Of a stretch of DNA of 64,000 nt, positions 1 to 64,000 are shown in pieces (position 1 is the first letter of the stretch; every line of letters begins with the position of its first letter). The position numbers were made by a program, and so were the translations under genes. Under the pieces are notes generated by a model. That model was not told the DNA's origin, did not search any database, and saw nothing but the letters and a program-made list of their open reading frames with translations. Source of the DNA: Flavobacteriia bacterium (GTDB lineage: Bacteria > Bacteroidota > Bacteroidia > Flavobacteriales > Weeksellaceae); the NCBI GenBank assembly GCA_015999765.1, contig JAECQR010000002.1:124001-188000 (forward strand), written 5' to 3'.

Positions 1-575
1 GATGGGATAATCTTGCGACCAATTTCAACCTGATGCCACTGCTGAAAACTGCCGACGGTTCGAAATATACCTTTACCGGACTGTTTAAAGCAGGTGGATT
101 CAAAATGATTAAAGAAAAAGGTTCTTGGGTTGCACAATATGGATTAGGTGCTGCAGCAGGACAACTGAGTACTGATGGTGGTTCAGGTGACATCAAGGTA
201 TTAACCGAGGGTTATTACAAGCTTACAGTTGATACTTCAGCACTTACCTATACTTTTGAGCCTGTAACAGCTCCGACAACTACTTACACTAGTGTTTCGA
301 TTATCGGGTCTGTAAACGGAAACTGGGATACCGACACGCAGTTGACTCAGTCTACTTTTGACCCACACGTTTGGACCAAACCGGGAGTTAGCCTGTCTGC
401 CGGAGAGTTTAAATTCAGAGCTAACAATGCATGGGATACGAGCTGGGGAACCAATTCGGAGTTTTTTGGAACAGCTACGATTAACGGCGCAAATATTCCT
501 TTATCAGCAGAATGGACTTATGATGTTTATTTCAATGATGCTACGGGAGCTTATACATTAATTCCGGTAAAATAA
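1..575 (+). CDS. SusE/SusF-like outer-membrane starch-binding protein, 3' part
   Basis: The reading frame is already open at base 3 and runs to TAA at 573-575, so the true start lies before the window; the ATG at 33 is internal. What remains is about 190 residues. Two repeated beta-rich modules are visible; the second begins near VSIIGSVNGNWDTDTQL and contains the FKFRANNAWDTSWG stretch typical of SusE/SusF carbohydrate-binding modules. Proteins of this family sit on the cell surface next to SusC/SusD and hold starch chains. A second protein of the same kind follows after 26 bases, and two starch hydrolases come next, which supports this role. The family is assigned from recognised motifs; which of SusE or SusF it matches is not decidable from the fragment. 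susC and susD would be expected just upstream, outside the window. Confidence 0.85.
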   Translation, partial: WDNLATNFNLMPLLKTADGSKYTFTGLFKAGGFKMIKEKGSWVAQYGLGAAAGQLSTDGGSGDIKVLTEGYYKLTVDTSALTYTFEPVTAPTTTYTSVSIIGSVNGNWDTDTQLTQSTFDPHVWTKPGVSLSAGEFKFRANNAWDTSWGTNSEFFGTATINGANIPLSAEWTYDVYFNDATGAYTLIPVK

Positions 576-601
576 TAATTCACAATTATTAATTAAATCT
601 T

Positions 602-2032
602 ATGAAAAATATATTTAAAATAATAATGGTATTAATCTTACCATTGCTTTTAATCACCGCTTGTCGGGAAGATGCCGACCGTAACTGGACTACTCCCGAA
701 GCATCGTTTAAGTTACACGATACTACCTTGGGCGCTACAGTATTGTATCCATCGATGGAGAATAATCCTTACATCCTTACGTGGGATAAAGTTGCGGGAG
801 CTTCTTCCTATTCAGTTGTGGTTTCTTCAACTGAAGACTTTGCTGCGAAAGCAGTTTTGGGTACATCTTCCACGAACACCCTTACCTCTTCAATAGGAGA
901 GTTGAATACAGCGATGTTGCAGGCAGGTATCAGCCCGTATGCTCCATCAAAAGTCTATGTAAGAGTAGAGAACGGAAATGCAGTGTCTAATACCATTTCA
1001 TTCACTGTAACTCCTTATCCGGTTGATAAACCCGTGATTACTAAACCAACTGCCGGCCAGTCTATCGTTTTAGATGCAGCGAACCCGTTAGTAACTGCGG
1101 CTACAGTAATGTGGACCGACTATTCTTACGGTACGGATGTGAATTATAACGTAGAAATTGCGCCGAAAGGCTCATCGGCTTTTTCTGCTGCCGGATCCAC
1201 TGTAAATACTAAAGAATTAGCTTGGAGTAATTTTACACTTAATGATGTGGCTTTAAAAGCAGGATTGCCGGTAGGTGTATCTTCAGAAGTTGATGTTCGT
1301 GTTACAGCTACTACAACCTCTACTGGTGGTACAATTACTAAAGTTTCTGACATTGTAACCTTCAAAGTAACTCCGTATCAACCGGCTTATATAAACTTTT
1401 ATCTAGTAGGTGGCGGTACTGCTGTAGGCTGGAACGCAGGTGGAGCGCAACTCCTGAAAAACACCAATGAAATTTCAGAGATTTATACTTACCTTGAACA
1501 GAACGGAGAATTCAGATTCCTTGGTCAGCAGGACTGGGGTCCGATTAATTACAGTTTAAACGCTTCTGGAATCAATGATTCGTACAAGTACTTTAATACT
1601 TGGTCAACTAATCTGGAACCTTCAGGAAACGAAAACATGAAGTTTACCGGAAATTCAGGAATGTACAAAATTACCATCAATCAAAACTCAAGAGACATTA
1701 CCGTTACGCCATCATCAGTGCCTACTTTGCCAACCAATGTTTATTTGGTAGGTTCAATTCAGGGATGGAATGCCGGTGCAGCGATCGAAATGACTCAGGT
1801 TGGCGATGGTGTTTATGAGCACACGATTGTAATCCCGGATGGTGCCGAATTCAAATTCCTTGGTCAGCAGGACTGGTCTGGAATGGAATGGGGAAATATC
1901 CACACCGGCGGAAACTCTGGTTTCTTAGGACCGAATGGTGACAATAACAACATCCAGTTCAATGGAGGTGGAAATACCTATGTGATTACCGCTAACATCA
2001 AACTGGGAATTTATAAGGTTACCCCTCAATAA
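602..2032 (+). CDS. SusE/SusF-family surface lipoprotein
   Basis: 476 residues. The N-terminus is a lipoprotein signal (hydrophobic core, then LLITAC with Cys about residue 21), so the protein is lipid-anchored and probably surface exposed. Residues about 30-240 contain two fibronectin/SusE-like beta modules (ILTWDKVAGASSYSVVVS and the later VMWTDYSYGTDVNYNVEI). Residues about 260-476 contain two copies of a starch-binding module, each with a 'YLVG...GWNAG' start and a shared FKFLGQQDW or FRFLGQQDW core. This matches the SusE N-terminal domain followed by SusF/SusE repeats. Role: holding malto-oligosaccharides at the cell surface for the SusCD importer. It lies 26 bases after the preceding SusE/F fragment and is followed by a terminator, so it is probably the last gene of the susCD-EF transcript. 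Confidence 0.88.
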   Translation: MKNIFKIIMVLILPLLLITACREDADRNWTTPEASFKLHDTTLGATVLYPSMENNPYILTWDKVAGASSYSVVVSSTEDFAAKAVLGTSSTNTLTSSIGELNTAMLQAGISPYAPSKVYVRVENGNAVSNTISFTVTPYPVDKPVITKPTAGQSIVLDAANPLVTAATVMWTDYSYGTDVNYNVEIAPKGSSAFSAAGSTVNTKELAWSNFTLNDVALKAGLPVGVSSEVDVRVTATTTSTGGTITKVSDIVTFKVTPYQPAYINFYLVGGGTAVGWNAGGAQLLKNTNEISEIYTYLEQNGEFRFLGQQDWGPINYSLNASGINDSYKYFNTWSTNLEPSGNENMKFTGNSGMYKITINQNSRDITVTPSSVPTLPTNVYLVGSIQGWNAGAAIEMTQVGDGVYEHTIVIPDGAEFKFLGQQDWSGMEWGNIHTGGNSGFLGPNGDNNNIQFNGGGNTYVITANIKLGIYKVTPQ

Positions 2033-2057
2033 ATTTAAATTCCCCGGAATTTTAAAA

Positions 2058-2093
2058 AAACTGTTGCTTTTTAGCAGCAGTTTTTTTGTTTTT
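2058..2093 (+). terminator. Rho-independent terminator after the SusE/F gene
   Basis: ACTGTTGCT and AGCAGCAGT form a stem with one G-U pair around a T-rich loop, followed by a run of seven T and then GTTTTT. It separates the surface-protein genes from the GH97 gene 75 bases downstream. Confidence 0.85.
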
Positions 2094-2168
2094 AAGCGGT
2101 AAATGGTGGCTCAAAAGCTTGGCTATTCCTCACATTTTCTCTAAATTTATTGATTAGAAAATTATCGT

Positions 2169-4325
2169 ATGAAAAATATAAAAATATCTGCGCTTTTCCT
2201 TTTGATGGGAAGTTTCGCACTCAACGCACAGTCTCTGAAATCTCCTGATGGTAAATTTGAAATGAATTTTCAGTTGAAAAGCGGAGTTCCGTTTTACAAT
2301 TTGAAATATGATGGAAAAACCGTTGTTGAAGATTCGAAATTAGGGTTGAGACTTTTAAGGGATGGCGACATTCAGTTTGCTTCCGAAATTGAAAATAAGG
2401 ACCAGAAAGGAAAAAATCTCGACAGCGGGTTTACCAAAACCGGTGAAAAATTCGATTCCAAAAACGAATCCTGGGACCCGATTATGGGCGAGAAAAAATC
2501 CTACATCAACCATTATAACGAACTGGCTGTAACTTTAAATCAGGATGCAAACGACAGACATATTATTGTTAAATTCAGGCTGTTTAATGATGGTTTAGGT
2601 TTCAGATATGAGTTTCCGGAGCAGAAAAACCTGAACTATTTCATCATTAAAGAAGAAGATTCCGAAATTGATCTTCCGACCGATATGAAAGCGTGGTGGC
2701 TTGCGGGCGATTACGATTCTCAGGAATACCAGACGCAAACAACAAATCTTTCCGAGGTTCCTGCAAAATTGCCAACTTCTTACGACGGTAACGCTTCGCA
2801 GACCTTAATCAAAAATGCGGTTCAAACGCCTTTAATGCTTAAAAAAGAAGGAAAAGATCAGCTGTACGTGAATATTTCTGAAGCTGCCGTAATTAATTAT
2901 CCGGCCTCCAATTTAGAACTCGATGCGGCTAATTTTAAATTCAAAACACATTTGACGCCTGATGCGCAGGGTGCGAAAGGCTATATCCAGACACCTGCAG
3001 TTTCACCGTGGAGAACCATCATTGTTTCTCCAAAAGCGGAAGAAGTTCTCGCTTCAAAAATGATTTTCAATCTTAACGAACCGACTCAGTACAAAGACAC
3101 TTCTTACATCAAGCCAACAAAATACATGGGCGTTTGGTGGGAAATGATCATCGGGAAATCGAACTGGTCATATTCTACTGCCAACAATGTTCACATCGGT
3201 AAAACCGATTTCTCTAAACTTACGCCAAACGGAAAGCACGCGGCCAACAATACAAAGGTGAAAGAATATATCGATTTCGCTTCAGCACATGGTTTCGACG
3301 CTTTATTAATCGAAGGCTGGAACACCGGCTGGGAAGATTGGTTCGGCCACAGCAAAGAATTCGTTTTCGATTTCATCACGCCTTATCCTGATTTCGACAT
3401 CAAAATGCTGAACGATTATGCCCATTCCAAAGGCATGAAACTCATGATGCATCACGAAACTTCAGGATCTGCCACTAACTACGAAAGATGGGCAGACAAA
3501 GCTTTCCAGCTGATGAACAAATATGATTATCCGTCGGTGAAAACCGGTTATGTTGGGAATATCATTCCGCGCGGCGAACATCATTACTCACAATGGACAA
3601 TCAATCATTACTTAAGAATCGCTGAAAAAGCCCATGAATATAAAATCATGGTCAACTCGCACGAATCTGTTCGTCCTACAGGTTTAAGCAGAACCTATCC
3701 GAACTGGATTGCCGCTGAAGCCGCACGTGGAACCGAATTCGAAGCATTTGGAGGAAACAATCCGGATCACCAGACCATTCTTCCGTTCACCAGATTTATG
3801 GGCGGGCCAATGGATTACACGCCAGGAATCTTCCAAACCAAACTCGATTATTATTTCCCCGGCGACACAAGATTCGTGAAAACTACGCTTGTGAAGCAAA
3901 TGGCACTGTATGTCGTGATGTATTCTCCGCTCCAGATGGCGGCAGATTTACCTGAAAATTACGCGAAACATTTAGATGCGTTCCAGTTCATCAAGGACGT
4001 CGCGGTAGATTGGGATGACACCAAAATTCTTTCGGCAGAACCTGGCGATTATATCCACACAGCCAGAAAAGCAAAAGGCAAAGACGAGTGGTATTTAGGC
4101 GGAATTACCGATGAAAACGCGAGAAATTATACCGTAGATTTCTCCTTCCTTCCGAAAGGTAAAAAGTACGAAGCGACCGTTTATGCAGACGGCGACGATG
4201 CAGATTATATTAACAATCCGCAATCGTATAAGATTTACAAAAAGACAATTACCAGCAAATCGAAACTGCCAATGAAACTCGCTAGAAGCGGTGGTTATGC
4301 CATTTCTGTGAAGGCGGTGAAATAA
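2169..4325 (+). CDS. susB: GH97 alpha-glucosidase, SusB type
   Basis: 718 residues, the normal length for family GH97. There is a signal peptide (MKNIKISALFLLMGSFALNAQ). An N-terminal beta-sandwich (about residues 25-290) is followed by the (beta/alpha)8 catalytic domain (about 300-600; YMGVWWEM, GFDALLIEGWNTGWEDWFG) and a C-terminal beta domain. Three glutamates can be placed: E430 in HHETSG, E499 in NSHES and E523 in GTEFEA. Their spacings of 69 and 24 equal those of the known SusB residues E439, E508 and E532, which act as bases and acid in the inverting enzyme. That favours an inverting alpha-glucosidase over the retaining alpha-galactosidases of the same family. The likely job is release of glucose from maltodextrins in the periplasm. 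Followed by a dispersed repeat rather than an ordinary terminator. Confidence 0.93.
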   Translation: MKNIKISALFLLMGSFALNAQSLKSPDGKFEMNFQLKSGVPFYNLKYDGKTVVEDSKLGLRLLRDGDIQFASEIENKDQKGKNLDSGFTKTGEKFDSKNESWDPIMGEKKSYINHYNELAVTLNQDANDRHIIVKFRLFNDGLGFRYEFPEQKNLNYFIIKEEDSEIDLPTDMKAWWLAGDYDSQEYQTQTTNLSEVPAKLPTSYDGNASQTLIKNAVQTPLMLKKEGKDQLYVNISEAAVINYPASNLELDAANFKFKTHLTPDAQGAKGYIQTPAVSPWRTIIVSPKAEEVLASKMIFNLNEPTQYKDTSYIKPTKYMGVWWEMIIGKSNWSYSTANNVHIGKTDFSKLTPNGKHAANNTKVKEYIDFASAHGFDALLIEGWNTGWEDWFGHSKEFVFDFITPYPDFDIKMLNDYAHSKGMKLMMHHETSGSATNYERWADKAFQLMNKYDYPSVKTGYVGNIIPRGEHHYSQWTINHYLRIAEKAHEYKIMVNSHESVRPTGLSRTYPNWIAAEAARGTEFEAFGGNNPDHQTILPFTRFMGGPMDYTPGIFQTKLDYYFPGDTRFVKTTLVKQMALYVVMYSPLQMAADLPENYAKHLDAFQFIKDVAVDWDDTKILSAEPGDYIHTARKAKGKDEWYLGGITDENARNYTVDFSFLPKGKKYEATVYADGDDADYINNPQSYKIYKKTITSKSKLPMKLARSGGYAISVKAVK

Positions 4326-4333
4326 ATTTTTCA

Positions 4334-4424
4334 GGAGCTTTTTCCCACTGTCCGCTGTATCTTTTCTGGTGATTTCGCTCCCGCGAAAATCACCAGAAAA
4401 GGATGCCGCTTCCATCGGGGCTAG
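4334..4424. repeat. Dispersed hairpin element, copy 1
   Basis: Begins GGAGCT.TTTCCC.CT.TCCG.T, continues to ATCTTTT, then a long inverted repeat (about 4361-4378 against 4383-4401, loop TCCC), then AAAAGGAT and ends ATCGGGGCTAG. The left and right ends match the element at 16017-16113, but the sequence of the hairpin centre does not. It lies 9 bases past the GH97 stop codon. It could act as a transcription terminator or mRNA 3' stabiliser, or be a REP-like mobile repeat; the sequence alone does not decide. Confidence 0.75.
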
Positions 4425-4475
4425 TTAGAACTTTGTGAATATTGGCGCTCGCTTTGCGCTCGCCACCTAAAATTT

Positions 4476-4508
4476 AACCTTGTCAAGGTTTCAAACCTTG
4501 ACAAGGTT
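4476..4508. repeat. Perfect 15+3+15 inverted repeat before the GH13 gene
   Basis: AACCTTGTCAAGGTT, a 3-base spacer TCA, then AACCTTGACAAGGTT: the two arms are exact reverse complements. Each arm is itself nearly palindromic (AACCTTG/CAAGGTT). It ends 19 bases before the GH13 ATG, so in an mRNA it would form a strong hairpin just ahead of the start. A short direct repeat (GCGCTCGC TTT GCGCTCGC) lies just before it at about 4445-4463. Confidence 0.8.
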
Positions 4509-4527
4509 CTTTCTAAATCTAAATAAT

Positions 4528-6429
4528 ATGAAGAAACTCTCAGTACTTTTTCTGTTCATTTCCTTATTCGGTTTTGCCCAGATCCAGAAAGTGGAACCCG
4601 CCTTTTGGTGGAAGGGAATGAAGAATCCGGAACTCCAGATTTTGGTATACGGAAAAGACATTTCAAAATTTTCGGTGGAATTATCCGACAATATTCAGGT
4701 CAAAGATCTAACGAAAACCGAAAACCCGAATTACGTCTTCATCACGGTGAATACCAATGAAATCTATACTTCTTCATTTAAAATCAATTTTAAAGAAAAG
4801 AATAAAACAAAATATTCCTACAATTACGAACTGAAGAACAGAAAACCCGGATCAGCCGACAGAAATTCATTCACTTCAAAAGACGTGATGTATCTGATAA
4901 TGCCGGACAGGTTTGCAAACGGCGATGAATCCAATGATTCGCAGAAAAACCTCACCGACAAACTCAACCGAAACGCACCAAACGGAAGACATGGCGGCGA
5001 TCTTCGCGGAATCATTAATAACCTGGATTATTTGAAAAACCTTGGCGCAACAGCACTTTGGTTAACTCCTGCAAACGAAGACAATGAAAAACAGACCTCG
5101 TATCACGGTTACGCGCAGACCGATTTATACAAAATCGACGGCCGTTACGGAACCAACGAAGAATATCTGGAACTTTCGCGCGAACTTCAGAAACGCGGCA
5201 TGATGCTTATTCAGGATTATGTGACCAATCACTGGGGAATTTCGCACTGGCTCATTCAGGATTTACCAACAAAAGACTGGATTCATCAGTTCGCGGATGG
5301 TGAAGGAAAGTACGGTTTCAAACGTTCCAATTACAGAACCACCTCACAGTTCGACACCAATGTAGCTGAAATAGACAAAAAAGAAGCTTTAAACGGCTGG
5401 TTCGATACCACGATGCCCGACTTAAATCAGAGCAATCCTTTGGTTTTAAAATATCTTACCCAAAACGCCATCTGGTGGATTGAATATGCTGAACTCGGCG
5501 GTTTACGCGTTGACACTTATCCGTACAACGACAAAGTAGCGATGGCAAAATGGGCAAAAGCAATTACAGACGAATATCCAAAATTCAATATTGTCGGCGA
5601 AGCCTGGATGTACAATCCGGCGCACGTTTCCTATTGGCAGAAAGATTCAAAAATCGGCGAGATTGATGGTTATAATTCCAATCTTCCGTCCGTAATGGAT
5701 TTTACGCTGTACACCGATCTTCCGTCAGCTTTGAAAGAAGAAGAGAGCTGGGACAAAGGAATGATCAAAATTTACAATTCCTTCGGCAACGATTTCCTGT
5801 ATCCCGACATCAACAATATTCTGGTATTTTTCGAAAATCACGATACAGAAAGGTTTAACGAAATCTTCAACGGAGATTCCCGCTATTACAAAATGGCAAT
5901 GACACTGATTTCCACAGTTCGCGGAATTCCGCAGATTTATTACGGTTCCGAAATAGGGATGCGTGGGGAAAAATCCAAAGGTGATGCTGATATCCGTAAA
6001 GATTTTCCGGGCGGCTGGAAAGGTGATCCGCAAAACGCGTTCAACCCTGCAACCCAAACTGCGGAACAGAAAGAATTTCATGATTTTACACAAAAAGTTC
6101 TGAACTGGAGAAAAAGCAAAGACGTCATCCACACCGGGAAAACAAAGCATTATATGCCGAAAGAAAAGGTGTATGTTTATTTCCGTTACAATGACCGCGT
6201 TGTAGGGACAAGTCGCGACCTGTCCAAAAAGAACGCCACCAATGAAAAAGTAATGGTCGTAATCAACAACAACGAAAAAGATCAGACTTTTGATCTGAAC
6301 CGCTTTGCTGAGTCTTTAGACGGAGTTTCTGAAGGAAAGGATGTTATTTCCGGAAAAGATTTTGTGGTTACTTCAAAAAATAAATTGACGGTTTCAGGAA
6401 AATCTTCTTTAATTTTAGAACTTAAATAA
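4528..6429 (+). CDS. susA: GH13 cyclomaltodextrinase/neopullulanase, SusA type
   Basis: 633 residues from the ATG at 4528, chosen because it starts a clean signal peptide (MKKLSVLFLFISLFGFAQ); the in-frame TTG at 4480 lies inside the palindrome and is unlikely. An N-terminal beta domain (about 20-110) resembles the cyclomaltodextrinase N-domain. The catalytic TIM barrel follows, with the GH13 residues D329 (GGLRVDTYP, nucleophile), E358 (IVGEAWM, acid/base) and D439 (ENHDTERF). A C-terminal beta domain covers about 540-633. The enzyme should cut alpha-1,4 links of cyclodextrins, pullulan or maltodextrins in the periplasm, supplying substrate to the GH97 enzyme. The order GH97, GH13, sugar transporter fits a starch-use locus. 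The exact product pattern (neopullulanase or maltogenic) is not deducible. Confidence 0.92.
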   Translation: MKKLSVLFLFISLFGFAQIQKVEPAFWWKGMKNPELQILVYGKDISKFSVELSDNIQVKDLTKTENPNYVFITVNTNEIYTSSFKINFKEKNKTKYSYNYELKNRKPGSADRNSFTSKDVMYLIMPDRFANGDESNDSQKNLTDKLNRNAPNGRHGGDLRGIINNLDYLKNLGATALWLTPANEDNEKQTSYHGYAQTDLYKIDGRYGTNEEYLELSRELQKRGMMLIQDYVTNHWGISHWLIQDLPTKDWIHQFADGEGKYGFKRSNYRTTSQFDTNVAEIDKKEALNGWFDTTMPDLNQSNPLVLKYLTQNAIWWIEYAELGGLRVDTYPYNDKVAMAKWAKAITDEYPKFNIVGEAWMYNPAHVSYWQKDSKIGEIDGYNSNLPSVMDFTLYTDLPSALKEEESWDKGMIKIYNSFGNDFLYPDINNILVFFENHDTERFNEIFNGDSRYYKMAMTLISTVRGIPQIYYGSEIGMRGEKSKGDADIRKDFPGGWKGDPQNAFNPATQTAEQKEFHDFTQKVLNWRKSKDVIHTGKTKHYMPKEKVYVYFRYNDRVVGTSRDLSKKNATNEKVMVVINNNEKDQTFDLNRFAESLDGVSEGKDVISGKDFVVTSKNKLTVSGKSSLILELK

Positions 6430-6453
6430 TAAGTTCAATTAAAAACTGCTGCT

Positions 6454-6978
6454 ATGAAAAAACTGACTTTTATTGGAATTCTGCTGCTCGTTTTTACCTT
6501 TTCGGTAAGCATTTCAGCCCAAAACAAGGGCTTCTATGAAAATGTTCAGAAGAAAAATGTCGGCAAAGTGCTGGATGATCTTAATCTTTTTGCCGCGACT
6601 GCAGACTACAAAAATTATTTCGATCTGTATGCGGAAGAATCTACTTTCATTGGAACCGATGCCACCGAAGTCTGGAATAAAAAAGAGTTCATGGTTTGGG
6701 CAAAGCCATTTTTCGATAAAGGTAAAGCCTGGAATTTCACTTCCCTGAAAAGAAACATCACTTTCAGCAAAGACGGAACTTACGCGTGGTTCGATGAAAT
6801 CCTCGATACCCAGATGAAAATCTGCCGCGGCTCCGGCGTCCTCGAAAAGATCGGCGGTAAGTGGAAAATCCGACAGTACGTTTTATCCACCACGGTTCCC
6901 AATGGCGTCATTGATGAGGTGGTAAAAATAAAAGCTCCAATCGAGGACGGAATGATTTTAGAATTCAGGAAAAAATAA
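6454..6978 (+). CDS. Secreted NTF2-like (SnoaL-type) protein
   Basis: 174 residues with a signal peptide ending near SISAQ (about residue 23). The rest looks like a nuclear-transport-factor-2/SnoaL fold: a helix with FAATADYKNYFDLYAEESTFIGTDATEVW, then alternating beta strands including GSGVLEKIGGKWKIRQYVLSTTVP. Members of this superfamily are often small binding proteins or enzymes with varied ligands, so no reaction can be named. It starts 24 bases after the GH13 stop and ends 30 bases before the transporter, so it is probably co-transcribed with the starch genes. The SnoaL_3-like assignment is from pattern recognition, and its role in starch use is inferred only from position. Confidence 0.75.
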   Translation: MKKLTFIGILLLVFTFSVSISAQNKGFYENVQKKNVGKVLDDLNLFAATADYKNYFDLYAEESTFIGTDATEVWNKKEFMVWAKPFFDKGKAWNFTSLKRNITFSKDGTYAWFDEILDTQMKICRGSGVLEKIGGKWKIRQYVLSTTVPNGVIDEVVKIKAPIEDGMILEFRKK

Positions 6979-7008
6979 AAATTCATATTGACTTCATTAC
7001 AATAAATT

Positions 7009-8394
7009 ATGGCTAAAAAAATAAAACCAAACCTCAGTATTGCTCAGATTATCAACATGAGCATGGGTTTTCTGGGTATCCAGATGGCATTTGGACTGCA
7101 GAACGGAAATGCAAGTAGAATCCTTGCAAATTTGGGGGCAGATGTTCACGAACTTTCCTGGTTCTGGCTTGTAGCGCCTATAACTGGATTAATTGTGCAG
7201 CCAATTATCGGACACATGGGCGACAATACGTGGAGTCCTCTCGGCAGAAGAAAACCGTATTTCCTGATCGGCGCAGTACTTTGTGCAATCGGTCTGGTTC
7301 TCTTGCCCAATGCCGCGTCAGTAACGCATTTAATCGCAGCCAACGTCTTATTATTGGCCGTGATTTTCTTAGCGATGATGGATTTTTCGGTGAACATCGC
7401 CATGGAACCTTTCCGTGCATTGGTCGGGGATATGCTGCCGAAACATCAGGGAACGCTTGGTTTCTCCATCCAGACCATCTTAATCGGAGTCGGAGCCGTA
7501 ATCGGTTCAGAAATGCCGAACTGGCTCACCAAAATGGGCGTATCTAATGTCGCACCCGAAGGTTATGTTGCCGATAATGTGATTTACGCGTTTTACGTGG
7601 GCGCAGCGGTTTTAATTGCCTCCATTTTATACACCATCTTTACCACGAAAGAATATTCACCAAAAGAATTTGCAGAATTTGAGGGCCGCGACGAAGCTGC
7701 AGAACACAGTTCTAAGTTTTCAGATATGTTTAAGGATTTTGCGAAAATCCCTTCCCTGATGAAAAAATTGGGTGCAGTGCAGTTTTTCTCCTGGTTCGCT
7801 CTTTTTACGATGTGGGTTTTTACGACAAGTGCTTTAGCGACTCACCATTTCGGACTTGCGCCGGATGATACTACCTCTGCAGAATTTAATAAAGCAGGAG
7901 ATTTAACCGGACATTTATTTGGGTTATATAATTTATTTGCGATTCCGTTTGCATTTCTCTTAACTCCAATTGCTAAAGCCATCGGTAAGAAACAGACTCA
8001 TGCTTTGGCGTTGTTTTCCGGAGGCTTAGGATTAATTTCCATGTTTTTCATTAAAGACACCGGCATGCTTTGGATCTCCATGATCGGTCTTGGTTTTGCC
8101 TGGGCAAGTATTCTGGCAATGCCTTATGCGATGCTGATCGATGCGATTCCGCAGAGAAAAATGGGAGTTTATATGGGAATTTTCAACTTCTTTATTGTGA
8201 TGCCCCAAATCGTTAACGGAATTTTCGGCGGACCGATTGTGAAAAATCTTTTCGGAAACATGGCCATCGATTACGTTGTAGTAGGCGGAGTATGTCTCAT
8301 CATTGCATCAGCTGTAACCATGTTTTTAATTAAAGGCGAAGGCAAAGAATCTGAAAAAGAACTCGAAGAAGAAATCCAGCAGGTTCATTTTTAA
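7009..8394 (+). CDS. MFS sugar (maltose/sucrose-type) transporter
   Basis: 461 residues with about 12 hydrophobic segments. After the second segment comes the MFS signature (GHMGDNTWSPLGRRKPYF), and the first part contains SMGFLGIQMAFGLQNGNASRI. This arrangement, including MEPFRALVGDMLP, resembles the SLC45/GPH-like family that carries sucrose or maltose in plants and bacteria. The protein would move maltose or glucose from the periplasm across the inner membrane after digestion by the preceding hydrolases. It is the last gene of the run and is followed by a terminator. There is a short acidic cytoplasmic tail (GEGKESEKELEEEIQQ). Substrate is inferred from gene neighbours. Confidence 0.88.
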   Translation: MAKKIKPNLSIAQIINMSMGFLGIQMAFGLQNGNASRILANLGADVHELSWFWLVAPITGLIVQPIIGHMGDNTWSPLGRRKPYFLIGAVLCAIGLVLLPNAASVTHLIAANVLLLAVIFLAMMDFSVNIAMEPFRALVGDMLPKHQGTLGFSIQTILIGVGAVIGSEMPNWLTKMGVSNVAPEGYVADNVIYAFYVGAAVLIASILYTIFTTKEYSPKEFAEFEGRDEAAEHSSKFSDMFKDFAKIPSLMKKLGAVQFFSWFALFTMWVFTTSALATHHFGLAPDDTTSAEFNKAGDLTGHLFGLYNLFAIPFAFLLTPIAKAIGKKQTHALALFSGGLGLISMFFIKDTGMLWISMIGLGFAWASILAMPYAMLIDAIPQRKMGVYMGIFNFFIVMPQIVNGIFGGPIVKNLFGNMAIDYVVVGGVCLIIASAVTMFLIKGEGKESEKELEEEIQQVHF

Positions 8395-8442
8395 TCAAAA
8401 TTCCCGCAAAGTCGGCAAATTCTACAATAAAAACATAAATCT

Positions 8443-8484
8443 AAAATCCTTAAAGCCTCAAAAACTTTAAGGATTTTCTTTTTA
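8443..8484 (+). terminator. Terminator after the sugar transporter
   Basis: AAAATCCTTAAAG pairs perfectly with CTTTAAGGATTTT around a nine-base loop and is followed by CTTTTTACTCTTT. It closes the starch-use transcript. Confidence 0.85.
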
Positions 8485-8517
8485 CTCTTTCAAATGAATC
8501 TCAATCCTGAAATTTAC

Positions 8518-8832
8518 ATTCTTGCCTAACAAAAACACATTTTCGCCTCCGTAACTTACATTCTTGCTTCCGAAAGTTCAATTCTTGCTTCCGAAAGTTC
8601 AATTCTTGTCACCGTAGGTAACATTCTTGCCCCCGTAACTAACATTCTTGCTCCCGTAACTAACATTCTTGCTTCCGAAAGTTCAATTCTTGTCACCGTA
8701 GGTAACATTCTTGCCCCCGTAACTAACATTCTTGCATACCAAAACAATATTCTCGTGTATGTAAAGAACATTCTCGCGACCGTAAATAACATTCTCACGA
8801 CCGTAAACAACATTTTCGCGGAGATGAACTTA
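8518..8832. repeat. 21-bp tandem repeat, 15 units
   Basis: Fifteen units of exactly 21 bases in uninterrupted register, nearly all starting ATTCTTG or ATTCTCG. Units 4-6 (8581-8643) are identical to units 8-10 (8665-8727), so there is also an 84-base higher-order repeat. Because 21 is divisible by three, the array is a heptapeptide repeat: the + strand reads NILAPVT, SILASES, SILVTVG and similar, and the - strand is open over 8556-8813 with ARMLVTG-type units. On the + strand a possible start (ATG 8494) is cut off by TAA in the first unit (8527-8529). Best called an intergenic minisatellite; a decayed or phase-variable repeat peptide is an alternative. Confidence 0.9.
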
Positions 8833-8865
8833 TCTTAAATCAATGTTTTCCGACGGACACTAATG

Positions 8866-8873
8866 TACCTTTG
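8866..8873 (+). promoter_or_regulatory. -7 box for the pirin gene
   Basis: TACCTTTG fits the Bacteroidetes -7 consensus TAnnTTTG. It lies 28 bases before the pirin ATG at 8902 and just after the tandem repeat ends. No good TTG -33 box is seen at the usual distance; TTTTCC at 8845-8850 is a weak candidate. Confidence 0.6.
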
Positions 8874-8901
8874 TACTATTAAATCATTAAAAAATTATAA
8901 G

Positions 8902-9615
8902 ATGAAAACAGTATATCATAAAGCAGACAGCAGAGGTTTCGCAGATCATGGATGGTTAAAATCCTATCACACCTTCAGTTTCGCCAATTACTATAATCCG
9001 GAAAGAATGAATTTCGGGGTTTTAAGAGTTTTGAATGACGACCAGGTAGCTTCCGGAATGGGTTTCGGAACGCATCCTCACCGCGATATGGAAATTATTT
9101 CTATTCCGCTGGAAGGCGATCTGGAGCATAAAGATTCCATGGGAACTACTGCAGTAATCAGAAATGGTGAAATTCAGGTCATGAGTGCCGGAACCGGAGT
9201 TCAGCACAGCGAATACAATAAAAATAAAGACGGGCTTGTAAAATTTTTACAGATTTGGGTCATTCCGAATAAATTGAATGTTACGCCGCGTTACGACCAG
9301 ATCAGCATTAAAGAAAACGAAAAAATCAACGATTTTCAGCAGATCCTTTCACCAACTCCTGATGACGAAGGGGTTTGGATTCATCAGAACGCCTGGTTTA
9401 ATCTGGCAAAATTTGAAAAAGGCAACGCCAAAGAATACAGAATTCACGACGCCAAAAACGGAGTTTATGTTTTTGTTTTAAAGGGTTCAGCAAAAATTGG
9501 CGACCAGACTCTCGGAAACAGAGACGGTTTTGGAATTTGGGAAACTGAAAGTTTTACACTCGAAGCACTCGGGGATTCTGAAGTTTTACTGATGGAAGTT
9601 CCCATGCAATTATAA
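8902..9615 (+). CDS. Pirin-family cupin protein
   Basis: 237 residues from the ATG at 8902 (MKTVYHKADSRGFADHGWLKS); the in-frame ATG at 8863 overlaps the -7 box and is rejected. The N-terminal cupin has the pirin hallmarks: HTFSFANYYNPERMNFGVLRVLNDD, then GMGFGTHPHRDMEIISIPLEG with the metal-binding histidines, and GTGVQHSEYN. The second half is a degenerate cupin. Pirins of the YhhW type bind Fe or another metal, and some have quercetin 2,3-dioxygenase activity; the physiological role in flavobacteria is not known. It is followed after 40 bases by an FMN reductase gene, with which it may be co-transcribed, giving a small redox-related unit. Confidence 0.92.
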   Translation: MKTVYHKADSRGFADHGWLKSYHTFSFANYYNPERMNFGVLRVLNDDQVASGMGFGTHPHRDMEIISIPLEGDLEHKDSMGTTAVIRNGEIQVMSAGTGVQHSEYNKNKDGLVKFLQIWVIPNKLNVTPRYDQISIKENEKINDFQQILSPTPDDEGVWIHQNAWFNLAKFEKGNAKEYRIHDAKNGVYVFVLKGSAKIGDQTLGNRDGFGIWETESFTLEALGDSEVLLMEVPMQL

Positions 9616-9655
9616 TTAAATGCATTAAATTTGAATGACAAATTAAATTCAAACT

Positions 9656-10192
9656 ATGAAAATATTAGCTTTTGCAGGAAGTAATTCAACTGTTTCGATC
9701 AATAAAAAACTGGTAACTTTTGCATCAACATTTTTTCGGGATGATGAAGTTGAAATCCTTGATCTCAATGATTTTGAAATCCCCATCTACAAACGCGAAA
9801 CTGAACTTGCCGGCGGTACTCCACAAAAAGCGATCGATTTTGCTGCTAAAATTGATGAGTGTGACCTCATCCTTTTATCAACTCCGGAAAACAACGGAAA
9901 TTTCCCCGCGGTTTTTAAAAATCTCATGGACTGGATTTCAAGAATCAAAGGCAGAAAGATTTTTGGCGGAAAACCGATGTTTCTGATGGCAACTTCCGAT
10001 GGTGCCCGCGGCGGCGCAAGTGTGCTGGAAATCGCTGAGAAACGTTTTCCTTTTGATGGCGCTGAAGTCCTCGAGATTTTTTCGCTTCCAAAGTTCAGCG
10101 AATATTTTCATGCTGAAAAAGGAATTGTTAATGAAGAAAAACTTCAGGAACTTAAAGAAAAAGTTCAGAAAGTAAAGCTGAAATTCTCCTGA
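9656..10192 (+). CDS. NADPH-dependent FMN reductase family protein
   Basis: 178 residues with a flavodoxin-like fold: the first strand and phosphate-binding loop KILAFAGSNSTVSINKKL, then DLILLSTPENNGNFPAVFKNLMDWISR, which is the conserved FMN-contacting and dimer region of the NADPH-dependent FMN reductase/azoreductase family, and FLMATSDGARGGASVLE. Cytoplasmic; no signal peptide. The enzyme would reduce FMN, quinones or azo compounds with NAD(P)H. It follows the pirin gene after 40 bases and ends before a bidirectional terminator. A possible own -7 box (TAAATTTG) lies near 9626-9633. Confidence 0.9.
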   Translation: MKILAFAGSNSTVSINKKLVTFASTFFRDDEVEILDLNDFEIPIYKRETELAGGTPQKAIDFAAKIDECDLILLSTPENNGNFPAVFKNLMDWISRIKGRKIFGGKPMFLMATSDGARGGASVLEIAEKRFPFDGAEVLEIFSLPKFSEYFHAEKGIVNEEKLQELKEKVQKVKLKFS

Positions 10193-10210
10193 AAAATAAG
10201 TTAAAAATAA

Positions 10211-10243
10211 AAAGAGCGGGCCAACGTGTCCGCTCTTTTTTAT
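10211..10243. terminator. Bidirectional terminator between convergent genes
   Basis: AAAGAGCGG and CCGCTCTTT are perfect complements around a ten-base loop, with A-rich sequence on the left and TTTTTTATTT on the right. It serves the FMN reductase (+) and the DUF808 gene (-). Confidence 0.85.
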
Positions 10244-10261
10244 TTCAAATTTTAAGTTCTG

Positions 10262-11170
10262 TTATTTTTTAATCATCGAAAAAGCCTTACTTCCCAGTTT
10301 AAAAACCGGAATCGCAACGATACCGCCAATAATTCCCGCCAAAGTTTCCCGTACAATAGAATTCAGATTCGGCAGAAAATGATGGTGCAGCCACTCAATA
10401 TTGTGCACGAAAATCCCGCCGGCAACCAAAATTAAAGCAATGGTACCTACAACACCCAAGCCTTTGATCACCCACGGCAAAGCATTTACCAGAAAATTTC
10501 CCAGCGTAACCAGAAAACCTTTTTCCGTCTTTGATTTTTTAATGAGTTTGTAGCCCGCATCGTCCATCCGAACAATTAAGGCAACAATTCCGTACACGCC
10601 CACTGTAGCAATAATTGCTACGATTGAAACCGTTACAATTTCTACAAGCAGTGGATTGAACTGCGATTTTAATGCTTCGTAACCTGCTTTGGCCGAAGCA
10701 AGCGCAATAATTACAATTTCGAGGGAAAGGATAAAATCTGTGGTAACAGCTGACTTTATTTTGGATTTTTCAAGATCTGCGCCGTTTTCTGTCGTTGTAT
10801 TAGCCTCATCGATTACTTCGTGCCCTTTTTTACTTGGGTGAAATAAATATTCAATAATTTTTTCAATTCCTTCATAAGCTAGATAAAATCCGCCAAAAAT
10901 CAGAATGATGGTAATGGCCGGCTCATACAGCCATTGCAGCAAAAACACTGCAGGAACAATAATGAGTTTATTCACAAAAGAACCCTTCATGATTTTCATC
11001 AAAACCGGAACTTCGCGCGATTCAAGAAAACCGGTTGCCTTCTCTGCATTTACGGCAAGATCATCTCCCAAAATCCCCGCCGTTTTCTGAGTTGCCAATT
11101 TTGCAGTTACTGCTACATCATCCATCAAAGCTGCAATATCATCCAGAATCGCAAAAAAACCTGAAGCCAT
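10262..11170 (-). CDS. DUF808 (YedI-like) inner-membrane protein
   Basis: 302 residues. The start MASGFFAILDDIAALMDDVAVTAKLATQKTAGILGDDLAVNA is the strongly conserved DUF808 opening, and the KSAVTTDFILSLEIVIIAL segment is also characteristic. About six to seven hydrophobic stretches follow (for example VPAVFLLQWLYEPAITIILIFGGFYLAY and VVGTIALILVAGGIFV), so it is an integral membrane protein. No biochemical function is established for the family. It has its own divergent promoter at 11192-11220. Alone on its strand. Confidence 0.93.
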   Translation of the reverse strand: MASGFFAILDDIAALMDDVAVTAKLATQKTAGILGDDLAVNAEKATGFLESREVPVLMKIMKGSFVNKLIIVPAVFLLQWLYEPAITIILIFGGFYLAYEGIEKIIEYLFHPSKKGHEVIDEANTTTENGADLEKSKIKSAVTTDFILSLEIVIIALASAKAGYEALKSQFNPLLVEIVTVSIVAIIATVGVYGIVALIVRMDDAGYKLIKKSKTEKGFLVTLGNFLVNALPWVIKGLGVVGTIALILVAGGIFVHNIEWLHHHFLPNLNSIVRETLAGIIGGIVAIPVFKLGSKAFSMIKK

Positions 11171-11191
11171 AGTTTATAATTTTAATTGAAA

Positions 11192-11220
11192 CAAAAGTAA
11201 GTAATTGGATCAATATACAA
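11192..11220 (-). promoter_or_regulatory. Promoter of the DUF808 gene
   Basis: On the minus strand TTG (11218-11220), 18 bases, TACTTTTG (11192-11199): a good match to the Bacteroidetes -33/-7 consensus, 22 bases before the ATG. Confidence 0.75.
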
Positions 11221-11283
11221 TGTTTCGATGTGTGCTAAACCAGGATTTTTTTCTTATGATTTTCTAAATTCATTTTAAAATCT

Positions 11284-11426
11284 TATTTTCGCAGAACAAA
11301 ATTTTTAAAGTTGAAACCGCAAAGATTACATTCCCCAAAAGAAAAATTCCAAAATTTTGGAAGTGGAATCTTCGCCGAAATAAAATAATAGTGAGCCGAC
11401 GTCTGAATGACTGTCGGCTTTTTTTA
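11284..11426 (+). promoter_or_regulatory. Structured leader with terminator-like hairpin upstream of purM
   Basis: A weak -7 box TATTTTCG lies at 11284-11291. An interrupted stem follows: AAGATT (11322-11327) with AATCTT (11367-11372), and CCAAAA (11335-11340) with TTTTGG (11355-11360). Next comes AGCCGAC (11394-11400) with GTCGGCT (11413-11419) and then a run of T, a canonical intrinsic terminator shape. There is no + strand gene upstream that this could terminate, because the DUF808 gene points the other way. It is therefore either an attenuator of purM or the end of a small RNA. It ends 36 bases before the purM ATG. Confidence 0.6.
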
Positions 11427-11462
11427 TCACTTAATTCCAAACCGCAAATAGTAAATAAAATC

Positions 11463-12452
11463 ATGAGCAATACGTATAAATCCGCCGGTGTCGACAAAGA
11501 AGAAGGCTACAAAACCGTTGATAAAATTAAGAATGCGGTTGCTGAAACCCATAACAAAAATGTACTGAACAACCTTGGAAGTTTCGGTGCGTTTTACCAA
11601 ATTGCAGGTTACAAAAATCCTGTGTTGGTAAGCGGTACGGATGGCGTTGGTACCAAACTGAAGGTTGCCCTGGATTCTAAAAAATATGATTCCATTGGGG
11701 TTGATTGTTTTGCAATGTGTGCGAACGATATTTTGTGTCATGGAGCAAAACCGCTTTTCTTCCTTGATTATTTAGCTTGCGGAAAACTTGATTCCGAAAT
11801 TGCTGCGGAAATTGTGATGGGGATGGTAAATGCCTGCAAAGACAACGATTGTGCACTTATCGGCGGTGAAACAGCAGAGATGCCGGGAATGTACAAACCT
11901 GGCGATTACGATGTGGCAGGATTCTGTGTCGGTATTGTGGAGAAAGATGAAATCATCGACGGGTCGAAAATTAAAGCCGGACATAAAATTATCGCATTGC
12001 CAAGTTCAGGATTTCACAGCAACGGATTTTCGCTGGTAAGAAAAATCTTCCCTGATTTTAATGAAGAATTTGAAGGTAAACCACTTTACGAAACACTTCT
12101 TGAACCTACCAGACTTTATTATAAGCCAATTCACAGATTACTGGAAGAAATTGAAGTTTCCGGAATCGCACACATCACAGGCGGAGGTCTTATAGAGAAC
12201 GTTCCGCGAATTCTGGGTGAAGGATTATGTGCAGATATTGATACTTCTAAAATTAAAGTTCCAACCGTGATGTCGGAACTTGAGAAAAGAGGCAATATTG
12301 ATCGAATGGAAATGTTCGGAACTTTCAATATGGGAGTTGGAATGGTGATTGTGGTTGACGCAAAACACGCAGAAAAAGTTTTGGATCTTCTCGATGACGC
12401 CTACGAAATTGGTGAAATCACCGAAGGTACGGAGAAAATTATTTTGAATTAA
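11463..12452 (+). CDS. purM: Phosphoribosylformylglycinamidine cyclo-ligase (AIR synthetase)
   Basis: 329 residues from the ATG at 11463 (MSNTYKSAGVDKEEGYKTVDKIK); the longer frame back to 11391 runs through the leader hairpin and is rejected. Recognisable PurM features: YKSAGVD at the N-terminus, LVSGTDGVGTKLKVA, GVDCFAMCANDILCHGAKPLFFLDY, GGETAEMPGMY and HITGGGLIENVPRIL. The enzyme closes formylglycinamidine ribonucleotide to aminoimidazole ribonucleotide using ATP, step five of purine synthesis, in the cytoplasm. First gene of purM-purN-purH; purN begins 16 bases after its stop. Confidence 0.97.
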   Translation: MSNTYKSAGVDKEEGYKTVDKIKNAVAETHNKNVLNNLGSFGAFYQIAGYKNPVLVSGTDGVGTKLKVALDSKKYDSIGVDCFAMCANDILCHGAKPLFFLDYLACGKLDSEIAAEIVMGMVNACKDNDCALIGGETAEMPGMYKPGDYDVAGFCVGIVEKDEIIDGSKIKAGHKIIALPSSGFHSNGFSLVRKIFPDFNEEFEGKPLYETLLEPTRLYYKPIHRLLEEIEVSGIAHITGGGLIENVPRILGEGLCADIDTSKIKVPTVMSELEKRGNIDRMEMFGTFNMGVGMVIVVDAKHAEKVLDLLDDAYEIGEITEGTEKIILN

Positions 12453-12468
12453 TAGCTGCAGAATTTCC

Positions 12469-13035
12469 ATGAAAAGTATGGTTGTTTTGGTTTCAGGAGG
12501 CGGAACAAATCTGCAGAGAATTATAGACTGCATTGGAACCGGAGAAATTCCAAATGCTGAAATTTCGTTAGTGGTTGGAGACCGGGAATGTTTCGGATTG
12601 CAGCGCGCAGAAAAGCATGGAATTAAGAATATTATCATAAAACGGGGAAAAGATTTCTCTGAAAAGCTGGCCGATGTTCTTCCCGAAAACACCGATCTCA
12701 TTGTTCTGGCAGGATTTTTATCGATTTTAAATAAAGAGTTCTGCGAGCGTTTTCCCGGAAAAATCATCAATATCCATCCGGCTTTACTTCCGAAATTCGG
12801 CGGCAAAGGAATGTGGGGACATCATGTTCATGAAGCGGTTTTAAACACGGGAGAAAAAGAAAGCGGAGCAACGGTTCACTATGTGACATCAGGAATTGAT
12901 GAAGGGAAAATAATTCTGCAGAAATCCTTTGAAATTTCGCCCGGTGAAACAGTAGAAAGTTTGGCGGAAAAAGTCCATGAAGTCGAATACAGCATTTTCC
13001 CTGAAGCCATCAATATGGTTTTAAAGGATTATTGA
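12469..13035 (+). CDS. purN: Phosphoribosylglycinamide formyltransferase
   Basis: 188 residues, the usual size. The start MVVLVSGGGTNLQRIIDCI is the phosphate-binding glycine-rich turn of GAR transformylase. The catalytic region LAGFLSILNKEFCERFPGKIINIHPALLPKFGGKGMWGHHVHEAVL carries the conserved Asn-Ile-His and Pro, and ESGATVHYVTSGIDEGKII carries the catalytic aspartate. It transfers a formyl group from 10-formyltetrahydrofolate to GAR, step three of purine synthesis. Sits 16 bases after purM and 40 before purH, so almost surely in the same transcript. Confidence 0.97.
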   Translation: MKSMVVLVSGGGTNLQRIIDCIGTGEIPNAEISLVVGDRECFGLQRAEKHGIKNIIIKRGKDFSEKLADVLPENTDLIVLAGFLSILNKEFCERFPGKIINIHPALLPKFGGKGMWGHHVHEAVLNTGEKESGATVHYVTSGIDEGKIILQKSFEISPGETVESLAEKVHEVEYSIFPEAINMVLKDY

Positions 13036-13075
13036 AGGTAAATAACAGATCTAATAAAAAGTAAAAAGAAAGAAA

Positions 13076-14593
13076 ATGTCAAAAAAAAGAGCACTGATCT
13101 CTGTTTCCGATAAATCCGGACTCACCGATTTTGCAAAGTTTTTAGAAGAGAAAAACTATGAACTGATTTCCACAGGCGGAACGTTCAAACATCTTAAGGA
13201 TGCGGGTTTGCACCCAATTCAGATTGATGAGGTTACAGAATTCCCGGAAATGTTGGATGGAAGAGTAAAAACCCTTCACCCAAAAGTTCACGGCGGTCTT
13301 CTTGCGGTTCGAAATAGTGAAGAGCACATGAAAACCGTTCAGGAACACGGGATTGACCTAATCGATATGGTAATTGTCAATCTTTACCCTTTTTTCGAAA
13401 ATGCCAACGCTGATATTTCGTTGAATGAAAAAGTAGAATTTATCGATATTGGGGGGCCTTCCATGCTGAGATCCGGAGCTAAGAATTTCAATTCGGTTAC
13501 CGTGATAACTGATGTTGAAGATTATGCAAAAGTTCAGCAGGAAATTGCCGAATACGGTGCCCCGACTTTAGAAACCCGTAAAAAACTTGCCGGAAAAGTT
13601 TTCAATCTTACGTCTGCATACGACGGCGCAATTTCGAAAATGCTGCTGGATGAAGATTATCCGCAATATCTCAATGCTTCCTATAAAAAGGTTTCAGACC
13701 TGAGATATGGTGAAAACCCGCACCAGTCTGCAGCGTATTATGCCTCGACAACCGAGAACGGCGCAATGAAAGATTTTGAAATTCTTGGCGGCAAAGAACT
13801 TTCCTTCAATAACCTTCGCGATATGGATTTATGCTGGAAGGTGGTAAATGAATTCAAAGACGAAATGGCATGTTGTGCCGTAAAGCATTCTACACCGTGC
13901 GGCGTTGCAGTGGGAAATTCAGCACTCGAAACGTATACAAAAACATTCGAATGTGATCCTGTTTCCATCTTTGGCGGTATTATCGGGATGAATTTCAAAG
14001 TAGATGCTGCAACCGCAGAGGAACTGAATAAAACTTTCCTTGAAATCGTAATGGCTCAGGATTTTGATGACGATGCGCTCGAAATCTTAAAAAGGAAAAA
14101 AAATCTCAGAATTATTAAAATTAAAAATCCGGTTTCCGACCGACAAACCTGGGTGAAAATTGATGGAGGAATTCTGGTTCAGGATAACGATAATCAGTTT
14201 TCTGAAAATATAGAAACCGTAACCGTTTTTAAACCTTCAGCAGAACAGGAAAAAGCACTTTTATTTGCACAGCGCGTGGTAAAATACGTTAAATCAAATG
14301 CGATTGTGGTTTCCAATGGATTTCAGGCATTGGGAATTGGCGGCGGACAGGTAAACAGAATCTGGGCTACGCAACATGCAGTAGAAAGAGCAAAGGAAAA
14401 ATTCTCCGGTGATCTGGTTTTAGCTTCTGATGCGTTTTTTCCGTTTAGAGATGTAGTAGATTTCTGCGCTAAAGAAGGAATCAAAGCCATCATCCAGCCA
14501 GGCGGCAGTATGAGGGATGAAGAAAGCATTGAAGCAGCGAATGAGCATGGAATTCCGATGATGTTTACAGGAATGCGCCACTTTTTGCATTAA
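13076..14593 (+). CDS. purH: Bifunctional AICAR transformylase/IMP cyclohydrolase
   Basis: 505 residues, typical length. The N-terminal cyclohydrolase (MGS-like) domain covers about 1-190: [46 protein letters not shown] and [14 protein letters not shown]. The C-terminal transformylase domain contains [15 protein letters not shown], the catalytic [11 protein letters not shown], and [20 protein letters not shown] near the end. It performs the last two steps to IMP. Third gene of the purM-N-H run. A gap of 134 bases with a clear promoter separates it from purD. Confidence 0.98.
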
Positions 14594-14671
14594 GCAATTC
14601 CAGGTCCATCTTAGTTGCTGAATTGGGATACGGATTTAACTGTTAATTAAGAAACTTTTCTCGCTGCACAT

Positions 14672-14701
14672 TTGAAATTCATCATCAAATTAGTAATTTT
14701 G
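14672..14701 (+). promoter_or_regulatory. Promoter of purD
   Basis: TTG (14672-14674), 19 bases, TAATTTTG (14694-14701): a near-ideal Bacteroidetes promoter 26 bases before the purD ATG. It shows purD can be transcribed separately from purMNH. Confidence 0.8.
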
Positions 14702-14727
14702 AGAATACAAACATTAAATAAACTTTT

Positions 14728-15966
14728 ATGAAAATATTAATCGTAGGAAATGGAGCCCGTGAATCTGCGCTCGCTCTAAAGCTGAAAGACGACAGCAGAA
14801 TCTCTAAACTGTACTTTGCAAAAGGCACTGTAACGACAGGCCAGTTGGGCCAGAATGTGTATGAAGACAGTGTGGAAGGATTAAGGGATTTTGCAATCAA
14901 AGAGAGAATTGATCTTACGGTTGTTGGTCCGGAGGCTCCTTTGGTAGAAGGAATTGTCGATGAATTTAAGAAACATGACCTGAAAATCTTTGGCCCCGGT
15001 AAAAGAGCTGCAGAACTGGAAGGAAGTAAAGCTTTTTCTAAAAAATTCATGCAGACCAATAACATTAAAACTGCCAAAGCAGTTGTTTTTGATGCTTATC
15101 ACGATGCAGTTGAATATGTGAGAAACCAGAAATTCCCTATCGTTATTAAAGCAAGTGGACTTGCAGGCGGAAAAGGTGTTGTGATTGCCGAGAATCTTGC
15201 AGAAGCAGAATCTACCATTCATAAATTTATGATTGACAGAGTTTACGGGGACGCCGGAATTCAGTTGGTGATCGAAGAGTATCTGAAAGGTTTTGAAGCA
15301 TCAATCATTGCATTTTCAAACGGTACAAAATTATTCCCTTGTATTCCGGTAAAGGATTACAAAAAAGCCGGAAATGGCGACACAGGTCCAAACACCGGAG
15401 GAATGGGAAGTGTAGCACCTAGCCCTGAATTTACTGCAGAACATTATAATGATTTCGAAAAAAATATCCTTGAGCCTACTTTGGCGGGTTTCAGTGCAGC
15501 AAATATTCATTTCAAAGGATTTATTTTCTTTGGATTGATGGTGACTGCGGACGGGACTTTCCTTCTGGAATATAACATGAGAATGGGCGATCCTGAAACA
15601 CAGGTGATTCTGCCACTCATGGAAAATAAACTTTTCGATGTGATTAATGACTGTCTCGAAGGAAAAGATATTGAACTGAAATTCAAAGACGAGAAAGCGG
15701 TTTGCCTCGTGATGTGCTCCGGCGGTTATCCACGTAAAATCGAAACCGGTTTTGAGATCAGAAATCTGGATAAAGTTAAAAACAGTCAGGTTCTTTTCGC
15801 CGGCGCTAAAAAGACAGGCGACAGAATTATTACTGCTGGCGGGCGGGTGTTAAGTTTGGTGGCTACAGCCGACACTTATGACCACGCAAGAAAGCTGGTT
15901 TACGAAGATGCCAAAACCATCAGTTTCGATTACGAAACTTACAGAGACGATATCGGTAAATTTTAA
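14728..15966 (+). CDS. purD: Phosphoribosylamine-glycine ligase (GAR synthetase)
   Basis: 412 residues. The ATP-grasp fold is visible: KILIVGNGARESALALKL at the N-terminus, DLTVVGPEAPLVEGIVDEF, FGPGKRAAELEGSKAFSKKFM, IVIKASGLAGGKGVVIAEN (ATP loop), NTGGMGSVAPSPEF and LEYNMRMGDPETQVILPL (Mg-binding residues). It joins glycine to phosphoribosylamine with ATP, step two of purine synthesis. It has its own promoter and is closed by a terminator, followed by the second copy of the dispersed hairpin element. guaA comes next. Confidence 0.97.
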   Translation: MKILIVGNGARESALALKLKDDSRISKLYFAKGTVTTGQLGQNVYEDSVEGLRDFAIKERIDLTVVGPEAPLVEGIVDEFKKHDLKIFGPGKRAAELEGSKAFSKKFMQTNNIKTAKAVVFDAYHDAVEYVRNQKFPIVIKASGLAGGKGVVIAENLAEAESTIHKFMIDRVYGDAGIQLVIEEYLKGFEASIIAFSNGTKLFPCIPVKDYKKAGNGDTGPNTGGMGSVAPSPEFTAEHYNDFEKNILEPTLAGFSAANIHFKGFIFFGLMVTADGTFLLEYNMRMGDPETQVILPLMENKLFDVINDCLEGKDIELKFKDEKAVCLVMCSGGYPRKIETGFEIRNLDKVKNSQVLFAGAKKTGDRIITAGGRVLSLVATADTYDHARKLVYEDAKTISFDYETYRDDIGKF

Positions 15967-15974
15967 TATAAAAG

Positions 15975-16000
15975 AGCGTGAATAATCACGCTTTTTTTTT
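15975..16000 (+). terminator. Terminator after purD
   Basis: AGCGTGA and TCACGCT around the loop ATAA, then nine T. Short, perfect intrinsic terminator. Confidence 0.9.
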
Positions 16001-16016
16001 AGTTGGGTTGCTCTTT

Positions 16017-16113
16017 GGAGCTGTTTCCCGCTTTCCGTTACAATCTTTTATTTGGTTGCGGCGGCTCCGCCGCCGCAACCAAATAAAAGGATTTACTCTG
16101 CAATCGGGGCTAG
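16017..16113. repeat. Dispersed hairpin element, copy 2
   Basis: Same ends as the element at 4334-4424: GGAGCT.TTTCCC.CT.TCCG.T, ATCTTTT on the left; AAAAGGAT and ATCGGGGCTAG on the right. The centre (about 16047-16086) is a perfect inverted repeat of 20 bases per arm with loop TCC, rich in GCGGC. It shares no sequence with the centre of copy 1. It follows the purD terminator by 17 bases, so it is not needed as a terminator there. Confidence 0.78.
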
Positions 16114-16211
16114 TGGAGACCCGGCAAAAAAGACAATAAATTCATTTACAAAACGTTCTTTTCCTTATAATTTAAAGAACAGTCATTAAAAAATAAAAAG
16201 TAAAATCATAC

Positions 16212-17741
16212 ATGAATAACGGCATCATCATTCTCGACTTTGGGTCACAATATAACCAACTCATTGCAAGACGGATCCGAGAACTCGGCGTCTATTCCGA
16301 GGTTCTTCCGTTCGATACTCCTTTATATGAGATTATGTCTCGTAATCCCTCAGGGATAATTTTATCAGGCGGTCCAAGTTCGGTAAATGCTGAAAACGCA
16401 CATTTAGTAGACAAAGCACTTTTCGAAAAAGGAATTCCGGTATTGGGAATCTGTTACGGCATGCAGTTGACCACTCATTTGATGGGCGGTAAAGTGAAGA
16501 AAGGTGAAAAAGGCGAATACGGAAAAGCAAAACTTCAAATCCAGAAATCGAATGCACTTCTTTCAGGCGTAAGCAGATTTTCTACTGTTTGGATGAGTCA
16601 CTTTGATGAAGTGGAAACGGTTCCTGAAGGTTTCAGTGTTAATGGAATGACCGATGTTATTTCCGCTATTTCAAACGAACCGAAGAAAATCTATTGTGTG
16701 CAGTTTCATCCGGAAGTTTCGCATACTGAAGAAGGGTCAAGGATGATCGACAACTTTGTTTTTAACATCTGTAAAGCTCCAAAAAACTGGAAACTCACCA
16801 ATTATATTGATAAAACTGTTGCTGAAATCAAAGAAAAAGTAGGGGACCAAAAAGTAATTTTGGGACTTTCCGGCGGCGTAGATTCTTCGGTAGCTGCTGT
16901 TTTGATTCATAAAGCCATCGGCGATCAGTTGCAGTGTATTTTTGTTGATACAGGCCTTTTGAGAAAAGAAGAGGCAGAAAAAGTAATGGTTAATTACGGT
17001 GAGCATTTTAATCTGAAAATTAAACTGGTCGATGCTTCCGAGAGATTTTTATCAAAACTGAAAGGCATCGCTGATCCGGAAGAAAAAAGAAAAGCCATAG
17101 GAAACGAGTTTGTTGCCGTTTTCGATGAAGAATCACATAAAATTGAAGGTGCCAAATTCCTGGCACAGGGAACTATTTATCCTGACGTCATTGAAAGCCA
17201 GTCTGTAAAAGGACCTTCTGCAGTCATTAAATCCCATCACAATGTAGGCGGACTCCCAGAAGAGATGGATTTCGAACTTTTGGAACCATTAAGAGAACTA
17301 TTCAAGGATGAGGTTCGCAAGGTAGGCGAGGAGCTTGGGATTCCGCACCATTTGGTACACCGTCATCCTTTCCCCGGGCCTGGTTTAGGGATCAGAATTC
17401 TGGGCGAAGTTGACGAAGAAAAAGTAAGAATTTTGCAGGAAGCTGATGATATTTTCATCGAAGAACTTTATAAGAATAAACTGTATGAAACCGTTTCACA
17501 GGCTTTTGTGGTTTTACTTCCGGTAAAATCTGTAGGCGTTATGGGTGATGAAAGAACCTATGAGTATACGGCGGTAGTGCGTTCTGCAAATACTACGGAT
17601 TTTATGACGGCTACTTTCAGTAAATTCCCTTGGGAGTTTCTGGAAAATGTATCGAACAGAATCATTAATGAAGTCCGCGGGATCAACCGCGTTGCTTATG
17701 ATATTTCGAGTAAACCGCCCGCAACCATCGAATGGGAATAG
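16212..17741 (+). CDS. guaA: GMP synthase (glutamine-hydrolysing)
   Basis: 509 residues. N-terminal class I glutamine amidotransferase domain (about 1-190): IIILDFGSQYNQLIARRIRE, the nucleophile Cys in PVLGICYGMQL, and QFHPEVSHTEEG with the catalytic His and Glu. ATP pyrophosphatase domain: VILGLSGGVDSSVAAVLIHKA (P-loop). C-terminal dimer domain: PFPGPGLGIRILGEV and the ending ISSKPPATIEWE, which is the conserved GuaA terminus. It converts XMP to GMP. It lies after purD but is separated by a terminator and the repeat element, so it probably has its own promoter in 16114-16211. Confidence 0.98.
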   Translation: MNNGIIILDFGSQYNQLIARRIRELGVYSEVLPFDTPLYEIMSRNPSGIILSGGPSSVNAENAHLVDKALFEKGIPVLGICYGMQLTTHLMGGKVKKGEKGEYGKAKLQIQKSNALLSGVSRFSTVWMSHFDEVETVPEGFSVNGMTDVISAISNEPKKIYCVQFHPEVSHTEEGSRMIDNFVFNICKAPKNWKLTNYIDKTVAEIKEKVGDQKVILGLSGGVDSSVAAVLIHKAIGDQLQCIFVDTGLLRKEEAEKVMVNYGEHFNLKIKLVDASERFLSKLKGIADPEEKRKAIGNEFVAVFDEESHKIEGAKFLAQGTIYPDVIESQSVKGPSAVIKSHHNVGGLPEEMDFELLEPLRELFKDEVRKVGEELGIPHHLVHRHPFPGPGLGIRILGEVDEEKVRILQEADDIFIEELYKNKLYETVSQAFVVLLPVKSVGVMGDERTYEYTAVVRSANTTDFMTATFSKFPWEFLENVSNRIINEVRGINRVAYDISSKPPATIEWE

Positions 17742-17748
17742 AAATTAA

Positions 17749-17778
17749 AAAACGCATCTTAAAGGTGCGTTTTTTTTA
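17749..17778. terminator. Terminator between guaA and the convergent lipoprotein gene
   Basis: AAACGCATCTT pairs with AAGGTGCGTTT (one G-U) and is followed by a run of T; the reverse strand also ends in T. It overlaps the stop codon of the minus-strand gene at 17776. Confidence 0.85.
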
Positions 17779-18420
17779 TTCTGTTTTAATACCGAATCTC
17801 TGAAGTCTTACATTAGAATATGGAATGTCGAATTTTAAAGTATCTGGATACTGTAGATTTTGTACCATTTTTTTTCTGAAATTATATTTCATAATAAAAG
17901 GAACTTTCTCGTAAGAATTTCCAAGAAGAACAGCAACGGAATCTCCTTTCCAATACGCTTCTTCAACAGTGAACGAGGGGCCAAAAAACGCGATGCGCTG
18001 TGCTGTTTTATTTTTATAGTCGACCAAAGCAACTTCCTGGTCTGCTTCAAAACTGGCGCTTCGATCTGCAGCGATTTTCCATTGGTAACTGTCGAAATCA
18101 AGATAGTGAGTTTTACTTTCGTTAAACACGAAGAACGGCTTGTAGATTTCATTAAAACCTTCTTCATTCATCACTTTTACATTACTGGGGTAATAAGTAA
18201 TTGCAGAAGTGTTTGATAGTGCGAATTTGTCTGCACTGAAATAAGGATTAGTTTTTTTATAGTAGCTAACCCAGGAATCGAGCGCTGTATTTTCAGGCTG
18301 CGGTTTCCTTTCCATAACCGACGGACCAGGTTTTTCCGGTAAATGACTATTGTTGACTTTTTCCTTTTTATCTGAACAGGAAAAAATCAAAAGCGAGAGC
18401 AAAAATATAGGCCATTTCAT
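17776..18420 (-). CDS. Lipoprotein of unknown function
   Basis: 214 residues. Lipoprotein signal MKWPIFLLSLLIFSCSDKK with the lipobox Cys at about residue 15. A low-complexity linker (about 18-45) follows, then a mixed alpha/beta region with no catalytic motif I recognise; LDSWVSYYKKTNPYFSADKF and a C-terminal basic stretch (YNFRKKMVQNLQYPDTLKF) stand out. Probably anchored in the outer membrane facing the periplasm. Transcribed away from the helicase gene with only 51 bases between the two starts. No function can be given. Confidence 0.8.
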   Translation of the reverse strand: MKWPIFLLSLLIFSCSDKKEKVNNSHLPEKPGPSVMERKPQPENTALDSWVSYYKKTNPYFSADKFALSNTSAITYYPSNVKVMNEEGFNEIYKPFFVFNESKTHYLDFDSYQWKIAADRSASFEADQEVALVDYKNKTAQRIAFFGPSFTVEEAYWKGDSVAVLLGNSYEKVPFIMKYNFRKKMVQNLQYPDTLKFDIPYSNVRLQRFGIKTE

Positions 18421-18459
18421 TCATCCAAATTACAAAATAATTTAATCCTCTAAAAAACA

Positions 18460-18467
18460 TATCTTTG
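18460..18467 (+). promoter_or_regulatory. -7 box of the helicase gene, 4 bases before ATG
   Basis: TATCTTTG is a perfect TAnnTTTG box. Only CAAA separates it from the ATG at 18472. As transcription in this phylum starts about 4-7 bases after the box, the mRNA would have no 5' leader. No clear TTG is found at the usual -33 distance. Confidence 0.65.
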
Positions 18468-18471
18468 CAAA

Positions 18472-19824
18472 ATGGATAAAATCACTTTTGCCGATTTCGA
18501 ATTACCGGAAAAAATTCTTGATGTACTGGCAGATTCAAATTTATTTGAACCAACACCGATTCAGGAAAAATCACTAAAACCTATACTTTCAGGCCGTGAT
18601 GTAATGGGAATTGCGCAAACGGGAACCGGAAAAACGTTGGCTTATCTGTTGCCAGTTTTAAAAACATGGAAGTACAACAAAAACGGCAATCCTACAGTAG
18701 TCATTCTTGTACCAACGCGCGAGTTGGTGGTGCAGGTGACTGAAATTGTTAAAAACCTTACCCAAAATATTACCGCACGTGTGATTGGAATTTATGGCGG
18801 AGTAAACATCAAAACACAAAAACTGATGTTTGATGACGGCTGCGATATTTTGATAGGAACACCAGGCAGAATCATGGATTTGGCGATCGATAACGCAATA
18901 TCTCTGAAGGAAGTTCAGAAACTTATCGTTGATGAATTTGATGAAATGCTGAATCTCGGATTCAAGGCACAGCTCGCAAATATCTTTACGATGATGAGGG
19001 AGAAAAGACAGAATATTCTTTTTTCAGCAACCATGACTGAAGCAGTAGATGCTGTTTTGGATGAATATTTTGCAAATCCAATGGAAATTTCCCTTGCTAA
19101 ATCGGGAACTCCGCTTGAAAAGATTGAACAGCTTGGATATAAAGTTGAAAACTTCAATACTAAAATTAATCTTTTAGCGCATTTACTGAAAACTGAAGAA
19201 GACTTCTCCAAAGTTTTGGTGTTCTGTAACAATAAAAAGAACGCAGATTATCTTTTTACAAAAATCGAAGAACTTTTCCCGGATGAATTCGATGTGATTC
19301 ACTCTAACAAATCCCAGAATTACCGTCTGAATGCGATGAGAAGTTTTGAGAAACAGGAAATAAGAGGTTTAATTACCACCGATATTATGGCGAGAGGACT
19401 CGATATTTCGGATATTACTCACGTTATTAATTTTGAAATTCCCGAAGTTCCGGAGCAGTACATTCACAGAATTGGTAGAACCGGGCGTGCCGACAAAAAT
19501 GGAGTTTCGGTTTCCTTTATCACCAAAAAAGAAGAAACGCTGCTGCTTGATATTGAACTGCTAATGGATAAGGCTGTTTCGATAAAAGATTTCCCTTCGG
19601 AAGTAAAAATAAATCCTGTAAAAATTGCGTCAGAAAAAGACGACATTATCATGAAAAATGCTCACACCGTAAAGTTGGAAGAAGGCGGCGGTGCTTTTCA
19701 TGAAAAAAAGGATAAAAACAAGAAAGAAAACTGGGGCGGACCAACGAAAAGAAATCCTCCGAAGACTAAAGGTGTAAACCGTGGCCAGCAGAAAGCTAAA
19801 GCAAAAGCTAAAAAGAAAAAATAA
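18472..19824 (+). CDS. DEAD-box-family ATP-dependent RNA helicase
   Basis: 450 residues. Motifs in order: Q motif FEPTPIQEKSL, motif I AQTGTGKT, Ia PTRELVV, Ib TPGRI, motif II, motif III SAT, then motif V (TTDIMARGLDI) and VI (HRIGRTGR). Motif II reads DEFD (VDEFDEMLNLGF) instead of DEAD; the Walker B acidic pair is kept, so ATPase activity is expected. The C-terminus is a strongly basic lysine-rich tail (about residues 410-450), likely for RNA binding. It unwinds RNA, probably in ribosome assembly or cold adaptation. Monocistronic, likely leaderless. Confidence 0.95.
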   Translation: MDKITFADFELPEKILDVLADSNLFEPTPIQEKSLKPILSGRDVMGIAQTGTGKTLAYLLPVLKTWKYNKNGNPTVVILVPTRELVVQVTEIVKNLTQNITARVIGIYGGVNIKTQKLMFDDGCDILIGTPGRIMDLAIDNAISLKEVQKLIVDEFDEMLNLGFKAQLANIFTMMREKRQNILFSATMTEAVDAVLDEYFANPMEISLAKSGTPLEKIEQLGYKVENFNTKINLLAHLLKTEEDFSKVLVFCNNKKNADYLFTKIEELFPDEFDVIHSNKSQNYRLNAMRSFEKQEIRGLITTDIMARGLDISDITHVINFEIPEVPEQYIHRIGRTGRADKNGVSVSFITKKEETLLLDIELLMDKAVSIKDFPSEVKINPVKIASEKDDIIMKNAHTVKLEEGGGAFHEKKDKNKKENWGGPTKRNPPKTKGVNRGQQKAKAKAKKKK

Positions 19825-19865
19825 ACCGTAGTCTTTTAAATTTTAAACCATTCGCGTGTCTAGAT

Positions 19866-20525
19866 TTATGGCTTCTTGAGATAAGGAGCCATTTCTTTTT
19901 GCCAGATTTGGTAACCTTCAGGCCTCATATGCAGCATGTCCGACCGAAAAAGATCTCTGCGCACTTTTCCATCAGCTCCGTTCATCGCTTTCGTAATGTC
20001 GATGTATTTAGCGTTTTGCTTCCTGTACATGAAGTTTTTAATCAAGTTGTTGGTCGCGATAAATTTCGGCCACAAATGTTCTCTGCTGGGCGATAGTTTA
20101 ATCGAGACATACGCAACCGGAACTTTTGGATAAATCCTGCGAATCTCAGCGTAAAAATGTTTATATCGGTTAAAAACTTCCCGGGGTTTGAGATTTTCGT
20201 TGGCCGCAAAATCATTCTCGCCACAATAAATTAAAATTTGTCTGGGAGAATATGGTTTTAGAAGCTCGCTTGAATAAAAATTAAGATCGTTCAATCCTGA
20301 TCCTCCAAAGCCCCGATTGATAATAACATGTTCCGGAAAATACTCGTTCACATCTTTCCACATTGTAAAAGACGAACTTCCAAGCAGTAATACTGCACCC
20401 GCTGGAGGAGGTATTTGGCTGTCCAGGATTTTAAACTGCTGTACCTCGTCCCAGAAAGCGGGTTTGTCCTGAGCAGTAATTGCAGAAAAAATAAGTATGA
20501 GAAAGAAGGCAAGAATTTTTTTCAT
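19866..20525 (-). CDS. Secreted SGNH/GDSL-type hydrolase
   Basis: 219 residues from the ATG at 20525, which begins a signal peptide (MKKILAFFLILIFSAITAQ); the frame extends 13 codons further but without sense. Block I is GSSSFTMW (the catalytic Ser in a GDS-like context), block II NRGFGGS with the oxyanion Gly, block III YCGENDF with the Asn, and block V DMLHMRPEGY with the catalytic Asp-x-x-His. It should hydrolyse an ester, for example an acylated sugar or lipid, outside the cytoplasm. The substrate cannot be told. Convergent with the helicase gene, with a 41-base gap and no clear terminator. Confidence 0.9.
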   Translation of the reverse strand: MKKILAFFLILIFSAITAQDKPAFWDEVQQFKILDSQIPPPAGAVLLLGSSSFTMWKDVNEYFPEHVIINRGFGGSGLNDLNFYSSELLKPYSPRQILIYCGENDFAANENLKPREVFNRYKHFYAEIRRIYPKVPVAYVSIKLSPSREHLWPKFIATNNLIKNFMYRKQNAKYIDITKAMNGADGKVRRDLFRSDMLHMRPEGYQIWQKEMAPYLKKP

Positions 20526-20599
20526 TGGATATTTTTGAAAGATACTCAGTAATCTAAACAACAAAAGTAAGAAAACCTCAAAACAAATTTAAAATATTA

Positions 20600-20713
20600 T
20601 AAATTAAAACTCCTCAGGTGTTCGCCTGAGGAGTATTACATTCGGAGCAGGATTTTCTTTCCAGCTTTTGTGTTTAGGAGTTGTTTTTTTGATAGTGTTG
20701 CTCCGTTGTTAAG
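20600..20713 (-). ncRNA. Candidate small RNA of about 110 nt
   Basis: On the minus strand a complete small transcription unit is visible in a 305-base gene-free gap. It has a consensus promoter (20719-20748), a closing stem CGGAGCA (20699-20705) with TGCTCCG (20643-20649), and a strong terminator hairpin ACTCCTCAGG / CCTGAGGAGT (20609-20634) followed by TTTTAATTT. There is no credible ORF. The part between the stem arms is A-rich and mostly unpaired (AACTCC, AAAGCTGGAAAG). It lacks the AGGTC/GGAAG core of SRP RNA and is too short for 6S RNA or tmRNA. I cannot match it to a named family; Flavo-1 or another Bacteroidetes sRNA class is possible. Confidence 0.7.
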
Positions 20714-20718
20714 GGCTG

Positions 20719-20748
20719 CAAATATATGACTGCTAAGCTTTAAAGCAA
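20719..20748 (-). promoter_or_regulatory. Promoter of the candidate small RNA
   Basis: Minus strand: TTG (20746-20748), 19 bases, TATATTTG (20719-20726). This is one of the best consensus matches in the window, and there is no protein gene that it could serve before the terminator at 20609. Confidence 0.8.
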
Positions 20749-20756
20749 AAAAACAG

Positions 20757-20778
20757 GGGGGACAAATGGGGGACAAAT
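20757..20778. repeat. Two tandem 11-bp repeats upstream of the small-RNA promoter
   Basis: GGGGGACAAAT occurs twice head to tail (20757-20767 and 20768-20778). Read on the minus strand it is ATTTGTCCCCC twice, ending 9 bases upstream of the -33 box. Position and symmetry suggest a binding site for an activator, but this is inference. Confidence 0.6.
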
Positions 20779-20870
20779 GAATAAAGATGCTTTAATCTAC
20801 TGTAATATAGCTAGTTGCGATTTTGGTTTTTTGTCTCTAATTGGTCCTGTTTTTTTATTTCCTTTTATTT

Positions 20871-21677
20871 TTACTGAGTTACCTGTGCGGTTACAAAGAT
20901 TCTTGCCATGTCATTGTTGATATTTGAGCAGCTACTGGAATTACCACCGTACGTTATTGAGCTGTATCCACTTGTCAGTTGGGGCAAGTTCCGGCCATAA
21001 ATTGTTACAGTGTGGGTGCCCACCGGCAAATCGTTGAATACTCCTGCAAGATTAAATTTTCTCCAGTTACAAATATAATTCTTACCAATGGCAGTATATT
21101 TACTTGCTAATTTTAACTGTCCGTTCACAAAAACACCAATGGCAAACTGAAATTCCTGATTGGTATTTACGTCATTATTGATCTGTACCATTCCTTCTGT
21201 GATTATAAGGTTTGTGTTCGATGCCTTGGTTATGGTTATGGTTGCACCTGCATTCAGATTGGTCCAACCTGTTGTATTGCTGTTAAGTGCAAATAGGGGT
21301 ACGCTGGCAGGGAAATTATTGATGGTTGTACTTGTCATGGAATTACCTGAGGTGTTCTCGGTTTGTTTAATAATGGCTAAGCCGTCTGCAATTTCGAAAG
21401 CCCGATTCCATTGACCCTGATCCCAAAAATTGAGTTTGTTGGTAGTGGTATTCTGAACAAGTAATCCCTGAACGGGAGTTGGGACGGTTACAATATCCGT
21501 GCTGTTGGTAAGCGCGACTGCGGGAAAGAGTACACCCCTTTTGTCATCAGCGATATGCAGTACAGCACTTGGATCCGGTGTGCTAGCGACAGATGTATTG
21601 GTCGCAATAAGAACTTGGGCATTTACCAGGACCAACCCAATCAGGTAAAATGTAAATATGAGAGTTAAGGTTTTCAT
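20871..21677 (-). CDS. Secreted protein of a three-paralogue cluster (third gene)
   Basis: 268 residues. Signal peptide MKTLTLIFTFYLIGLVLVNAQ. Residues about 30-95 have the motif common in Bacteroidetes surface proteins: PDPSAVLHIADDKRGVLFP followed by GLLVQNTTTNKLNFWDQGQW. The C-terminal half is a beta-rich domain ending in SITYGGNSSSCSNINNDM, shared with the two genes upstream. I do not know the function; secreted adhesin, matrix or fibre-like protein is a guess from the N-terminal motif. The gene begins 2 bases after the stop of its neighbour, so the three are one operon, and it is the last of the three. No T9SS C-terminal sorting domain is visible. Confidence 0.82.
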   Translation of the reverse strand: MKTLTLIFTFYLIGLVLVNAQVLIATNTSVASTPDPSAVLHIADDKRGVLFPAVALTNSTDIVTVPTPVQGLLVQNTTTNKLNFWDQGQWNRAFEIADGLAIIKQTENTSGNSMTSTTINNFPASVPLFALNSNTTGWTNLNAGATITITKASNTNLIITEGMVQINNDVNTNQEFQFAIGVFVNGQLKLASKYTAIGKNYICNWRKFNLAGVFNDLPVGTHTVTIYGRNLPQLTSGYSSITYGGNSSSCSNINNDMARIFVTAQVTQ

Positions 21678-21679
21678 AA

Positions 21680-22513
21680 TTAAAAGGAATATGGTTGATT
21701 AATCGTAATAGTGCTGCTCATTGCGGATTCAAAGCCCGAGAGTGAGCTGCAGGAGCTATTCGGGCCGCCGTAGGTTACGGTAAGCCCGCTGATATTAGGA
21801 GCAGAAATATTTCTTATTGCAAATTTCACGGTATGAGTTCCCTGACTTAAATTTTTTGCAATTCCATAAATCATGAACTGTCTGTATGAACATGGGGACT
21901 GAAAGTCGAGGTAAAGGGGCTTCACATCGATGAGCTTATCATTAACAAAAAAGCCAATTGTTGAGGTAATGCCGCCAGTATTGTTCGCTGCACCGTTATT
22001 TGCCTGGTACATTCCATTGATGTTAAGCAATAAATCATTCTGTGGTCTGTCAATGACGATCGATTTTGTAAGTGCTGGAATTACGGTCCACTGTGATGTG
22101 TTTAATGTTTCACCGGAGGTATGAACCGAATAACCTAAAAACTGATTGGGTGAGTTTCTGGTAAATGTAAATGCTGTAGAAGAGTTGGAAGAATAGTATT
22201 TCATCTGATTCATCAGGTTTTCCTGATTCATGTCGGTGAATAGATATTCCCATTTTGTGCCGTCCCAATAGTAAAATCCCTCTTTTCCACCCACAGACCC
22301 GTTAGTATTATAGATAATGAGTGATTCTTTGGGATTGGGTACTGTTGAAATATCGTTTCGCCCCTGTAAAAATACTTTAGGAAAAGAAACTCCTTTGTTA
22401 CTGGAACGAATGTCTAAACTTGCCGACGGATGCGGAGTTCTTGTATTAATTCCCACCTGTGCAGTAAGCATGCTGGTTATCATCATCAGCATAAATAAGT
22501 ATAAATTTTTCAT
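21680..22513 (-). CDS. Secreted protein of a three-paralogue cluster (second gene)
   Basis: 277 residues, signal peptide MKNLYLFMLMMITSMLTAQ. N-terminal motif HPSASLDIRSSNKGVSFPKVFL and KEGFYYWDGTKWEYLF, equivalent to those of its two neighbours. The C-terminal domain ends in LTVTYGGPNSSCSSLSGFESAM, again shared. The middle part is divergent, which suggests duplication followed by specialisation. It lies between its paralogues with gaps of 2 and 9 bases. Function unknown. Confidence 0.82.
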   Translation of the reverse strand: MKNLYLFMLMMITSMLTAQVGINTRTPHPSASLDIRSSNKGVSFPKVFLQGRNDISTVPNPKESLIIYNTNGSVGGKEGFYYWDGTKWEYLFTDMNQENLMNQMKYYSSNSSTAFTFTRNSPNQFLGYSVHTSGETLNTSQWTVIPALTKSIVIDRPQNDLLLNINGMYQANNGAANNTGGITSTIGFFVNDKLIDVKPLYLDFQSPCSYRQFMIYGIAKNLSQGTHTVKFAIRNISAPNISGLTVTYGGPNSSCSSLSGFESAMSSTITINQPYSF

Positions 22514-22522
22514 CGAAGTGTT

Positions 22523-23332
22523 TTAGGGTTTTTCGGAAGTTTGTACGGTCATGATCGATTTGTCCATCAGGGGACTCAAGTTGCTGCATGCTGTATGTTT
22601 GGATCCAAATGCGATACTTTGCGTAGCAACTTCTGTAACCCGTAAGGTTTCTCTCAGCTCTATCAGATGATTGCCGACACTTACATTGTTAATGTTAAAG
22701 TAGACATTGAAATCGTTATACAGACAGTTTTCGTTGCCGTTAAGAAGAAAATTCCGAACTCCAGCCAATTGCGAATCAACAAAAAGCGCAATGGAATAAG
22801 AAATAAAAGTGTTTTCGGAGGCTGCAGAATTTACCTGAACGATACCGCTTCCTGATACCGATACGGTATTTTGCGGAGAATAAACTGAAATTGTTTTTGA
22901 CAGACCGGGTATCAGCTGAAATTCATGAGCAGAGGCTGATTCTCCCAAAGTGTAAGATACACCTGTTATCGGTGTACTGTCTGTAACTCCTCCGCTAGAA
23001 ACAGCGGATTCCGAACGGACTACACCCAAGTATTTATAAATGTTGGCCGTATCCAGAGACGGATTCCATTTATTATTGCTCCAATAGTAAAAACCTTTTC
23101 CGGTGGTGGTGTTCGTATTGTACACCAGCAGCGAATTAGCAGGATTTACAACTGGAGCTGCGTTGTTAAGATTGGGGATAGAAATGTTGGGAAGAAGTAC
23201 GCCTTTATTGGCAGAAACAATCTTTAAGACTTCCGAATCATCGAAAGTGGTGACGTTTGGGCCTATGCCAATCTGCGCATAGCAGAATGCATAAGCGACC
23301 AGGAACCCTGGCACTAAATTTAATTTCATCAT
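22523..23332 (-). CDS. Secreted protein of a three-paralogue cluster (first gene)
   Basis: 269 residues. The start MMKLNLVPGFLVAYAFCYAQ gives a signal peptide. It shares with the other two VLKIVSANKGVLLPNISI and GKGFYYWSNNKWNPSL near the N-terminus, and QSIAFGSKHTACSNLSPLMDKS at the C-terminus. The conserved pattern Gly-x(3-5)-(S/A)-Cys-Ser, then Met about ten residues later, appears in all three. First gene of the operon; its start faces the TPR/helix-turn-helix regulator across a 200-base divergent spacer, so this regulator may control it. Function unknown. Confidence 0.82.
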   Translation of the reverse strand: MMKLNLVPGFLVAYAFCYAQIGIGPNVTTFDDSEVLKIVSANKGVLLPNISIPNLNNAAPVVNPANSLLVYNTNTTTGKGFYYWSNNKWNPSLDTANIYKYLGVVRSESAVSSGGVTDSTPITGVSYTLGESASAHEFQLIPGLSKTISVYSPQNTVSVSGSGIVQVNSAASENTFISYSIALFVDSQLAGVRNFLLNGNENCLYNDFNVYFNINNVSVGNHLIELRETLRVTEVATQSIAFGSKHTACSNLSPLMDKSIMTVQTSEKP

Positions 23333-23532
23333 GTTGTGTTTTGTGTTAAAGCAAATCTATTTAAAATTATTACAAATAATTACAGTGAAAACACCCCTTT
23401 TTGTAATTCAAAGTTTGATAAGCATTTAAAAGTTGCTTTTTTTTAATAAATTTATGCGGTAATAAATACCTCAGTTATTAGCGTTTATTGACATTTTAAA
23501 CTTATTAATCTTTCTCACCCGATACCTGCTGA

Positions 23533-25257
23533 ATGAAAAAATTTTATTTTCTCTTTTTTCTCTTATTTCTAAGTAGATTTCATTTCGCGCAGCCGGTGAG
23601 TCCACATCCGTTAGAAAACAAAATCAAGCACTGGCAAGTCATTTCAAACAAGGCCAGTTTAAGTCGCGATACTGTGGTTTTGAAACAAAAGCTTACTGAG
23701 CTTGCCATGAGCAAGGCCGACATCGATCACGTATTATACCATGCACTATTAGGAAAGGGTTACAGCAATATATTCGATGGATTAAATAAAGCCGGAGACC
23801 GTCATTTTAAAGCTTCCATTAAAAAAGCAAAAAAACTTAAAGATCCCGCCATAATGATTTGGGCTGAGCTTTGCTATGGCGATTATCTTTACAAATACCG
23901 TGATATGACGGGTGCATTGCCCGTATTTATGGATGCATCTTCCCAGATTGAAAAAATAAACCCTGAAAAAATGCTCTTTCCGGGTAATTCTTTCAAGAAA
24001 ATAGGGTACTACATGGGAACTATTGGAGATAGCCCTGAAGCCATTTCTTACCTCAAAAAGGCTTTGGATTTTACAGAAAACAATACTTCCGACTATGCCG
24101 AATTTCTCGATAATATCGGTCTGTATTACTTGGCTTCACACGATTATACCAATGCTGAAAGTTATTTTAGCAAAGCATCTGTTATAGCGAAAGATATTAA
24201 AGACGACATCCGCTACGCTAAAACTTTGGGGAATCTCGGTCGGATCCAGGAAATCAGGGGAAATTTAAAAGCGGCTATTCATTTGTTGCAGAGAGATATC
24301 AGTATTTCCGAAAAGTTAGGTGCAGATCAGAATACCATGTTTGCATATACTGTTTTGACCAGAATGCTGCTAAAGAACAATATGTTGAAAGAAGCGGAAG
24401 TGGCCGCGTTAAAAGCGGAAGTAATTGCTAAAACAAAGCACTATTTTCAAAATACAGAACTGGAAATCATTAAACTTAAGCTTGAGATTTACGTTCAGCA
24501 GGACAGACCCGACGAAGAGTTAGCAGCCCGCCGGAAAATGAAAATACTGGAGGATTCTCTGAAATATAAAGACGGAGACCTTGCCTTAAGTCAGGCAAAA
24601 CTTATGGCGCAGAAAACGAGATACCGCTATCAAATAGAGAAAGCTGATGCAGAATTAAAAAGAGAATCGCTGATTACGAAAATGGCTTTGGCAATAGCCG
24701 GAACAGGACTGTTCTTACTCCTCTTCAATTTCTTTTACAGTAAAAAAAGGGAGGGTAGACGCCAAACCATCTTTGAGGCCAGAATCGGCGCACATGAACA
24801 GGAAAAAGTCCTGTATGAAGAAAAGCTTGAACGTGCCCAACAGACCCTGCGCTCACAGGTCGAATACCTGAAAAAGAAAAATTTTCACATCCAGCAGTTG
24901 ACCAGTGAAATTGAGGAAATCAGAAACTCGGGATTTTCGCATCTTGAAGAAGAACATGGTAAGCTTCATGAAATACTTGAGTCACACCTGATGACCGAAC
25001 AAAACTGGCAAATGTTCAGGAGAGAATTCCAGAAGGAGTATCCCGATTTTTACCAAACCCTGAAAACTGAATTTCCCGAAATAACGCCAGCAAATTTGAG
25101 GATCATTCTGCTGCAGAAAATGGGCTTTAGCTCTTCGGAAATCGCGTCGCTTCTCGGGATCACCCAGGATGCAGTGAAGAAATCGCGACAGCGGCTGAAA
25201 AGAAAGCTTGGGGATAAGTATGACCAGCTTTTCAGTATTGTTTTTTCAGAATCCTAA
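23533..25257 (+). CDS. Membrane-anchored TPR/helix-turn-helix regulator
   Basis: 574 residues. Signal peptide (about 1-19, ending HFAQ), then about 300 residues of helical repeats of TPR type (for example YAEFLDNIGLYYLASHDYTNAESYFSKAS and YAKTLGNLGRIQEIRGNLKAAIHLL). One transmembrane segment follows at about 385-404 (ALAIAGTGLFLLLFNFFY), then a coiled coil (about 410-480), and a C-terminal DNA-binding helix-turn-helix of LuxR/sigma-4 type (ITPANLRIILLQKMGFSSSEIASLLGITQDAVKKSRQRL). The topology suggests a periplasmic sensor joined to a cytoplasmic DNA-binding domain. Such proteins are frequent in Bacteroidetes; their signals are mostly unknown. The divergent operon of three secreted paralogues is the obvious candidate target, and the protein may also autoregulate. 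Confidence 0.88.
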   Translation: MKKFYFLFFLLFLSRFHFAQPVSPHPLENKIKHWQVISNKASLSRDTVVLKQKLTELAMSKADIDHVLYHALLGKGYSNIFDGLNKAGDRHFKASIKKAKKLKDPAIMIWAELCYGDYLYKYRDMTGALPVFMDASSQIEKINPEKMLFPGNSFKKIGYYMGTIGDSPEAISYLKKALDFTENNTSDYAEFLDNIGLYYLASHDYTNAESYFSKASVIAKDIKDDIRYAKTLGNLGRIQEIRGNLKAAIHLLQRDISISEKLGADQNTMFAYTVLTRMLLKNNMLKEAEVAALKAEVIAKTKHYFQNTELEIIKLKLEIYVQQDRPDEELAARRKMKILEDSLKYKDGDLALSQAKLMAQKTRYRYQIEKADAELKRESLITKMALAIAGTGLFLLLFNFFYSKKREGRRQTIFEARIGAHEQEKVLYEEKLERAQQTLRSQVEYLKKKNFHIQQLTSEIEEIRNSGFSHLEEEHGKLHEILESHLMTEQNWQMFRREFQKEYPDFYQTLKTEFPEITPANLRIILLQKMGFSSSEIASLLGITQDAVKKSRQRLKRKLGDKYDQLFSIVFSES

Positions 25258-25263
25258 AAAAAT

Positions 25264-25300
25264 AAAAACGCTTTGGAAACTCCAAAGCGTTTTTATTTTT
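25264..25300. terminator. Bidirectional terminator
   Basis: AAAAACGCTTTGG and CCAAAGCGTTTTT are perfect complements with a five-base loop. Serves the TPR regulator (+) and ahcY (-). Confidence 0.9.
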
Positions 25301-25312
25301 GCTAATTGCTAA

Positions 25313-26626
25313 TTAGTATCTGTAGTATTCCGGTTTGAATGGTCCTTCAACTGTTACACCGATATATTTAGCCTGCTCAGGCGAAAGTGTTTCAAGTTCA
25401 ACACCTAATTTTTTCAGGTGTAAAGCTGCTACTTTTTCATCCAGATGTTTCGGTAATGTATATACCTCATTGCCGTAAGCTGAAGCATTAGTCCAAAGTT
25501 CAATTTGAGCCAAAGTCTGGTTACTGAATGAGTTACTCATCACAAAACTTGGGTGACCGGTTGCGCAACCCAGATTCACCAAACGGCCTTCTGCAAGAAT
25601 AATGATTTCTCTGCCTTCGATATTATAAACATCAACCTGAGGTTTCACTTCATATTTTGTAGAACCATAGGTTTCGTTCAACCATGCCATATCGATTTCG
25701 TTGTCGAAGTGACCGATGTTACAAACGATGGTTTTATCTTTCATCTTCGCGAAATGTTCAGCACGAACGATGTTGAAGTTTCCTGTAGTCGTGATGATAA
25801 TGTCTGCATTATCTACCACGCTTTCAAGTTTTTTCACCTCAAAACCTTCCATAGAAGCCTGAAGCGCACAGATTGGGTCGATTTCAGTAACGGTAACGAT
25901 AGAACCGGCACCTCTGAAAGAAGCTGCAGTTCCTTTGCCAACATCTCCGTAACCACAAACAACCACTCTTTTACCAGCAAGCATAATATCTGTTGCTCTT
26001 CTAATCGCGTCTACCGCAGATTCTCTACATCCATATTTGTTATCGAATTTAGATTTGGTTACAGAATCGTTGACGTTGATGGCCGGCATCACTAAAGTTC
26101 CGTTCGCCATTCTTTCGTACAATCTGTGAACCCCTGTAGTAGTTTCTTCTGAAAGTCCTTTGATGTCTTTTGTCAATTCAGGATATTTATCGAAAACAAG
26201 ATTGGTTAAATCTCCACCGTCATCCAGGATGAGATTCAGAGGTTTTCTGTCTTCACCGAAAAACACGGTTTGCTCGATACACCACTCAAATTCTTCTTCA
26301 TTCATTCCTTTCCATGCGTAAACCGGGATTCCTGCAGCGGCAATCGCTGCGGCAGCGTGATCCTGAGTCGAGAATATATTACATGAAGACCAGGTAACAT
26401 CAGCTCCCAGCGCTACTAAAGTCTCGATAAGAACGGCAGTTTGAATCGTCATGTGAAGACAACCCGCAATTCTTGCGCCTTTTAAAGGTTGAGACGGTCC
26501 GTATTCTTCACGGATGGCCATTAAACCAGGCATTTCCGCTTCCGCTAATTTAATTTCTTTTCTGCCCCAGTCTGCAAGGGAAATGTCCTTTACCTTGTAA
26601 GGCACGTATTGTGTAGTTGTTTCCAT
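25313..26626 (-). CDS. ahcY: Adenosylhomocysteinase
   Basis: 437 residues from the ATG at 26626 ([25 protein letters not shown]); the frame extends 17 codons further but through the -7 region, so it is rejected. Conserved motifs: [37 protein letters not shown], the Lys/Asp/Asn cluster [21 protein letters not shown], the NAD-binding [15 protein letters not shown] and the conserved C-terminal Lys-Pro-x-Tyr-Tyr-Arg-Tyr. It splits S-adenosylhomocysteine to adenosine and homocysteine with bound NAD, recycling the by-product of methyl transfer. Monocistronic with its own strong promoter. Confidence 0.98.
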
Positions 26627-26646
26627 TTTAATTGAAAAAATTTTTG

Positions 26647-26677
26647 CAAAATTACGCAATTTTCTTTTGACTGTCAA
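26647..26677 (-). promoter_or_regulatory. Promoter of ahcY
   Basis: Minus strand: TTG (26675-26677), 20 bases, TAATTTTG (26647-26654), 20 bases before the ahcY ATG at 26626. Confidence 0.8.
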
Positions 26678-26719
26678 ATTGGTTTCTGGCTAAGTAAAGT
26701 GGTAATTTTCTGAAACTTC

Positions 26720-27413
26720 TCAACAGATCAGAAGTAGACGATATTCGTCATTATTTTCTACAGGAGCCCTGTGAATACATGGCAAAACCTCCTGAAATGG
26801 ATGGTCTACAGCCAGCCTCCAGAGATGCCCGTTTCCTAAACTGATGGGGTTAGCATCCGGCTTTGCCTGATAGTGAAGATCAAAGAAGTTTTCTGTCAGA
26901 AAGGTTTCAAAGGAATCTTCATGACCATCGTGTAGCTCTCTGAGTTTTTCCCTGATTTCGGGAATCATGATTTTCTGTATGGCATCCTCATTGGGCAAGA
27001 TGTCGCTTGACGCACCATGATACGTGCACAAAAAAGTATCAGCAGCAATGGGGGAGCGGTCAACATGATAAGAATATACGTCAGTTGAAATAAAACTGAA
27101 CTCGTCATCGTTCGTAACATTTCAGAAGATTAAGTGAAGGCTGGGCTCCGCAATCGGTAAGCAGTTTTAAATCATTCAGGATATTCTTTCTTGCCAGACT
27201 TCCTTTTTCCGTTAATTCCAGTTGTTGAAGATCTTCTTCTGAAACTTGGGTAATGTCTTCATGAAGGCACAGTTTGCTTACAATTTCAGAAAAGTCGCCG
27301 TCTAGAGTCCGCTCCCAGCAAAAAGCATTTTTACTTCCGTGAAAGTTGGTATTTGCAAGTTCTCCGAAAGTTGAACATACTTTAATATTACTGTGGTCGC
27401 CGAATTCGCTCAT
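26720..27413 (-). pseudogene. DUF1826-like gene split by a frameshift
   Basis: Two minus-strand frames join into one protein of about 230 residues. The upstream frame (27413 down to a TGA at 27105-27107) carries CVCSTFGELANT-like and NAFCWERTLDGDF sequence and ends LLTDCGAQPSLNLLKCYER. The downstream frame (from about 27115 to 26720) is open through DDEFSFISTDVYSYHVDRS, FLCTYHGASSDILPNED, IHRAPV and RLLLIC. The second part matches my recollection of DUF1826 (His-Val-Asp, then cTYhG, then hRsP and RLLL), and the first part matches its N-terminal W-x-R region. One extra base near 27110 explains the break. It is either a recent frameshift mutation or a sequencing error; if functional, it would be in two pieces. 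The family has no proven function; neighbours in other bacteria often include metal-uptake genes. Confidence 0.65.
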
Positions 27414-27471
27414 TGCATAAAGGTTTGTGCAGCAAAATTACAATAAACCAAAGGATAGTGGCAGTCATAAA

Positions 27472-27500
27472 AAAATAGCGACCATTACCGTCGCTATTTT
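27472..27500 (-). terminator. Terminator after the small membrane protein gene
   Basis: AAAATAGCGAC and GTCGCTATTTT form a perfect stem with a seven-base loop; T-rich on both sides. In the minus direction it ends the 27556-27834 gene. Confidence 0.85.
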
Positions 27501-27555
27501 ATAACTCGAAGTTTTCAGCCTTACTTTTAGAAGAACTGAAACTTTTACCTGATCT

Positions 27556-27834
27556 TTATCTGTGTCTGACCCCTCTCTGGTGAAACTGAACGTTTTTAGC
27601 AGCAGCCTGATAATTGGGAGTAAAATTATCACTGTGCTTTGTAGCAGTTATAGGATCGGTTATAAAGTGATTCTGGGGTTTCAGAGTTTCTTTTTCCTGA
27701 TCTTCTTCTGAATTACCGGAAGTTCCGTTTGAGGCGGAAAACTGGTTTTGTGATTGTCTTTTTCTTACCCTATTCAGGGCATATGCTCCTGCGGCTGTGG
27801 CTACGATGCCTAAAGCGATTTTTAGTGTGTTCAT
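27556..27834 (-). CDS. Small single-pass membrane protein, unknown function
   Basis: 92 residues. An N-terminal hydrophobic helix (TLKIALGIVATAAGAYALNRV) is followed by a basic RKRQ stretch and a polar, probably disordered tail rich in Asn, Gln, Ser and Glu. It recalls YtxH-like small envelope proteins in layout, but no sequence family is recognised. It has its own terminator, and the surrounding genes are unrelated, so it appears to be a single-gene transcript. Confidence 0.7.
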   Translation of the reverse strand: MNTLKIALGIVATAAGAYALNRVRKRQSQNQFSASNGTSGNSEEDQEKETLKPQNHFITDPITATKHSDNFTPNYQAAAKNVQFHQRGVRHR

Positions 27835-28009
27835 ATTTTGTAATTTGAGAAAGACTACACAAAGTTCTTGCCAACGCCGAAATAAAATCTGCCTTTTTTA
27901 CCCGATTTTTTTATTGTGTATGATTTATAAATGAAGTGTAAATGAGCCCGATAATTGCCTTAAAAATAATTACTTTTGTAATCATTAACCGATATCCTTT
28001 CTACAAAAC

Positions 28010-28621
28010 ATGCCTTTATACCGAGATTTTTCTGATCAAAATGCCACCATTCTTCTCTGGAAGTTTGATGAGCATGAAGACCTGGATCCGGAAATTCTGC
28101 TCGAGAAAGAAAATTTTGAGAAAGTGAAGGATTATCATCCCACTAAACTTAAGGAATTGCTGCTGGTAAGAAAAATCCTGAAATCACAGCTGCCTGAACA
28201 TAAAATTCTATACAATGGGAGAGCGCCTTATCTTGATCCTCCGGATTTCCAAATATCCATTACGCATTCATTTCCGTTTGCGGCGCTTGCAATTTCTAAA
28301 AATAAGGTGGGGATTGATATAGAGCCTTTCAATCCGAAAATCATCAGGATTAAACATAAATTTCTTCATGACGAAGAAGCTGGTTTCATCGAACCGGATA
28401 AGGAGACTGCCTATCTTACAGTAATCTGGTCGCTGAAAGAGAGTTTATACAAAATACATCATTCCAATTACTGGTCTCTTAAAAAACATTACGAAGTAAA
28501 ACCTTTCAGTCTCGATTTTCCTTTCAATATTGTGTGCCGCGTACATGATGAAACGGTTTCTGATCTTTACAGCGCACGGGTAGAATTTTTCGGGAATTAC
28601 TGCCTCACGATTGTAGACTGA
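28010..28621 (+). CDS. 4'-phosphopantetheinyl transferase, Sfp type
   Basis: 203 residues. The three motifs of Sfp-type transferases are present: ISITHSFPFAALAIS (P1/P1a region), VGIDIEPF (metal-binding Asp and Glu) and WSLKESLYKI (W-x-x-K-E-x-x-x-K type, catalytic Glu and Lys). It moves the phosphopantetheine arm from coenzyme A to a carrier protein. As there is no synthase cluster in the window, the partner may be the fatty-acid acyl carrier protein or a remote cluster such as that for flexirubin pigment. A -7 box (TACTTTTG) lies at 27971-27978. The last 25 bases overlap the end of the convergent FUSC gene. Confidence 0.9.
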   Translation: MPLYRDFSDQNATILLWKFDEHEDLDPEILLEKENFEKVKDYHPTKLKELLLVRKILKSQLPEHKILYNGRAPYLDPPDFQISITHSFPFAALAISKNKVGIDIEPFNPKIIRIKHKFLHDEEAGFIEPDKETAYLTVIWSLKESLYKIHHSNYWSLKKHYEVKPFSLDFPFNIVCRVHDETVSDLYSARVEFFGNYCLTIVD

Positions 28622-30858
28622 AGTTCCGGGTCTAATTTTTCAGCACCTTTTCGCTGCTCTTTGGCAACATCATAAATAAGTTCCAGGATTTCGCTCAGAT
28701 TTTTTAACTCGGTAAGGCGTGTAATTCTGTTGGGATCCCGTCTATTTATAATTTCGGTCTCGGAAATCTCCTTTTTTCTTTTTTCCAGCAGTTTACCTAC
28801 TGAATCTTCAGGTTTCAGATTGCTTTCCTCAACAATAGCACGATTGAATTTTTTCTGCTCCAGAATAAGACTGGTCCGTAGAAGTTCTGCTGAAATTTTT
28901 CGCGTCCAGCTGTCGAAATCGATTTCGGGGTAATCTTTAGCTGTTTTTGAATATTGTGAAAACGAAGCAATATAGGCGGTAATCAGATGTGCAGTATTCA
29001 CAAACTGATGTACGTGTTCCATTTTTTTCTGCTGATTTTTCGGATCTGAAATCATCCGCTGAAAATTGTCGGAAAGATTAGCCAAATCAATGATAGCATC
29101 TTTTCTTTTCAGTTTATAATCCTGAATTCCAATGCTTTCGTCTTTAAAAAAGTCCATGGCAGCCTTAAAATATTTCAGATTACTTTTTGCAGATTTCTTC
29201 ATGAAATCCAAATTCTGGGTATGTTCCCAAACCGGCAGAACAAAGTATGAAACAGTAAAAGCTACAACGCCGGCAAGCGCAGTATCAAAAATCCTGTCCC
29301 GGAAGATGTTGTTGACATTTCCCGGATTCAAGAAGTTGAAAGTGAGAAAGATATAAATCGTCATAAACAACACCGCCCAGAAATATTTGGCCTTCAAAAA
29401 ACTGAAACACATAATCATACTCAGCAAAAGAAGGGTAAATAATACGGTATTGCTGGTAACTGTAAGAAGAATTCCGTAAGCCACCACCGCACCTATCGCT
29501 GTTCCGTACAAACGCAAAAGATTCCGGTGTTTGGTGGTAGAGTAGGCAGGTTTCAGAATGGCGACTATGGTAATTAAAATCCAGTAAGAGTGACCAATTC
29601 CCAGAAAATCCAGTTTTGAAATAAGATAGCCGATGAGCAGTGCAAGCGTAATGCGGATTGAATGCCGGAAGTGGCCGGACTTCAGGGAGATATTATTCCG
29701 AAGTACCTTGAAATTCATTTTTTCATCAGCGGTGACAAATTTCTGCAGGTCTAGACCGGTAGAAAGACTCTTGGCCAGTTTTTGATCCTGCATAAACACT
29801 TTGTACATGGTATTAATCTCGTCTGTGATGTCTGTAATCCTCACCAGTATAATCCTCAGAATCATAAAATCCTCGAGCGTCTCCGGATTTAATTTCTTAT
29901 TCCGTAAATCAAAGTATTCGTCAAAAACAGCATCAAGTTCGTCATCTAAGTTCCTCAGGGACTTTGCTTTTGTACCACTCTGCAGCGCAATCCCGATATT
30001 GCTAAGCTCTTCAGCAAGGTTTGATAAATATTCGCTCACCGATTTCAGAAAACCGGTATCGCCGAAGCTTTCCTGAATTTTTCTGTAATCACTTTCAGAA
30101 GTCATTAATTTCTCGTGTAAATCAATAGAATTCAGAAACATTAACATCAGAAGCCGACTTGTGGTAGTGGATTCGTTTACTATTTTTCGGGTTTTAAAAA
30201 CCGTTTCCCGGGTCTCTTCCTGCAAATTTTTAATTTTTACCTGTTGGGAAATAACCTGTAAGTAGAGTGCATCGAAATCTGGATCAGGAAGATAAAACTT
30301 TGATTTTATTTTGAGATAATCGCCAAGTTCAAGGTAATTTTCGCCAATCATCTGGCCTGCAAGTTTATACGGCTGTATTTTTGAAACTACCAGAAAAACA
30401 AGTAAATAACAAACAGAGCCTGCCAGAAAAATAAGTGAGTTTTTTACGACATTTCCATCGCTGAGGTGGCCATCGATAAAAATTGCCAGTACAACAAGAG
30501 AAAGGGATCCTACAGCTGCCAGCCTCTGCCCATAAACGCCGATCATGGAGAAAAACATACCGAAAAAAATGATCTCAAGATAAATGATGGGCGGGAAATC
30601 CTTCAGCAATGTTGCAATAACAGAAACTGAAAAGAAACATATAATGGCGAATATAAGAGCGTTACGTCTTCGGATAAAAGGGCCGGGCTGATCGGTAAGT
30701 CCTACAAAACTCGTTGCGAGAGGAAAAAGAAAATATTCTTTCAGTAACCCGAAGTATGCTAAAATAATGCTGGGAACTACAATTGCCAGAGTAATCCGCA
30801 CTGCCGAAAAAATATACTGGCTGGTAGCGAATTTCCTGAGTTCTGTAGCATAGTTCAT
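28597..30858 (-). CDS. FUSC/YccS-type inner-membrane protein
   Basis: 753 residues from the ATG at 30858 (MNYATELRKFATSQYIFSAVRITL); a start nine codons earlier would lie in the promoter. Two membrane blocks are seen: six or so helices in the first 170 residues (VPSIILAYFGLL, ALIFAIICFFSVSVIATLL, LAAVGSLSLVVLAIFIDG, LIFLAGSVCYLLVFLVVS), and a second block at about 400-520 (HSIRITLALLIGYLISKL, YWILITIVAILKPAYSTTKHRNLLRLYGTAIG). A helical cytoplasmic domain follows each block. This is the layout of the YccS/AaeB-like fusaric-acid-resistance (FUSC) family, thought to export aromatic acids; the substrate is unknown. Likely leaderless, see its -7 box. Confidence 0.88.
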   Translation of the reverse strand: MNYATELRKFATSQYIFSAVRITLAIVVPSIILAYFGLLKEYFLFPLATSFVGLTDQPGPFIRRRNALIFAIICFFSVSVIATLLKDFPPIIYLEIIFFGMFFSMIGVYGQRLAAVGSLSLVVLAIFIDGHLSDGNVVKNSLIFLAGSVCYLLVFLVVSKIQPYKLAGQMIGENYLELGDYLKIKSKFYLPDPDFDALYLQVISQQVKIKNLQEETRETVFKTRKIVNESTTTSRLLMLMFLNSIDLHEKLMTSESDYRKIQESFGDTGFLKSVSEYLSNLAEELSNIGIALQSGTKAKSLRNLDDELDAVFDEYFDLRNKKLNPETLEDFMILRIILVRITDITDEINTMYKVFMQDQKLAKSLSTGLDLQKFVTADEKMNFKVLRNNISLKSGHFRHSIRITLALLIGYLISKLDFLGIGHSYWILITIVAILKPAYSTTKHRNLLRLYGTAIGAVVAYGILLTVTSNTVLFTLLLLSMIMCFSFLKAKYFWAVLFMTIYIFLTFNFLNPGNVNNIFRDRIFDTALAGVVAFTVSYFVLPVWEHTQNLDFMKKSAKSNLKYFKAAMDFFKDESIGIQDYKLKRKDAIIDLANLSDNFQRMISDPKNQQKKMEHVHQFVNTAHLITAYIASFSQYSKTAKDYPEIDFDSWTRKISAELLRTSLILEQKKFNRAIVEESNLKPEDSVGKLLEKRKKEISETEIINRRDPNRITRLTELKNLSEILELIYDVAKEQRKGAEKLDPELQSTIVRQ

Positions 30859-30862
30859 TTTA

Positions 30863-30870
30863 CAAATGTA
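30863..30870 (-). promoter_or_regulatory. -7 box of the FUSC gene, 4 bases before ATG
   Basis: Minus strand TACATTTG, followed by TAAA and the ATG at 30858. A TTG 23 bases upstream (30894-30896) could be the -33 box and lies inside the porV terminator hairpin. The same 4-base spacing occurs at 18467, 37813 and 59242. Confidence 0.62.
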
Positions 30871-30883
30871 GGATTTAATCCAC

Positions 30884-30909
30884 AAAAAAGCCTCAATTGC
30901 TGAGGCTTT
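30884..30909 (-). terminator. Terminator after porV
   Basis: AAAGCCTCA and TGAGGCTTT form a perfect nine-base stem with a five-base loop; on the minus strand it is followed by TTTTTTGTG. It ends the porU-porV transcript. Confidence 0.85.
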
Positions 30910-30936
30910 AAAAAGATGTTTTTGTAAAAATGAATA

Positions 30937-32058
30937 TTAATAATCAGAGTTGGAAGATTCTTCACCGATATTCCAGGTTAATCCGAATCTCAAGGTATTA
31001 TCCAGTGCTGAATTTACTTTCGAAGTGTTGATGAGGTAAGACATATCCAATCCGAAAGACTGGTATTTTAATCCTACACCTACGGTAGCATACTGTCTGG
31101 CTCCCTGTTCTTCGCTTTCGTGGAAATAACCTCCTCTTAGTGCAAATGCATTGTCGTATTCATATTCTACCGCGCCACTGAACATGGTACTTTTTTCGTT
31201 GCTAAATGATTTTCCGATTCCTTCGATCACCCCAACATTGGGTACGTTTCCTGTTTTGTCAGGCCCCGGAACCAAAAGTTTAGACGCTTCAAAATTCAAA
31301 CCTACACGGTTTAAATCATCAATAAAAAGATCGTAACCCGCCCCCAATCTTGCCATGGTAGGAAGATATGATCTGGATTCGTCATCACCTGTATAATCAA
31401 GTCTCGGACCTAAATTCTGAATCGAAAAACCTCCTCTTGCACGGCCTTCGAAATCATTAATACTTGTGTGTTTATCAGACTGAAAGTAACCAGATACATC
31501 AACTGCGAAAGAATTTGCGGGCTTCAAGGTGTTGTCTGAGTTGAAACCTCCGGACAAGTCTGAGCGGATAAATCTACCGGTAACCGCCATGGAATAATAA
31601 TCACTAAGTTTCAAACCATAGGCCACATCGATAGAGAATTCGTTTGGTTTGGCTGTACCTTCCTGCACCACTTCCGTCCCTACCAGTTTTGTTAAATCTA
31701 CTGCGCCCATATTGAAATAATAAATACTTGCAGAGATTGTTGATCTTTCTTCATCGCCCAAAAACTGGTGATATGCTCCGTATAAAAGGAAAACATCATT
31801 GGTCAGTTTACTCATGTACGGTGTATAGTTAACCCCGATAGCGGACGTGGTTTTACTGAACGGGTATTTTGCAGCATTCCAGAACTGGGAAAATGCATCG
31901 GTAGTGGTTGCTACCCCCTGATCACCCATGCCTCCTGCGCGTGCATCCGGAGAAATTCTGAGAAAAGGGGCACCGGTAAGAACCGGCTGAACCTGGGAAT
32001 AAGCGGCGACACTCAATCCTAATCCTAATCCTAAAAATAGTTTTTTAGTCAATTTCAT
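30937..32058 (-). CDS. porV: Type IX secretion outer-membrane protein PorV (LptO)
   Basis: 373 residues. Signal peptide MKLTKKLFLGLGLGLSVAAYSQ, then the very characteristic VLTGAPFLRISPDARAGGMGDQGVATTTDAFSQFWNAAKYPF. The remainder is a beta barrel of FadL type (alternating strands, for example YYSMAVTGRFIRSDLSGGF and GLKYQSFGLDMSYLINT). PorV shuttles folded cargo from the SprA translocon to the PorU sortase in the outer membrane. porU lies just upstream on the same strand with a 25-base gap, the usual pairing. Confidence 0.95.
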   Translation of the reverse strand: MKLTKKLFLGLGLGLSVAAYSQVQPVLTGAPFLRISPDARAGGMGDQGVATTTDAFSQFWNAAKYPFSKTTSAIGVNYTPYMSKLTNDVFLLYGAYHQFLGDEERSTISASIYYFNMGAVDLTKLVGTEVVQEGTAKPNEFSIDVAYGLKLSDYYSMAVTGRFIRSDLSGGFNSDNTLKPANSFAVDVSGYFQSDKHTSINDFEGRARGGFSIQNLGPRLDYTGDDESRSYLPTMARLGAGYDLFIDDLNRVGLNFEASKLLVPGPDKTGNVPNVGVIEGIGKSFSNEKSTMFSGAVEYEYDNAFALRGGYFHESEEQGARQYATVGVGLKYQSFGLDMSYLINTSKVNSALDNTLRFGLTWNIGEESSNSDY

Positions 32059-32083
32059 AAGTCGTTTTTTATCGTTTATATGT

Positions 32084-35000
32084 TTATTTTAATAGTACCA
32101 TTTTTTCTACGGCAGTGGCGCTGCCCTTGCATTTGTCCTGGTTCTGGCTTTTTGCAAAGATCTTAAAAATATAAGTGCCTTTACCAACAGCATCACCAAA
32201 ATCATCAGTTCCATCCCATTCAATTGCAGTTTTCGGAGTGCGGAAACCCTGGAAAAACGGTTCAGCGGTAACTGCAGTACTTATGGTTTTTACCAGTTTG
32301 CCTGTAATGGTGTATATCTGAACATTCACATCCAACATGTCATCGCAATTGTGTTCAAACTGAACGTAAGTCTTATTGGTAAACGGATTCGGCCAATTTA
32401 AGAGTTTGTTAACAATTAAATTTTGGTTGGTTTCATCCTTAACTATAAAGTTTAACGTCTCTGTGGTGGAATTATTGTTAATGTCCCAAACTTTAAAGGT
32501 AAGCTGATGAGGCCCCGGTGCTAAGTTACGGAAAGGATAGGTAACATTCCCTTTTTGGTAATCGGATAATGTAGTATTCACACAACCGTTGCCATCCCCT
32601 GAAAAGTAGAAATCATTCAGCACCACGGTATCAATGATTTTACCGTCGAGAATTACCGTAATATCATGACCAATTCCAGAACCGGTGGAGTTGATTCCTT
32701 TATCATCGGTTACGCATGCCAGAAGTGTTGGGTTTTGATCGGTGATTCCGCCGTCGGCAAAATTGGTATTATTCATATATACTTTCACCTTGGGAGCTTC
32801 GTTATCGTTAATGCCATCGGGATTTATTCCTCCTATTTTTTGGATTTGGTTATTAAAAACATCGAATACCTTATTGTCTGCATACGCTAAAATTCTTCCG
32901 TTCCCGATTTCATAATTGATGTCTTTTGGAACATAAAATTCTACAGTAAACACTCCGTTAACAGCCTGTCCTGAGGATTTTACAATAGGTCCGTTTTCTT
33001 CCGTATAGGTTAATACGGGACTCATCTTAGGTTCCCCGTCGTTGTTCAGGGTTTTTTTACTTAGTCTTTTATCGAAAATATTAATGGCAACTCTGCCATT
33101 GAATGAGGTGTCTAAAGTTCCGTCGGCTTTGTTGATATGGCCTTTTACTTTCACAAAATCCAGTGCGCGCAGCTGTCCCGGAACTGGAGATTCAATTTCA
33201 TCGATATTGAGGAGGCGTTTTGGTCGGCTGAGTTTGGTTGCAGGATCGCCCAGTAGATTGACCTTCAGGTGATCAGAATGGGTGCCTTTTTCTATTTTTG
33301 CTTTCAGAAAAGCATCGCCCAGAGAAATGAAATCATCATTAACCAATTCGAAAAGATGGCGGGTAAAAATGGTTGTAAATTCTTCGCCATAGCCCACGCC
33401 GATTGCACGGCTGGAGGTAAGCATCATCGAGGCGCCACCCTGCTTGGATTTTATGACCTGTTCGCCGGCAGAAAAAGTAGCCGGGTCATCCCACAAGGTG
33501 AATTCGCAGGTTATAGTCGAAACAAGCGGAAGACGGGAGTATACATTGTTATAATTGTTGAAATTCTGAATCATATCGATGGTCATCACGCGTTCCTGAG
33601 CCCAACCATTGATCCCTCCATGCCCAAAATAGAACAGATAAAGACTGTTGCCCACATCATTGGAAATTGCCTGATTGACCTGCGGATAACGTTGCCCTCC
33701 CGCTGAAGTCTGCGCAGTAAAAGAGTCCAGATATAATTTACGGATATTGTATTCCTTTCTCAAATTTCCCGTTTCGAAAACATTCACCAGAGATGCATTC
33801 ATTGTATTGTGAAACGGAAGTAGGTTATCCGCATCATCATCAACAACGAAATCCATTTTCATCCGCCATTCGCCAAAAGGGGTAGACTGACCCGGAAGCC
33901 CGTTATTGTACGCCAGCGTTTTATCGATCAGAAGTTTTGCTTCCGAGACGTTTCCGGCCGGCAACCTTCCCACAGGAAAATCAGGCAGGGTCGAAGATAA
34001 AGTTACTGCAGTGACACTTTGTGGTGACGTCATGGTGTAATAATCATCAGATACGAACGAGTCAGCATAATTGCCGCTTTCCTCACTTTGGAAAGAGGGA
34101 ACAATATCTGATTCGGGATGATTGATCCCACGGAAATCATAAGAAGTGTCACCCAAAATGAAGAGGTATTTCAGTTTGCCCGCCGGAGTATTGAGTTTTG
34201 TGGCAAAATCTCTTATCGCCGTGATATCTTTGTTTCCACTGCTGAATTCGTTATAAATTTTATTCACATCAACTACCGCAACATTGTATTTGTCCTGATA
34301 GAAGTTTGCAAGTCTTTGGGCATGACCCATCATCTCGGGAACAGTAATCATTAAATAATCAACATTCTGAAGTCCCGCCAGATCCTGATTTTCAATTTTA
34401 CCCACAAATGCCGGAGCAAAAGCGTCAGCGTTCTTAAAGGCGACAAATTCATTAACGAAAGTATTGCTATTTGCAATGTATCCAAAGCTGTAAGTCGAAG
34501 AACTGCCTGATTTATTGATTTTTCTGATCACATTTGTAATATCCGAAACCTGCCAAACCTGTTCCAGTGCACCTGCATCGGCTACACTGAAAGTATAGTT
34601 TGTTCCGCTGCCTTCATCAATGGAGTAACTGCGGAAATTCATCTGTGAATTATTGAATTTCAGGTCTTCTTTGTACTGAACTTCAGCATAGTCGAAATAG
34701 AATTTACCGTTCGGGTTGCTCGAAGTGTCCGGAGTAAAATTAAAACTGAGTTGGTTTCCCTGCAGATTAGTCACCGTTCCGGTATAAATGATGGGAATGT
34801 ACTCTTTTTTGTCGGCCGGGGATATGGTGGATATGTTGGAATTCTGATTGTTGATGTTGGCCGTAATTTTATTCCCGGAAGACAAATAACCGATATATCT
34901 GCTGCGGTATCGGATTATATCTGTTGGCTGGATTGGTGATCTTGTGGTGAAAGAAACTGTTTTATTATCGGTGAAAGCATCTCCGGTCCAGATTCGGCCG

Positions 35001-35986
35001 ATTTTCATTAAATTGAATTTCTCCTCGTTAATATATTGGTAGTCGTCGTAACGGGTAATTGCATCGGAGGTTACAGATGATTCACTGTCAAGAATTCTTT
35101 TTCCCGGACCTAAATCGAAATTGATAAAGTAGTAAGCAAAATCATTGTAGATATTAATGAAATTGTCGGATTTATCTGTTCTTGTTTCTATTCTTCTGTT
35201 ACCGTTCCCGTTGATGTTTCCAAGCGTTTTGTACACATTGTATCCATGCGGACCCTGTGCGTAAAAAAGTGCGTAATCATCGTCGTTCCAGGTTCCGTCG
35301 GCTTCACCAGTTACCTGAATAGCGTTTTCCTGCAGCGCAGCGTATCTTGAGTCCTGATTGTGTTCCGGAAGCATTAACCCGCCGTTTCCATAAACTCTGA
35401 AATTTTTGGGGTTAATATTTGACGGGTTTATGCCATTATCCCGCAGAAATTTTGCCGTAATTTTGAATACACCGGACTTATCTACTTTTATCTTGTAGAA
35501 AGTTCCTGTTTTTAAAGGATTTTGCGTTGTGCCCACTTTACCTGAGAGTAAGGGGCTTATCGCTGGCTGTGCGCTGTTTACAATAGAGAAGGAAGTAAGC
35601 CGGGAGATTATTCCCTTTTCAAACTTTAAGGCAGACACTCTAATATTCGTGGTTTGCTCGTTGATGTAAGGGTTTGTGTAGATGCTGATTTCGCTTTTTT
35701 CAGTGGTGGGAATACTTGAAATACTGATCTCAAATAATTCCTTTGGGGTAACCTTTTCCCACACAAAATTTGTTACTGTCTGATTGGTTCCTGAATATTT
35801 TGCGGTGGTGCGGAAATATACCGAGCTTTCCTCGTAAGTAAATCCGTTGTTGGTGAAAAAAGGAACTGAAACCTGATAGGTGCCAAAATCGATTATTTTA
35901 TTTCCTTCCCACTGTAATTTTACAGTTTGCGAAAAACTAAATGAAAAAAGTAAAGGAAGTAGAATAAGGGTAAAAATACGTTTCAT
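32084..35986 (-). CDS. porU: Type IX secretion sortase PorU
   Basis: 1300 residues with a signal peptide (MKRIFTLILLPLLFSFSFS). The N-terminal beta domains are followed by a gingipain-like C25 peptidase domain in the middle: LKYLFILGDTSYDFRGI, then the catalytic His in LYLFYFGHGGINGWAQ and the catalytic Cys in VSTITCEFTLWDDPATF. After it come Ig-like domains and a C-terminal sorting-like domain (LLNWPNPFTNKTYVQFEHNC, ending AVEKMVLLK). PorU removes the sorting signal of exported proteins and attaches them to the cell surface. Together with porV downstream and gldJ divergent, this is the conserved T9SS locus of flavobacteria. Confidence 0.95.
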   Translation of the reverse strand: MKRIFTLILLPLLFSFSFSQTVKLQWEGNKIIDFGTYQVSVPFFTNNGFTYEESSVYFRTTAKYSGTNQTVTNFVWEKVTPKELFEISISSIPTTEKSEISIYTNPYINEQTTNIRVSALKFEKGIISRLTSFSIVNSAQPAISPLLSGKVGTTQNPLKTGTFYKIKVDKSGVFKITAKFLRDNGINPSNINPKNFRVYGNGGLMLPEHNQDSRYAALQENAIQVTGEADGTWNDDDYALFYAQGPHGYNVYKTLGNINGNGNRRIETRTDKSDNFINIYNDFAYYFINFDLGPGKRILDSESSVTSDAITRYDDYQYINEEKFNLMKIGRIWTGDAFTDNKTVSFTTRSPIQPTDIIRYRSRYIGYLSSGNKITANINNQNSNISTISPADKKEYIPIIYTGTVTNLQGNQLSFNFTPDTSSNPNGKFYFDYAEVQYKEDLKFNNSQMNFRSYSIDEGSGTNYTFSVADAGALEQVWQVSDITNVIRKINKSGSSSTYSFGYIANSNTFVNEFVAFKNADAFAPAFVGKIENQDLAGLQNVDYLMITVPEMMGHAQRLANFYQDKYNVAVVDVNKIYNEFSSGNKDITAIRDFATKLNTPAGKLKYLFILGDTSYDFRGINHPESDIVPSFQSEESGNYADSFVSDDYYTMTSPQSVTAVTLSSTLPDFPVGRLPAGNVSEAKLLIDKTLAYNNGLPGQSTPFGEWRMKMDFVVDDDADNLLPFHNTMNASLVNVFETGNLRKEYNIRKLYLDSFTAQTSAGGQRYPQVNQAISNDVGNSLYLFYFGHGGINGWAQERVMTIDMIQNFNNYNNVYSRLPLVSTITCEFTLWDDPATFSAGEQVIKSKQGGASMMLTSSRAIGVGYGEEFTTIFTRHLFELVNDDFISLGDAFLKAKIEKGTHSDHLKVNLLGDPATKLSRPKRLLNIDEIESPVPGQLRALDFVKVKGHINKADGTLDTSFNGRVAINIFDKRLSKKTLNNDGEPKMSPVLTYTEENGPIVKSSGQAVNGVFTVEFYVPKDINYEIGNGRILAYADNKVFDVFNNQIQKIGGINPDGINDNEAPKVKVYMNNTNFADGGITDQNPTLLACVTDDKGINSTGSGIGHDITVILDGKIIDTVVLNDFYFSGDGNGCVNTTLSDYQKGNVTYPFRNLAPGPHQLTFKVWDINNNSTTETLNFIVKDETNQNLIVNKLLNWPNPFTNKTYVQFEHNCDDMLDVNVQIYTITGKLVKTISTAVTAEPFFQGFRTPKTAIEWDGTDDFGDAVGKGTYIFKIFAKSQNQDKCKGSATAVEKMVLLK

Positions 35987-36092
35987 CAGGTGTTAAATTT
36001 CAGAAATACAAATTAAACGAAAAATAATAAATAATAATATATGCAATAAAATTAATTTGTTAACGTTTTCCAAAAAAAATCAATCTATAATT

Positions 36093-36122
36093 TTGGTTAT
36101 TAAATAATTTCATTTTTCTTTG
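36093..36122 (+). promoter_or_regulatory. Promoter of gldJ
   Basis: TTG (36093-36095), 19 bases, TTTCTTTG (36115-36122). The second base of the -7 box is T instead of A, otherwise good spacing. 25 bases before the gldJ ATG. Confidence 0.65.
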
Positions 36123-36147
36123 TACTCTGAAAATATCTATATCAACT

Positions 36148-37755
36148 ATGAATAAACTAAAGTTGTTTACATTAATAGCGTTAAGTTCTACACTCCTTCT
36201 GATCAGTTGCGGCGGTGGCGGTAACAGCAAGAAAGGTGGTGGCACAAAGCGTTTTACCAGTAAAACAGGTTGGAAGCCAAATGATCAAAAAGGTTGGTTT
36301 TTTACCGGAAAACAACAAAAACAGAAAGGATGGCCGGGAATGGTATATGTAGAAGGCGGAACTTTTACCATGGGATTGGTGAAAGATGATGTAATGCATG
36401 ATTGGAATAATACCCCGAGAAGAATGCAGGTTAGTGCATTTTTTATCGGTGAAACTGAAATCACAAACTACGAATACAGAGAATATGTTACGTGGTTGAA
36501 ATATGTTTTCCCACCCTCAGATCCTAGCTTTAAAGAAATTTATAAAGGTGCACTTCCTGATACCTTGGTTTGGAATAATGAACTTTCAAGAAACGATTTC
36601 GCTGAAACTTATTTCCGCAGCCCGGAGTTCGATTACTATCCGGTAGTTGGGGTTTCATGGCTTCAGGCTTCAAGGTACTGCGACTGGCTTACCGACAGAG
36701 CTAACGAAAAAGCTTTGATGGAACAAGGCGTGATCTCAAAAGATTTCTATACGAATGATGGTAATAATCAGGGTCCAAACTCATTCACCCTTGATAAATT
36801 CAAAGGTAATGATCCGGAAATGGAAGCTTACATCAACAAAGAAAGATTAAAGCAGAAATCAGGTATTAAAACATCTAATGAAAGAATTCTTGCAGCAAAC
36901 CGTAATGCAACAGCAGGCGTTGTTCAGAAATTCAGACTTCCTACAGAAGTTGAATGGGAATTTGCAGCACTGGGAATGCAGAAAGAACGGGAGTATAATC
37001 TTTACACGAACAAAGAGCCCGAAATTCAGAAGCTGAAAGGCAAAAAAGGTAGAGACAGAGGAATGTACCTGGAGAATTTCAAGCAGGGTAAAGGTGATTA
37101 TTCAGGTGTTGCAGGTTGGAAAAACGATGGTGCACCAACAACTGCTGACGTAAAACAATATCCTTCCAACAACTTGGGAATCTACGGAATGTTCGGTAAC
37201 GTTGCTGAGTGGACTGCCGATGTTTACAGACCTATTATTGATGAAGAAGCAAGTGATTTCAACTATTACAGAGGAAATGTTGCGCAGGAAGTGGTGAAAA
37301 ATGAAGACGGAACTTTCAAGAAAATTGAAACCGCGAAGTATGACACTCTTGCAGACGGAAGATTGGTGTACAAAGGACTTCCGGGACAATACGAAAGAGA
37401 AGTGGTTGCCGATAACAGAAACTTCAGAGACGGAGACTTCCAGTCATCACTCGATGCAGGTTATGGTAGAGGCGAAGACAGTACTACAGCAGGTTACAAC
37501 ATGTACAACTCTAAACAGAAAAGATTTATCGTAGACGAAAGAGGCAGAGTTGTTTTACAGAAAGACCCACTTTCAAGAACAACCAGAATTTCCAACGAAG
37601 TTAGAGTAGTAAAAGGTGGATCATGGCTTGACGGAGCTTATTGGCTTGATCCGGGTCAGAGAAGATTCCGCGACGAAGCAAAAGCTTACGGTTGGGTTGG
37701 TTTCCGTGTTGCACAGGATGCCAAGTCCAGCGGAAAAGGCAGAACAAAAAGGTAA
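36148..37755 (+). CDS. gldJ: Gliding/T9SS lipoprotein GldJ
   Basis: 535 residues. Lipoprotein signal MNKLKLFTLIALSSTLLLISCGGGG with Cys at about residue 21. The rest is a formylglycine-generating-enzyme-like (SUMF1) fold: GMVYVEGGTFTMGLVKDD, FFIGETEITNYEYREYVTWLKY, VVGVSWLQASRYCDWLTDRANE, FRLPTEVEWEFAALG, GIYGMFGNVAEWTAD and VRVVKGGSWLDGAYWLDPGQRRF. This combination with the Gly-rich start is typical of GldJ, which is needed for gliding and stabilises other T9SS parts such as GldK; it is structural, not a sulfatase activator. Divergent from porU and followed by murF, as in many flavobacteria. Confidence 0.93.
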   Translation: MNKLKLFTLIALSSTLLLISCGGGGNSKKGGGTKRFTSKTGWKPNDQKGWFFTGKQQKQKGWPGMVYVEGGTFTMGLVKDDVMHDWNNTPRRMQVSAFFIGETEITNYEYREYVTWLKYVFPPSDPSFKEIYKGALPDTLVWNNELSRNDFAETYFRSPEFDYYPVVGVSWLQASRYCDWLTDRANEKALMEQGVISKDFYTNDGNNQGPNSFTLDKFKGNDPEMEAYINKERLKQKSGIKTSNERILAANRNATAGVVQKFRLPTEVEWEFAALGMQKEREYNLYTNKEPEIQKLKGKKGRDRGMYLENFKQGKGDYSGVAGWKNDGAPTTADVKQYPSNNLGIYGMFGNVAEWTADVYRPIIDEEASDFNYYRGNVAQEVVKNEDGTFKKIETAKYDTLADGRLVYKGLPGQYEREVVADNRNFRDGDFQSSLDAGYGRGEDSTTAGYNMYNSKQKRFIVDERGRVVLQKDPLSRTTRISNEVRVVKGGSWLDGAYWLDPGQRRFRDEAKAYGWVGFRVAQDAKSSGKGRTKR

Positions 37756-37772
37756 TTATCTTAAAATATTTA

Positions 37773-37813
37773 AAAGAATCCTTCTGTAATTGCAGAAGGA
37801 TTCTTTATTTTTG
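37773..37813 (+). terminator. gldJ terminator merged with the murF -7 box
   Basis: AAAGAATCCTTCTG (37773-37786) and CAGAAGGATTCTTT (37793-37806) form a perfect 14-base stem with a six-base loop. The T-rich tail continues as TATTTTTG (37806-37813), a match to the -7 consensus, and four A later comes the murF ATG at 37818. One stretch thus serves as terminator tail and promoter. Confidence 0.8.
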
Positions 37814-37817
37814 AAAA

Positions 37818-39092
37818 ATGAATGCAGCCTCTTTCTATCCACTTTTTTTAAAGGCCAATAAAATAACCATCGACAGCAGAACCGTTGGGGAAAACGATAT
37901 CTTTTTTGCCTTCTCGGGCGAAAATTTCAATGCCGCTGTTTCCGCGGAAGAAGCAATACATAAAGGAGCTTTGGCTGCTATTGTTGAAGACAGAACTTTT
38001 GAAAATATTGATAGTAATATTTTCTACGTACCCTCTACACTGCATTTTTTACAGGAACTGGCTTCTTATCACCGTAATGAAGTGAAGATTCCCATAATTG
38101 CCCTGACGGGAAGCAACGGAAAAACCACGACGAAAGAGATTATTCACGCCGTTTTATCTCAGAAATACAATGTCCAATATACTTTTGGTAATCTCAATAA
38201 TCACATCGGAGTTCCGCTTACTTTGCTTTCCATTAAGCCAGAACACCAATTAGCTGTTGTTGAAATGGGTGCAAACCATCAGAAAGAAATTGAACTGCTT
38301 TGCAAAATTGCCCAACCGAATTACGGTTATATCACCAACTTCGGGAAAGCTCATCTTGAAGGCTTCGGCGGTTTTGCAGGGGTAATCAAAGGTAAATCTG
38401 AGCTCTATGATTATCTGAAATCTGCCGGCCAAACCATTTTAGTCAATGAGAATGATCCGCTGCAGGTAGAAAAGACCAAAGGTTATTCTCCTCGAATGAC
38501 TTTTGGAAACAGCGATTCGGATTATCATTTTTCTGAATTTTCAAATGATAATTTCGTTGGTTTAAGTTTCAATGAAGAAACTGCGCAGTCGAAACTTACC
38601 GGAAATTATAATTTCACCAATTTATGTGCGGCTGCGAGTTTAGGATTTCACTTCGGGGTAGATTTCGCTCAGATCAAAGATGCCATCGAAAATTATACCC
38701 CGACCAACATGCGGTCCCAGATTATGGAACGGGGCGGTAAAACTTTTGTGTTGGATACTTATAACGCGAATCCGAGTTCGATGACAGAATCTTTGAAAAA
38801 TTTCAGCGCGTTCGAAGGCTCTAAAACCATTATTATAGGTGATATGCTCGAATTGGGTGACGAATCAGAAAAAGAACACCGTGAAATTTTAGCGTTGGCG
38901 AAATCCCTTAATTTTAATGAAATCATCACTGTAGGAAAGCACTTCAAGAAGGTTAATGTCCATGGGCAGTCTTATGAAACATCACAGGAACTTTCTCAGG
39001 CACTGGAAAAAAATAAAATTCAGTCTAAAAATATTCTGCTAAAAGCATCCCGCGGGATCGCTTTAGAGAAAATTCTGGATTTTATCGTTTAG
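37818..39092 (+). CDS. murF: UDP-MurNAc-tripeptide-D-Ala-D-Ala ligase
   Basis: 424 residues. Mur ligase features: the N-terminal UDP-binding domain with TIDSRTVGENDIFFAFSG, the ATP P-loop ALTGSNGKTTTKEII, NLNNHIGVPLTLL, VVEMGANHQKEIELL, the carbamoylated-lysine region, and DTYNANPSSMTESL with the conserved Asn-Pro in the C-terminal domain. It adds D-Ala-D-Ala to the muramyl tripeptide in the cytoplasm, the last soluble step of peptidoglycan precursor synthesis. Likely leaderless transcript. The last 4 bases overlap the end of the convergent NUDIX gene. Confidence 0.96.
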   Translation: MNAASFYPLFLKANKITIDSRTVGENDIFFAFSGENFNAAVSAEEAIHKGALAAIVEDRTFENIDSNIFYVPSTLHFLQELASYHRNEVKIPIIALTGSNGKTTTKEIIHAVLSQKYNVQYTFGNLNNHIGVPLTLLSIKPEHQLAVVEMGANHQKEIELLCKIAQPNYGYITNFGKAHLEGFGGFAGVIKGKSELYDYLKSAGQTILVNENDPLQVEKTKGYSPRMTFGNSDSDYHFSEFSNDNFVGLSFNEETAQSKLTGNYNFTNLCAAASLGFHFGVDFAQIKDAIENYTPTNMRSQIMERGGKTFVLDTYNANPSSMTESLKNFSAFEGSKTIIIGDMLELGDESEKEHREILALAKSLNFNEIITVGKHFKKVNVHGQSYETSQELSQALEKNKIQSKNILLKASRGIALEKILDFIV

Positions 39093-39694
39093 TGAAGTTC
39101 CCAGTAATCATTCAGGATTAATTTGATATTGTTGAAGGTTTTGGGGAACACTTCATCCATTATCGTATCTCTGTTTTTCCATGAAACTGCAGTAATTCCT
39201 TCTTCCGTCTGCGGTTTTGGCGTTTCGTTCCCTACATAATTCATCTTAAACCAATAGGTGGTTTTCAGGATTTTCTCGCCATTGCGTTCCGTGTAGATAT
39301 GAAATGTATTGTTCAGGAATTCCTCAAGAATTAATTCCTTCAAGCCTGTTTCTTCTTCAATTTCCCGCAGGGCTGCCTGTTCCAGTGATTCGCCTTTCTC
39401 AATTTTACCTTTTGGTAAGTCCCATCTACCGATTCTGTGAATAAATAAAACCTCGCCGTCTTTGTTGCTCACTACACCGCCTGCAGCTTCAATTACTTTA
39501 AACATATGGGTGAAATCTTCCCACACTTCCTCCAGATCTTCTCCATATACATTAAGTTCGGGGCAAGAGGTATTCTCTAGGAGGTCCACGGCAATTTCCA
39601 GGGTTGCAAATCCTTCAAACCTAAGCTTTTTCTCCATGTCTTCAGGATATTTACTTAAAGTTAATTTTTTTTCATTCACAAAAACTTTATACAT
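39089..39694 (-). CDS. NUDIX hydrolase
   Basis: 201 residues from the ATG at 39694 (MYKVFVNEKKLTLSKYPED); a TTG two codons earlier is possible. The N-terminal 65 residues are a small beta domain of unknown role. The Nudix box follows: GKIEKGESLEQAALREIEEETGLKE with G-x5-E-x7-REUxEExGU complete. It hydrolyses a nucleoside diphosphate linked to another group; the substrate cannot be told. Expression is probably from TATTTTTG at 39714-39721 on the minus strand. Convergent and overlapping by 4 bases with murF. Confidence 0.92.
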   Translation of the reverse strand: MYKVFVNEKKLTLSKYPEDMEKKLRFEGFATLEIAVDLLENTSCPELNVYGEDLEEVWEDFTHMFKVIEAAGGVVSNKDGEVLFIHRIGRWDLPKGKIEKGESLEQAALREIEEETGLKELILEEFLNNTFHIYTERNGEKILKTTYWFKMNYVGNETPKPQTEEGITAVSWKNRDTIMDEVFPKTFNNIKLILNDYWELH

Positions 39695-39721
39695 TTGCAA
39701 CGTTTTAATCTTACAAAAATA
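39690..39721. promoter_or_regulatory. Overlapping divergent -7 boxes between NUDIX and SRPBCC genes
   Basis: On the + strand TACATTTG (39690-39697) overlaps the NUDIX start codon; on the - strand TATTTTTG (39714-39721) lies 5 bases before the SRPBCC ATG. The two start sites face each other, so the transcripts would overlap at their 5' ends. Confidence 0.5.
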
Positions 39722-39726
39722 TAAAA

Positions 39727-40113
39727 ATGAATTTAGAAGGACGCAAAATAGTGGTAAATAAATCGGTAAATACGCTTGTTGAGATGCTGAATAAACCCGA
39801 AGATTATAAAAACCTCATGCCCGATTCACTGCAGAATTTCGAAGTTCGTGATAATGGGTTTAAATTCGGTTTAAAAGGAATGCCGGAAATTGCTTTGAAA
39901 ATTGAAGAAGTTAGTGACAAGGCTGTGGTGCTTAAATCAGCAAGCTCGAGTCTTGATTTTGAACTGAAAGGCGCAATGAATGCATTGAATGAAAATCAAA
40001 CTGAAGTTCAGTTGTTTTTTGAAGGAAAATTTAATCCTTTCATCAAAATGATGGTTGAGAAGCCGCTTCAGAATTTCATTAATTCCCTTTCTGATAATCT
40101 TGAAAAGATCTAG
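39727..40113 (+). CDS. SRPBCC-fold (START/Bet v1-like) small protein
   Basis: 128 residues, cytoplasmic. The layout is an N-terminal beta strand and helix (VNKSVNTLVEMLNKPEDYKNLMPDSL), a run of beta strands, and a long C-terminal helix (KPLQNFINSLSDNLEKI): the helix-grip fold. Members bind hydrophobic ligands or act as dehydrases; the ligand here is unknown. Pattern-based assignment. It shares its 33-base upstream spacer with the NUDIX gene and is followed by a terminator. Confidence 0.8.
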   Translation: MNLEGRKIVVNKSVNTLVEMLNKPEDYKNLMPDSLQNFEVRDNGFKFGLKGMPEIALKIEEVSDKAVVLKSASSSLDFELKGAMNALNENQTEVQLFFEGKFNPFIKMMVEKPLQNFINSLSDNLEKI

Positions 40114-40133
40114 AAAAACGATTTGATATAAAG

Positions 40134-40167
40134 AATCCCGCAGCTGATAGGCTGCGGGATTTTTTTT
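40134..40167. terminator. Bidirectional terminator
   Basis: AATCCCGCAGC and GCTGCGGGATT are perfect complements with a six-base loop, followed by T8. Its tail reaches the stop codon of the ABC ATPase gene (-). Confidence 0.9.
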
Positions 40168-40861
40168 AGTTGGTGTAGCTTGTGAAAGCTTCTTCCAGGC
40201 TCCCGTATTTGCCCTTAAATTCACTGATTGGCGAATCCTGTATCACATTGCCCTGATGAATGAGAATTACTCTTGAACAGAGCGCCTCGACTTCCTGCAT
40301 AATGTGAGTGGACAGGATTACGGTTTTTTCTTTGCCAATTTCTTTGATGACATTTCTGATTTCGATGATTTGGTTTGGATCAAGGCCGTTCGTAGGTTCA
40401 TCCAGAATCAGAAGAGCCGGCGAATGCAGAATTGCCTGCGCCAATCCGACACGCTGTTTATATCCTTTGGACAGTTGAGAAATTTTCTTCGCTTTCTCCG
40501 GAGCGATTCCTACCAGTTCAATCACTTCATCAATCCTTTTTTTTGAAATTTTATGAAGGTCGGCAACAAAACTTAAATATTCCCTTACATACATCTCGGG
40601 GTAGAGTGGGTTGTTTTCCGGCAGAAAACCCATGTTTTTCTTAACCTCAATTGCGTTTTCAACGATGTCTTTTCCATTAAAGAGGATTTGGCCCTCATCA
40701 ATTTTCAGCGCGCCAACAATCGATTTCATTAAGGTTGATTTCCCTGCCCCGTTAGGTCCCAGAAGTCCGATAATCTCGCTGTTTCCGATTTCAAGATTAA
40801 TATCGTTTAATGCGGTTTGCTCGCCGAATTTCTTGCTTAGATTAATGATTTGAAGTGACAT
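40166..40861 (-). CDS. ABC transporter ATP-binding protein (GldA-like)
   Basis: 231 residues. Walker A GLLGPNGAGKST, Q-loop in GFLPENNPLYPEMYVREYL, signature LSKGYKQRVGLAQAIL, Walker B LLILDEPTNGLDP, H-loop STHIMQEVE. The stretch 'LPENNPLYPEMYVREYLSF' strongly resembles GldA, the ATPase of the gliding-linked ABC transporter, but GldA is about 300 residues, and the C-terminal 60-70 residues are missing here. It may be a related ABC-2 type exporter subunit whose permease is encoded elsewhere; no permease lies next to it. Single-gene unit. Confidence 0.9.
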   Translation of the reverse strand: MSLQIINLSKKFGEQTALNDINLEIGNSEIIGLLGPNGAGKSTLMKSIVGALKIDEGQILFNGKDIVENAIEVKKNMGFLPENNPLYPEMYVREYLSFVADLHKISKKRIDEVIELVGIAPEKAKKISQLSKGYKQRVGLAQAILHSPALLILDEPTNGLDPNQIIEIRNVIKEIGKEKTVILSTHIMQEVEALCSRVILIHQGNVIQDSPISEFKGKYGSLEEAFTSYTN

Positions 40862-40967
40862 GATTTTTTTTGAGTTGACTGCAAATTTAAGGAATGAAAC
40901 GCAAACCGGAGTGATTAAAAAGTTCTTTGCTGGAAGTTTTGTGTCCGCAAGAAAGAAAATACAGGAA

Positions 40968-40997
40968 ACAAAAAAACCTTACAGAAATTGTAAGGTT
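40968..40997 (-). terminator. Terminator of the tRNA operon
   Basis: AACCTTACA and TGTAAGGTT with loop GAAAT; on the minus strand followed by a run of T. Ends the Ser-Pro-Arg tRNA transcript. Confidence 0.88.
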
Positions 40998-41003
40998 GTT
41001 TTG

Positions 41004-41077
41004 TGAGCGCGCCAGGATTCGAACCTGGGACCGTCTGCTTAGAAGGCAGATGCTCTATCCAGCTGAGCTACGCACCC
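41004..41077 (-). tRNA. tRNA-Arg (anticodon TCT)
   Basis: 74 bases, CCA not encoded. Acceptor GGGTGCG pairs with CGCGCTC (two G-U), D-arm GCTC...GAGC, anticodon stem CTGC..GCAG with loop TTCTAAG, and T-arm CCAGG TTCGAAT CCTGG. The anticodon is TCT. Last in a run of three tRNAs. Confidence 0.96.
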
Positions 41078-41124
41078 TAATAGGGTAATAAATGTAAAAA
41101 TTCCCGAAGGAATTTTTTAAAAAG

Positions 41125-41199
41125 TCGGGGCGGCAGGATTCGAACCTGCGACCTCCTGGTCCCAAACCAGGCGCGATGACCGGACTACGCTACGCCCCG
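41125..41199 (-). tRNA. tRNA-Pro (anticodon TGG)
   Basis: 75 bases, CCA not encoded. Acceptor CGGGGCG/CGCCCCG perfect, anticodon stem CCTGG/CCAGG with loop TTTGGGA giving TGG, T-arm GCAGG TTCGAAT CCTGC. The C1-G72 pair is the known identity feature of bacterial tRNA-Pro. Confidence 0.97.
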
Positions 41200-41218
41200 A
41201 ATAATTTTTGTGGAGTTG

Positions 41219-41305
41219 CGGAGAGTAAGGGATTCGAACCCTTGGTACAGTTTCCCGTACGCTTGTTTAGCAAACAAGTCCTTTCGGCCACTCAGGCAAC
41301 TCTCC
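41219..41305 (-). tRNA. tRNA-Ser (anticodon GCT)
   Basis: 87 bases with the long variable arm of class II tRNAs (GTACGGG..CTGTAC region). Acceptor GGAGAGT with ACTCTCC, anticodon stem CTTGT/ACAAG with loop TTGCTAA giving GCT, T-arm AAGGG TTCGAAT CCCTT. First gene of the tRNA operon. Confidence 0.97.
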
Positions 41306-41347
41306 AGTGCAATATTTATAAGAGCTTCTGTTCTGTAATTGCGAGTG

Positions 41348-41378
41348 CAAATATAGAATAGTTTTCGGTATTAACCAA
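41348..41378 (-). promoter_or_regulatory. Promoter of the tRNA operon
   Basis: Minus strand: TTG (41376-41378), 20 bases, TATATTTG (41348-41355), about 43 bases before tRNA-Ser. Confidence 0.8.
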
Positions 41379-41438
41379 AACTTTTTGCTTAATTTTTTTT
41401 GTATTTTTGAAAGATAAATTTTAAAAAATTAAACCGAA

Positions 41439-42467
41439 ATGCGTAATTCATTATATCTCATATCATTAAGTATTGCTTTAGCCTCGTGCGCTTCTCAGCA
41501 ACCAGCGAAAAAAAATTCCACAAAACCTAAAACTCCGTTGTCAAAGGTGACCCAGCCTGCTAAACCGACAACCCCGAGCCTCCCAAAACAGCAGATTTCA
41601 CAAGAAGACAATCATGAGTTTTTCAGAGTGAATATTGGTGATGTTTCTAAAAATGACAATACCATAAGCTATGGTTCTATTGTTTCAGCAAAGCCGCAGG
41701 GGTACAAAGTGGTAAAAACTTTCTTCCCTGCCGTAGCCCAGAATTTCCGTCAGAAATATATCATCTTACATTATACTGCTTTGGATGACGACAAATCTGT
41801 GACTGTTCTTACTCAACAGTCGGTGAGTGCACATTATCTTGTAAATAATCTGGGGGACCGGGACATCTACCAGCTCGTGGATGAGAATAAAAGATCCTAT
41901 CACGCCGGAATCAGTGCGTGGAGAAATGATAAAATGCTTAACGATACTTCCATAGGAATCGAGATTGTGAATCCCGGCTATGTAGCTGATGCCTCAGGAC
42001 AGCGTGTTTTCCCGGAGTTTGATAATCACCAGATGAAGAAAGTTGCCGCCCTGGTTAAGGATATCGCTGATCGCTATATGATTCCGGCCACCAATATTTT
42101 AGCGCATTCCGACATTGCACCTACCAGAAAATCGGATCCGGGACCTAAATTCCCGTGGAAAAAACTTTATGATGACTACCAAATCGGAATGTGGTATGAC
42201 GAAGCTACAAAACAAGGCTTCTATGATCAGATTATCCCTGAAACATACGCCCCTGAGATGACTACCGCGCAGTTTATTTATAAATACCAGGCCGCACTGA
42301 AAACGCTTGGTTACGGTTTGGAGCCTTCGGGAACTTATGATGACGCTACTAAAAAGACTGTTGAAGCTTTCCAGTTTCATTTCCGTCCGGACAAGTATGA
42401 CGGCGTGATGGATGCTGAAACCTGGGCAATTCTGCAGGCTTTGAATGTGAAATATCCTAATAAATAG
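41439..42467 (+). CDS. N-acetylmuramoyl-L-alanine amidase lipoprotein with PG-binding domain
   Basis: 342 residues. Lipoprotein signal MRNSLYLISLSIALASCASQ (Cys about residue 17), then a Thr/Pro/Lys-rich linker (about 20-60). Amidase_2 domain at about 90-250: YIILHYTALDDD (zinc His), SAHYLVNNLGDRDIYQLVDEN, IGIEIVNPGY (catalytic Glu) and LAHSDIAPTRKSDPGPKFPW (second zinc His and the third ligand Asp). The C-terminal 70 residues are a peptidoglycan-binding domain (YQAALKTLGYGLEPSGTYDDATKKTVEAFQFHF). It cuts the amide bond between muramic acid and the stem peptide. Its -7 box may be TATTTTTG near 41401. Confidence 0.93.
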   Translation: MRNSLYLISLSIALASCASQQPAKKNSTKPKTPLSKVTQPAKPTTPSLPKQQISQEDNHEFFRVNIGDVSKNDNTISYGSIVSAKPQGYKVVKTFFPAVAQNFRQKYIILHYTALDDDKSVTVLTQQSVSAHYLVNNLGDRDIYQLVDENKRSYHAGISAWRNDKMLNDTSIGIEIVNPGYVADASGQRVFPEFDNHQMKKVAALVKDIADRYMIPATNILAHSDIAPTRKSDPGPKFPWKKLYDDYQIGMWYDEATKQGFYDQIIPETYAPEMTTAQFIYKYQAALKTLGYGLEPSGTYDDATKKTVEAFQFHFRPDKYDGVMDAETWAILQALNVKYPNK

Positions 42468-42651
42468 AAGCCCAAAATTATAAATCCCAAAACAGTTTAT
42501 TAAAGAAGTTTCTTCCGGGATTAATTTACCTGATTGAGATTCACTTATATAAGTACGGGCAGTGCATTACTGCCTGTTTTTTATTAGGGAAAAAGCAATT
42601 CCTTTCCCTGAAATCGAACAATTAATCTTATCTTTTCACCAAATTATTTTT

Positions 42652-44052
42652 ATGGAAAATTATAGAAATGAAAGCGATCTGCTGGGAACTTTACAGGTTC
42701 CTGCGAACGCTTATTATGGCGTACAGACCCAAAGAGCAATTGAGAATTTTAAAATTTCCGGACAATACCTTTCCTCATATCCACATTTCATTAAAGCTTT
42801 GGCAATCGTAAAAAAAGCGGCTGCCAAGACCAATTATGAACTGGGTCTGCTTGAAGGGGATCTGTATCTGAAAATCGCCCAAACCTGTGATGAACTGATG
42901 GCGGGAGAATTACATGACCAGTTCCCGATCGATATGATACAGGGCGGTGCCGGAACCTCAGTGAATATGAATGCCAATGAGGTGATTGCAAACCGTGTTC
43001 TGGAAAAATTAGGGAAGGAAAAAGGCGATTACCAATTCTGTTCGCCTAACGATCATATTAACTTATCCCAGTCGACAAACGATGCATATCCTACAGCGCT
43101 TAAAATGGCGCTTCTGCATATGAATCACGACTTGGTTGAAAAACTAAAAAAAACAATTGCAGCTTTTCGCGAGAAAGGAAAAGAGTTTCACGATGTGATC
43201 AAAATGGGGCGTACCCAGCTTCAGGACGCAGTTCCCATGACATTGGGTCAGGAATTTGAAGCTTTTGCAGCTACTCTGGAAGAAGATATTTCCAAACTCA
43301 ACGGTAACGCTAATCTTTTTGTTGAAATCAATATGGGCGCTACCGCAATCGGTACCGGGCTTAATGCACCAATGGGTTATGCCAATTTGTGTGCTAAAAA
43401 TCTGGCGATGATTTCCGGCTACCCGATTGTTTCTGCACCGAATTTGGTAGAAGCTACGCCTGATACGGGATCTTATGTCATTTATTCATCTGCTATGAAG
43501 CGTTTGGCAGTCAAGCTTTCCAAAATCTGTAATGATTTAAGACTGCTTTCTTCCGGTCCGCGGGCAGGTTTATTCGAGATTAATCTTCCGCCGATGCAGC
43601 CGGGATCTTCCATAATGCCAGGTAAAGTGAATCCTGTAATTCCAGAGGTTGTGAATCAGGTTTGCTATAAAGTAATTGGCAATGATCTAACCGTAACTTT
43701 CGCAGCAGAAGCCGGACAGTTACAACTGAATGTAATGGAACCTGTGCTTTCTCACTCAATTATGGAAAGTATTAACTTTCTTGGAAATGCGCTCGATACA
43801 TTAAGAGAGAAATGCATCACCGGAATCACAGCCAATAAGGAAGTCTGCCTGAATATGGTAAAACACAGCATCGGGATCGTTACTGCTTTGAATCCTTACA
43901 TTGGCTATAAGGTTTCCACAGAAATCGCAAAAGAAGCACTGGAAACCGGTAAAAGCGTATATAATCTGGTTCTGGAAAGAGGCATTCTTTCACAGGAAAA
44001 ACTGGATGAAATCCTCGATCCTGCCAATATGCTTAAGCCTCACCATCTTTAA
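42652..44052 (+). CDS. aspA: Aspartate ammonia-lyase
   Basis: 466 residues from the ATG at 42652 (MENYRNESDLLGTLQVPANAYYGVQT); the frame extends 30 codons upstream but without family similarity. Fumarase/aspartase superfamily features: YYGVQTQRAIENF, GGAGTSVNMNANEVIANR, SQSTNDAYPTALK, MGRTQLQDAVPMTLGQEF and the signature GSSIMPGKVNPVIPEV. The stretch VCYKVIGNDLTVTFAAEAGQLQLNVMEP fits AspA rather than fumarase C. It splits aspartate into fumarate and ammonia, cytoplasmic. An M16 peptidase follows after 49 bases. Confidence 0.94.
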   Translation: MENYRNESDLLGTLQVPANAYYGVQTQRAIENFKISGQYLSSYPHFIKALAIVKKAAAKTNYELGLLEGDLYLKIAQTCDELMAGELHDQFPIDMIQGGAGTSVNMNANEVIANRVLEKLGKEKGDYQFCSPNDHINLSQSTNDAYPTALKMALLHMNHDLVEKLKKTIAAFREKGKEFHDVIKMGRTQLQDAVPMTLGQEFEAFAATLEEDISKLNGNANLFVEINMGATAIGTGLNAPMGYANLCAKNLAMISGYPIVSAPNLVEATPDTGSYVIYSSAMKRLAVKLSKICNDLRLLSSGPRAGLFEINLPPMQPGSSIMPGKVNPVIPEVVNQVCYKVIGNDLTVTFAAEAGQLQLNVMEPVLSHSIMESINFLGNALDTLREKCITGITANKEVCLNMVKHSIGIVTALNPYIGYKVSTEIAKEALETGKSVYNLVLERGILSQEKLDEILDPANMLKPHHL

Positions 44053-44101
44053 AATTAATATTTAATTCCCCACATCAATTACGTTTAATCAAAAATTCAG
44101 A

Positions 44102-47017
44102 ATGAAGAAAATTCTCACAACGTTAACTATAATAGGAGCGCTAACAATGACGACTGCACAAAAATTTGAAACAAAAAAAATTACCGATAAAGCTGGTTAT
44201 ACTTACGAAACCGTGGTGAATGACAAAAACGGCGTTAGAATTTACACTTTAAAAAACGGTCTGAAGGTTTATCTCGCTCAGAACTTCGATGCACCGAAAA
44301 TCCAGACCTATATTCCTGTGAGAACCGGAAGTAACAATGATCCTTCAGATAATACCGGACTTGCTCATTACCTGGAGCACATGATGTTCAAGGGAACCTC
44401 AAAATTAGCATCCGCGGACTGGGCGAAGGAAAAACCTCTTTTAAATGAAATTTCCCGCCTGTACGAACAGCATAAAGCAGAACAGGATCCTGAAAAGAAG
44501 AAAGAACTGTATAAAAAAATTGATGAAGTTTCTCAGGAAGCCAGCAAATACGCCATCGCAAACGAATACGATAAAGCAATTTCGTCATTGGGCGCGTCGG
44601 GAACCAATGCACACACGTGGTTAGACGAGACTGTTTATAAAAATAATATTCCGAACAATGAGCTCGAAAAATGGCTGAAGGTTGAAAAAGAAAGATTCTC
44701 TGAACTGGTTCTGAGACTTTTCCATACCGAACTGGAAGCGGTGTACGAAGAATATAACCGTTCTCAGGATAACGATTCGCGTTTGGTGAATTATGAACTG
44801 ATGGATGCGCTGTTCCCGAAACATCCGAACGGTCAGCAAACCACCATCGGAAAATCTGAACACCTGAAAAATCCTTCGATGCTTGCCATTCATAAGTATT
44901 TCAATACTTATTATGTACCGAACAATTATGCGATGGTTCTGGTAGGGGATCTGGATTTCGACAAAACCATCAAACTTGTAGATCAGTATTTCGGAAGTTT
45001 CGAGTACAAAGAACTGCCGATGAAAAAAATGGTGACCGAAGAACCTATGTCTAAAATTGTTGAAAGAACAGTGAAAAGTCCTTCTGCACCGCGTCTTCAG
45101 TTAGCCTGGAGAACAGATTCGTACGGAACGCAAGATGCAAGACTTGCTGAAATTGTGGCAAATCTTCTGTCAAATTCCGGCGAAACCGGACTTATTGATA
45201 TCAATATCAACCAGAGCCAAAAGGCACTGAGAGCAATGGCGTACGATTCTCCCTTCAAAATGTACGGGAACTTTTCAATGGTAATTGTGCCGAAAAATGA
45301 TCAGACTTTAGACCAGGCAAAACAGCTGCTTCTCAGCCAGATTGAACTGGTGAAAAAAGGGGAGTTTCAGGAGTGGCTGATTCCTGCGATTATCAATGAT
45401 ATGAAGATCCAGCGCATGAAAAGTTTTGAAACTGCTGACGGATTGGCTACCGCATTGTACGGAGCCTACATTAACAACCAGGAATGGGAAAAGGAACTTA
45501 GCGAAATTGCTGAGTACGAAAAAATCACGAAAGCTGATGTAGTGAAATTTGCCAACGAATTTTTCAAAGACAATTATGTAATTATCAAAAAAGAAAAAGG
45601 GGTAAATGATAAATTAGTCCGTGTTGAAAACCCTGGAATTACGCCGATCAAACTTAACAAAGAAGCACAGTCGCCTTTCCTGAAAACTATTCTGAACGAA
45701 AAATCTTCTGAAATTAAACCCGAATTTGTTGATTTTGCTAAGGCCATTAAAACCAATAAAATCGAAGGTAAAAAAGCAAGTTTCGTGGAGAATAAATACA
45801 ATGATGTAGCCCAAACTTACTTTATTTTCCCCTTCGGAAGCGATCATGACAAAGAGTTGAGTTTAGCGGCACAGGTTCTACAGTATCTTGGAACCGACAA
45901 ACTTTCCGCAGAAGCTTTGAAGAAAGAATTCTTTAAACTGGGGATTTCACATGATTTCCGTACCGCGCCGGATCAGATGATCATTTCGCTGAGCGGTCTG
46001 GAAGAAAATATGCCAAAAGGTATTGAATTGCTGAAAAACTGGATGCAGAACGCAAAGCCGGATCAGAATGTGTACAACGAGAATGTGAAAACCATTCTGG
46101 AAAGCCGCGAAGTTGCCAAAAAAGATAAAGGCAGAATTATGGCAGCGCTTTCAAATTACGCCAAATTCGGAAAAGTTTCCCGTTTCACGGATGTAGTTTC
46201 TGAAGAAAGACTGAAAGCCATTAAATCTGAGGAAATGACCGGAAAAATTAAAGATTTACTGGCAATGCCTTATGAAATCTTTTTCTATGGAAATGATTTC
46301 AGTAAATTTAAAAAGTATGCTAAGACCTTTGTCGATAACGAAACCGTAAAGGTTCCGGCGAAGAACATCTATCCTGAGCCGGATACTGAAGGAAAAGTAT
46401 TCTTTACCAACTATGATATGGTGCAAACCGAAATGAGTAAGGTAGCGAAAGGTAAACCCGTAAACCTGAAAAACTTCGGTAAAATCAATGTTTTTAATGA
46501 GTATTTCGGGCGCGGATTGTCTTCCATTGTCTTCCAGGAAATCCGTGAGAGTAAGAGTTTAGCTTATTCTGCTTACGTTTCTTACGCCAACAACAGCGAA
46601 CTGAACCGTCCGGATTACGTTACAACGTATATCGGAACTCAGGCAAACAAGCTTCCGCAGGCGGTAAATGCAATGGATGAATTGATGGCCAACCTTCCGC
46701 AGGTTCCTGCACAGTTTGAAAATGCCAGAAATGCGGCGTTGAAACAGATTGCTTCAGGAAGAATTAACAGAACCAATATCTTCTTTAATCAGTTGAATCT
46801 TAAAAAATTGGGAATCGATTATGATTTAAGAAAGGATATTTATGCGGAGATCGAAAAACTTACTTTAGCTGACGTTACTCATTTTTATAATGCCGAAGTA
46901 AAACCTTTGAAATATAACACCGCGATCATCGGTAAGAAAGAGAATCTCGATATGGCTGCAATGTCTAAAATGGGAACTTTTACCGAAGTAAGTCTCGAAG
47001 AGATTTTCGGCTATTAA
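44102..47017 (+). CDS. M16-family zinc metallopeptidase
   Basis: 971 residues with a signal peptide (MKKILTTLTIIGALTMTTAQ), so it acts in the periplasm. The inverted zinc motif HXXEH is in GLAHYLEHMMFKGT at about residues 90-103, with the distal Glu in LEAVYEEYNRSQDNDSR. Four M16 half-domains can be traced (about 40-270, 280-490, 530-740, 750-960); only the first has a full active site, as in pitrilysin-type enzymes. It degrades peptides of moderate length. The window also contains an S46 dipeptidyl peptidase, so both may feed on peptides. Closed by a UUCG-loop terminator. Confidence 0.94.
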   Translation: MKKILTTLTIIGALTMTTAQKFETKKITDKAGYTYETVVNDKNGVRIYTLKNGLKVYLAQNFDAPKIQTYIPVRTGSNNDPSDNTGLAHYLEHMMFKGTSKLASADWAKEKPLLNEISRLYEQHKAEQDPEKKKELYKKIDEVSQEASKYAIANEYDKAISSLGASGTNAHTWLDETVYKNNIPNNELEKWLKVEKERFSELVLRLFHTELEAVYEEYNRSQDNDSRLVNYELMDALFPKHPNGQQTTIGKSEHLKNPSMLAIHKYFNTYYVPNNYAMVLVGDLDFDKTIKLVDQYFGSFEYKELPMKKMVTEEPMSKIVERTVKSPSAPRLQLAWRTDSYGTQDARLAEIVANLLSNSGETGLIDININQSQKALRAMAYDSPFKMYGNFSMVIVPKNDQTLDQAKQLLLSQIELVKKGEFQEWLIPAIINDMKIQRMKSFETADGLATALYGAYINNQEWEKELSEIAEYEKITKADVVKFANEFFKDNYVIIKKEKGVNDKLVRVENPGITPIKLNKEAQSPFLKTILNEKSSEIKPEFVDFAKAIKTNKIEGKKASFVENKYNDVAQTYFIFPFGSDHDKELSLAAQVLQYLGTDKLSAEALKKEFFKLGISHDFRTAPDQMIISLSGLEENMPKGIELLKNWMQNAKPDQNVYNENVKTILESREVAKKDKGRIMAALSNYAKFGKVSRFTDVVSEERLKAIKSEEMTGKIKDLLAMPYEIFFYGNDFSKFKKYAKTFVDNETVKVPAKNIYPEPDTEGKVFFTNYDMVQTEMSKVAKGKPVNLKNFGKINVFNEYFGRGLSSIVFQEIRESKSLAYSAYVSYANNSELNRPDYVTTYIGTQANKLPQAVNAMDELMANLPQVPAQFENARNAALKQIASGRINRTNIFFNQLNLKKLGIDYDLRKDIYAEIEKLTLADVTHFYNAEVKPLKYNTAIIGKKENLDMAAMSKMGTFTEVSLEEIFGY

Positions 47018-47035
47018 TTGTTTATCTGGAATATT

Positions 47036-47064
47036 AAAGGTGAAACTTCGGTTTCACCTTTTTT
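47036..47064 (+). terminator. Terminator after the M16 gene
   Basis: AAAGGTGAAAC, loop TTCG, GTTTCACCTTT, then TTT: a perfect 11-base stem with the extra-stable UUCG tetraloop. Confidence 0.92.
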
Positions 47065-47125
47065 GTTTAATCATCTTAGCACTGGAGTGGCAGAAAATAA
47101 GTAGACAAAATGGGTGAATTCACGC

Positions 47126-47260
47126 TTGTGATAATTATAAAAAAGTAAGATATTTGCAATGCAAAACATAACACGTTCATTCATTCTATCAAACTAAATT
47201 TTCACTACAATAACCATGAAAACGCAAACTCCGGAAATCAGTCCGGAGTTTTTATTTGGT
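47126..47260 (+). ncRNA. Candidate small transcript of about 95 nt, promoter to terminator
   Basis: Promoter TTG (47126-47128), 20 bases, GATATTTG (47149-47156; one mismatch to TAnnTTTG). Terminator AACTCCGGA (47227-47235) with TCCGGAGTT (47242-47250), then TTTTTATTT. The transcript would start near 47161-47163 and end near 47256. An 18-codon frame (ATG 47216 to TAA 47267-47269, reading MKTQTPEISPEFLFGYH) starts inside it but runs across the terminator, so it is probably not translated to the end. The unit lies alone between the M16 gene and the convergent S46 gene. Interpreted as a small RNA; a leader peptide with attenuator but no downstream gene is the alternative. Confidence 0.6.
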
Positions 47261-47300
47261 TATCATTAAGGTTTGTAATATTAAATAAACACCTAAAAAA

Positions 47301-47333
47301 AATTCCCGCGAATTTATACGGGAATTATTTAAG
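47301..47333 (-). terminator. Terminator after the S46 peptidase
   Basis: AATTCCCG (47301-47308) with CGGGAATT (47319-47326); on the minus strand followed by TTTTTTTAGG. Eight-base stem, ten-base loop. Confidence 0.75.
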
Positions 47334-47355
47334 TGAGTTTTTCTCACCGGAATTA

Positions 47356-49500
47356 TTACTTCACAATTTTCATCTCGTTAAGCAGCCATTTTGCATCGGC
47401 GTATTTATCTACGATAAACAGGATGTATTTCGTGTCCACCATGATATTCCTGCTGAAACGTGGATCGAAATTGATGTCGCTCATTGTGCCTTCCCACTGT
47501 CTGTCGAAGTTCAGGCCGATCAGGTTTCCGTTCGCATCCAAAGCCGGACTTCCGGAGTTTCCGCCAGTGGTGTGGTTGGTTGCTGTAAAGTTTACAGGAA
47601 CATCACCGGTGCTGTTTTTATAGATTCCGTAATCTTTTTTATTGTATAAATCGATGAGTTTTTTTGGAACGTCAAATTCGTAGTCCCCCGGAATATATTT
47701 TTCCATCACACCTGCTAAATGCGTTTGGTAACCATAATAGAGCGCGTCTTTCGGGTTAGATCCTTTCACTTCACCGTATGTTACCCGCAGGGTAGAGTTC
47801 GCGTCTGGATAGAAGGTGCGGTCTTTGTCAGTTTCCATTTGCTGTGCCATGTATATTTTCTGAAGCACATCAATCTGTTTCTGATACTCTGCGTATTTGC
47901 CATCGGTTTTACCGAGGTAAGTTTCTCTCATGGAGGTGAAAAGTTTCATCAAAGGATCATTTTTTAGGTTCTGAACCAAAGCATTAGGGTCAGCAAAAAC
48001 TTTATCAAGTCCGGAATATGCAGTCGCACCATTCAAAGTTCCGCGTCCTGTGATTACCGAATTTTTTGAAAGTTCCTCGATGGTCTGAAGGTTTCTGTTC
48101 ACATCTTTGTACTGGTCGAAACCTGCAGGTAAAAATTCAGGTTTTACGCGGTTTGCATAAAGCGCCAAAACTTTTGCCGTTACTTTAGCGTCCAGTTCGG
48201 GATCATAATTTTTGTAGATTTCTGCAAGTCTGTTCTTAAAGTTTTCGAGCGTTTTAGCATCCATTTTTCCGCCTTCCACTGCGTTTGCAAAGCTGAAATA
48301 GTTGTTGGCCAAGGAAAGGGTTTCTGCATTTCTGATGACTTCAGAATAGTACGCTCTGCTCAGCGCATACGGAGCCTGTTCGGTGTAGAGTCGGTTGAAC
48401 TCATCCAGCGTGGTTTTCACCTGCGGGTTTTTCGCCATCAGCGACTGCTCGTAGCGCTGTTTTTTACCTACTGCGTCAGATTTTGTAAGGCCTTCAACTT
48501 CACCTTTCCATTTTTTCCAGTAATTGGCAACGCTGGCAAATTTGGAAGCGTATTTAATTTTGGTTGCCTGATCTGTACGCATTTTCTCGTCGAGCGTTTT
48601 CAGGGCAACGTCGCGGACATCAATCATCGCAGGATCAATTTCTGTACGGATTTTTTCTACCGCAATCGACGGTAAATATTCAGTAGTTCTGCCGGGGAAA
48701 CCAAATACAAAAGTAAAGTCACCTTCTTTTTTATCTTTTATAGAAACCGGGAGGAAATGTTTAGGCTTGTACGGAACATTATCTTTACTGTATTCAGCAG
48801 GTTTGTTGTTTTTGTCAGCATAAATTCTGAACATCGCAAAATCTCCGGTATGCCTTGGAAACACCCAGTTATCGGTATCTGAACCGAATTTTCCGATAGA
48901 GCTTGGGGGCGCGCCAACCATACGGATGTCTTTAAAGGTTTCAATAATGTAAGCGTAATACTTGTTGCCGTAATACATCGGTCGGATGACCACTTTCTGG
49001 TGAGGTTCGGTTTTAAATGATTTCGAAACGACATCAATATTGTTTTTAATAACCTGTTCGGCCTGTTTGGCATCCTGATTTGTGGTATTGCCGAGAATTT
49101 GTCCGGTAACGTCTTTAATGTCGAGAACAAAATCTACCGTTACTCCGGGATTCGGAAGTTCTTCGCCCATGTTTTTTGCCCAGAAACCGTCAGCGAGTAA
49201 ATCATTTTCTACGGTAGAGTGCGACTGGATATTGTCATAACCGCAATGGTGGTTGGTAAGAAGAAGTCCTTTCGGAGAAATAATTTCTGCGGTACAGCCT
49301 CCGTCGAACTGCACCACTGCATCTTTGATGGAAGGTTTCGCAGGATCGAAAATTTGTTTGGCAGAAATCTTCATTCCCATTGCCTTCATTTCTTTTTCAT
49401 TAAGTTCCGTAGGAATCCACATTCCGCCATATTGCTGGCCAAAGGCCATAACTGCAGGAAATATAACCGCCGCAAGCAATATATTTTTCTTGTTTATCAT
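47356..49500 (-). CDS. S46-family dipeptidyl peptidase (DPP7/DPP11 type)
   Basis: 714 residues with a signal peptide ending AMAFGQ (about residue 22). Family features: GGMWIPTELNEKEMKAMGMKI at the start of the mature protein, the catalytic His in GLLLTNHHCGYDNIQ, the Asp in FPRHTGDFAMFRIYADKN, and the catalytic Ser in TTGGNSGSPALDANGNLIGLNFD. It removes dipeptides from the N-terminus of oligopeptides in the periplasm, a key step of peptide use in Bacteroidetes. DPP11 and DPP7 differ at one S1-pocket residue (Arg or Gly); SRNIMVD near the C-terminus hints at DPP11, but I cannot align it reliably. Single gene, own terminator. Confidence 0.93.
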   Translation of the reverse strand: MINKKNILLAAVIFPAVMAFGQQYGGMWIPTELNEKEMKAMGMKISAKQIFDPAKPSIKDAVVQFDGGCTAEIISPKGLLLTNHHCGYDNIQSHSTVENDLLADGFWAKNMGEELPNPGVTVDFVLDIKDVTGQILGNTTNQDAKQAEQVIKNNIDVVSKSFKTEPHQKVVIRPMYYGNKYYAYIIETFKDIRMVGAPPSSIGKFGSDTDNWVFPRHTGDFAMFRIYADKNNKPAEYSKDNVPYKPKHFLPVSIKDKKEGDFTFVFGFPGRTTEYLPSIAVEKIRTEIDPAMIDVRDVALKTLDEKMRTDQATKIKYASKFASVANYWKKWKGEVEGLTKSDAVGKKQRYEQSLMAKNPQVKTTLDEFNRLYTEQAPYALSRAYYSEVIRNAETLSLANNYFSFANAVEGGKMDAKTLENFKNRLAEIYKNYDPELDAKVTAKVLALYANRVKPEFLPAGFDQYKDVNRNLQTIEELSKNSVITGRGTLNGATAYSGLDKVFADPNALVQNLKNDPLMKLFTSMRETYLGKTDGKYAEYQKQIDVLQKIYMAQQMETDKDRTFYPDANSTLRVTYGEVKGSNPKDALYYGYQTHLAGVMEKYIPGDYEFDVPKKLIDLYNKKDYGIYKNSTGDVPVNFTATNHTTGGNSGSPALDANGNLIGLNFDRQWEGTMSDINFDPRFSRNIMVDTKYILFIVDKYADAKWLLNEMKIVK

Positions 49501-49628
49501 AAATCTATTATTATATCTGAGGATTGAAATCAGTTTTCGAAATTTCGTCTAAAAATAAGGAATTTTTGTGAACCGCGAAACTGCCCAACTTACAGATGAA
49601 GATCAGATAAAGCAGAAAGATTTAGCAA

Positions 49629-51611
49629 TTATTTTTTAGTGAAATCCATATGCTGAATGCGCACGGCATTCAGGATTGCTAAAAGGGCTACGCCAACATC
49701 AGCGAAAACTGCTTCCCACATCGTCGCCAAACCTCCTGCGCCTAAAATCAAAACTACAGCTTTCACGCCGAAAGCCAGTGTAATATTCTGCCAGACAATT
49801 TTTCTGGTTTCTTTGCCAATTTTTATTGCCATGGGGATTTTAGAAGGCCTGTCGTCCTGTATCACGACATCCGCAGTTTCTATAGTTGCATCGCTGCCCA
49901 AACCGCCCATCGCGATGCCGACGTCGCTCAATGCAATAACCGGTGCATCATTCACACCATCGCCAATAAAGGCGACACTTTCATTTAGTGCTTTTATCTC
50001 TTTTACTTTATTCACTTTGTCTTCGGGCAGTAAGTCTCCAAAAGCGCCGGTAATGCCGATTTTTTCAGCAACTTCATTTACCACCGCCTGTTTGTCGCCG
50101 CTCAGCATGGTAACTGTTACACCAAGTTTTTTGAGTGCGGAAACCGCAGCTACAGAATCCTCTTTGATCTGGTCTGAAATGGTTACGTAACCTGCGAACT
50201 TTCGGTCAACAGCGACTGCAATTAAGGTATCCGCAACTTCTGAATGGTTGATGTTGTGACTGATGCTGAATTTATCCATCAACTTAAAGTTTCCTGCGAG
50301 ATATTCTTTCCCGTCTATTGTGCCTTTAAGTCCGTGTCCGGCGATCTCTTCGAAATCATTAATCTGTACAGAATGGTCCACGTCACCTGCATAATCATGA
50401 ATTGCAGTAGCAATCGGATGGATGGATTTGCTTTCCAGAATATTTAATGCGTGCACAATTTCCTCTTTGTTAAAATTTGATTCAATAGAAACCTGCTGCA
50501 CTTTGAAAACGCCTTCAGTCATCGTTCCGGTTTTATCCATCACCACATTTTTTACGCTGGCAAGAATATCAAGAAAGTTGCTGCCTTTGACGAGAATACC
50601 GTTGCGGCTTGCGGCACCAATTCCACCAAAATAACCCAGCGGAATAGAAATTACCAAAGCGCATGGACATGAAATCACCAGAAATACCAGTGCGCGGTAA
50701 AGCCAGCCGCGGAACTCATAATCTTCCACAAAAAAGTAGGGTAGCAGGCATATTGCGACCGCAAAAACTACGACAATCGGCGTATATATTTTGGCAAATT
50801 TGCGGATGAAAAGTTCGGTCGGGGCTTTCTGTGAACTGGCATTCTGGACCATTTCAAGAATGCGCGAGAGTTTGGAATCTTCGTAAGCTGTATTGATTTT
50901 TACAAGTGACAGCGTGTTGATGTTAATCATCCCTGCCAAAACAATGTCCCCGGCTTTCCTGTTATCGGGTTTGCTTTCACCGGTTAAAGCAGCGGTGTTG
51001 AATGACGCGTTATCCGAGATTAATTTGCCGTCCAATGCCAGCTTTTCACCGGCCTTCAGCTGAATAATCTGGCCCATTGTGGCGTCTTTGGCTTTAATGA
51101 TTTTGGGGATGTTATTTTCTATAACCGTCACTTCATCAGGCCGCTGGTCGAGTAATGTTTTGATATTGAGTTTGGCTTTCTGCACCGCTAAAGTCTGAAA
51201 AACTTCGCCTACGGAATAAAAAAGCATCACTGCCACCCCTTCAGGATATTCGCCAATGGCAAAAGCACCTGCGGTGGCAATGGTCATGAGCAAAAATTCG
51301 GAAAAGAAATCTCCATGTTTTATACTTAAAAAAGCTTCTTTAATTACAGGTAATCCTACAGGAACATAAGCGCCCAGATAGAAAATGATGCGCAGCCAAT
51401 CTTTAAACCAATCCGGTTTCAGCCAATAGTCAAAAGCGATCCCCATTACAAGAAGAATAAAAGAGACCGCAGCGGGAAGAAAAAGTTGGAAAACCGTTTG
51501 ATCTGTATTGTCATGTGAATGGCGGTGACCTTCGTGACCGTGTTCATCATGTTGTTGAATTTTAGAAACGGGCTTTGCATTTTCACCTGTGGTACAGCAT
51601 TCTTTAGACAT
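49629..51611 (-). CDS. Heavy-metal P-type ATPase (Zn/Cd/Co type)
   Basis: 660 residues. No classical heavy-metal-associated (CxxC) domain; instead the N-terminus is MSKECCTTG plus a His-rich stretch (HDEHGHEGHRHSHDN). Transmembrane CPC motif in VISCPCALVISIPLGYFGG, phosphorylation site DKTGTMTEG, HP motif (SIHPIATAI), ATP-binding GHGLKG and MLSGDK, hinge GDGVNDAPVIA. The ending contains LAILNAVRI typical of P1B-2 pumps. It exports zinc, cadmium or cobalt at ATP cost. The -7 box TATATTTG lies about 25 bases before the start on the minus strand. No metal-responsive regulator is adjacent. Confidence 0.93.
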   Translation of the reverse strand: MSKECCTTGENAKPVSKIQQHDEHGHEGHRHSHDNTDQTVFQLFLPAAVSFILLVMGIAFDYWLKPDWFKDWLRIIFYLGAYVPVGLPVIKEAFLSIKHGDFFSEFLLMTIATAGAFAIGEYPEGVAVMLFYSVGEVFQTLAVQKAKLNIKTLLDQRPDEVTVIENNIPKIIKAKDATMGQIIQLKAGEKLALDGKLISDNASFNTAALTGESKPDNRKAGDIVLAGMININTLSLVKINTAYEDSKLSRILEMVQNASSQKAPTELFIRKFAKIYTPIVVVFAVAICLLPYFFVEDYEFRGWLYRALVFLVISCPCALVISIPLGYFGGIGAASRNGILVKGSNFLDILASVKNVVMDKTGTMTEGVFKVQQVSIESNFNKEEIVHALNILESKSIHPIATAIHDYAGDVDHSVQINDFEEIAGHGLKGTIDGKEYLAGNFKLMDKFSISHNINHSEVADTLIAVAVDRKFAGYVTISDQIKEDSVAAVSALKKLGVTVTMLSGDKQAVVNEVAEKIGITGAFGDLLPEDKVNKVKEIKALNESVAFIGDGVNDAPVIALSDVGIAMGGLGSDATIETADVVIQDDRPSKIPMAIKIGKETRKIVWQNITLAFGVKAVVLILGAGGLATMWEAVFADVGVALLAILNAVRIQHMDFTKK

Positions 51612-51698
51612 AAATAGAGCGTATTTCTCTCAAATATACAAATTCAGCACCACAAATTTGTGTGGCATCACTTTTGAATTTCAAGATAAAACTTAAAC

Positions 51699-52124
51699 AT
51701 GGATTTTCTTTACGAGCAGCTTATCTGGCTATTTATTATTGCAGTTCCGGTGGCGTGCATTGCGTGGACGGTGACTCATGAGGAAATTTTCCGGGAGCCC
51801 AGAGAATATTGCGTGCGAAAATCACAGGAATGTAAGAAACTGTATGAAAAAAAATTTTTTTATCTGTTTACGTGTGAATACTGTTTCAGTCATTATATCA
51901 CTGCATTCTTTCTCATCGTGACGGAATACAGACTTCTGTTTGATGACTGGCGGGGCTATCTGATTTCTTTTTTTGCGGTCGTTTTTATTGCCAACGTATA
52001 TATGAGTCTGTTTGCTTATCTGCGCCAGAGTCTGAAAGTCGAAAAAATTGAAGCCAAACTTAAAGATAACGAATGGCACGAGGTAAAAGAAGATATTCCT
52101 GAAAAAAATAATACTAAACATTAA
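51699..52124 (+). CDS. Small membrane protein with a CEYC motif, unknown function
   Basis: 141 residues. Three hydrophobic segments: about 7-25 (LIWLFIIAVPVACIAWTV), 62-78 (HYITAFFLIVTEYRLLF) and 90-112 (LISFFAVVFIANVYMSLFAYL). Between the first two is a cytoplasmic or periplasmic loop with two Cys groups (REYCVRKSQECKKLYEKK and LFTCEYCFSHY), where C-x2-C could bind metal or form a disulfide. The C-terminus is a charged helix (KVEKIEAKLKDNEWHEV). I do not recognise the family. It is followed after 13 bases by another unknown gene, so they form a pair. Confidence 0.75.
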   Translation: MDFLYEQLIWLFIIAVPVACIAWTVTHEEIFREPREYCVRKSQECKKLYEKKFFYLFTCEYCFSHYITAFFLIVTEYRLLFDDWRGYLISFFAVVFIANVYMSLFAYLRQSLKVEKIEAKLKDNEWHEVKEDIPEKNNTKH

Positions 52125-52137
52125 AATATAAACCATT

Positions 52138-52608
52138 ATGGACAAGAACGAGAGACTTCAGCGCTACGAATATGAGGAGTATACCGTAGTCACCAATTTC
52201 GAAACCTATCAGGATATTCTGGATTATGCGGCAAAACACAGCGGAGAACTGATAGAAGTTGGATTTACCGACGGATCCGACAATCCAATGCCCAATACGG
52301 ACGGAAATCTTATTGCCGAAAAGAAAACTTTTAAAGTAGGTCTGGATCCGGAATATAAGGTACTGTATTCTTATGATGAGGGATTCCAGGAAATGGCAGA
52401 AGAAATTCTGGAAGAAATGAAAGTAATCGAAAATGATATCGCTCCCGAAGACTGGCTTGCAGACCAGAATATAGCAACCGGAGACCGGATTATTGTACTG
52501 CGCGATGGCGAAGTAAACACCGTAACCACCAGAGAAAGAATTAAATTCCTTATGCGCGGTAATCTTTACGAACTTGCAGTTAAAGTTCCCAAGGCAGCCG
52601 AAAATTAA
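52138..52608 (+). CDS. Acidic cytoplasmic protein, unknown function
   Basis: 156 residues, no signal or membrane segment, strongly acidic. The N-terminal part is helical and the C-terminal part beta rich (GDRIIVLRDGEVNTVTTRERIKFLMRGN). It starts with DKNERLQRYEYEEYTVVTNFETYQDILDYA. I do not recognise the family. Pairs with the membrane protein gene just upstream, 13 bases apart, so the two probably act together. Confidence 0.7.
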   Translation: MDKNERLQRYEYEEYTVVTNFETYQDILDYAAKHSGELIEVGFTDGSDNPMPNTDGNLIAEKKTFKVGLDPEYKVLYSYDEGFQEMAEEILEEMKVIENDIAPEDWLADQNIATGDRIIVLRDGEVNTVTTRERIKFLMRGNLYELAVKVPKAAEN

Positions 52609-52767
52609 TGTCAATATTTAAAAGTTATTTCCACTTTGTATTTCAATTTTTTTGGAATTTGAGGTGGAATTTATTTTAATGTTGAGTTCAGTTGCTAAAA
52701 AATAAAATTTCATCGGTATTTATTTCTGTTTTAACAGATTCGCTCCGCTTTTTATCTAAATTTTGGA

Positions 52768-52775
52768 TATATTTG
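52768..52775 (+). promoter_or_regulatory. -7 box of the glycogen operon
   Basis: TATATTTG, 61 bases before the glgB ATG. A matching TTG at -33 is not evident. Confidence 0.5.
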
Positions 52776-52836
52776 ATGGATTAAAGGGGTCATTGCATCT
52801 CACTGAATTCCTACAAAAACTATAAATCCGGAAACC

Positions 52837-54783
52837 ATGGAAAAAGTTCTTCCTCACTCGTTGTTTACAGACCACGATATTTACCTTTTCCGCGAAGGAA
52901 AACACTATAAACTTTACGGGAAATTTGGGTCTCACAGTGTTGAAGTCGAGGGCCGGAAAGGCGTTTACTTTGCAGTCTGGGCACCCTTCGCGAAGGAAGT
53001 CTCAGTGATCGGGAACTTTAACAACTGGCATTCAGAAAGTCATAAACTCCTGCCCAGATGGGACGAATCGGGAATTTGGGAAGGTTTTATTCCCGGTTTG
53101 AATTGGGGAAATCTCTATAAATACGCCATCCGTTCTAATACCGGTGTTCTTCTGGAAAAAGGCGATCCTTTTGCTTTGAGCTGGGAACAGAATGCACAGG
53201 CTAGCTCTGTAATTTCTACAACCTGGTACGAGTGGACCGACAAAAACTGGATGGCCAGCCGCTGGAAAAAAAACAATCTTGAAGCGCCACTTTCGGTTTA
53301 CGAAATGCACTTAGGTTCGTGGATGCGCGGGGTTGATGATCCAAACCGGTTTTTTAATTACCGTGAAATTGCTGAGCGGCTTGTTCCGTATTTAAAGCAA
53401 ATGAATTTCACCCATGTTGAATTTATGCCTGTGATGGAGTATCCTTACGATCCGAGCTGGGGTTATCAGGTGACCGGATTTTTCGCCGCCACATCGCGTT
53501 TTGGTTCACCACAGGATCTTATGTTTCTGATTGACGAACTTCACAAAAACCAAATTGGAGTTATTCTTGATTGGGTTCCGTCCCATTTTCCGGGCGATGC
53601 CAACGGACTTCATTTTTTCGACGGAACTTATCTTTATGAACACGAAGACCCAAGAAAAGGTTTCCATCCCGAATGGAAGTCACATATTTTCAATTACGGC
53701 AGACCTGAAGTAAAATCTTTTCTCATTTCCAACGCCATGTTCTGGCTGGACAGGTATCATGCAGACGGACTGCGGGTAGATGCGGTAACCTCCATGCTTC
53801 ATCTGGATTATGCCAGAAACGAAGGCGAATGGGAGCCCAATATTGAAGGCGGAAATGTAAATCTGGAAGCCAAACAGTTTCTGCAGGAGTTTAACACCGC
53901 AGTGTATAAAGAATTTCCTGATATTATGACGATTGCGGAAGAGAGTTCAGACTTTCCCATGCTCACAAAACCAGTTCGTGATGGCGGAATCGGTTTCGGA
54001 ATGAAATGGATGATGGGCTGGATGCACGATACGCTTAAATATTTCAAAGAAGATCCTCTCAGCAGAAAATACCAGCATAATAAAATTACGTTCGCCTCGA
54101 TGTACATGTATAATGAAAATTATATGATGCCGCTTTCGCATGATGAGGTTGTGCACGGTAAATCGAGTTTAATCTATAAAATGCCTGGAGACGAATGGCA
54201 GAAATTTGCGAATCTGCGGGCATTATACACCTATATGTACACTCATCCGGGCGGCAAATTGCTGTTTATGGGAAATGAATTTGGCCAGACTGGCGAATGG
54301 AATTTCAAACAGAGTCTCGACTGGCATTTGCTGCAGTACCCCGTTCACAAAGGGTTACAGGAATATGTTAAAGACCTTAATTCCGTTTATACCAAAGAAA
54401 CGTCACTCTATGAAAATCAGTTTAAACCTGAAGGTTTTGAATGGGTTGAAGCCAATGATGATGATAATTCAATCTTTATTTATCTCAGAAAAGGGAAAGA
54501 GGATAATGATGTAACCATGACGGTGTTGAATCTCACGCCAAGGGTGTTCGATTATAAAATTGGTGTTAACGAGGGTACCAACTGGGAGGTAATCCTTAAT
54601 TCAGATGACGAAAAATATGGCGGCAGCGGTGTAAAAGCTGAGATTGTTGATGAAGAAGATGATGAATGGATGTACCGCCCGAACGCCATCATCCTGAAGT
54701 TACCACCTCTTGCCGGTGTGGTTTTAAAACAGAAAAAATCGGTTCAGACGATAAACACACCAAAATCAACTGCTAAAAAATAG
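52837..54783 (+). CDS. glgB: 1,4-alpha-glucan branching enzyme
   Basis: 648 residues. An N-terminal CBM48 domain (about 30-120: FAVWAPFAKEVSVIGNFNNWHSESHKL) precedes the GH13 barrel: VEFMPVMEYPYDPSWGYQVTGFFA, GVILDWVPSHFPGDANGLHFFDGTYLYE, nucleophile Asp in DGLRVDAVTSML, acid Glu in MTIAEESSDFP, and the third Asp in MPLSHDEVVHGK. The C-terminal all-beta domain follows. It makes alpha-1,6 branches in glycogen. glgA follows 37 bases downstream, so they form an operon; glgC is not in the window and must be elsewhere. Confidence 0.97.
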   Translation: MEKVLPHSLFTDHDIYLFREGKHYKLYGKFGSHSVEVEGRKGVYFAVWAPFAKEVSVIGNFNNWHSESHKLLPRWDESGIWEGFIPGLNWGNLYKYAIRSNTGVLLEKGDPFALSWEQNAQASSVISTTWYEWTDKNWMASRWKKNNLEAPLSVYEMHLGSWMRGVDDPNRFFNYREIAERLVPYLKQMNFTHVEFMPVMEYPYDPSWGYQVTGFFAATSRFGSPQDLMFLIDELHKNQIGVILDWVPSHFPGDANGLHFFDGTYLYEHEDPRKGFHPEWKSHIFNYGRPEVKSFLISNAMFWLDRYHADGLRVDAVTSMLHLDYARNEGEWEPNIEGGNVNLEAKQFLQEFNTAVYKEFPDIMTIAEESSDFPMLTKPVRDGGIGFGMKWMMGWMHDTLKYFKEDPLSRKYQHNKITFASMYMYNENYMMPLSHDEVVHGKSSLIYKMPGDEWQKFANLRALYTYMYTHPGGKLLFMGNEFGQTGEWNFKQSLDWHLLQYPVHKGLQEYVKDLNSVYTKETSLYENQFKPEGFEWVEANDDDNSIFIYLRKGKEDNDVTMTVLNLTPRVFDYKIGVNEGTNWEVILNSDDEKYGGSGVKAEIVDEEDDEWMYRPNAIILKLPPLAGVVLKQKKSVQTINTPKSTAKK

Positions 54784-54820
54784 CTGCATTAATTTTAAAT
54801 CTCCGGTCTAATAACCGCCT

Positions 54821-56227
54821 ATGAAAATCTTTAATCTTTCCCTGGAATGTTACCCGGTTGCAAAAGTTGGCGGGCTGGGCGATGTTGTAGGCGCGCTGCC
54901 TAAATACCTCAATAAAATTGAAGGAGTTGAAGCCAGCGTGATTATGCCGTGGTACAATAAACCTTTTGTTCACGAGCATGAATTTGAGATTGTTTTCGAT
55001 GGATGGATTCACCAGAGTCATCATACTTTTCAGGTTCAGGTAATGAAAGAAAAATCGAAAGTTCTGGGTTTCGATCTTTACCTTGTGAAAATTCCCGGCC
55101 TTTTAGACCGCGACAATCCTTATGGTTATTGGGACGAGAGCCAGCAGTTTCTCGCTTTTCAGCACGGCGTTCTTCACTGGTTAACAGCGATGCAGATCCG
55201 TCCGGACATTTTGCACTGTCACGATTATCACACGGGTTTAGTTCCTTTTATGATTGAAAACTGTCCTGAATTCAGTTACCTGAAAGGCGTAAAAACGATA
55301 GGCACCATTCACAACGGCGAATATCAGGGACAGATGAAGTGGGAAATGTTGAACTATTTTCCCTGGTTTTATGGGGAACAGTGGGGACTTCTTGATTGGG
55401 ATGGTATGATAAATCCTCTGGCGGCAATGATTAAATGCTGTCACGCGTTCAACGCCGTTTCGGAAGGTTATCTTCAGGAACTTTATCAGAGTTTCCGCGG
55501 TCTGGAAGGTCTTGTACGGCAGGAACATGCCAAAGCGTACGGAATCATCAACGGAATTGATAGCGATGTATGGGATCCTGTCACCGACAGTTTTCTGGAT
55601 TATAATTTCTCAAAGGATACAGCAGAAGCAGGCAAGCGCAAAAATAAAGTTGCGCTCTGCGAGGAATACGGGCTGGATCCCGATTTGCCCCTGTTTGGAT
55701 TCATCGGCAGATTTGCAGGTGAAAAGGGTGCGGATTTGCTTCCGGATATTATCTGGAAAAGCATTCAGGAAACCTATGGCGCTCTCAACATCATAATCCT
55801 TGGGTCAGGTGACAAAAACATTGAGCACCAATTAAGTGAGCTCACCAAATATTATTCAAATTTTGCTCTGGATTTGGGGTATAAAGAGTATCTGTCTCAT
55901 AAAATTTATGCTTCTTCAGATTTTTTATTGATGCCCTCAAGGGTAGAGCCCTGCGGACTTAATCAAATGTATGCGATGCGTTACGGAACTGTTCCCATTG
56001 TAAGTTATACCGGAGGTTTGCGGGATACGGTAGAAGATATTGCGACCGGTGGCAGCGGTCTTAATTTTGGTGCTGCTACAGCAGAAGATGCGGTACATGC
56101 AATTCACAGGGCATTACATATTTATCACCAGGCAGACATCATGACGGATCTTGTACAATCGAATATGAACTATGATTTTTCATGGGAAAACTCTGCCGAA
56201 AAATACATGGAGATGTATAGGCGGTAA
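54821..56227 (+). CDS. glgA: Glycogen synthase
   Basis: 468 residues, GT5 family. N-terminal KIFNLSLECYPVAKVGGLGDVVGALPKYL with the K-x-G-G-L ADP-glucose loop (its Lys at about residue 15). DILHCHDYHTGLVPFMI, HNGEYQGQMKW and GIINGIDSDVWDP are typical. C-terminal domain: FIGRFAGEKGADLL and LLMPSRVEPCGLNQMYAMRYGTVPIVSYTGGLRDTV with the conserved Glu of the EPCGLNQ motif. It extends alpha-1,4-glucan from ADP-glucose. Together with glgB it stores glucose taken up by systems such as the Sus locus at the window start. A 85-base gap and no obvious terminator lie between it and the next gene. Confidence 0.97.
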   Translation: MKIFNLSLECYPVAKVGGLGDVVGALPKYLNKIEGVEASVIMPWYNKPFVHEHEFEIVFDGWIHQSHHTFQVQVMKEKSKVLGFDLYLVKIPGLLDRDNPYGYWDESQQFLAFQHGVLHWLTAMQIRPDILHCHDYHTGLVPFMIENCPEFSYLKGVKTIGTIHNGEYQGQMKWEMLNYFPWFYGEQWGLLDWDGMINPLAAMIKCCHAFNAVSEGYLQELYQSFRGLEGLVRQEHAKAYGIINGIDSDVWDPVTDSFLDYNFSKDTAEAGKRKNKVALCEEYGLDPDLPLFGFIGRFAGEKGADLLPDIIWKSIQETYGALNIIILGSGDKNIEHQLSELTKYYSNFALDLGYKEYLSHKIYASSDFLLMPSRVEPCGLNQMYAMRYGTVPIVSYTGGLRDTVEDIATGGSGLNFGAATAEDAVHAIHRALHIYHQADIMTDLVQSNMNYDFSWENSAEKYMEMYRR

Positions 56228-56312
56228 TTTCGGATGTAATTTCCGGATAAAACATTGAAAAATTCTTTATCAATGGTACTGTTCTTGCAAACTGTTCACA
56301 TTTTAACGATCA

Positions 56313-57296
56313 ATGTATATGACTAAGATGAAGAATTTACAGTTTGCCAAACTTATGATTTTCGGCATTTCGCTTGCTTTTTTAATTCAATGTAAAAAAG
56401 AGCAGCAACTTCTCGGAAACGAAAACCATCAGACCATCACTCAAAATGATTCCATAACTGCTGCCAAAGCCGATTCAGTAAAAAAAGTTGAAGAAGAAAA
56501 GAGCAAAGTGATGTATCGGTCAATCATTTTCCCTAAAAACAAAAAAGATTCTGCGATGCGTGCTTTCAAAAAAGAGTTCAGCGCAGAAGAGCAATATACG
56601 ATTCTGGCACTCAACCGTCTTGATTCAAAAAACAGCTGGCGTGCAGATACCCTGTCAATTCCTGATAAAATCGACCTTACATTAATGGCTTACTCACCAT
56701 TTCCTGCTGAAATAGAAACGCTGAGTAACGTAAAGAAAATGGTGTTTTTCTCTTATCCGATACAGGCCTATGCTTTATACGAAAACGGTAAACTCATTAA
56801 ATGGGGACCAACAAGTATGGGAAAGAAAGCTGCACAAACCAAACGCGGGCTGATGTTTGCCAACTGGAAAAAAGAACTCGCAATATCTACGGTAGACAGC
56901 GAATGGAAATTACCTTTTAATGTGAACGTTCATAATACTTTGGGGATTGGCTGGCACCAATATGATCTGCCGGGATTCCCCGCGTCACATTCCTGCCTGA
57001 GGCTTCTTATGGATGATGCGAAATTCCTCTATAACTGGGTGGATACCTGGATTCTGAATAAAGGAGGCGCTACTTTGAAGGCAAACGGCACTCCGGTAAT
57101 TGTCTTTGGCGATTACAACTGGGGCGGTAAAAAACCATGGAAATATCTGAGTGATGATTCGAATTCCAATGATATCTCTCTGGACGAAATCAATGATGTT
57201 TTAAAGCCTCACCTCGATAAAATACTGAAGGAACAGCGAAACAGGGAAGAGGTGCTTTCTCAAAAGGCGACGGAAGACCAAAAACCGGCGGCTTAA
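56313..57296 (+). CDS. L,D-transpeptidase (YkuD) lipoprotein
   Basis: 327 residues. Hydrophobic N-terminus with lipobox-like LAFLIQC (Cys about residue 27), then a Lys/Glu-rich linker. The YkuD domain covers about 145-260: MVFFSYPIQAYALYENGKLIKWGPTSMG, and the catalytic signature GWHQYDLPGFPASHSCLRL, with the nucleophile Cys in HSCLRL. It crosslinks peptidoglycan peptides or attaches lipoproteins to it. The C-terminal tail (about 280-327) is charged and helical. Three nearby ATGs (56313, 56319, 56328) are possible; the first is used. Not obviously in an operon. Confidence 0.88.
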   Translation: MYMTKMKNLQFAKLMIFGISLAFLIQCKKEQQLLGNENHQTITQNDSITAAKADSVKKVEEEKSKVMYRSIIFPKNKKDSAMRAFKKEFSAEEQYTILALNRLDSKNSWRADTLSIPDKIDLTLMAYSPFPAEIETLSNVKKMVFFSYPIQAYALYENGKLIKWGPTSMGKKAAQTKRGLMFANWKKELAISTVDSEWKLPFNVNVHNTLGIGWHQYDLPGFPASHSCLRLLMDDAKFLYNWVDTWILNKGGATLKANGTPVIVFGDYNWGGKKPWKYLSDDSNSNDISLDEINDVLKPHLDKILKEQRNREEVLSQKATEDQKPAA

Positions 57297-57309
57297 ATTC
57301 AAACAGAAT

Positions 57310-57837
57310 TTACTCTGTTTCTTTTTTAAATTCTAAAATCGACTGCTCTGCGAATTTCCTCAGTTTCTGCATTTCAGATTTTGCTTTCTGCTGTCCCAGT
57401 CTTGTGGCCAAATAGGTTCCAGCCAATAGGAAAAGCATGACAATTGAAGCTGAAAGTGCCCAGGGGAAATCATCGCTTTTAATCTGCTTTTCCACGAACC
57501 AAATGGTAATAAAAACCATCCACAGAATCCCGAAAATAAAGTAGAGGAACATGAAAAATGTCCACACCGCCGAACTCGGTCCGAAAACCCCGCGGATTAC
57601 CGTTTTGTTTTCCTCAGTTTCTGTACGGAGGGAAAGACAGGGTTTCCAATAATCATCACTATCTGTTTTTACGTTGATCACAGCGGTTTCCGAATTGATG
57701 TTTCCTGAGAACTCGACTGATTTAGACGCCAGAAAACTTTTAAGGAATTTGGTGTAATTTTCCCTGCTGATGTCAGTTATAATTTTAAATCTCGGTCTAA
57801 CCCGGATATGGTCGATTACGGTTTCTTCAATTTGCAT
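57310..57837 (-). CDS. Two-pass membrane protein, unknown function
   Basis: 175 residues. Residues 1-85 are soluble, with IRVRPRFKIITDISRENYTKF and a beta-rich stretch; then two transmembrane helices (WTFFMFLYFIFGILWMVFIT at about 92-112 and WALSASIVMLFLLAGTYLAT at about 127-148), and a C-terminal coiled helix (KAKSEMQKLRKFAEQSILEF). No family recognised. The start overlaps the last 11 bases of the protease gene upstream, so the two are translationally coupled. A role as partner of that protease is inference. Confidence 0.75.
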   Translation of the reverse strand: MQIEETVIDHIRVRPRFKIITDISRENYTKFLKSFLASKSVEFSGNINSETAVINVKTDSDDYWKPCLSLRTETEENKTVIRGVFGPSSAVWTFFMFLYFIFGILWMVFITIWFVEKQIKSDDFPWALSASIVMLFLLAGTYLATRLGQQKAKSEMQKLRKFAEQSILEFKKETE

Positions 57838-59158
57838 CCTGATACGGTATTGGATCTACTAATATTATTTGAAATTTAAAGGTTTGGCTGTTTCTTTCGA
57901 TTACGAAATTCACTTTGGTACCGTCGTCACCGCGCATTAAATTATTGATTTGCTGCAGCGTATAATTACCTGCCCTTTTTTTATTAATGCTGATGATTTT
58001 GTCATCTTTCCTGAGTCCGGCGATATAGCACGGCGATTCCGGCCGGCAGCCGGCAACCGAATATTTCGGTTTCAGCACGAAGTTATACTGAAACCCTTCC
58101 TTTACATCGTAGACTTTAGGGCCCTCAGTATCGTAACTTTTTTTAGTTTCAACCCTTACCAAATCGCTTTCCCAGGTCATTCCGTCGTGCTGAATATCCA
58201 AACCGCTTTTGTTGAAGAGAAAAGGATCTTTGAAACGCGTGTTTTTTCTGAAATATATCTGTTTTTCCGGATAGTCGAACAGTACGGTGAAACGCCTCAA
58301 AATATCGCTTCCAATGGAACCTTTACGGTCCGGAACCAGCCTTAAATTCTGTATAGAATACTCGTCAGGCATTGCTGTTAAAGGTTTTTCAAAAATATAG
58401 TCTCCGATGTAGAGTCTGTGGATCCGGCTTCTCTTTCCGAAAATATCGCCATTAAAACCCTGGCCCAGATAATCATCAATATTCGGGCGGTTATAAACAA
58501 AATCTTTAATGAGTTTCGGGAACAGCCAGATGGCATCGCTGTTTCCCAAATCGATTAAGAGTTTAGAATCCGTTTTCCGGTTGGTCATTTCCACTCCTGC
58601 CGTGATGTAAGGCTTGTTGCCTTCAATGCTGACCGGGAATTCCTGAAATCTTTTACTCCGGTTCGTAAAGGTTTTGCTGTCATTGAAAACCGTAATTTTT
58701 TTCCTTATATAATCGATCTCTACGGGATGGTTTTTAAAAAACTGATACCCGATAATTCCGTTTACCGGGATTCCGACATGCGAAGAAAAATTAATGCTCT
58801 CATCTAAGATGATAAAAACCGTATGGGTGTAATCCCTGTAATCTTTACCGATATTCACAATATTATTATCCGATCTCAGGCCTTCAATATCTTTACTTTC
58901 GCCAAGTCCTGAAAATTTTATTTTTTCAATATCGTTGAAGTTAATTTCCTTGTTTTCCAAACTGAAAAGTATGGTTTCATTCACGCCTGAATCCAATAAA
59001 AAAGTAAGATCGACTCCGTTGATATTCAGCGGCACGAAAATCAGATTATTGATCAGCTGAAACGGGATAACAGTTTTTTTCCGGTCCGAAATTTCAAATC
59101 CTTTCTGCGCCGGAAAAAACGAGAATGCCAGAAGAAACAGAACGGTTAGAAATTTCAT
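57827..59158 (-). CDS. Retropepsin-like aspartyl protease with PDZ domain
   Basis: 443 residues from the ATG at 59158 (MKFLTVLFLLAFSFFPAQ, signal peptide). A first half-domain carries NLIFVPLNINGVDLTFLLDSGVNETILF (active-site Asp-Ser-Gly at about residue 60). A second resembles it but reads LLIDLGNSDAIWLF (Asp-Leu-Gly instead of Asp-Ser/Thr-Gly). A C-terminal PDZ domain (about 335-440) has SPCYIAGLRKDDKIISINKKRAGNYTLQQINNLM. This is the layout of bacterial aspartyl-protease-2/PDZ proteins, located in the periplasm; the second active site appears degenerate, so activity, if any, might need dimerisation. Pairs with the overlapping membrane protein gene. Confidence 0.88.
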   Translation of the reverse strand: MKFLTVLFLLAFSFFPAQKGFEISDRKKTVIPFQLINNLIFVPLNINGVDLTFLLDSGVNETILFSLENKEINFNDIEKIKFSGLGESKDIEGLRSDNNIVNIGKDYRDYTHTVFIILDESINFSSHVGIPVNGIIGYQFFKNHPVEIDYIRKKITVFNDSKTFTNRSKRFQEFPVSIEGNKPYITAGVEMTNRKTDSKLLIDLGNSDAIWLFPKLIKDFVYNRPNIDDYLGQGFNGDIFGKRSRIHRLYIGDYIFEKPLTAMPDEYSIQNLRLVPDRKGSIGSDILRRFTVLFDYPEKQIYFRKNTRFKDPFLFNKSGLDIQHDGMTWESDLVRVETKKSYDTEGPKVYDVKEGFQYNFVLKPKYSVAGCRPESPCYIAGLRKDDKIISINKKRAGNYTLQQINNLMRGDDGTKVNFVIERNSQTFKFQIILVDPIPYQDAN

Positions 59159-59234
59159 ATTATGAAGATACAATATTTCTGTTTTGATTTCTTTAATTTT
59201 AGAAAGATTCAGGCCAACAAATTTTAAAAAGAAT

Positions 59235-59242
59235 TAAATTTG
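59235..59242 (+). promoter_or_regulatory. -7 box of ppc, 4 bases before ATG
   Basis: TAAATTTG, then TTAG, then the ATG at 59247: same 4-base spacing as for the helicase, murF and FUSC genes. No TTG at the proper -33 distance was found. Confidence 0.58.
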
Positions 59243-59246
59243 TTAG

Positions 59247-61787
59247 ATGCAAAACGAAGAGAAAGCCGAAAAATTCAGACAGATCGTCGAGAATAAGTTC
59301 CAGATTTACAACTCACTATTTATGAGTTTGCCTTACGATAAAATGACCAATATCGGCATGTTGCTGCCCTTTTTGTATGAAGAAAGCAAAGCCGGATACG
59401 AACAGGGAAAAAGTCCGGAAGAAATTGTAGAAGAGTTTTTCGGTAAACATACCGAACTGGAAACTGAAGAACAGAAAACCGAACTGCTTTTTAAAATCAT
59501 TCAGTATATCGAGAGGCAGGTCGTGCTTTTCGACAGTATCGAAGACGCTGCATTTCCCGGACTTCATTCGGAAAGTGAAGCCGGAACACTCCTGCAACTC
59601 CACGAACGTGCTTTGCAGGAACATCAGCTGGAAGCGGCGAGAAAGAAAATAAAAGATTTTGCAGTAAGGGTGGTCTTCACGGCGCATCCGACTCAGTTTT
59701 ACCCGAATTCTGTACAGCGCATTTTGCACGATCTGCGATCAGCAATTATGAAAGATTCGGTGACGGAAATCGATATGCTTCTGCAGCAGCTCGGTAAAAC
59801 ACCGTTTCTGAACAGAGAAAAACCTACGCCGCTGGATGAGGCGATGAGCATTATTTTTTACCTCAGATATGTATATTACGATTCCATCGGGGAGCTTTAC
59901 AGAAAGATAAAAAACTCTTTTGGGAATGATCATTTTGTTCCGCCTCACGATATTTTTCAGCTGGGATTCTGGCCCGGGGGTGACCGCGACGGAAATCCTT
60001 TCGTAACAGCTGAAATAACGCAGAAAGTGGCTAACGAACTACATATTTCAATTCTTAAATCCTATTATGAGCACCTGAAAAACCTTAGAAGAAGACTGAG
60101 TTTCCGCGGTGTTTCTGAAATTCTCGAGCAGTTGAGTCATGAACTTTACGATGCGATTTTCAAAGAAGAAAAAATCACAACGGAGCATATTTTAGACAGG
60201 ATAAATGAAGCGGACCATATTCTGACCGCGCAGCATAACGGACTTTTCAGAAATCTTCTGGAGGATTTCAAAGACCGCGTAAGAATCTTCGGAACCCATT
60301 TTGCAACACTGGATATCCGCCAGGACAGCCGCGTTCATCAAAGCGTAATCGATGAAATTATCGCCAAAAAATCCGGACTCGATTTACAGAATATCACCAC
60401 CGGAAATAAAATAGAATGGCTGTTGGAAACAGATGTTGTTTTAGACCCGAACGATTTCGAAGGGATTACCAAAGACACGCTTGAAAACATTTATAATATC
60501 AGAAATATTCAGAAAAATAATGGATCAAGAGGCCTCAGCCGGTATATTATTTCAAATTCTGATGAGGTGAAAGATGTGCTGAATGTGTTTGGAATGTTCA
60601 GGCTTTGCGGTTATAGCGAAGAGGAAATCAACATCGATATCGTTCCGCTTTTCGAAACGATGGAAGGGTTGGATGCCGGTGAAAACGTAATGAAAGCACT
60701 GTATGAACTCCCGGTTTACAGAAAACATTTGGAAAGACGAGGAAACGCACAGACCATTATGCTTGGTTTTTCCGACGGTACCAAAGACGGCGGCTATCTG
60801 AAAGCCAACTGGGAAATCTATGAGACCAAAGAGCAGCTGACGAAAATTTCTGATGCAAACAATATTAAAGTCATTTTCTTCGACGGACGCGGAGGCCCGC
60901 CAGCGAGAGGAGGAGGGAAAACCCACGATTTCTACGCTTCTCAGGGAAACACCATTGCGAACAATAAAATAGAAATCACGATTCAGGGACAGACAATTAC
61001 GAGTGTTTTCGGAAATAAAGACCAGGCAAAATATAATTTCGAACAGCTTTTAACTGCCGGAATTGAAAACGATGTCTTCAAAAATTCAAAGAAAGAAATA
61101 ACAGAAAAGGAAAGAAATCTCATTCAGGAACTGGCAGAAATCAGTTTCAGAAAATATTCGGATTTAAAAGCCCACCAGATGTTTGTGCCGTATCTGCAGG
61201 AAATGAGCACGCTGGAATATTATGGAAGAACCAATATCGGCAGCCGCCCGAGCAAAAGAGGCGGCACTAATGAACTGAAGTTCGAGGATCTCCGTGCGAT
61301 TCCGTTCGTAGGCTCTTGGAGCCAGCTGAAACAGAATGTTCCGGGGTTTTTCGGATTTGGTTTTGCTTTGAATGAACTGAAAATACAGGGAAGGTTTGAC
61401 GAGGTGCACGCGCTTTACAAAGGGTCGGATTTCTTTAAAACCTTGGTGCTGAATTCCATGATGAGCATGAATAAATCGTATTTTCCGCTCACATATTACA
61501 TGAAAAACAATGAGAAATTCGGAAGTTTCTGGAATATCCTTTTTGAAGAATATGAACTTTCAAAATCAATGATGCTGGAACTTACAGGTTTCAAAATGCT
61601 GATGGAAGAGGAACCGTTTTCGAGAAAATCGGTCAAGATCAGGGAGAAAATCGTGCTTCCGCTGTTGAGCATTCAGCAATATGCGCTGATGAAAATCCAA
61701 AAAGACGAAGGCAACCGCGAAGCTTACGAAAAACTGGTGATGCGGTCGCTGTTTGGGAATATTAATGCGAGCAGGAATTCAGCGTAG
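59247..61787 (+). CDS. ppc: Phosphoenolpyruvate carboxylase
   Basis: 846 residues. The catalytic His region is VVFTAHPTQFYPNSVQRI; also GFWPGGDRDGNPFVTAE, FATLDIRQDSRVH, MLGFSDGTKDGGYLKANWEIY, and the Gly-rich loop FFDGRGGPPARGGGKTHDF. The C-terminal region has SNIGSRPSKRG-like sequence (TNIGSRPSKRGGTNELKFEDLRAIPFVGSWSQ). It makes oxaloacetate from PEP and bicarbonate, refilling the citric acid cycle. The C-terminus (SLFGNINASRNSA) is shorter than in the enterobacterial enzyme, as is usual in this phylum. Followed after 10 bases by a DUF2200 gene, likely co-transcribed. Confidence 0.97.
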   Translation: MQNEEKAEKFRQIVENKFQIYNSLFMSLPYDKMTNIGMLLPFLYEESKAGYEQGKSPEEIVEEFFGKHTELETEEQKTELLFKIIQYIERQVVLFDSIEDAAFPGLHSESEAGTLLQLHERALQEHQLEAARKKIKDFAVRVVFTAHPTQFYPNSVQRILHDLRSAIMKDSVTEIDMLLQQLGKTPFLNREKPTPLDEAMSIIFYLRYVYYDSIGELYRKIKNSFGNDHFVPPHDIFQLGFWPGGDRDGNPFVTAEITQKVANELHISILKSYYEHLKNLRRRLSFRGVSEILEQLSHELYDAIFKEEKITTEHILDRINEADHILTAQHNGLFRNLLEDFKDRVRIFGTHFATLDIRQDSRVHQSVIDEIIAKKSGLDLQNITTGNKIEWLLETDVVLDPNDFEGITKDTLENIYNIRNIQKNNGSRGLSRYIISNSDEVKDVLNVFGMFRLCGYSEEEINIDIVPLFETMEGLDAGENVMKALYELPVYRKHLERRGNAQTIMLGFSDGTKDGGYLKANWEIYETKEQLTKISDANNIKVIFFDGRGGPPARGGGKTHDFYASQGNTIANNKIEITIQGQTITSVFGNKDQAKYNFEQLLTAGIENDVFKNSKKEITEKERNLIQELAEISFRKYSDLKAHQMFVPYLQEMSTLEYYGRTNIGSRPSKRGGTNELKFEDLRAIPFVGSWSQLKQNVPGFFGFGFALNELKIQGRFDEVHALYKGSDFFKTLVLNSMMSMNKSYFPLTYYMKNNEKFGSFWNILFEEYELSKSMMLELTGFKMLMEEEPFSRKSVKIREKIVLPLLSIQQYALMKIQKDEGNREAYEKLVMRSLFGNINASRNSA

Positions 61788-61797
61788 ATTATAAAAG

Positions 61798-62154
61798 ATG
61801 AATACGAACAACACCCGCGTTTACAGAATGACTTTTGCCAGTGTATATCCGCACTATATTGCGAAAGCAGAAAAGAAAGGCCGCACCAAAGCGGAGGTGG
61901 ATGAAATTATTTTCTGGCTTACCGGTTACGATGAAAAGGCCTTAGCTACAATCATTGATGATCAAACCAATTTCGAAGATTTCTTTGCTCATGCACCGCA
62001 ACTTCATCCCAATGTTTCAAAAATCACGGGTGTAATCTGCGGCTACCGCGTGGAAGATATCGAAGATCAACTTATGCAGAAGATCCGTTATCTGGATAAA
62101 CTGATTGATGAACTGGCAAAAGGAAAAACGATGGAGAAGATTTTGAGGACATGA
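61798..62154 (+). CDS. DUF2200 protein
   Basis: 118 residues, full length for the family. [38 protein letters not shown] and [41 protein letters not shown] are the highly conserved blocks. Cytoplasmic; no function established. The gene starts 10 bases after ppc. Confidence 0.94.
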
Positions 62155-62289
62155 AATCCTCGTTTTGAATGTGAAAAAAAATCAGGCGCGTGTGGTCGCT
62201 TTTCGTAACTTTAACTGTTGCAATTTATTAGAACATATCGGGGAAGCTGAAAACCGGATAGAGTAGGCCGAAAAACAAAAAACACAAAT

Positions 62290-62562
62290 ATGCCTAAGTA
62301 CGTCATCGAAAGAGAAATTCCAGGAGCCGGAACGCTGACTCCGGAACAGCTGAAAGCAATTTCGCAAACTTCCTGCGGAGTATTAGACCAAATGGGACCA
62401 AAAATTCAGTGGGTCCACAGTTATGTCACCACCGACAAAATTTACTGTATTTACAATGCTCCCAATGAGGAAATGGTGCGCGAACATGCAGCTCAGGGCG
62501 GTTTCCCGGCCAATTCTGTGAGCAAAGTCTCGACCATAATTGATCCCACCACTGCTGAATAA
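62290..62562 (+). CDS. DUF4242 (SCO4226-like) small protein
   Basis: 90 residues. PKYVIEREIPGAGTLTPEQLKAIS and WVHSYVTTDKIYCIYNAPNEEMVREHA are family signatures. A characterised homologue from Streptomyces binds nickel and forms a ferredoxin-like dimer; the role here is unknown. Separated from DUF2200 by 135 bases, with a bidirectional terminator downstream. Confidence 0.92.
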   Translation: MPKYVIEREIPGAGTLTPEQLKAISQTSCGVLDQMGPKIQWVHSYVTTDKIYCIYNAPNEEMVREHAAQGGFPANSVSKVSTIIDPTTAE

Positions 62563-62590
62563 TAAATCAGAACATTACTCAAATCAGCCA

Positions 62591-62618
62591 AAAAGACCTT
62601 CACAACTGAAGGTCTTTT
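62591..62618. terminator. Bidirectional terminator
   Basis: AAAAGACCTTCA and TGAAGGTCTTTT are perfect complements around CAAC. Serves the DUF4242 gene (+) and the subtilase gene (-). Confidence 0.9.
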
Positions 62619-62622
62619 ATAT

Positions 62623-64000
62623 TTATTGCTTGATAAGCTTTTCAATGTGCTCACCGGTACCGGTTATTATTTTCACAAAGTAAATACCTGTACTCAGTCT
62701 TTCAATATTATAGGTTTTCGAATCCTGAAGGTTCTGAATTTTTCGTCCTAAAGTATCGTAGATTTCGACAGATAAAACTTTTTCGGAAGTTTCAACGGTA
62801 AAATAACTGACTGCAGGATTCGGATAAATTTTAATTCCTGATTTGGTATTGCTTTCTGCAGTGGCCAATTGGGCATCGCTTAGGGTTTGCGCAAAATTCA
62901 GGATTCCGTAACCCATCTGCGCGGTATAACCTGGATAAAGTGACGCATTTTCCCTGAGAAGATTTCTTAAAACCGGTAAAGGTCTGTTCGGAACGGCCTG
63001 AATCAGACACGCCACGCCGCCTGCAGCAAGTGGAGTTGCGAATGAAGTTCCGCTTCCTGAAGTCGCACCGTTATTGTAACCCATTGCAGTATCTGTTCCG
63101 CGTGCACTGGCATCCGGCTTTATTACACCCACCGAATTAGGTCCGTATGATGAAAAAGAAGAACTAGCACCTGTAGAAGTAACACCACCGATGGTGAAAA
63201 CTTTTTCATTATCTGCTGGTGTGATGATGTATTTCCAGGGCTTCAGCGCTTCATTTCCAGCGGCCGCGAGTACGAAAATTCCTTTTTCTACCGCGATTTG
63301 CGCAGTTCGCGCAATAAATGAAGTGCTGCCATTCATGTCGGAGTACAGCAGGTTATATCGGCTGTCATCAAAATCATAATATCCCAATGAGGTCGAAATA
63401 ATATCAACTCCTTTTCTGTCGGCTTCTTCGGCGGCCTCTGTCCAATAGATCATTTCCTCAGGAATTTCGTTGTAGGCGTCTTCGGTGGCGTAAAGGTAGA
63501 AATCTGCATCTGGCGCTGAGCCTACATACTGGTTCTGCACATAACCAGCAATCACGCCCAGACAGTAGGAGCCGTGATTATTGAGTGCGGTACTGTAAAT
63601 ATCATTGTTCTTACTGATAAAATTATACCCGCCTTTAATCTGTCCGTTGTTTCGGATTCGTGCAAAAGCTGATCCTGTATTTACGGTTGGAAATCCGGTG
63701 TCGATCACCGCGATCGTTACTCCAGTTCCTGTATATCCTGAAACATGCAGTGGACGAAGATTGATCTGGTTGATTTGGGAAAGTCCTGTTCCGTAATTAA
63801 AATCGGTTTTACCAATGGTATTATTAAAGACTTCGAACTTATTTACCTTTTCAGGATTTGTTTTTCCGCCACCTGTAGGATGTTTAATGAAGCGTTCTAC
63901 CGACTGAACGTAAGGCTGTGCCTGAATCGTTGCAATTTGGGCAGTGGTTGCATTTACCGCGACACCGTTCATCCATTTCGAATAATCTGTTACGGTGAAA
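62623..64000 (-). CDS. Secreted S8 subtilase with T9SS C-terminal sorting domain, partial
   Basis: The frame is open to the window edge, so the N-terminus (signal and part of the propeptide) is missing; the ATG at 63972 is internal. About 459 residues remain. The propeptide end (QPYVQSVERFIKH) is followed by the peptidase S8 domain with the catalytic Asp in VAVIDTGFPTV, His in NNHGSYCLGVIAGYV and Ser in SGSGTSFATPLAAGG. The last 75 residues are a type A T9SS sorting domain (IKIYPNPAVSYFTVET, VEIYDTLGRKIQNL, STGIYFVKI), so the PorU/PorV system encoded at 30.9-36 kb is expected to export and anchor it. Extracellular protease. Single gene. Confidence 0.93.
   Translation of the reverse strand, partial: FTVTDYSKWMNGVAVNATTAQIATIQAQPYVQSVERFIKHPTGGGKTNPEKVNKFEVFNNTIGKTDFNYGTGLSQINQINLRPLHVSGYTGTGVTIAVIDTGFPTVNTGSAFARIRNNGQIKGGYNFISKNNDIYSTALNNHGSYCLGVIAGYVQNQYVGSAPDADFYLYATEDAYNEIPEEMIYWTEAAEEADRKGVDIISTSLGYYDFDDSRYNLLYSDMNGSTSFIARTAQIAVEKGIFVLAAAGNEALKPWKYIITPADNEKVFTIGGVTSTGASSSFSSYGPNSVGVIKPDASARGTDTAMGYNNGATSGSGTSFATPLAAGGVACLIQAVPNRPLPVLRNLLRENASLYPGYTAQMGYGILNFAQTLSDAQLATAESNTKSGIKIYPNPAVSYFTVETSEKVLSVEIYDTLGRKIQNLQDSKTYNIERLSTGIYFVKIITGTGEHIEKLIKQ

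What the first reader, a model, noticed from the sequence alone, without database searches (positions are those of the whole stretch)
4334..4424. Dispersed element with conserved ends and a variable self-complementary centre (copy 1; copy 2 at 16017-16113)
Both copies share GGAGCT.TTTCCC.CT.TCCG.T, ATCTTTT on the left and AAAAGGAT, ATCGGGGCTAG on the right. The 34-40 base centres have no common sequence, yet each is a near-perfect inverted repeat. Complementarity is kept while sequence is not, so the hairpin itself seems to be selected, or the centre is replaced as a unit. This is unlike an IS end or a plain terminator. It could be a REP-like family moved by a RAYT-type transposase, a 3' mRNA stabiliser, a protein-binding site for nucleoid folding, or a cargo-bearing mini-element.
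Basis: seen in the sequence. Interest (0 to 1): 0.75.

Follow-up and report, generated by a model that had tools for sequence, protein, structure and literature searches.

The report
Flavo-1 hairpin with swappable centre
The two repeats belong to Flavo-1, a catalogued hairpin family of Bacteroidota with no known job; copies keep their outer frame while the tip of the hairpin is exchanged for other self-complementary tips, which looks more like a folded single strand of DNA than an ordinary RNA gene or transcription stop signal.

Summary
Both copies (4334-4424, 16017-16113) are strong minus-strand matches to Rfam RF01705, Flavo-1 (69.8 and 68.7 bits, cut-off 42), a 2010 candidate "structured RNA" without assigned function. 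The genome (genus probably Kaistella) holds 32 matches; 36 of 36 genus genomes searched have it.
New here: (1) four covarying shell pairs; one uses all four Watson-Crick types, 112 of 112 sites. (2) Shell better conserved than flanks in 22 of 24 sister-species pairs. (3) The centre is exchanged as a unit inside a kept shell, and similar centres recur at different sites. (4) On the Rfam strand G.T outnumbers A.C, so that strand is the folded one. (5) No significant orientation bias to genes or replication. (6) A 3' box, GCT[CTA]C, lies 4-6 or 29-33 nt after the shell at 155 of 195 sites.
Best reading: a REP-like, chromosome-borne hairpin element acting as a folded single strand, probably DNA; enzyme unknown, RNA not excluded. 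Family known; function open.

The parts
4334..4424 (-). Flavo-1 element, copy 1 (class B, short 3' form), between a GH97 gene and a cyclomaltodextrinase-like gene
   Evidence: RF01705 69.8 bits, E 2.9e-13 at 4337-4426 minus; neighbours by Pfam
4401..4423 (-). copy 1, 5' shell arm TAGCCCCGATGGAAGCGGCATCC
4362..4400 (-). copy 1, variable self-complementary centre (39 nt)
   Evidence: the same site carries other centres in G015, G019 and G021
4344..4361 (-). copy 1, 3' shell arm GATACAGCGGACAGTGGG
4334..4338 (-). copy 1, 3' box GCTCC (GGAGC on the + strand)
16017..16113 (-). Flavo-1 element, copy 2 (class A, short 3' form), between purD and guaA
   Evidence: RF01705 68.7 bits, E 5.9e-13 at 16020-16115 minus; neighbours by Pfam
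16089..16112 (-). copy 2, 5' shell arm TAGCCCCGATTGCAGAGTAAATCC
16046..16088 (-). copy 2, variable self-complementary centre (43 nt); its tip is inverted relative to G005 and G023
16027..16045 (-). copy 2, 3' shell arm GATTGTAACGGAAAGCGGG
16017..16021 (-). copy 2, 3' box GCTCC

Best explanation
Flavo-1 is a REP-like, chromosome-borne, dispersed hairpin element that acts as a folded single strand, most likely single-stranded DNA exposed during replication, repair or transcription. SHOWN by sequence comparison: the strand modelled by Rfam is the one that folds; an imperfect outer shell (5' TAG, four covarying pairs, symmetrical internal loops, an extra C) is conserved in place while flanks diverge; the centre mainly has to pair with itself and is replaced as a unit; there is no significant orientation bias to genes or to the replication fork. 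INFERRED: a protein encoded by the host recognises the shell of the extruded hairpin, whatever the centre; the centre serves as stem cap or spacer; new centres arise by copying between dispersed copies and by template switching inside the hairpin (which also inverts tips). NOT SHOWN: the protein, current movement, and any benefit to the cell.
For: Covariation, one copy per site: 112, 110, 110 and 108 of 112 Watson-Crick, shuffle means 32.6, 46.6, 82.4, 54.9; 111, 109, 109, 107 of 111 after merging sites by translated similarity. Centre mismatches on the Rfam strand, one copy per site: inside the stem G.T 7, A.C 0, other 7; first unpaired step G.T 34, A.C 9, other 57 (p 0.016, and 5.6e-6 pooled). 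Orientation over 122 sites: 44 antisense, 36 sense, 19 convergent, 14 divergent, 2 in ORFs, 7 unknown; replication 20 of 41 and 15 of 40 on the leading strand. Orthologues of G000 and G005, 24 of 24 pairs: shell 983/1039 identical, flanks 1981/2745; shell higher in 22, equal in 1, lower in 1. Centre differs by more than 30% in 31 of 98 orthologous pairs with kept shell and flanks. Similar GC-rich centres at different sites: 48 pairs against 0-3 in shuffles, 22 of them not of the repetitive GCGGCGGC type. Promoter box no commoner just upstream than farther away (13 and 13 of 187). In F. psychrophilum hits lay in sense and antisense of newly defined transcribed regions alike and many lay outside them (PMC9723704, passages).
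Against: G.T asymmetry and covariation fit a folded RNA as well; nothing tested here separates RNA from ssDNA directly. No enzyme was found and no precise empty site; 24 of 30 own loci have an orthologous copy among 30 of the 40 G005 matches, so recent movement is not shown. Some 5' transcribed regions of F. psychrophilum do coincide with hits. On the non-Rfam strand T runs follow the hairpin twice as often as farther away (32 against 16 of 122), so some copies may terminate transcription. The G.T count inside stems is small, and the first unpaired step also reflects loop composition. The 3' box and its two spacings have no place in the mechanism yet.
Confidence: 0.48

Rival explanations
1. 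Flavo-1 is an RNA element, as Rfam classes it: the Rfam-strand transcript folds and is bound or processed by a protein (stabiliser, decoy, sRNA).
For: Strand-specific G.T/A.C asymmetry and covariation; GNA/GNA internal loops exist on the Rfam strand only; Rfam type 'Gene; sRNA'; several 5' transcribed regions of F. psychrophilum coincide with hits (passage).
Against: At 44 of 80 codirectional sites the Rfam strand is antisense to both neighbours; no excess of the recalled -7 box TAnnTTTG upstream; inside centre stems G.T is only 17 of 2161 pairs, and 0 of 223 at the freely varying shell pair; the same passage reports no sense preference and many hits outside the new transcribed regions.
Confidence: 0.3
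2. A REP family moved by a Y1/RAYT transposase.
For: 5' TAG directly before the hairpin foot resembles the 5' tetranucleotide of REPs; patchy distribution, 60 of 392 genomes; Y1 genes are commoner in genomes with Flavo-1, 51 of 60 against 216 of 332, p 0.0024, not corrected for phylogeny.
Against: Tag is CTAG 92, TTAG 50, ATAG 23, GTAG 4 of 180. In 53 Y1 loci, three own and fifty others, the nearest clear Flavo-1 is about 1.0 kb off, in one locus; one more has an 8-mismatch match about 0.6 kb off. 9 of 60 Flavo-1 genomes, one with 67 copies, show no PF01797 match at E<=0.001, though that profile gives a RAYT-like gene of this genus only 21.8 bits, under its cut-off, so absence is not proven. 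RAYT-like genes of the genus have other hairpins beside them.
Confidence: 0.1
3. A double-stranded binding site (nucleoid, gyrase or IHF-like protein), the palindrome being incidental.
For: No orientation bias, intergenic position, not found outside chromosomal collections; A/T tracts around the long form.
Against: All four Watson-Crick types are used at one pair with perfect pairing, and G.T outnumbers A.C: pairing within a strand is selected, not base identity in a duplex.
Confidence: 0.07
4. No function: a neutral palindrome kept complementary by template switching alone.
For: Tip inversion, and paired arm changes in similar centres (10 double, 10 single changes), are the products reported for template switching (PMC8604942 passages, PMC8794818 abstract). 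PMC8604942 also cites higher conservation of short inverted repeats than of their surroundings (passage).
Against: Template switching would erase the non-complementary internal loops, which are kept; the shell, loops included, is conserved above its flanks in 22 of 24 pairs.
Confidence: 0.05

Closest known systems
Flavo-1 RNA (Rfam RF01705)
   Same: Both window copies and 24 of 32 genome matches score over the curated cut-off; same strand, shell and hairpin.
   Different: Rfam files it as an sRNA gene; here without sense preference, with an exchangeable centre, a 3' GCT[CTA]C box in two spacings beyond the model, and a related outer-stem variant (GGGAT...AGCCC) in other Bacteroidota.
REP / BIME / REPIN elements with RAYT (TnpA-REP) transposases
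   Same: Intergenic hairpins with a short 5' tag, dispersed, patchy between species (passages of PMC3733652 and PMC6006769).
   Different: Tag is not GTAG/GTGG, hairpin has internal loops and a variable cap, copy number in tens, no linked RAYT found.
Atypical hairpins beside subclass 2.6 TnpA-REP genes of Bacteroidetes (PMC6006769)
   Same: Bacteroidetes, no GT[AG]G tag, weaker structure, copies elsewhere in the genome (passages).
   Different: The RAYT-like genes seen here have other hairpins beside them (AAACCT.ATAGGTTT type and others), not Flavo-1. Whether they are subclass 2.6 was not tested; the paper's own hairpin sequences (its supplement) were not seen.
MITE-like palindromes with variable middle (ERIC, Correia/NEMIS, BOX; recalled, ERIC and NEMIS also named in PMC3733652)
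   Same: Conserved ends, variable middle, intergenic (recalled).
   Different: No terminal inverted repeats with target duplication shown; the middle is exchanged yet stays self-complementary.

Membership tests
Flavo-1 RNA (RF01705) | covariance-model score over the gathering cut-off of 42 bits | tested here: met
   69.8 and 68.7 bits; 24 of 32 genome matches over it
Flavo-1 RNA (RF01705) | consensus hairpin supported by covariation | tested here: met
   four shell pairs, 108 to 112 of 112 sites paired
Flavo-1 RNA (RF01705) | functions as transcribed RNA | not testable with these tools
   only indirect: no sense preference over 122 sites, passage of PMC9723704
REP element | GTAG or GTGG tetranucleotide at the 5' foot | tested here: not met
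   GTAG 4 of 180; CTAG 92, TTAG 50, ATAG 23
REP element | cognate RAYT gene flanked by the repeat (REPtron) | tested here: not met
   in 53 Y1 loci the nearest clear copy is about 1.0 kb off, in one locus; the Pfam profile is weak for RAYTs, so some genes may have escaped
REP element | paired or clustered in alternating orientation (BIME/REPIN) | tested here: inconclusive
   4 pairs closer than 2.5 kb among 81 matches of two genomes, all in the same (-,+) layout; one repeat array in G173
intrinsic terminator | T run directly 3' of the hairpin | tested here: not met
   T5 within 25 nt: 1 of 122 on the Rfam strand (25-50 nt: 19); on the other strand 32 of 122 (25-50 nt: 16), a minority but an excess; the T-rich arm lies 5' on both strands
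MITE / IS derivative | terminal inverted repeats with target-site duplication | not tested
   no precise empty/filled pair was seen by eye in the sites printed
mobile element of phages or plasmids | present in phage, viral or plasmid records | tested here: not met
   0 viral contigs with two exact patterns; one 86-nt query found nothing in 72,556 plasmids or 50,697 phages

The most novel reading that the evidence does not exclude
Flavo-1, filed as an sRNA for over a decade, is a DNA-level hairpin element of a new build: a fixed, strand-specific outer shell read as single-stranded DNA by an unknown, non-RAYT host enzyme, with an interchangeable apex cassette that spreads between dispersed copies independently of the shell.
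Probability: 0.3. Interest if true: 0.72.

Novelty: already known. Interest (0 to 1): 0.48.

Why it matters
Flavo-1 is widespread in Flavobacteriales (36 of 36 genus genomes; 24 of 25 genomes of g4, probably Flavobacterium, in the phylum sample) and is listed in an sRNA review without function. If it is a DNA element, a standing RNA annotation is misfiled and a hairpin-recognising activity of the phylum awaits discovery. Centre exchange inside a kept shell is a natural test of template switching and of copying between dispersed palindromes, and gives concrete probes (shell, swapped centre, mutated loops) for pulling out the protein.

Tried and rejected
Antisense preference: 59 antisense to 29 sense, p 0.0018, vanished after collapsing orthologous sites (44:36, p 0.43), so it is withdrawn. 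Genes were called as ORFs of at least 90 aa.

Own promoter: TAnnTTTG (recalled consensus) within 60 nt upstream of the Rfam strand in 13 of 187 sites, and also 13 of 187 at 60-120 nt; 7 and 6 on the other strand. Terminator: with the excess on the other strand told above. Replication-strand bias: none significant; origin and terminus were placed by eye from GC skew of twenty 20-kb samples per genome.

Centres as copies of other repeats: 87 of 147 centres had a match outside Flavo-1, but so had 89 of 147 flank controls (40 of 147 shuffled palindromes), so no excess over flanks; six named centre motifs gave few matches outside in 464 kb.

A second small hairpin in the long 3' form: summed energy -90.8 against -72.1, sd 9.1, but only 26 of 56 better than their own shuffles: not claimed.

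RAYT link. The phmmer scan found only its own seeds. Two 9-mismatch pattern matches inside L045 were ignored.

Conservation was first counted on 18 of the 24 pairs (shell 730/764, flanks 1397/2029, centre 431/616, 18 of 18), with six dropped (L008, L017, L020, L024, L029, L034) and with a pattern filter that favours intact shells. It was repeated on all 24 with Rfam coordinates and no filter; that is the count used. The exception is L024/L120, the equal pair L008/L104.

Limits of the counts. The pattern drops copies with more than 6 mismatches. 6 of 186 and 22 of 245 elements were left out of pair counts because their shell length fits neither class. The pattern allows any base at the freely varying pair but prefers purine/pyrimidine at pairs 14 and 15. 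Sites were grouped by nucleotide similarity of flanks; merging by translated similarity changed 122 to 121. In the larger set of 195 sites at least one orthologous pair (L410/L438) stayed apart. Pairs of copies (98, 48) are not independent. In 'kept flanks' means one flank at least 75% and the other at least 50% alike. One search found 45 near-identical pairs at 'different' sites, many with AT-rich centres.

That centre exchange, lack of RAYT linkage and the 3' box are not in print rests on searches only (open-licence papers; supplements not seen).

Full report
WHAT WAS CHECKED. The window was read at both places. Copy 1 lies between a GH97 gene and a cyclomaltodextrinase-like gene, copy 2 between purD and guaA, after a terminator-like hairpin behind purD (by eye; names).

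FAMILY SIZE. The genome holds 32 matches at E<=0.001, 24 over cut-off. 36 of 36 genomes of the genus have matches, 5 to 71 each, with 96 candidates scored per genome. In the phylum sample 60 of 392 genomes and 26 of 178 genera have it, 43 of the 60 in the window's own order, with 11 candidates scored per genome, so counts there are floors. Two genomes of another family hold 67 matches each. 0 of 14 control genomes has it. Nothing was found in viral contigs (two exact patterns), plasmids or phages.

ANATOMY. Of 186 copies, 180 fall in class A (98) and class B (82). On the Rfam strand: 5' TAG; outer stem with one A.G mismatch; a freely varying pair; a 3x3 loop 5'-GNA/GNA; two pairs; a second 3x3 loop (GNA/GNA in class A, GGC/ANA in class B); ATC/GAT stem with an extra C; T-rich/A-rich stem; variable centre. 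That GNA/GNA loops can form sheared G.A pairs is recalled, not tested. DNA folding of the minus strands gives this layout for copy 1 and most of it for copy 2. One copy per site (112 sites): the four varying pairs are Watson-Crick in 112, 110, 110 and 108 cases; shuffles reach at most 46, 61, 91 and 70. Beyond the Rfam model lies a box GCT[CTA]C: of 195 sites, 99 have it 4-6 nt after the shell, 56 at 29-33 nt, 4 elsewhere, 36 not within 60 nt. In the set of 122 sites GCTCC was found within 70 nt in 67, its reversed form in 0, GGAGC in 4, and GCTCC upstream in 4. Eight of 71 multi-copy sites show both forms.

WHICH MOLECULE. In the centres (one per site) mismatches inside the stem on the Rfam strand are G.T 7, A.C 0, other 7; the first unpaired step is G.T 34, A.C 9, other 57. 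So the Rfam strand is the folded one. After grouping 245 copies into 122 sites, sense and antisense to flanking genes are 36 and 44, convergent 19, divergent 14 (unchanged after a second grouping). No significant replication bias, no excess of a promoter box upstream. PMC9723704 (passages) says that several 5' transcribed regions coincide with hits, that hits lie in sense and antisense alike, and that many are not in the newly defined transcribed regions. This favours DNA over RNA but does not prove it.

THE CENTRE. 162 distinct centres in 180 copies. L150 and L292 (G416, G348) have identical shells and flanks 89% and 93% alike, yet centres CTGGCTCCTTTAGCCAG and GTGCCGGGGTTCGGCAC. At the copy-1 site G023 and G019 share 57 of 60 flank bases, 23 of 23 and 17 of 18 shell bases; their centres agree at 27 of 39 positions, mostly the shared arms TTTTTTGGTG/CACCAAAAAA, and differ between; G021 and G015 hold two more. 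The G019 centre core is identical to one at another site in G024. Of 98 orthologous pairs with flanks and shell kept, the centre is identical in 12, up to 10% different in 28, 10-30% in 27, 30-45% in 26, more in 5. Similar GC-rich centres at different sites: 48 pairs, against 0-3 in 20 shuffles; 26 of the 48 are of the repetitive GCGGCGGC type, and the other 22 still exceed the 0-2 of a second set of shuffles. G000 differs from G005 and G023 at copy 2 by an exact tip inversion. Template switching gives arm homogenisation and spacer inversion (PMC8604942 passages; PMC8794818 abstract and outline); it explains inversions and paired changes, not whole-centre replacement, which needs copying between dispersed copies (inferred).

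SELECTION. Between G000 and G005, 24 shared sites were aligned. With ends taken from Rfam coordinates and nothing dropped, the shell is 983/1039 identical and the flanks 1981/2745; the shell is higher in 22 pairs, equal in 1, lower in 1 (L024/L120). In an earlier count on 18 pairs the centre was 431/616. In the alignments orthologues keep their own variant of the free pair (by eye), so this is conservation in place rather than homogenisation.

RAYT. Own Y1 genes: three, no Flavo-1 match within 1.5 kb; two carry other hairpins (by eye). Thirty best and twenty weak-scoring Y1 loci of the order: one with a clear Flavo-1 about 1.0 kb away (L240) and one 8-mismatch match about 0.6 kb away (L269). 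Of the 30 species read at the copy-1 site 13 have Flavo-1, one a diverged copy, 7 a RAYT-like gene with AAACCT.ATAGGTTT-type hairpins beside it, 9 neither (by eye). At the copy-2 site 20 of 30 have Flavo-1, one a remnant, 8 none, one unreadable (by eye). Over the same 392 genomes: both 51, Flavo-1 only 9, Y1 only 216, neither 116 (Fisher p 0.0024, phylogeny not corrected): an association in favour of RAYTs, against nine carriers without a match. PF01797 scores one genus RAYT-like protein under its cut-off, and PMC6006769 (passages) says the profile fits such proteins only partly, so absence is not proven.

LITERATURE. Weinberg 2010 (PMC2864571, passages) holds the name once, in a table. PMC9029176 (passages) lists it without function. 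PMC3733652 and PMC6006769 (passages) describe REPs; PMC6429828 (passages) does not hold the word.

VERDICT. The family is known, its function is not.

Noticed in passing
window 4476-4508 and 4444-4464: Two separate hairpins just downstream of copy 1: AACCTTGTCAAGG...CCTTGACAAGGTT, which resembles by eye the hairpins beside RAYT-like genes of this genus, and GGCGCTCGCTTTGCGCTCGCC.
   Followed up: partly
L045 3734-4339 and the same site in six other species: A RAYT-like Y1 gene (PF01797 21.8 bits in L045, below cut-off; the other six judged by eye) with AAACCT.ATAGGTTT-type hairpins beside it sits between the GH97 gene and the next gene, where other species have Flavo-1.
   Followed up: partly
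L036 (G000:C6:143722-144063) and L038 (G000:C10:216406-216783): Two Y1 transposase genes, each with its own different hairpin nearby (GGGCTTTAGCCC; GGGACARGTCRTGACYTGTCC).
   Followed up: partly
G005:C1 285502/285901, 343657/344622, 1546153/1547920; G348:C1 1715789/1717155: All four Flavo-1 pairs closer than 2.5 kb are in the same (-,+) layout, 5' ends facing each other; too few to judge. The third pair also shares a similar centre (L111, L122).
   Followed up: no
L385 (G173:C1:136001-142000), about 1950-3350: A local array in which Flavo-1-like hairpins lie in both orientations inside a longer tandem-like repeat.
   Followed up: partly
loci L357, L359, L361, L362, L365, L366, L380 and own L024, L029: A related outer-stem variant in other Bacteroidota (GGGATNGNAG...AAAGCCCGACCC), in some followed by an ACCC....GGG hairpin and an outer GCGTTA/TAACGC-like pairing; it may be a sister family that Rfam catches only in part.
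   Followed up: partly
5' flank and 3' insert of the long form (55 and 56 sites): A-rich then T-rich tracts in register on both sides of the element; unexplained.
   Followed up: partly
window 62237-62269: Match to the DUF805b RNA family at 34.1 bits, just under its cut-off of 35.6.
   Followed up: no
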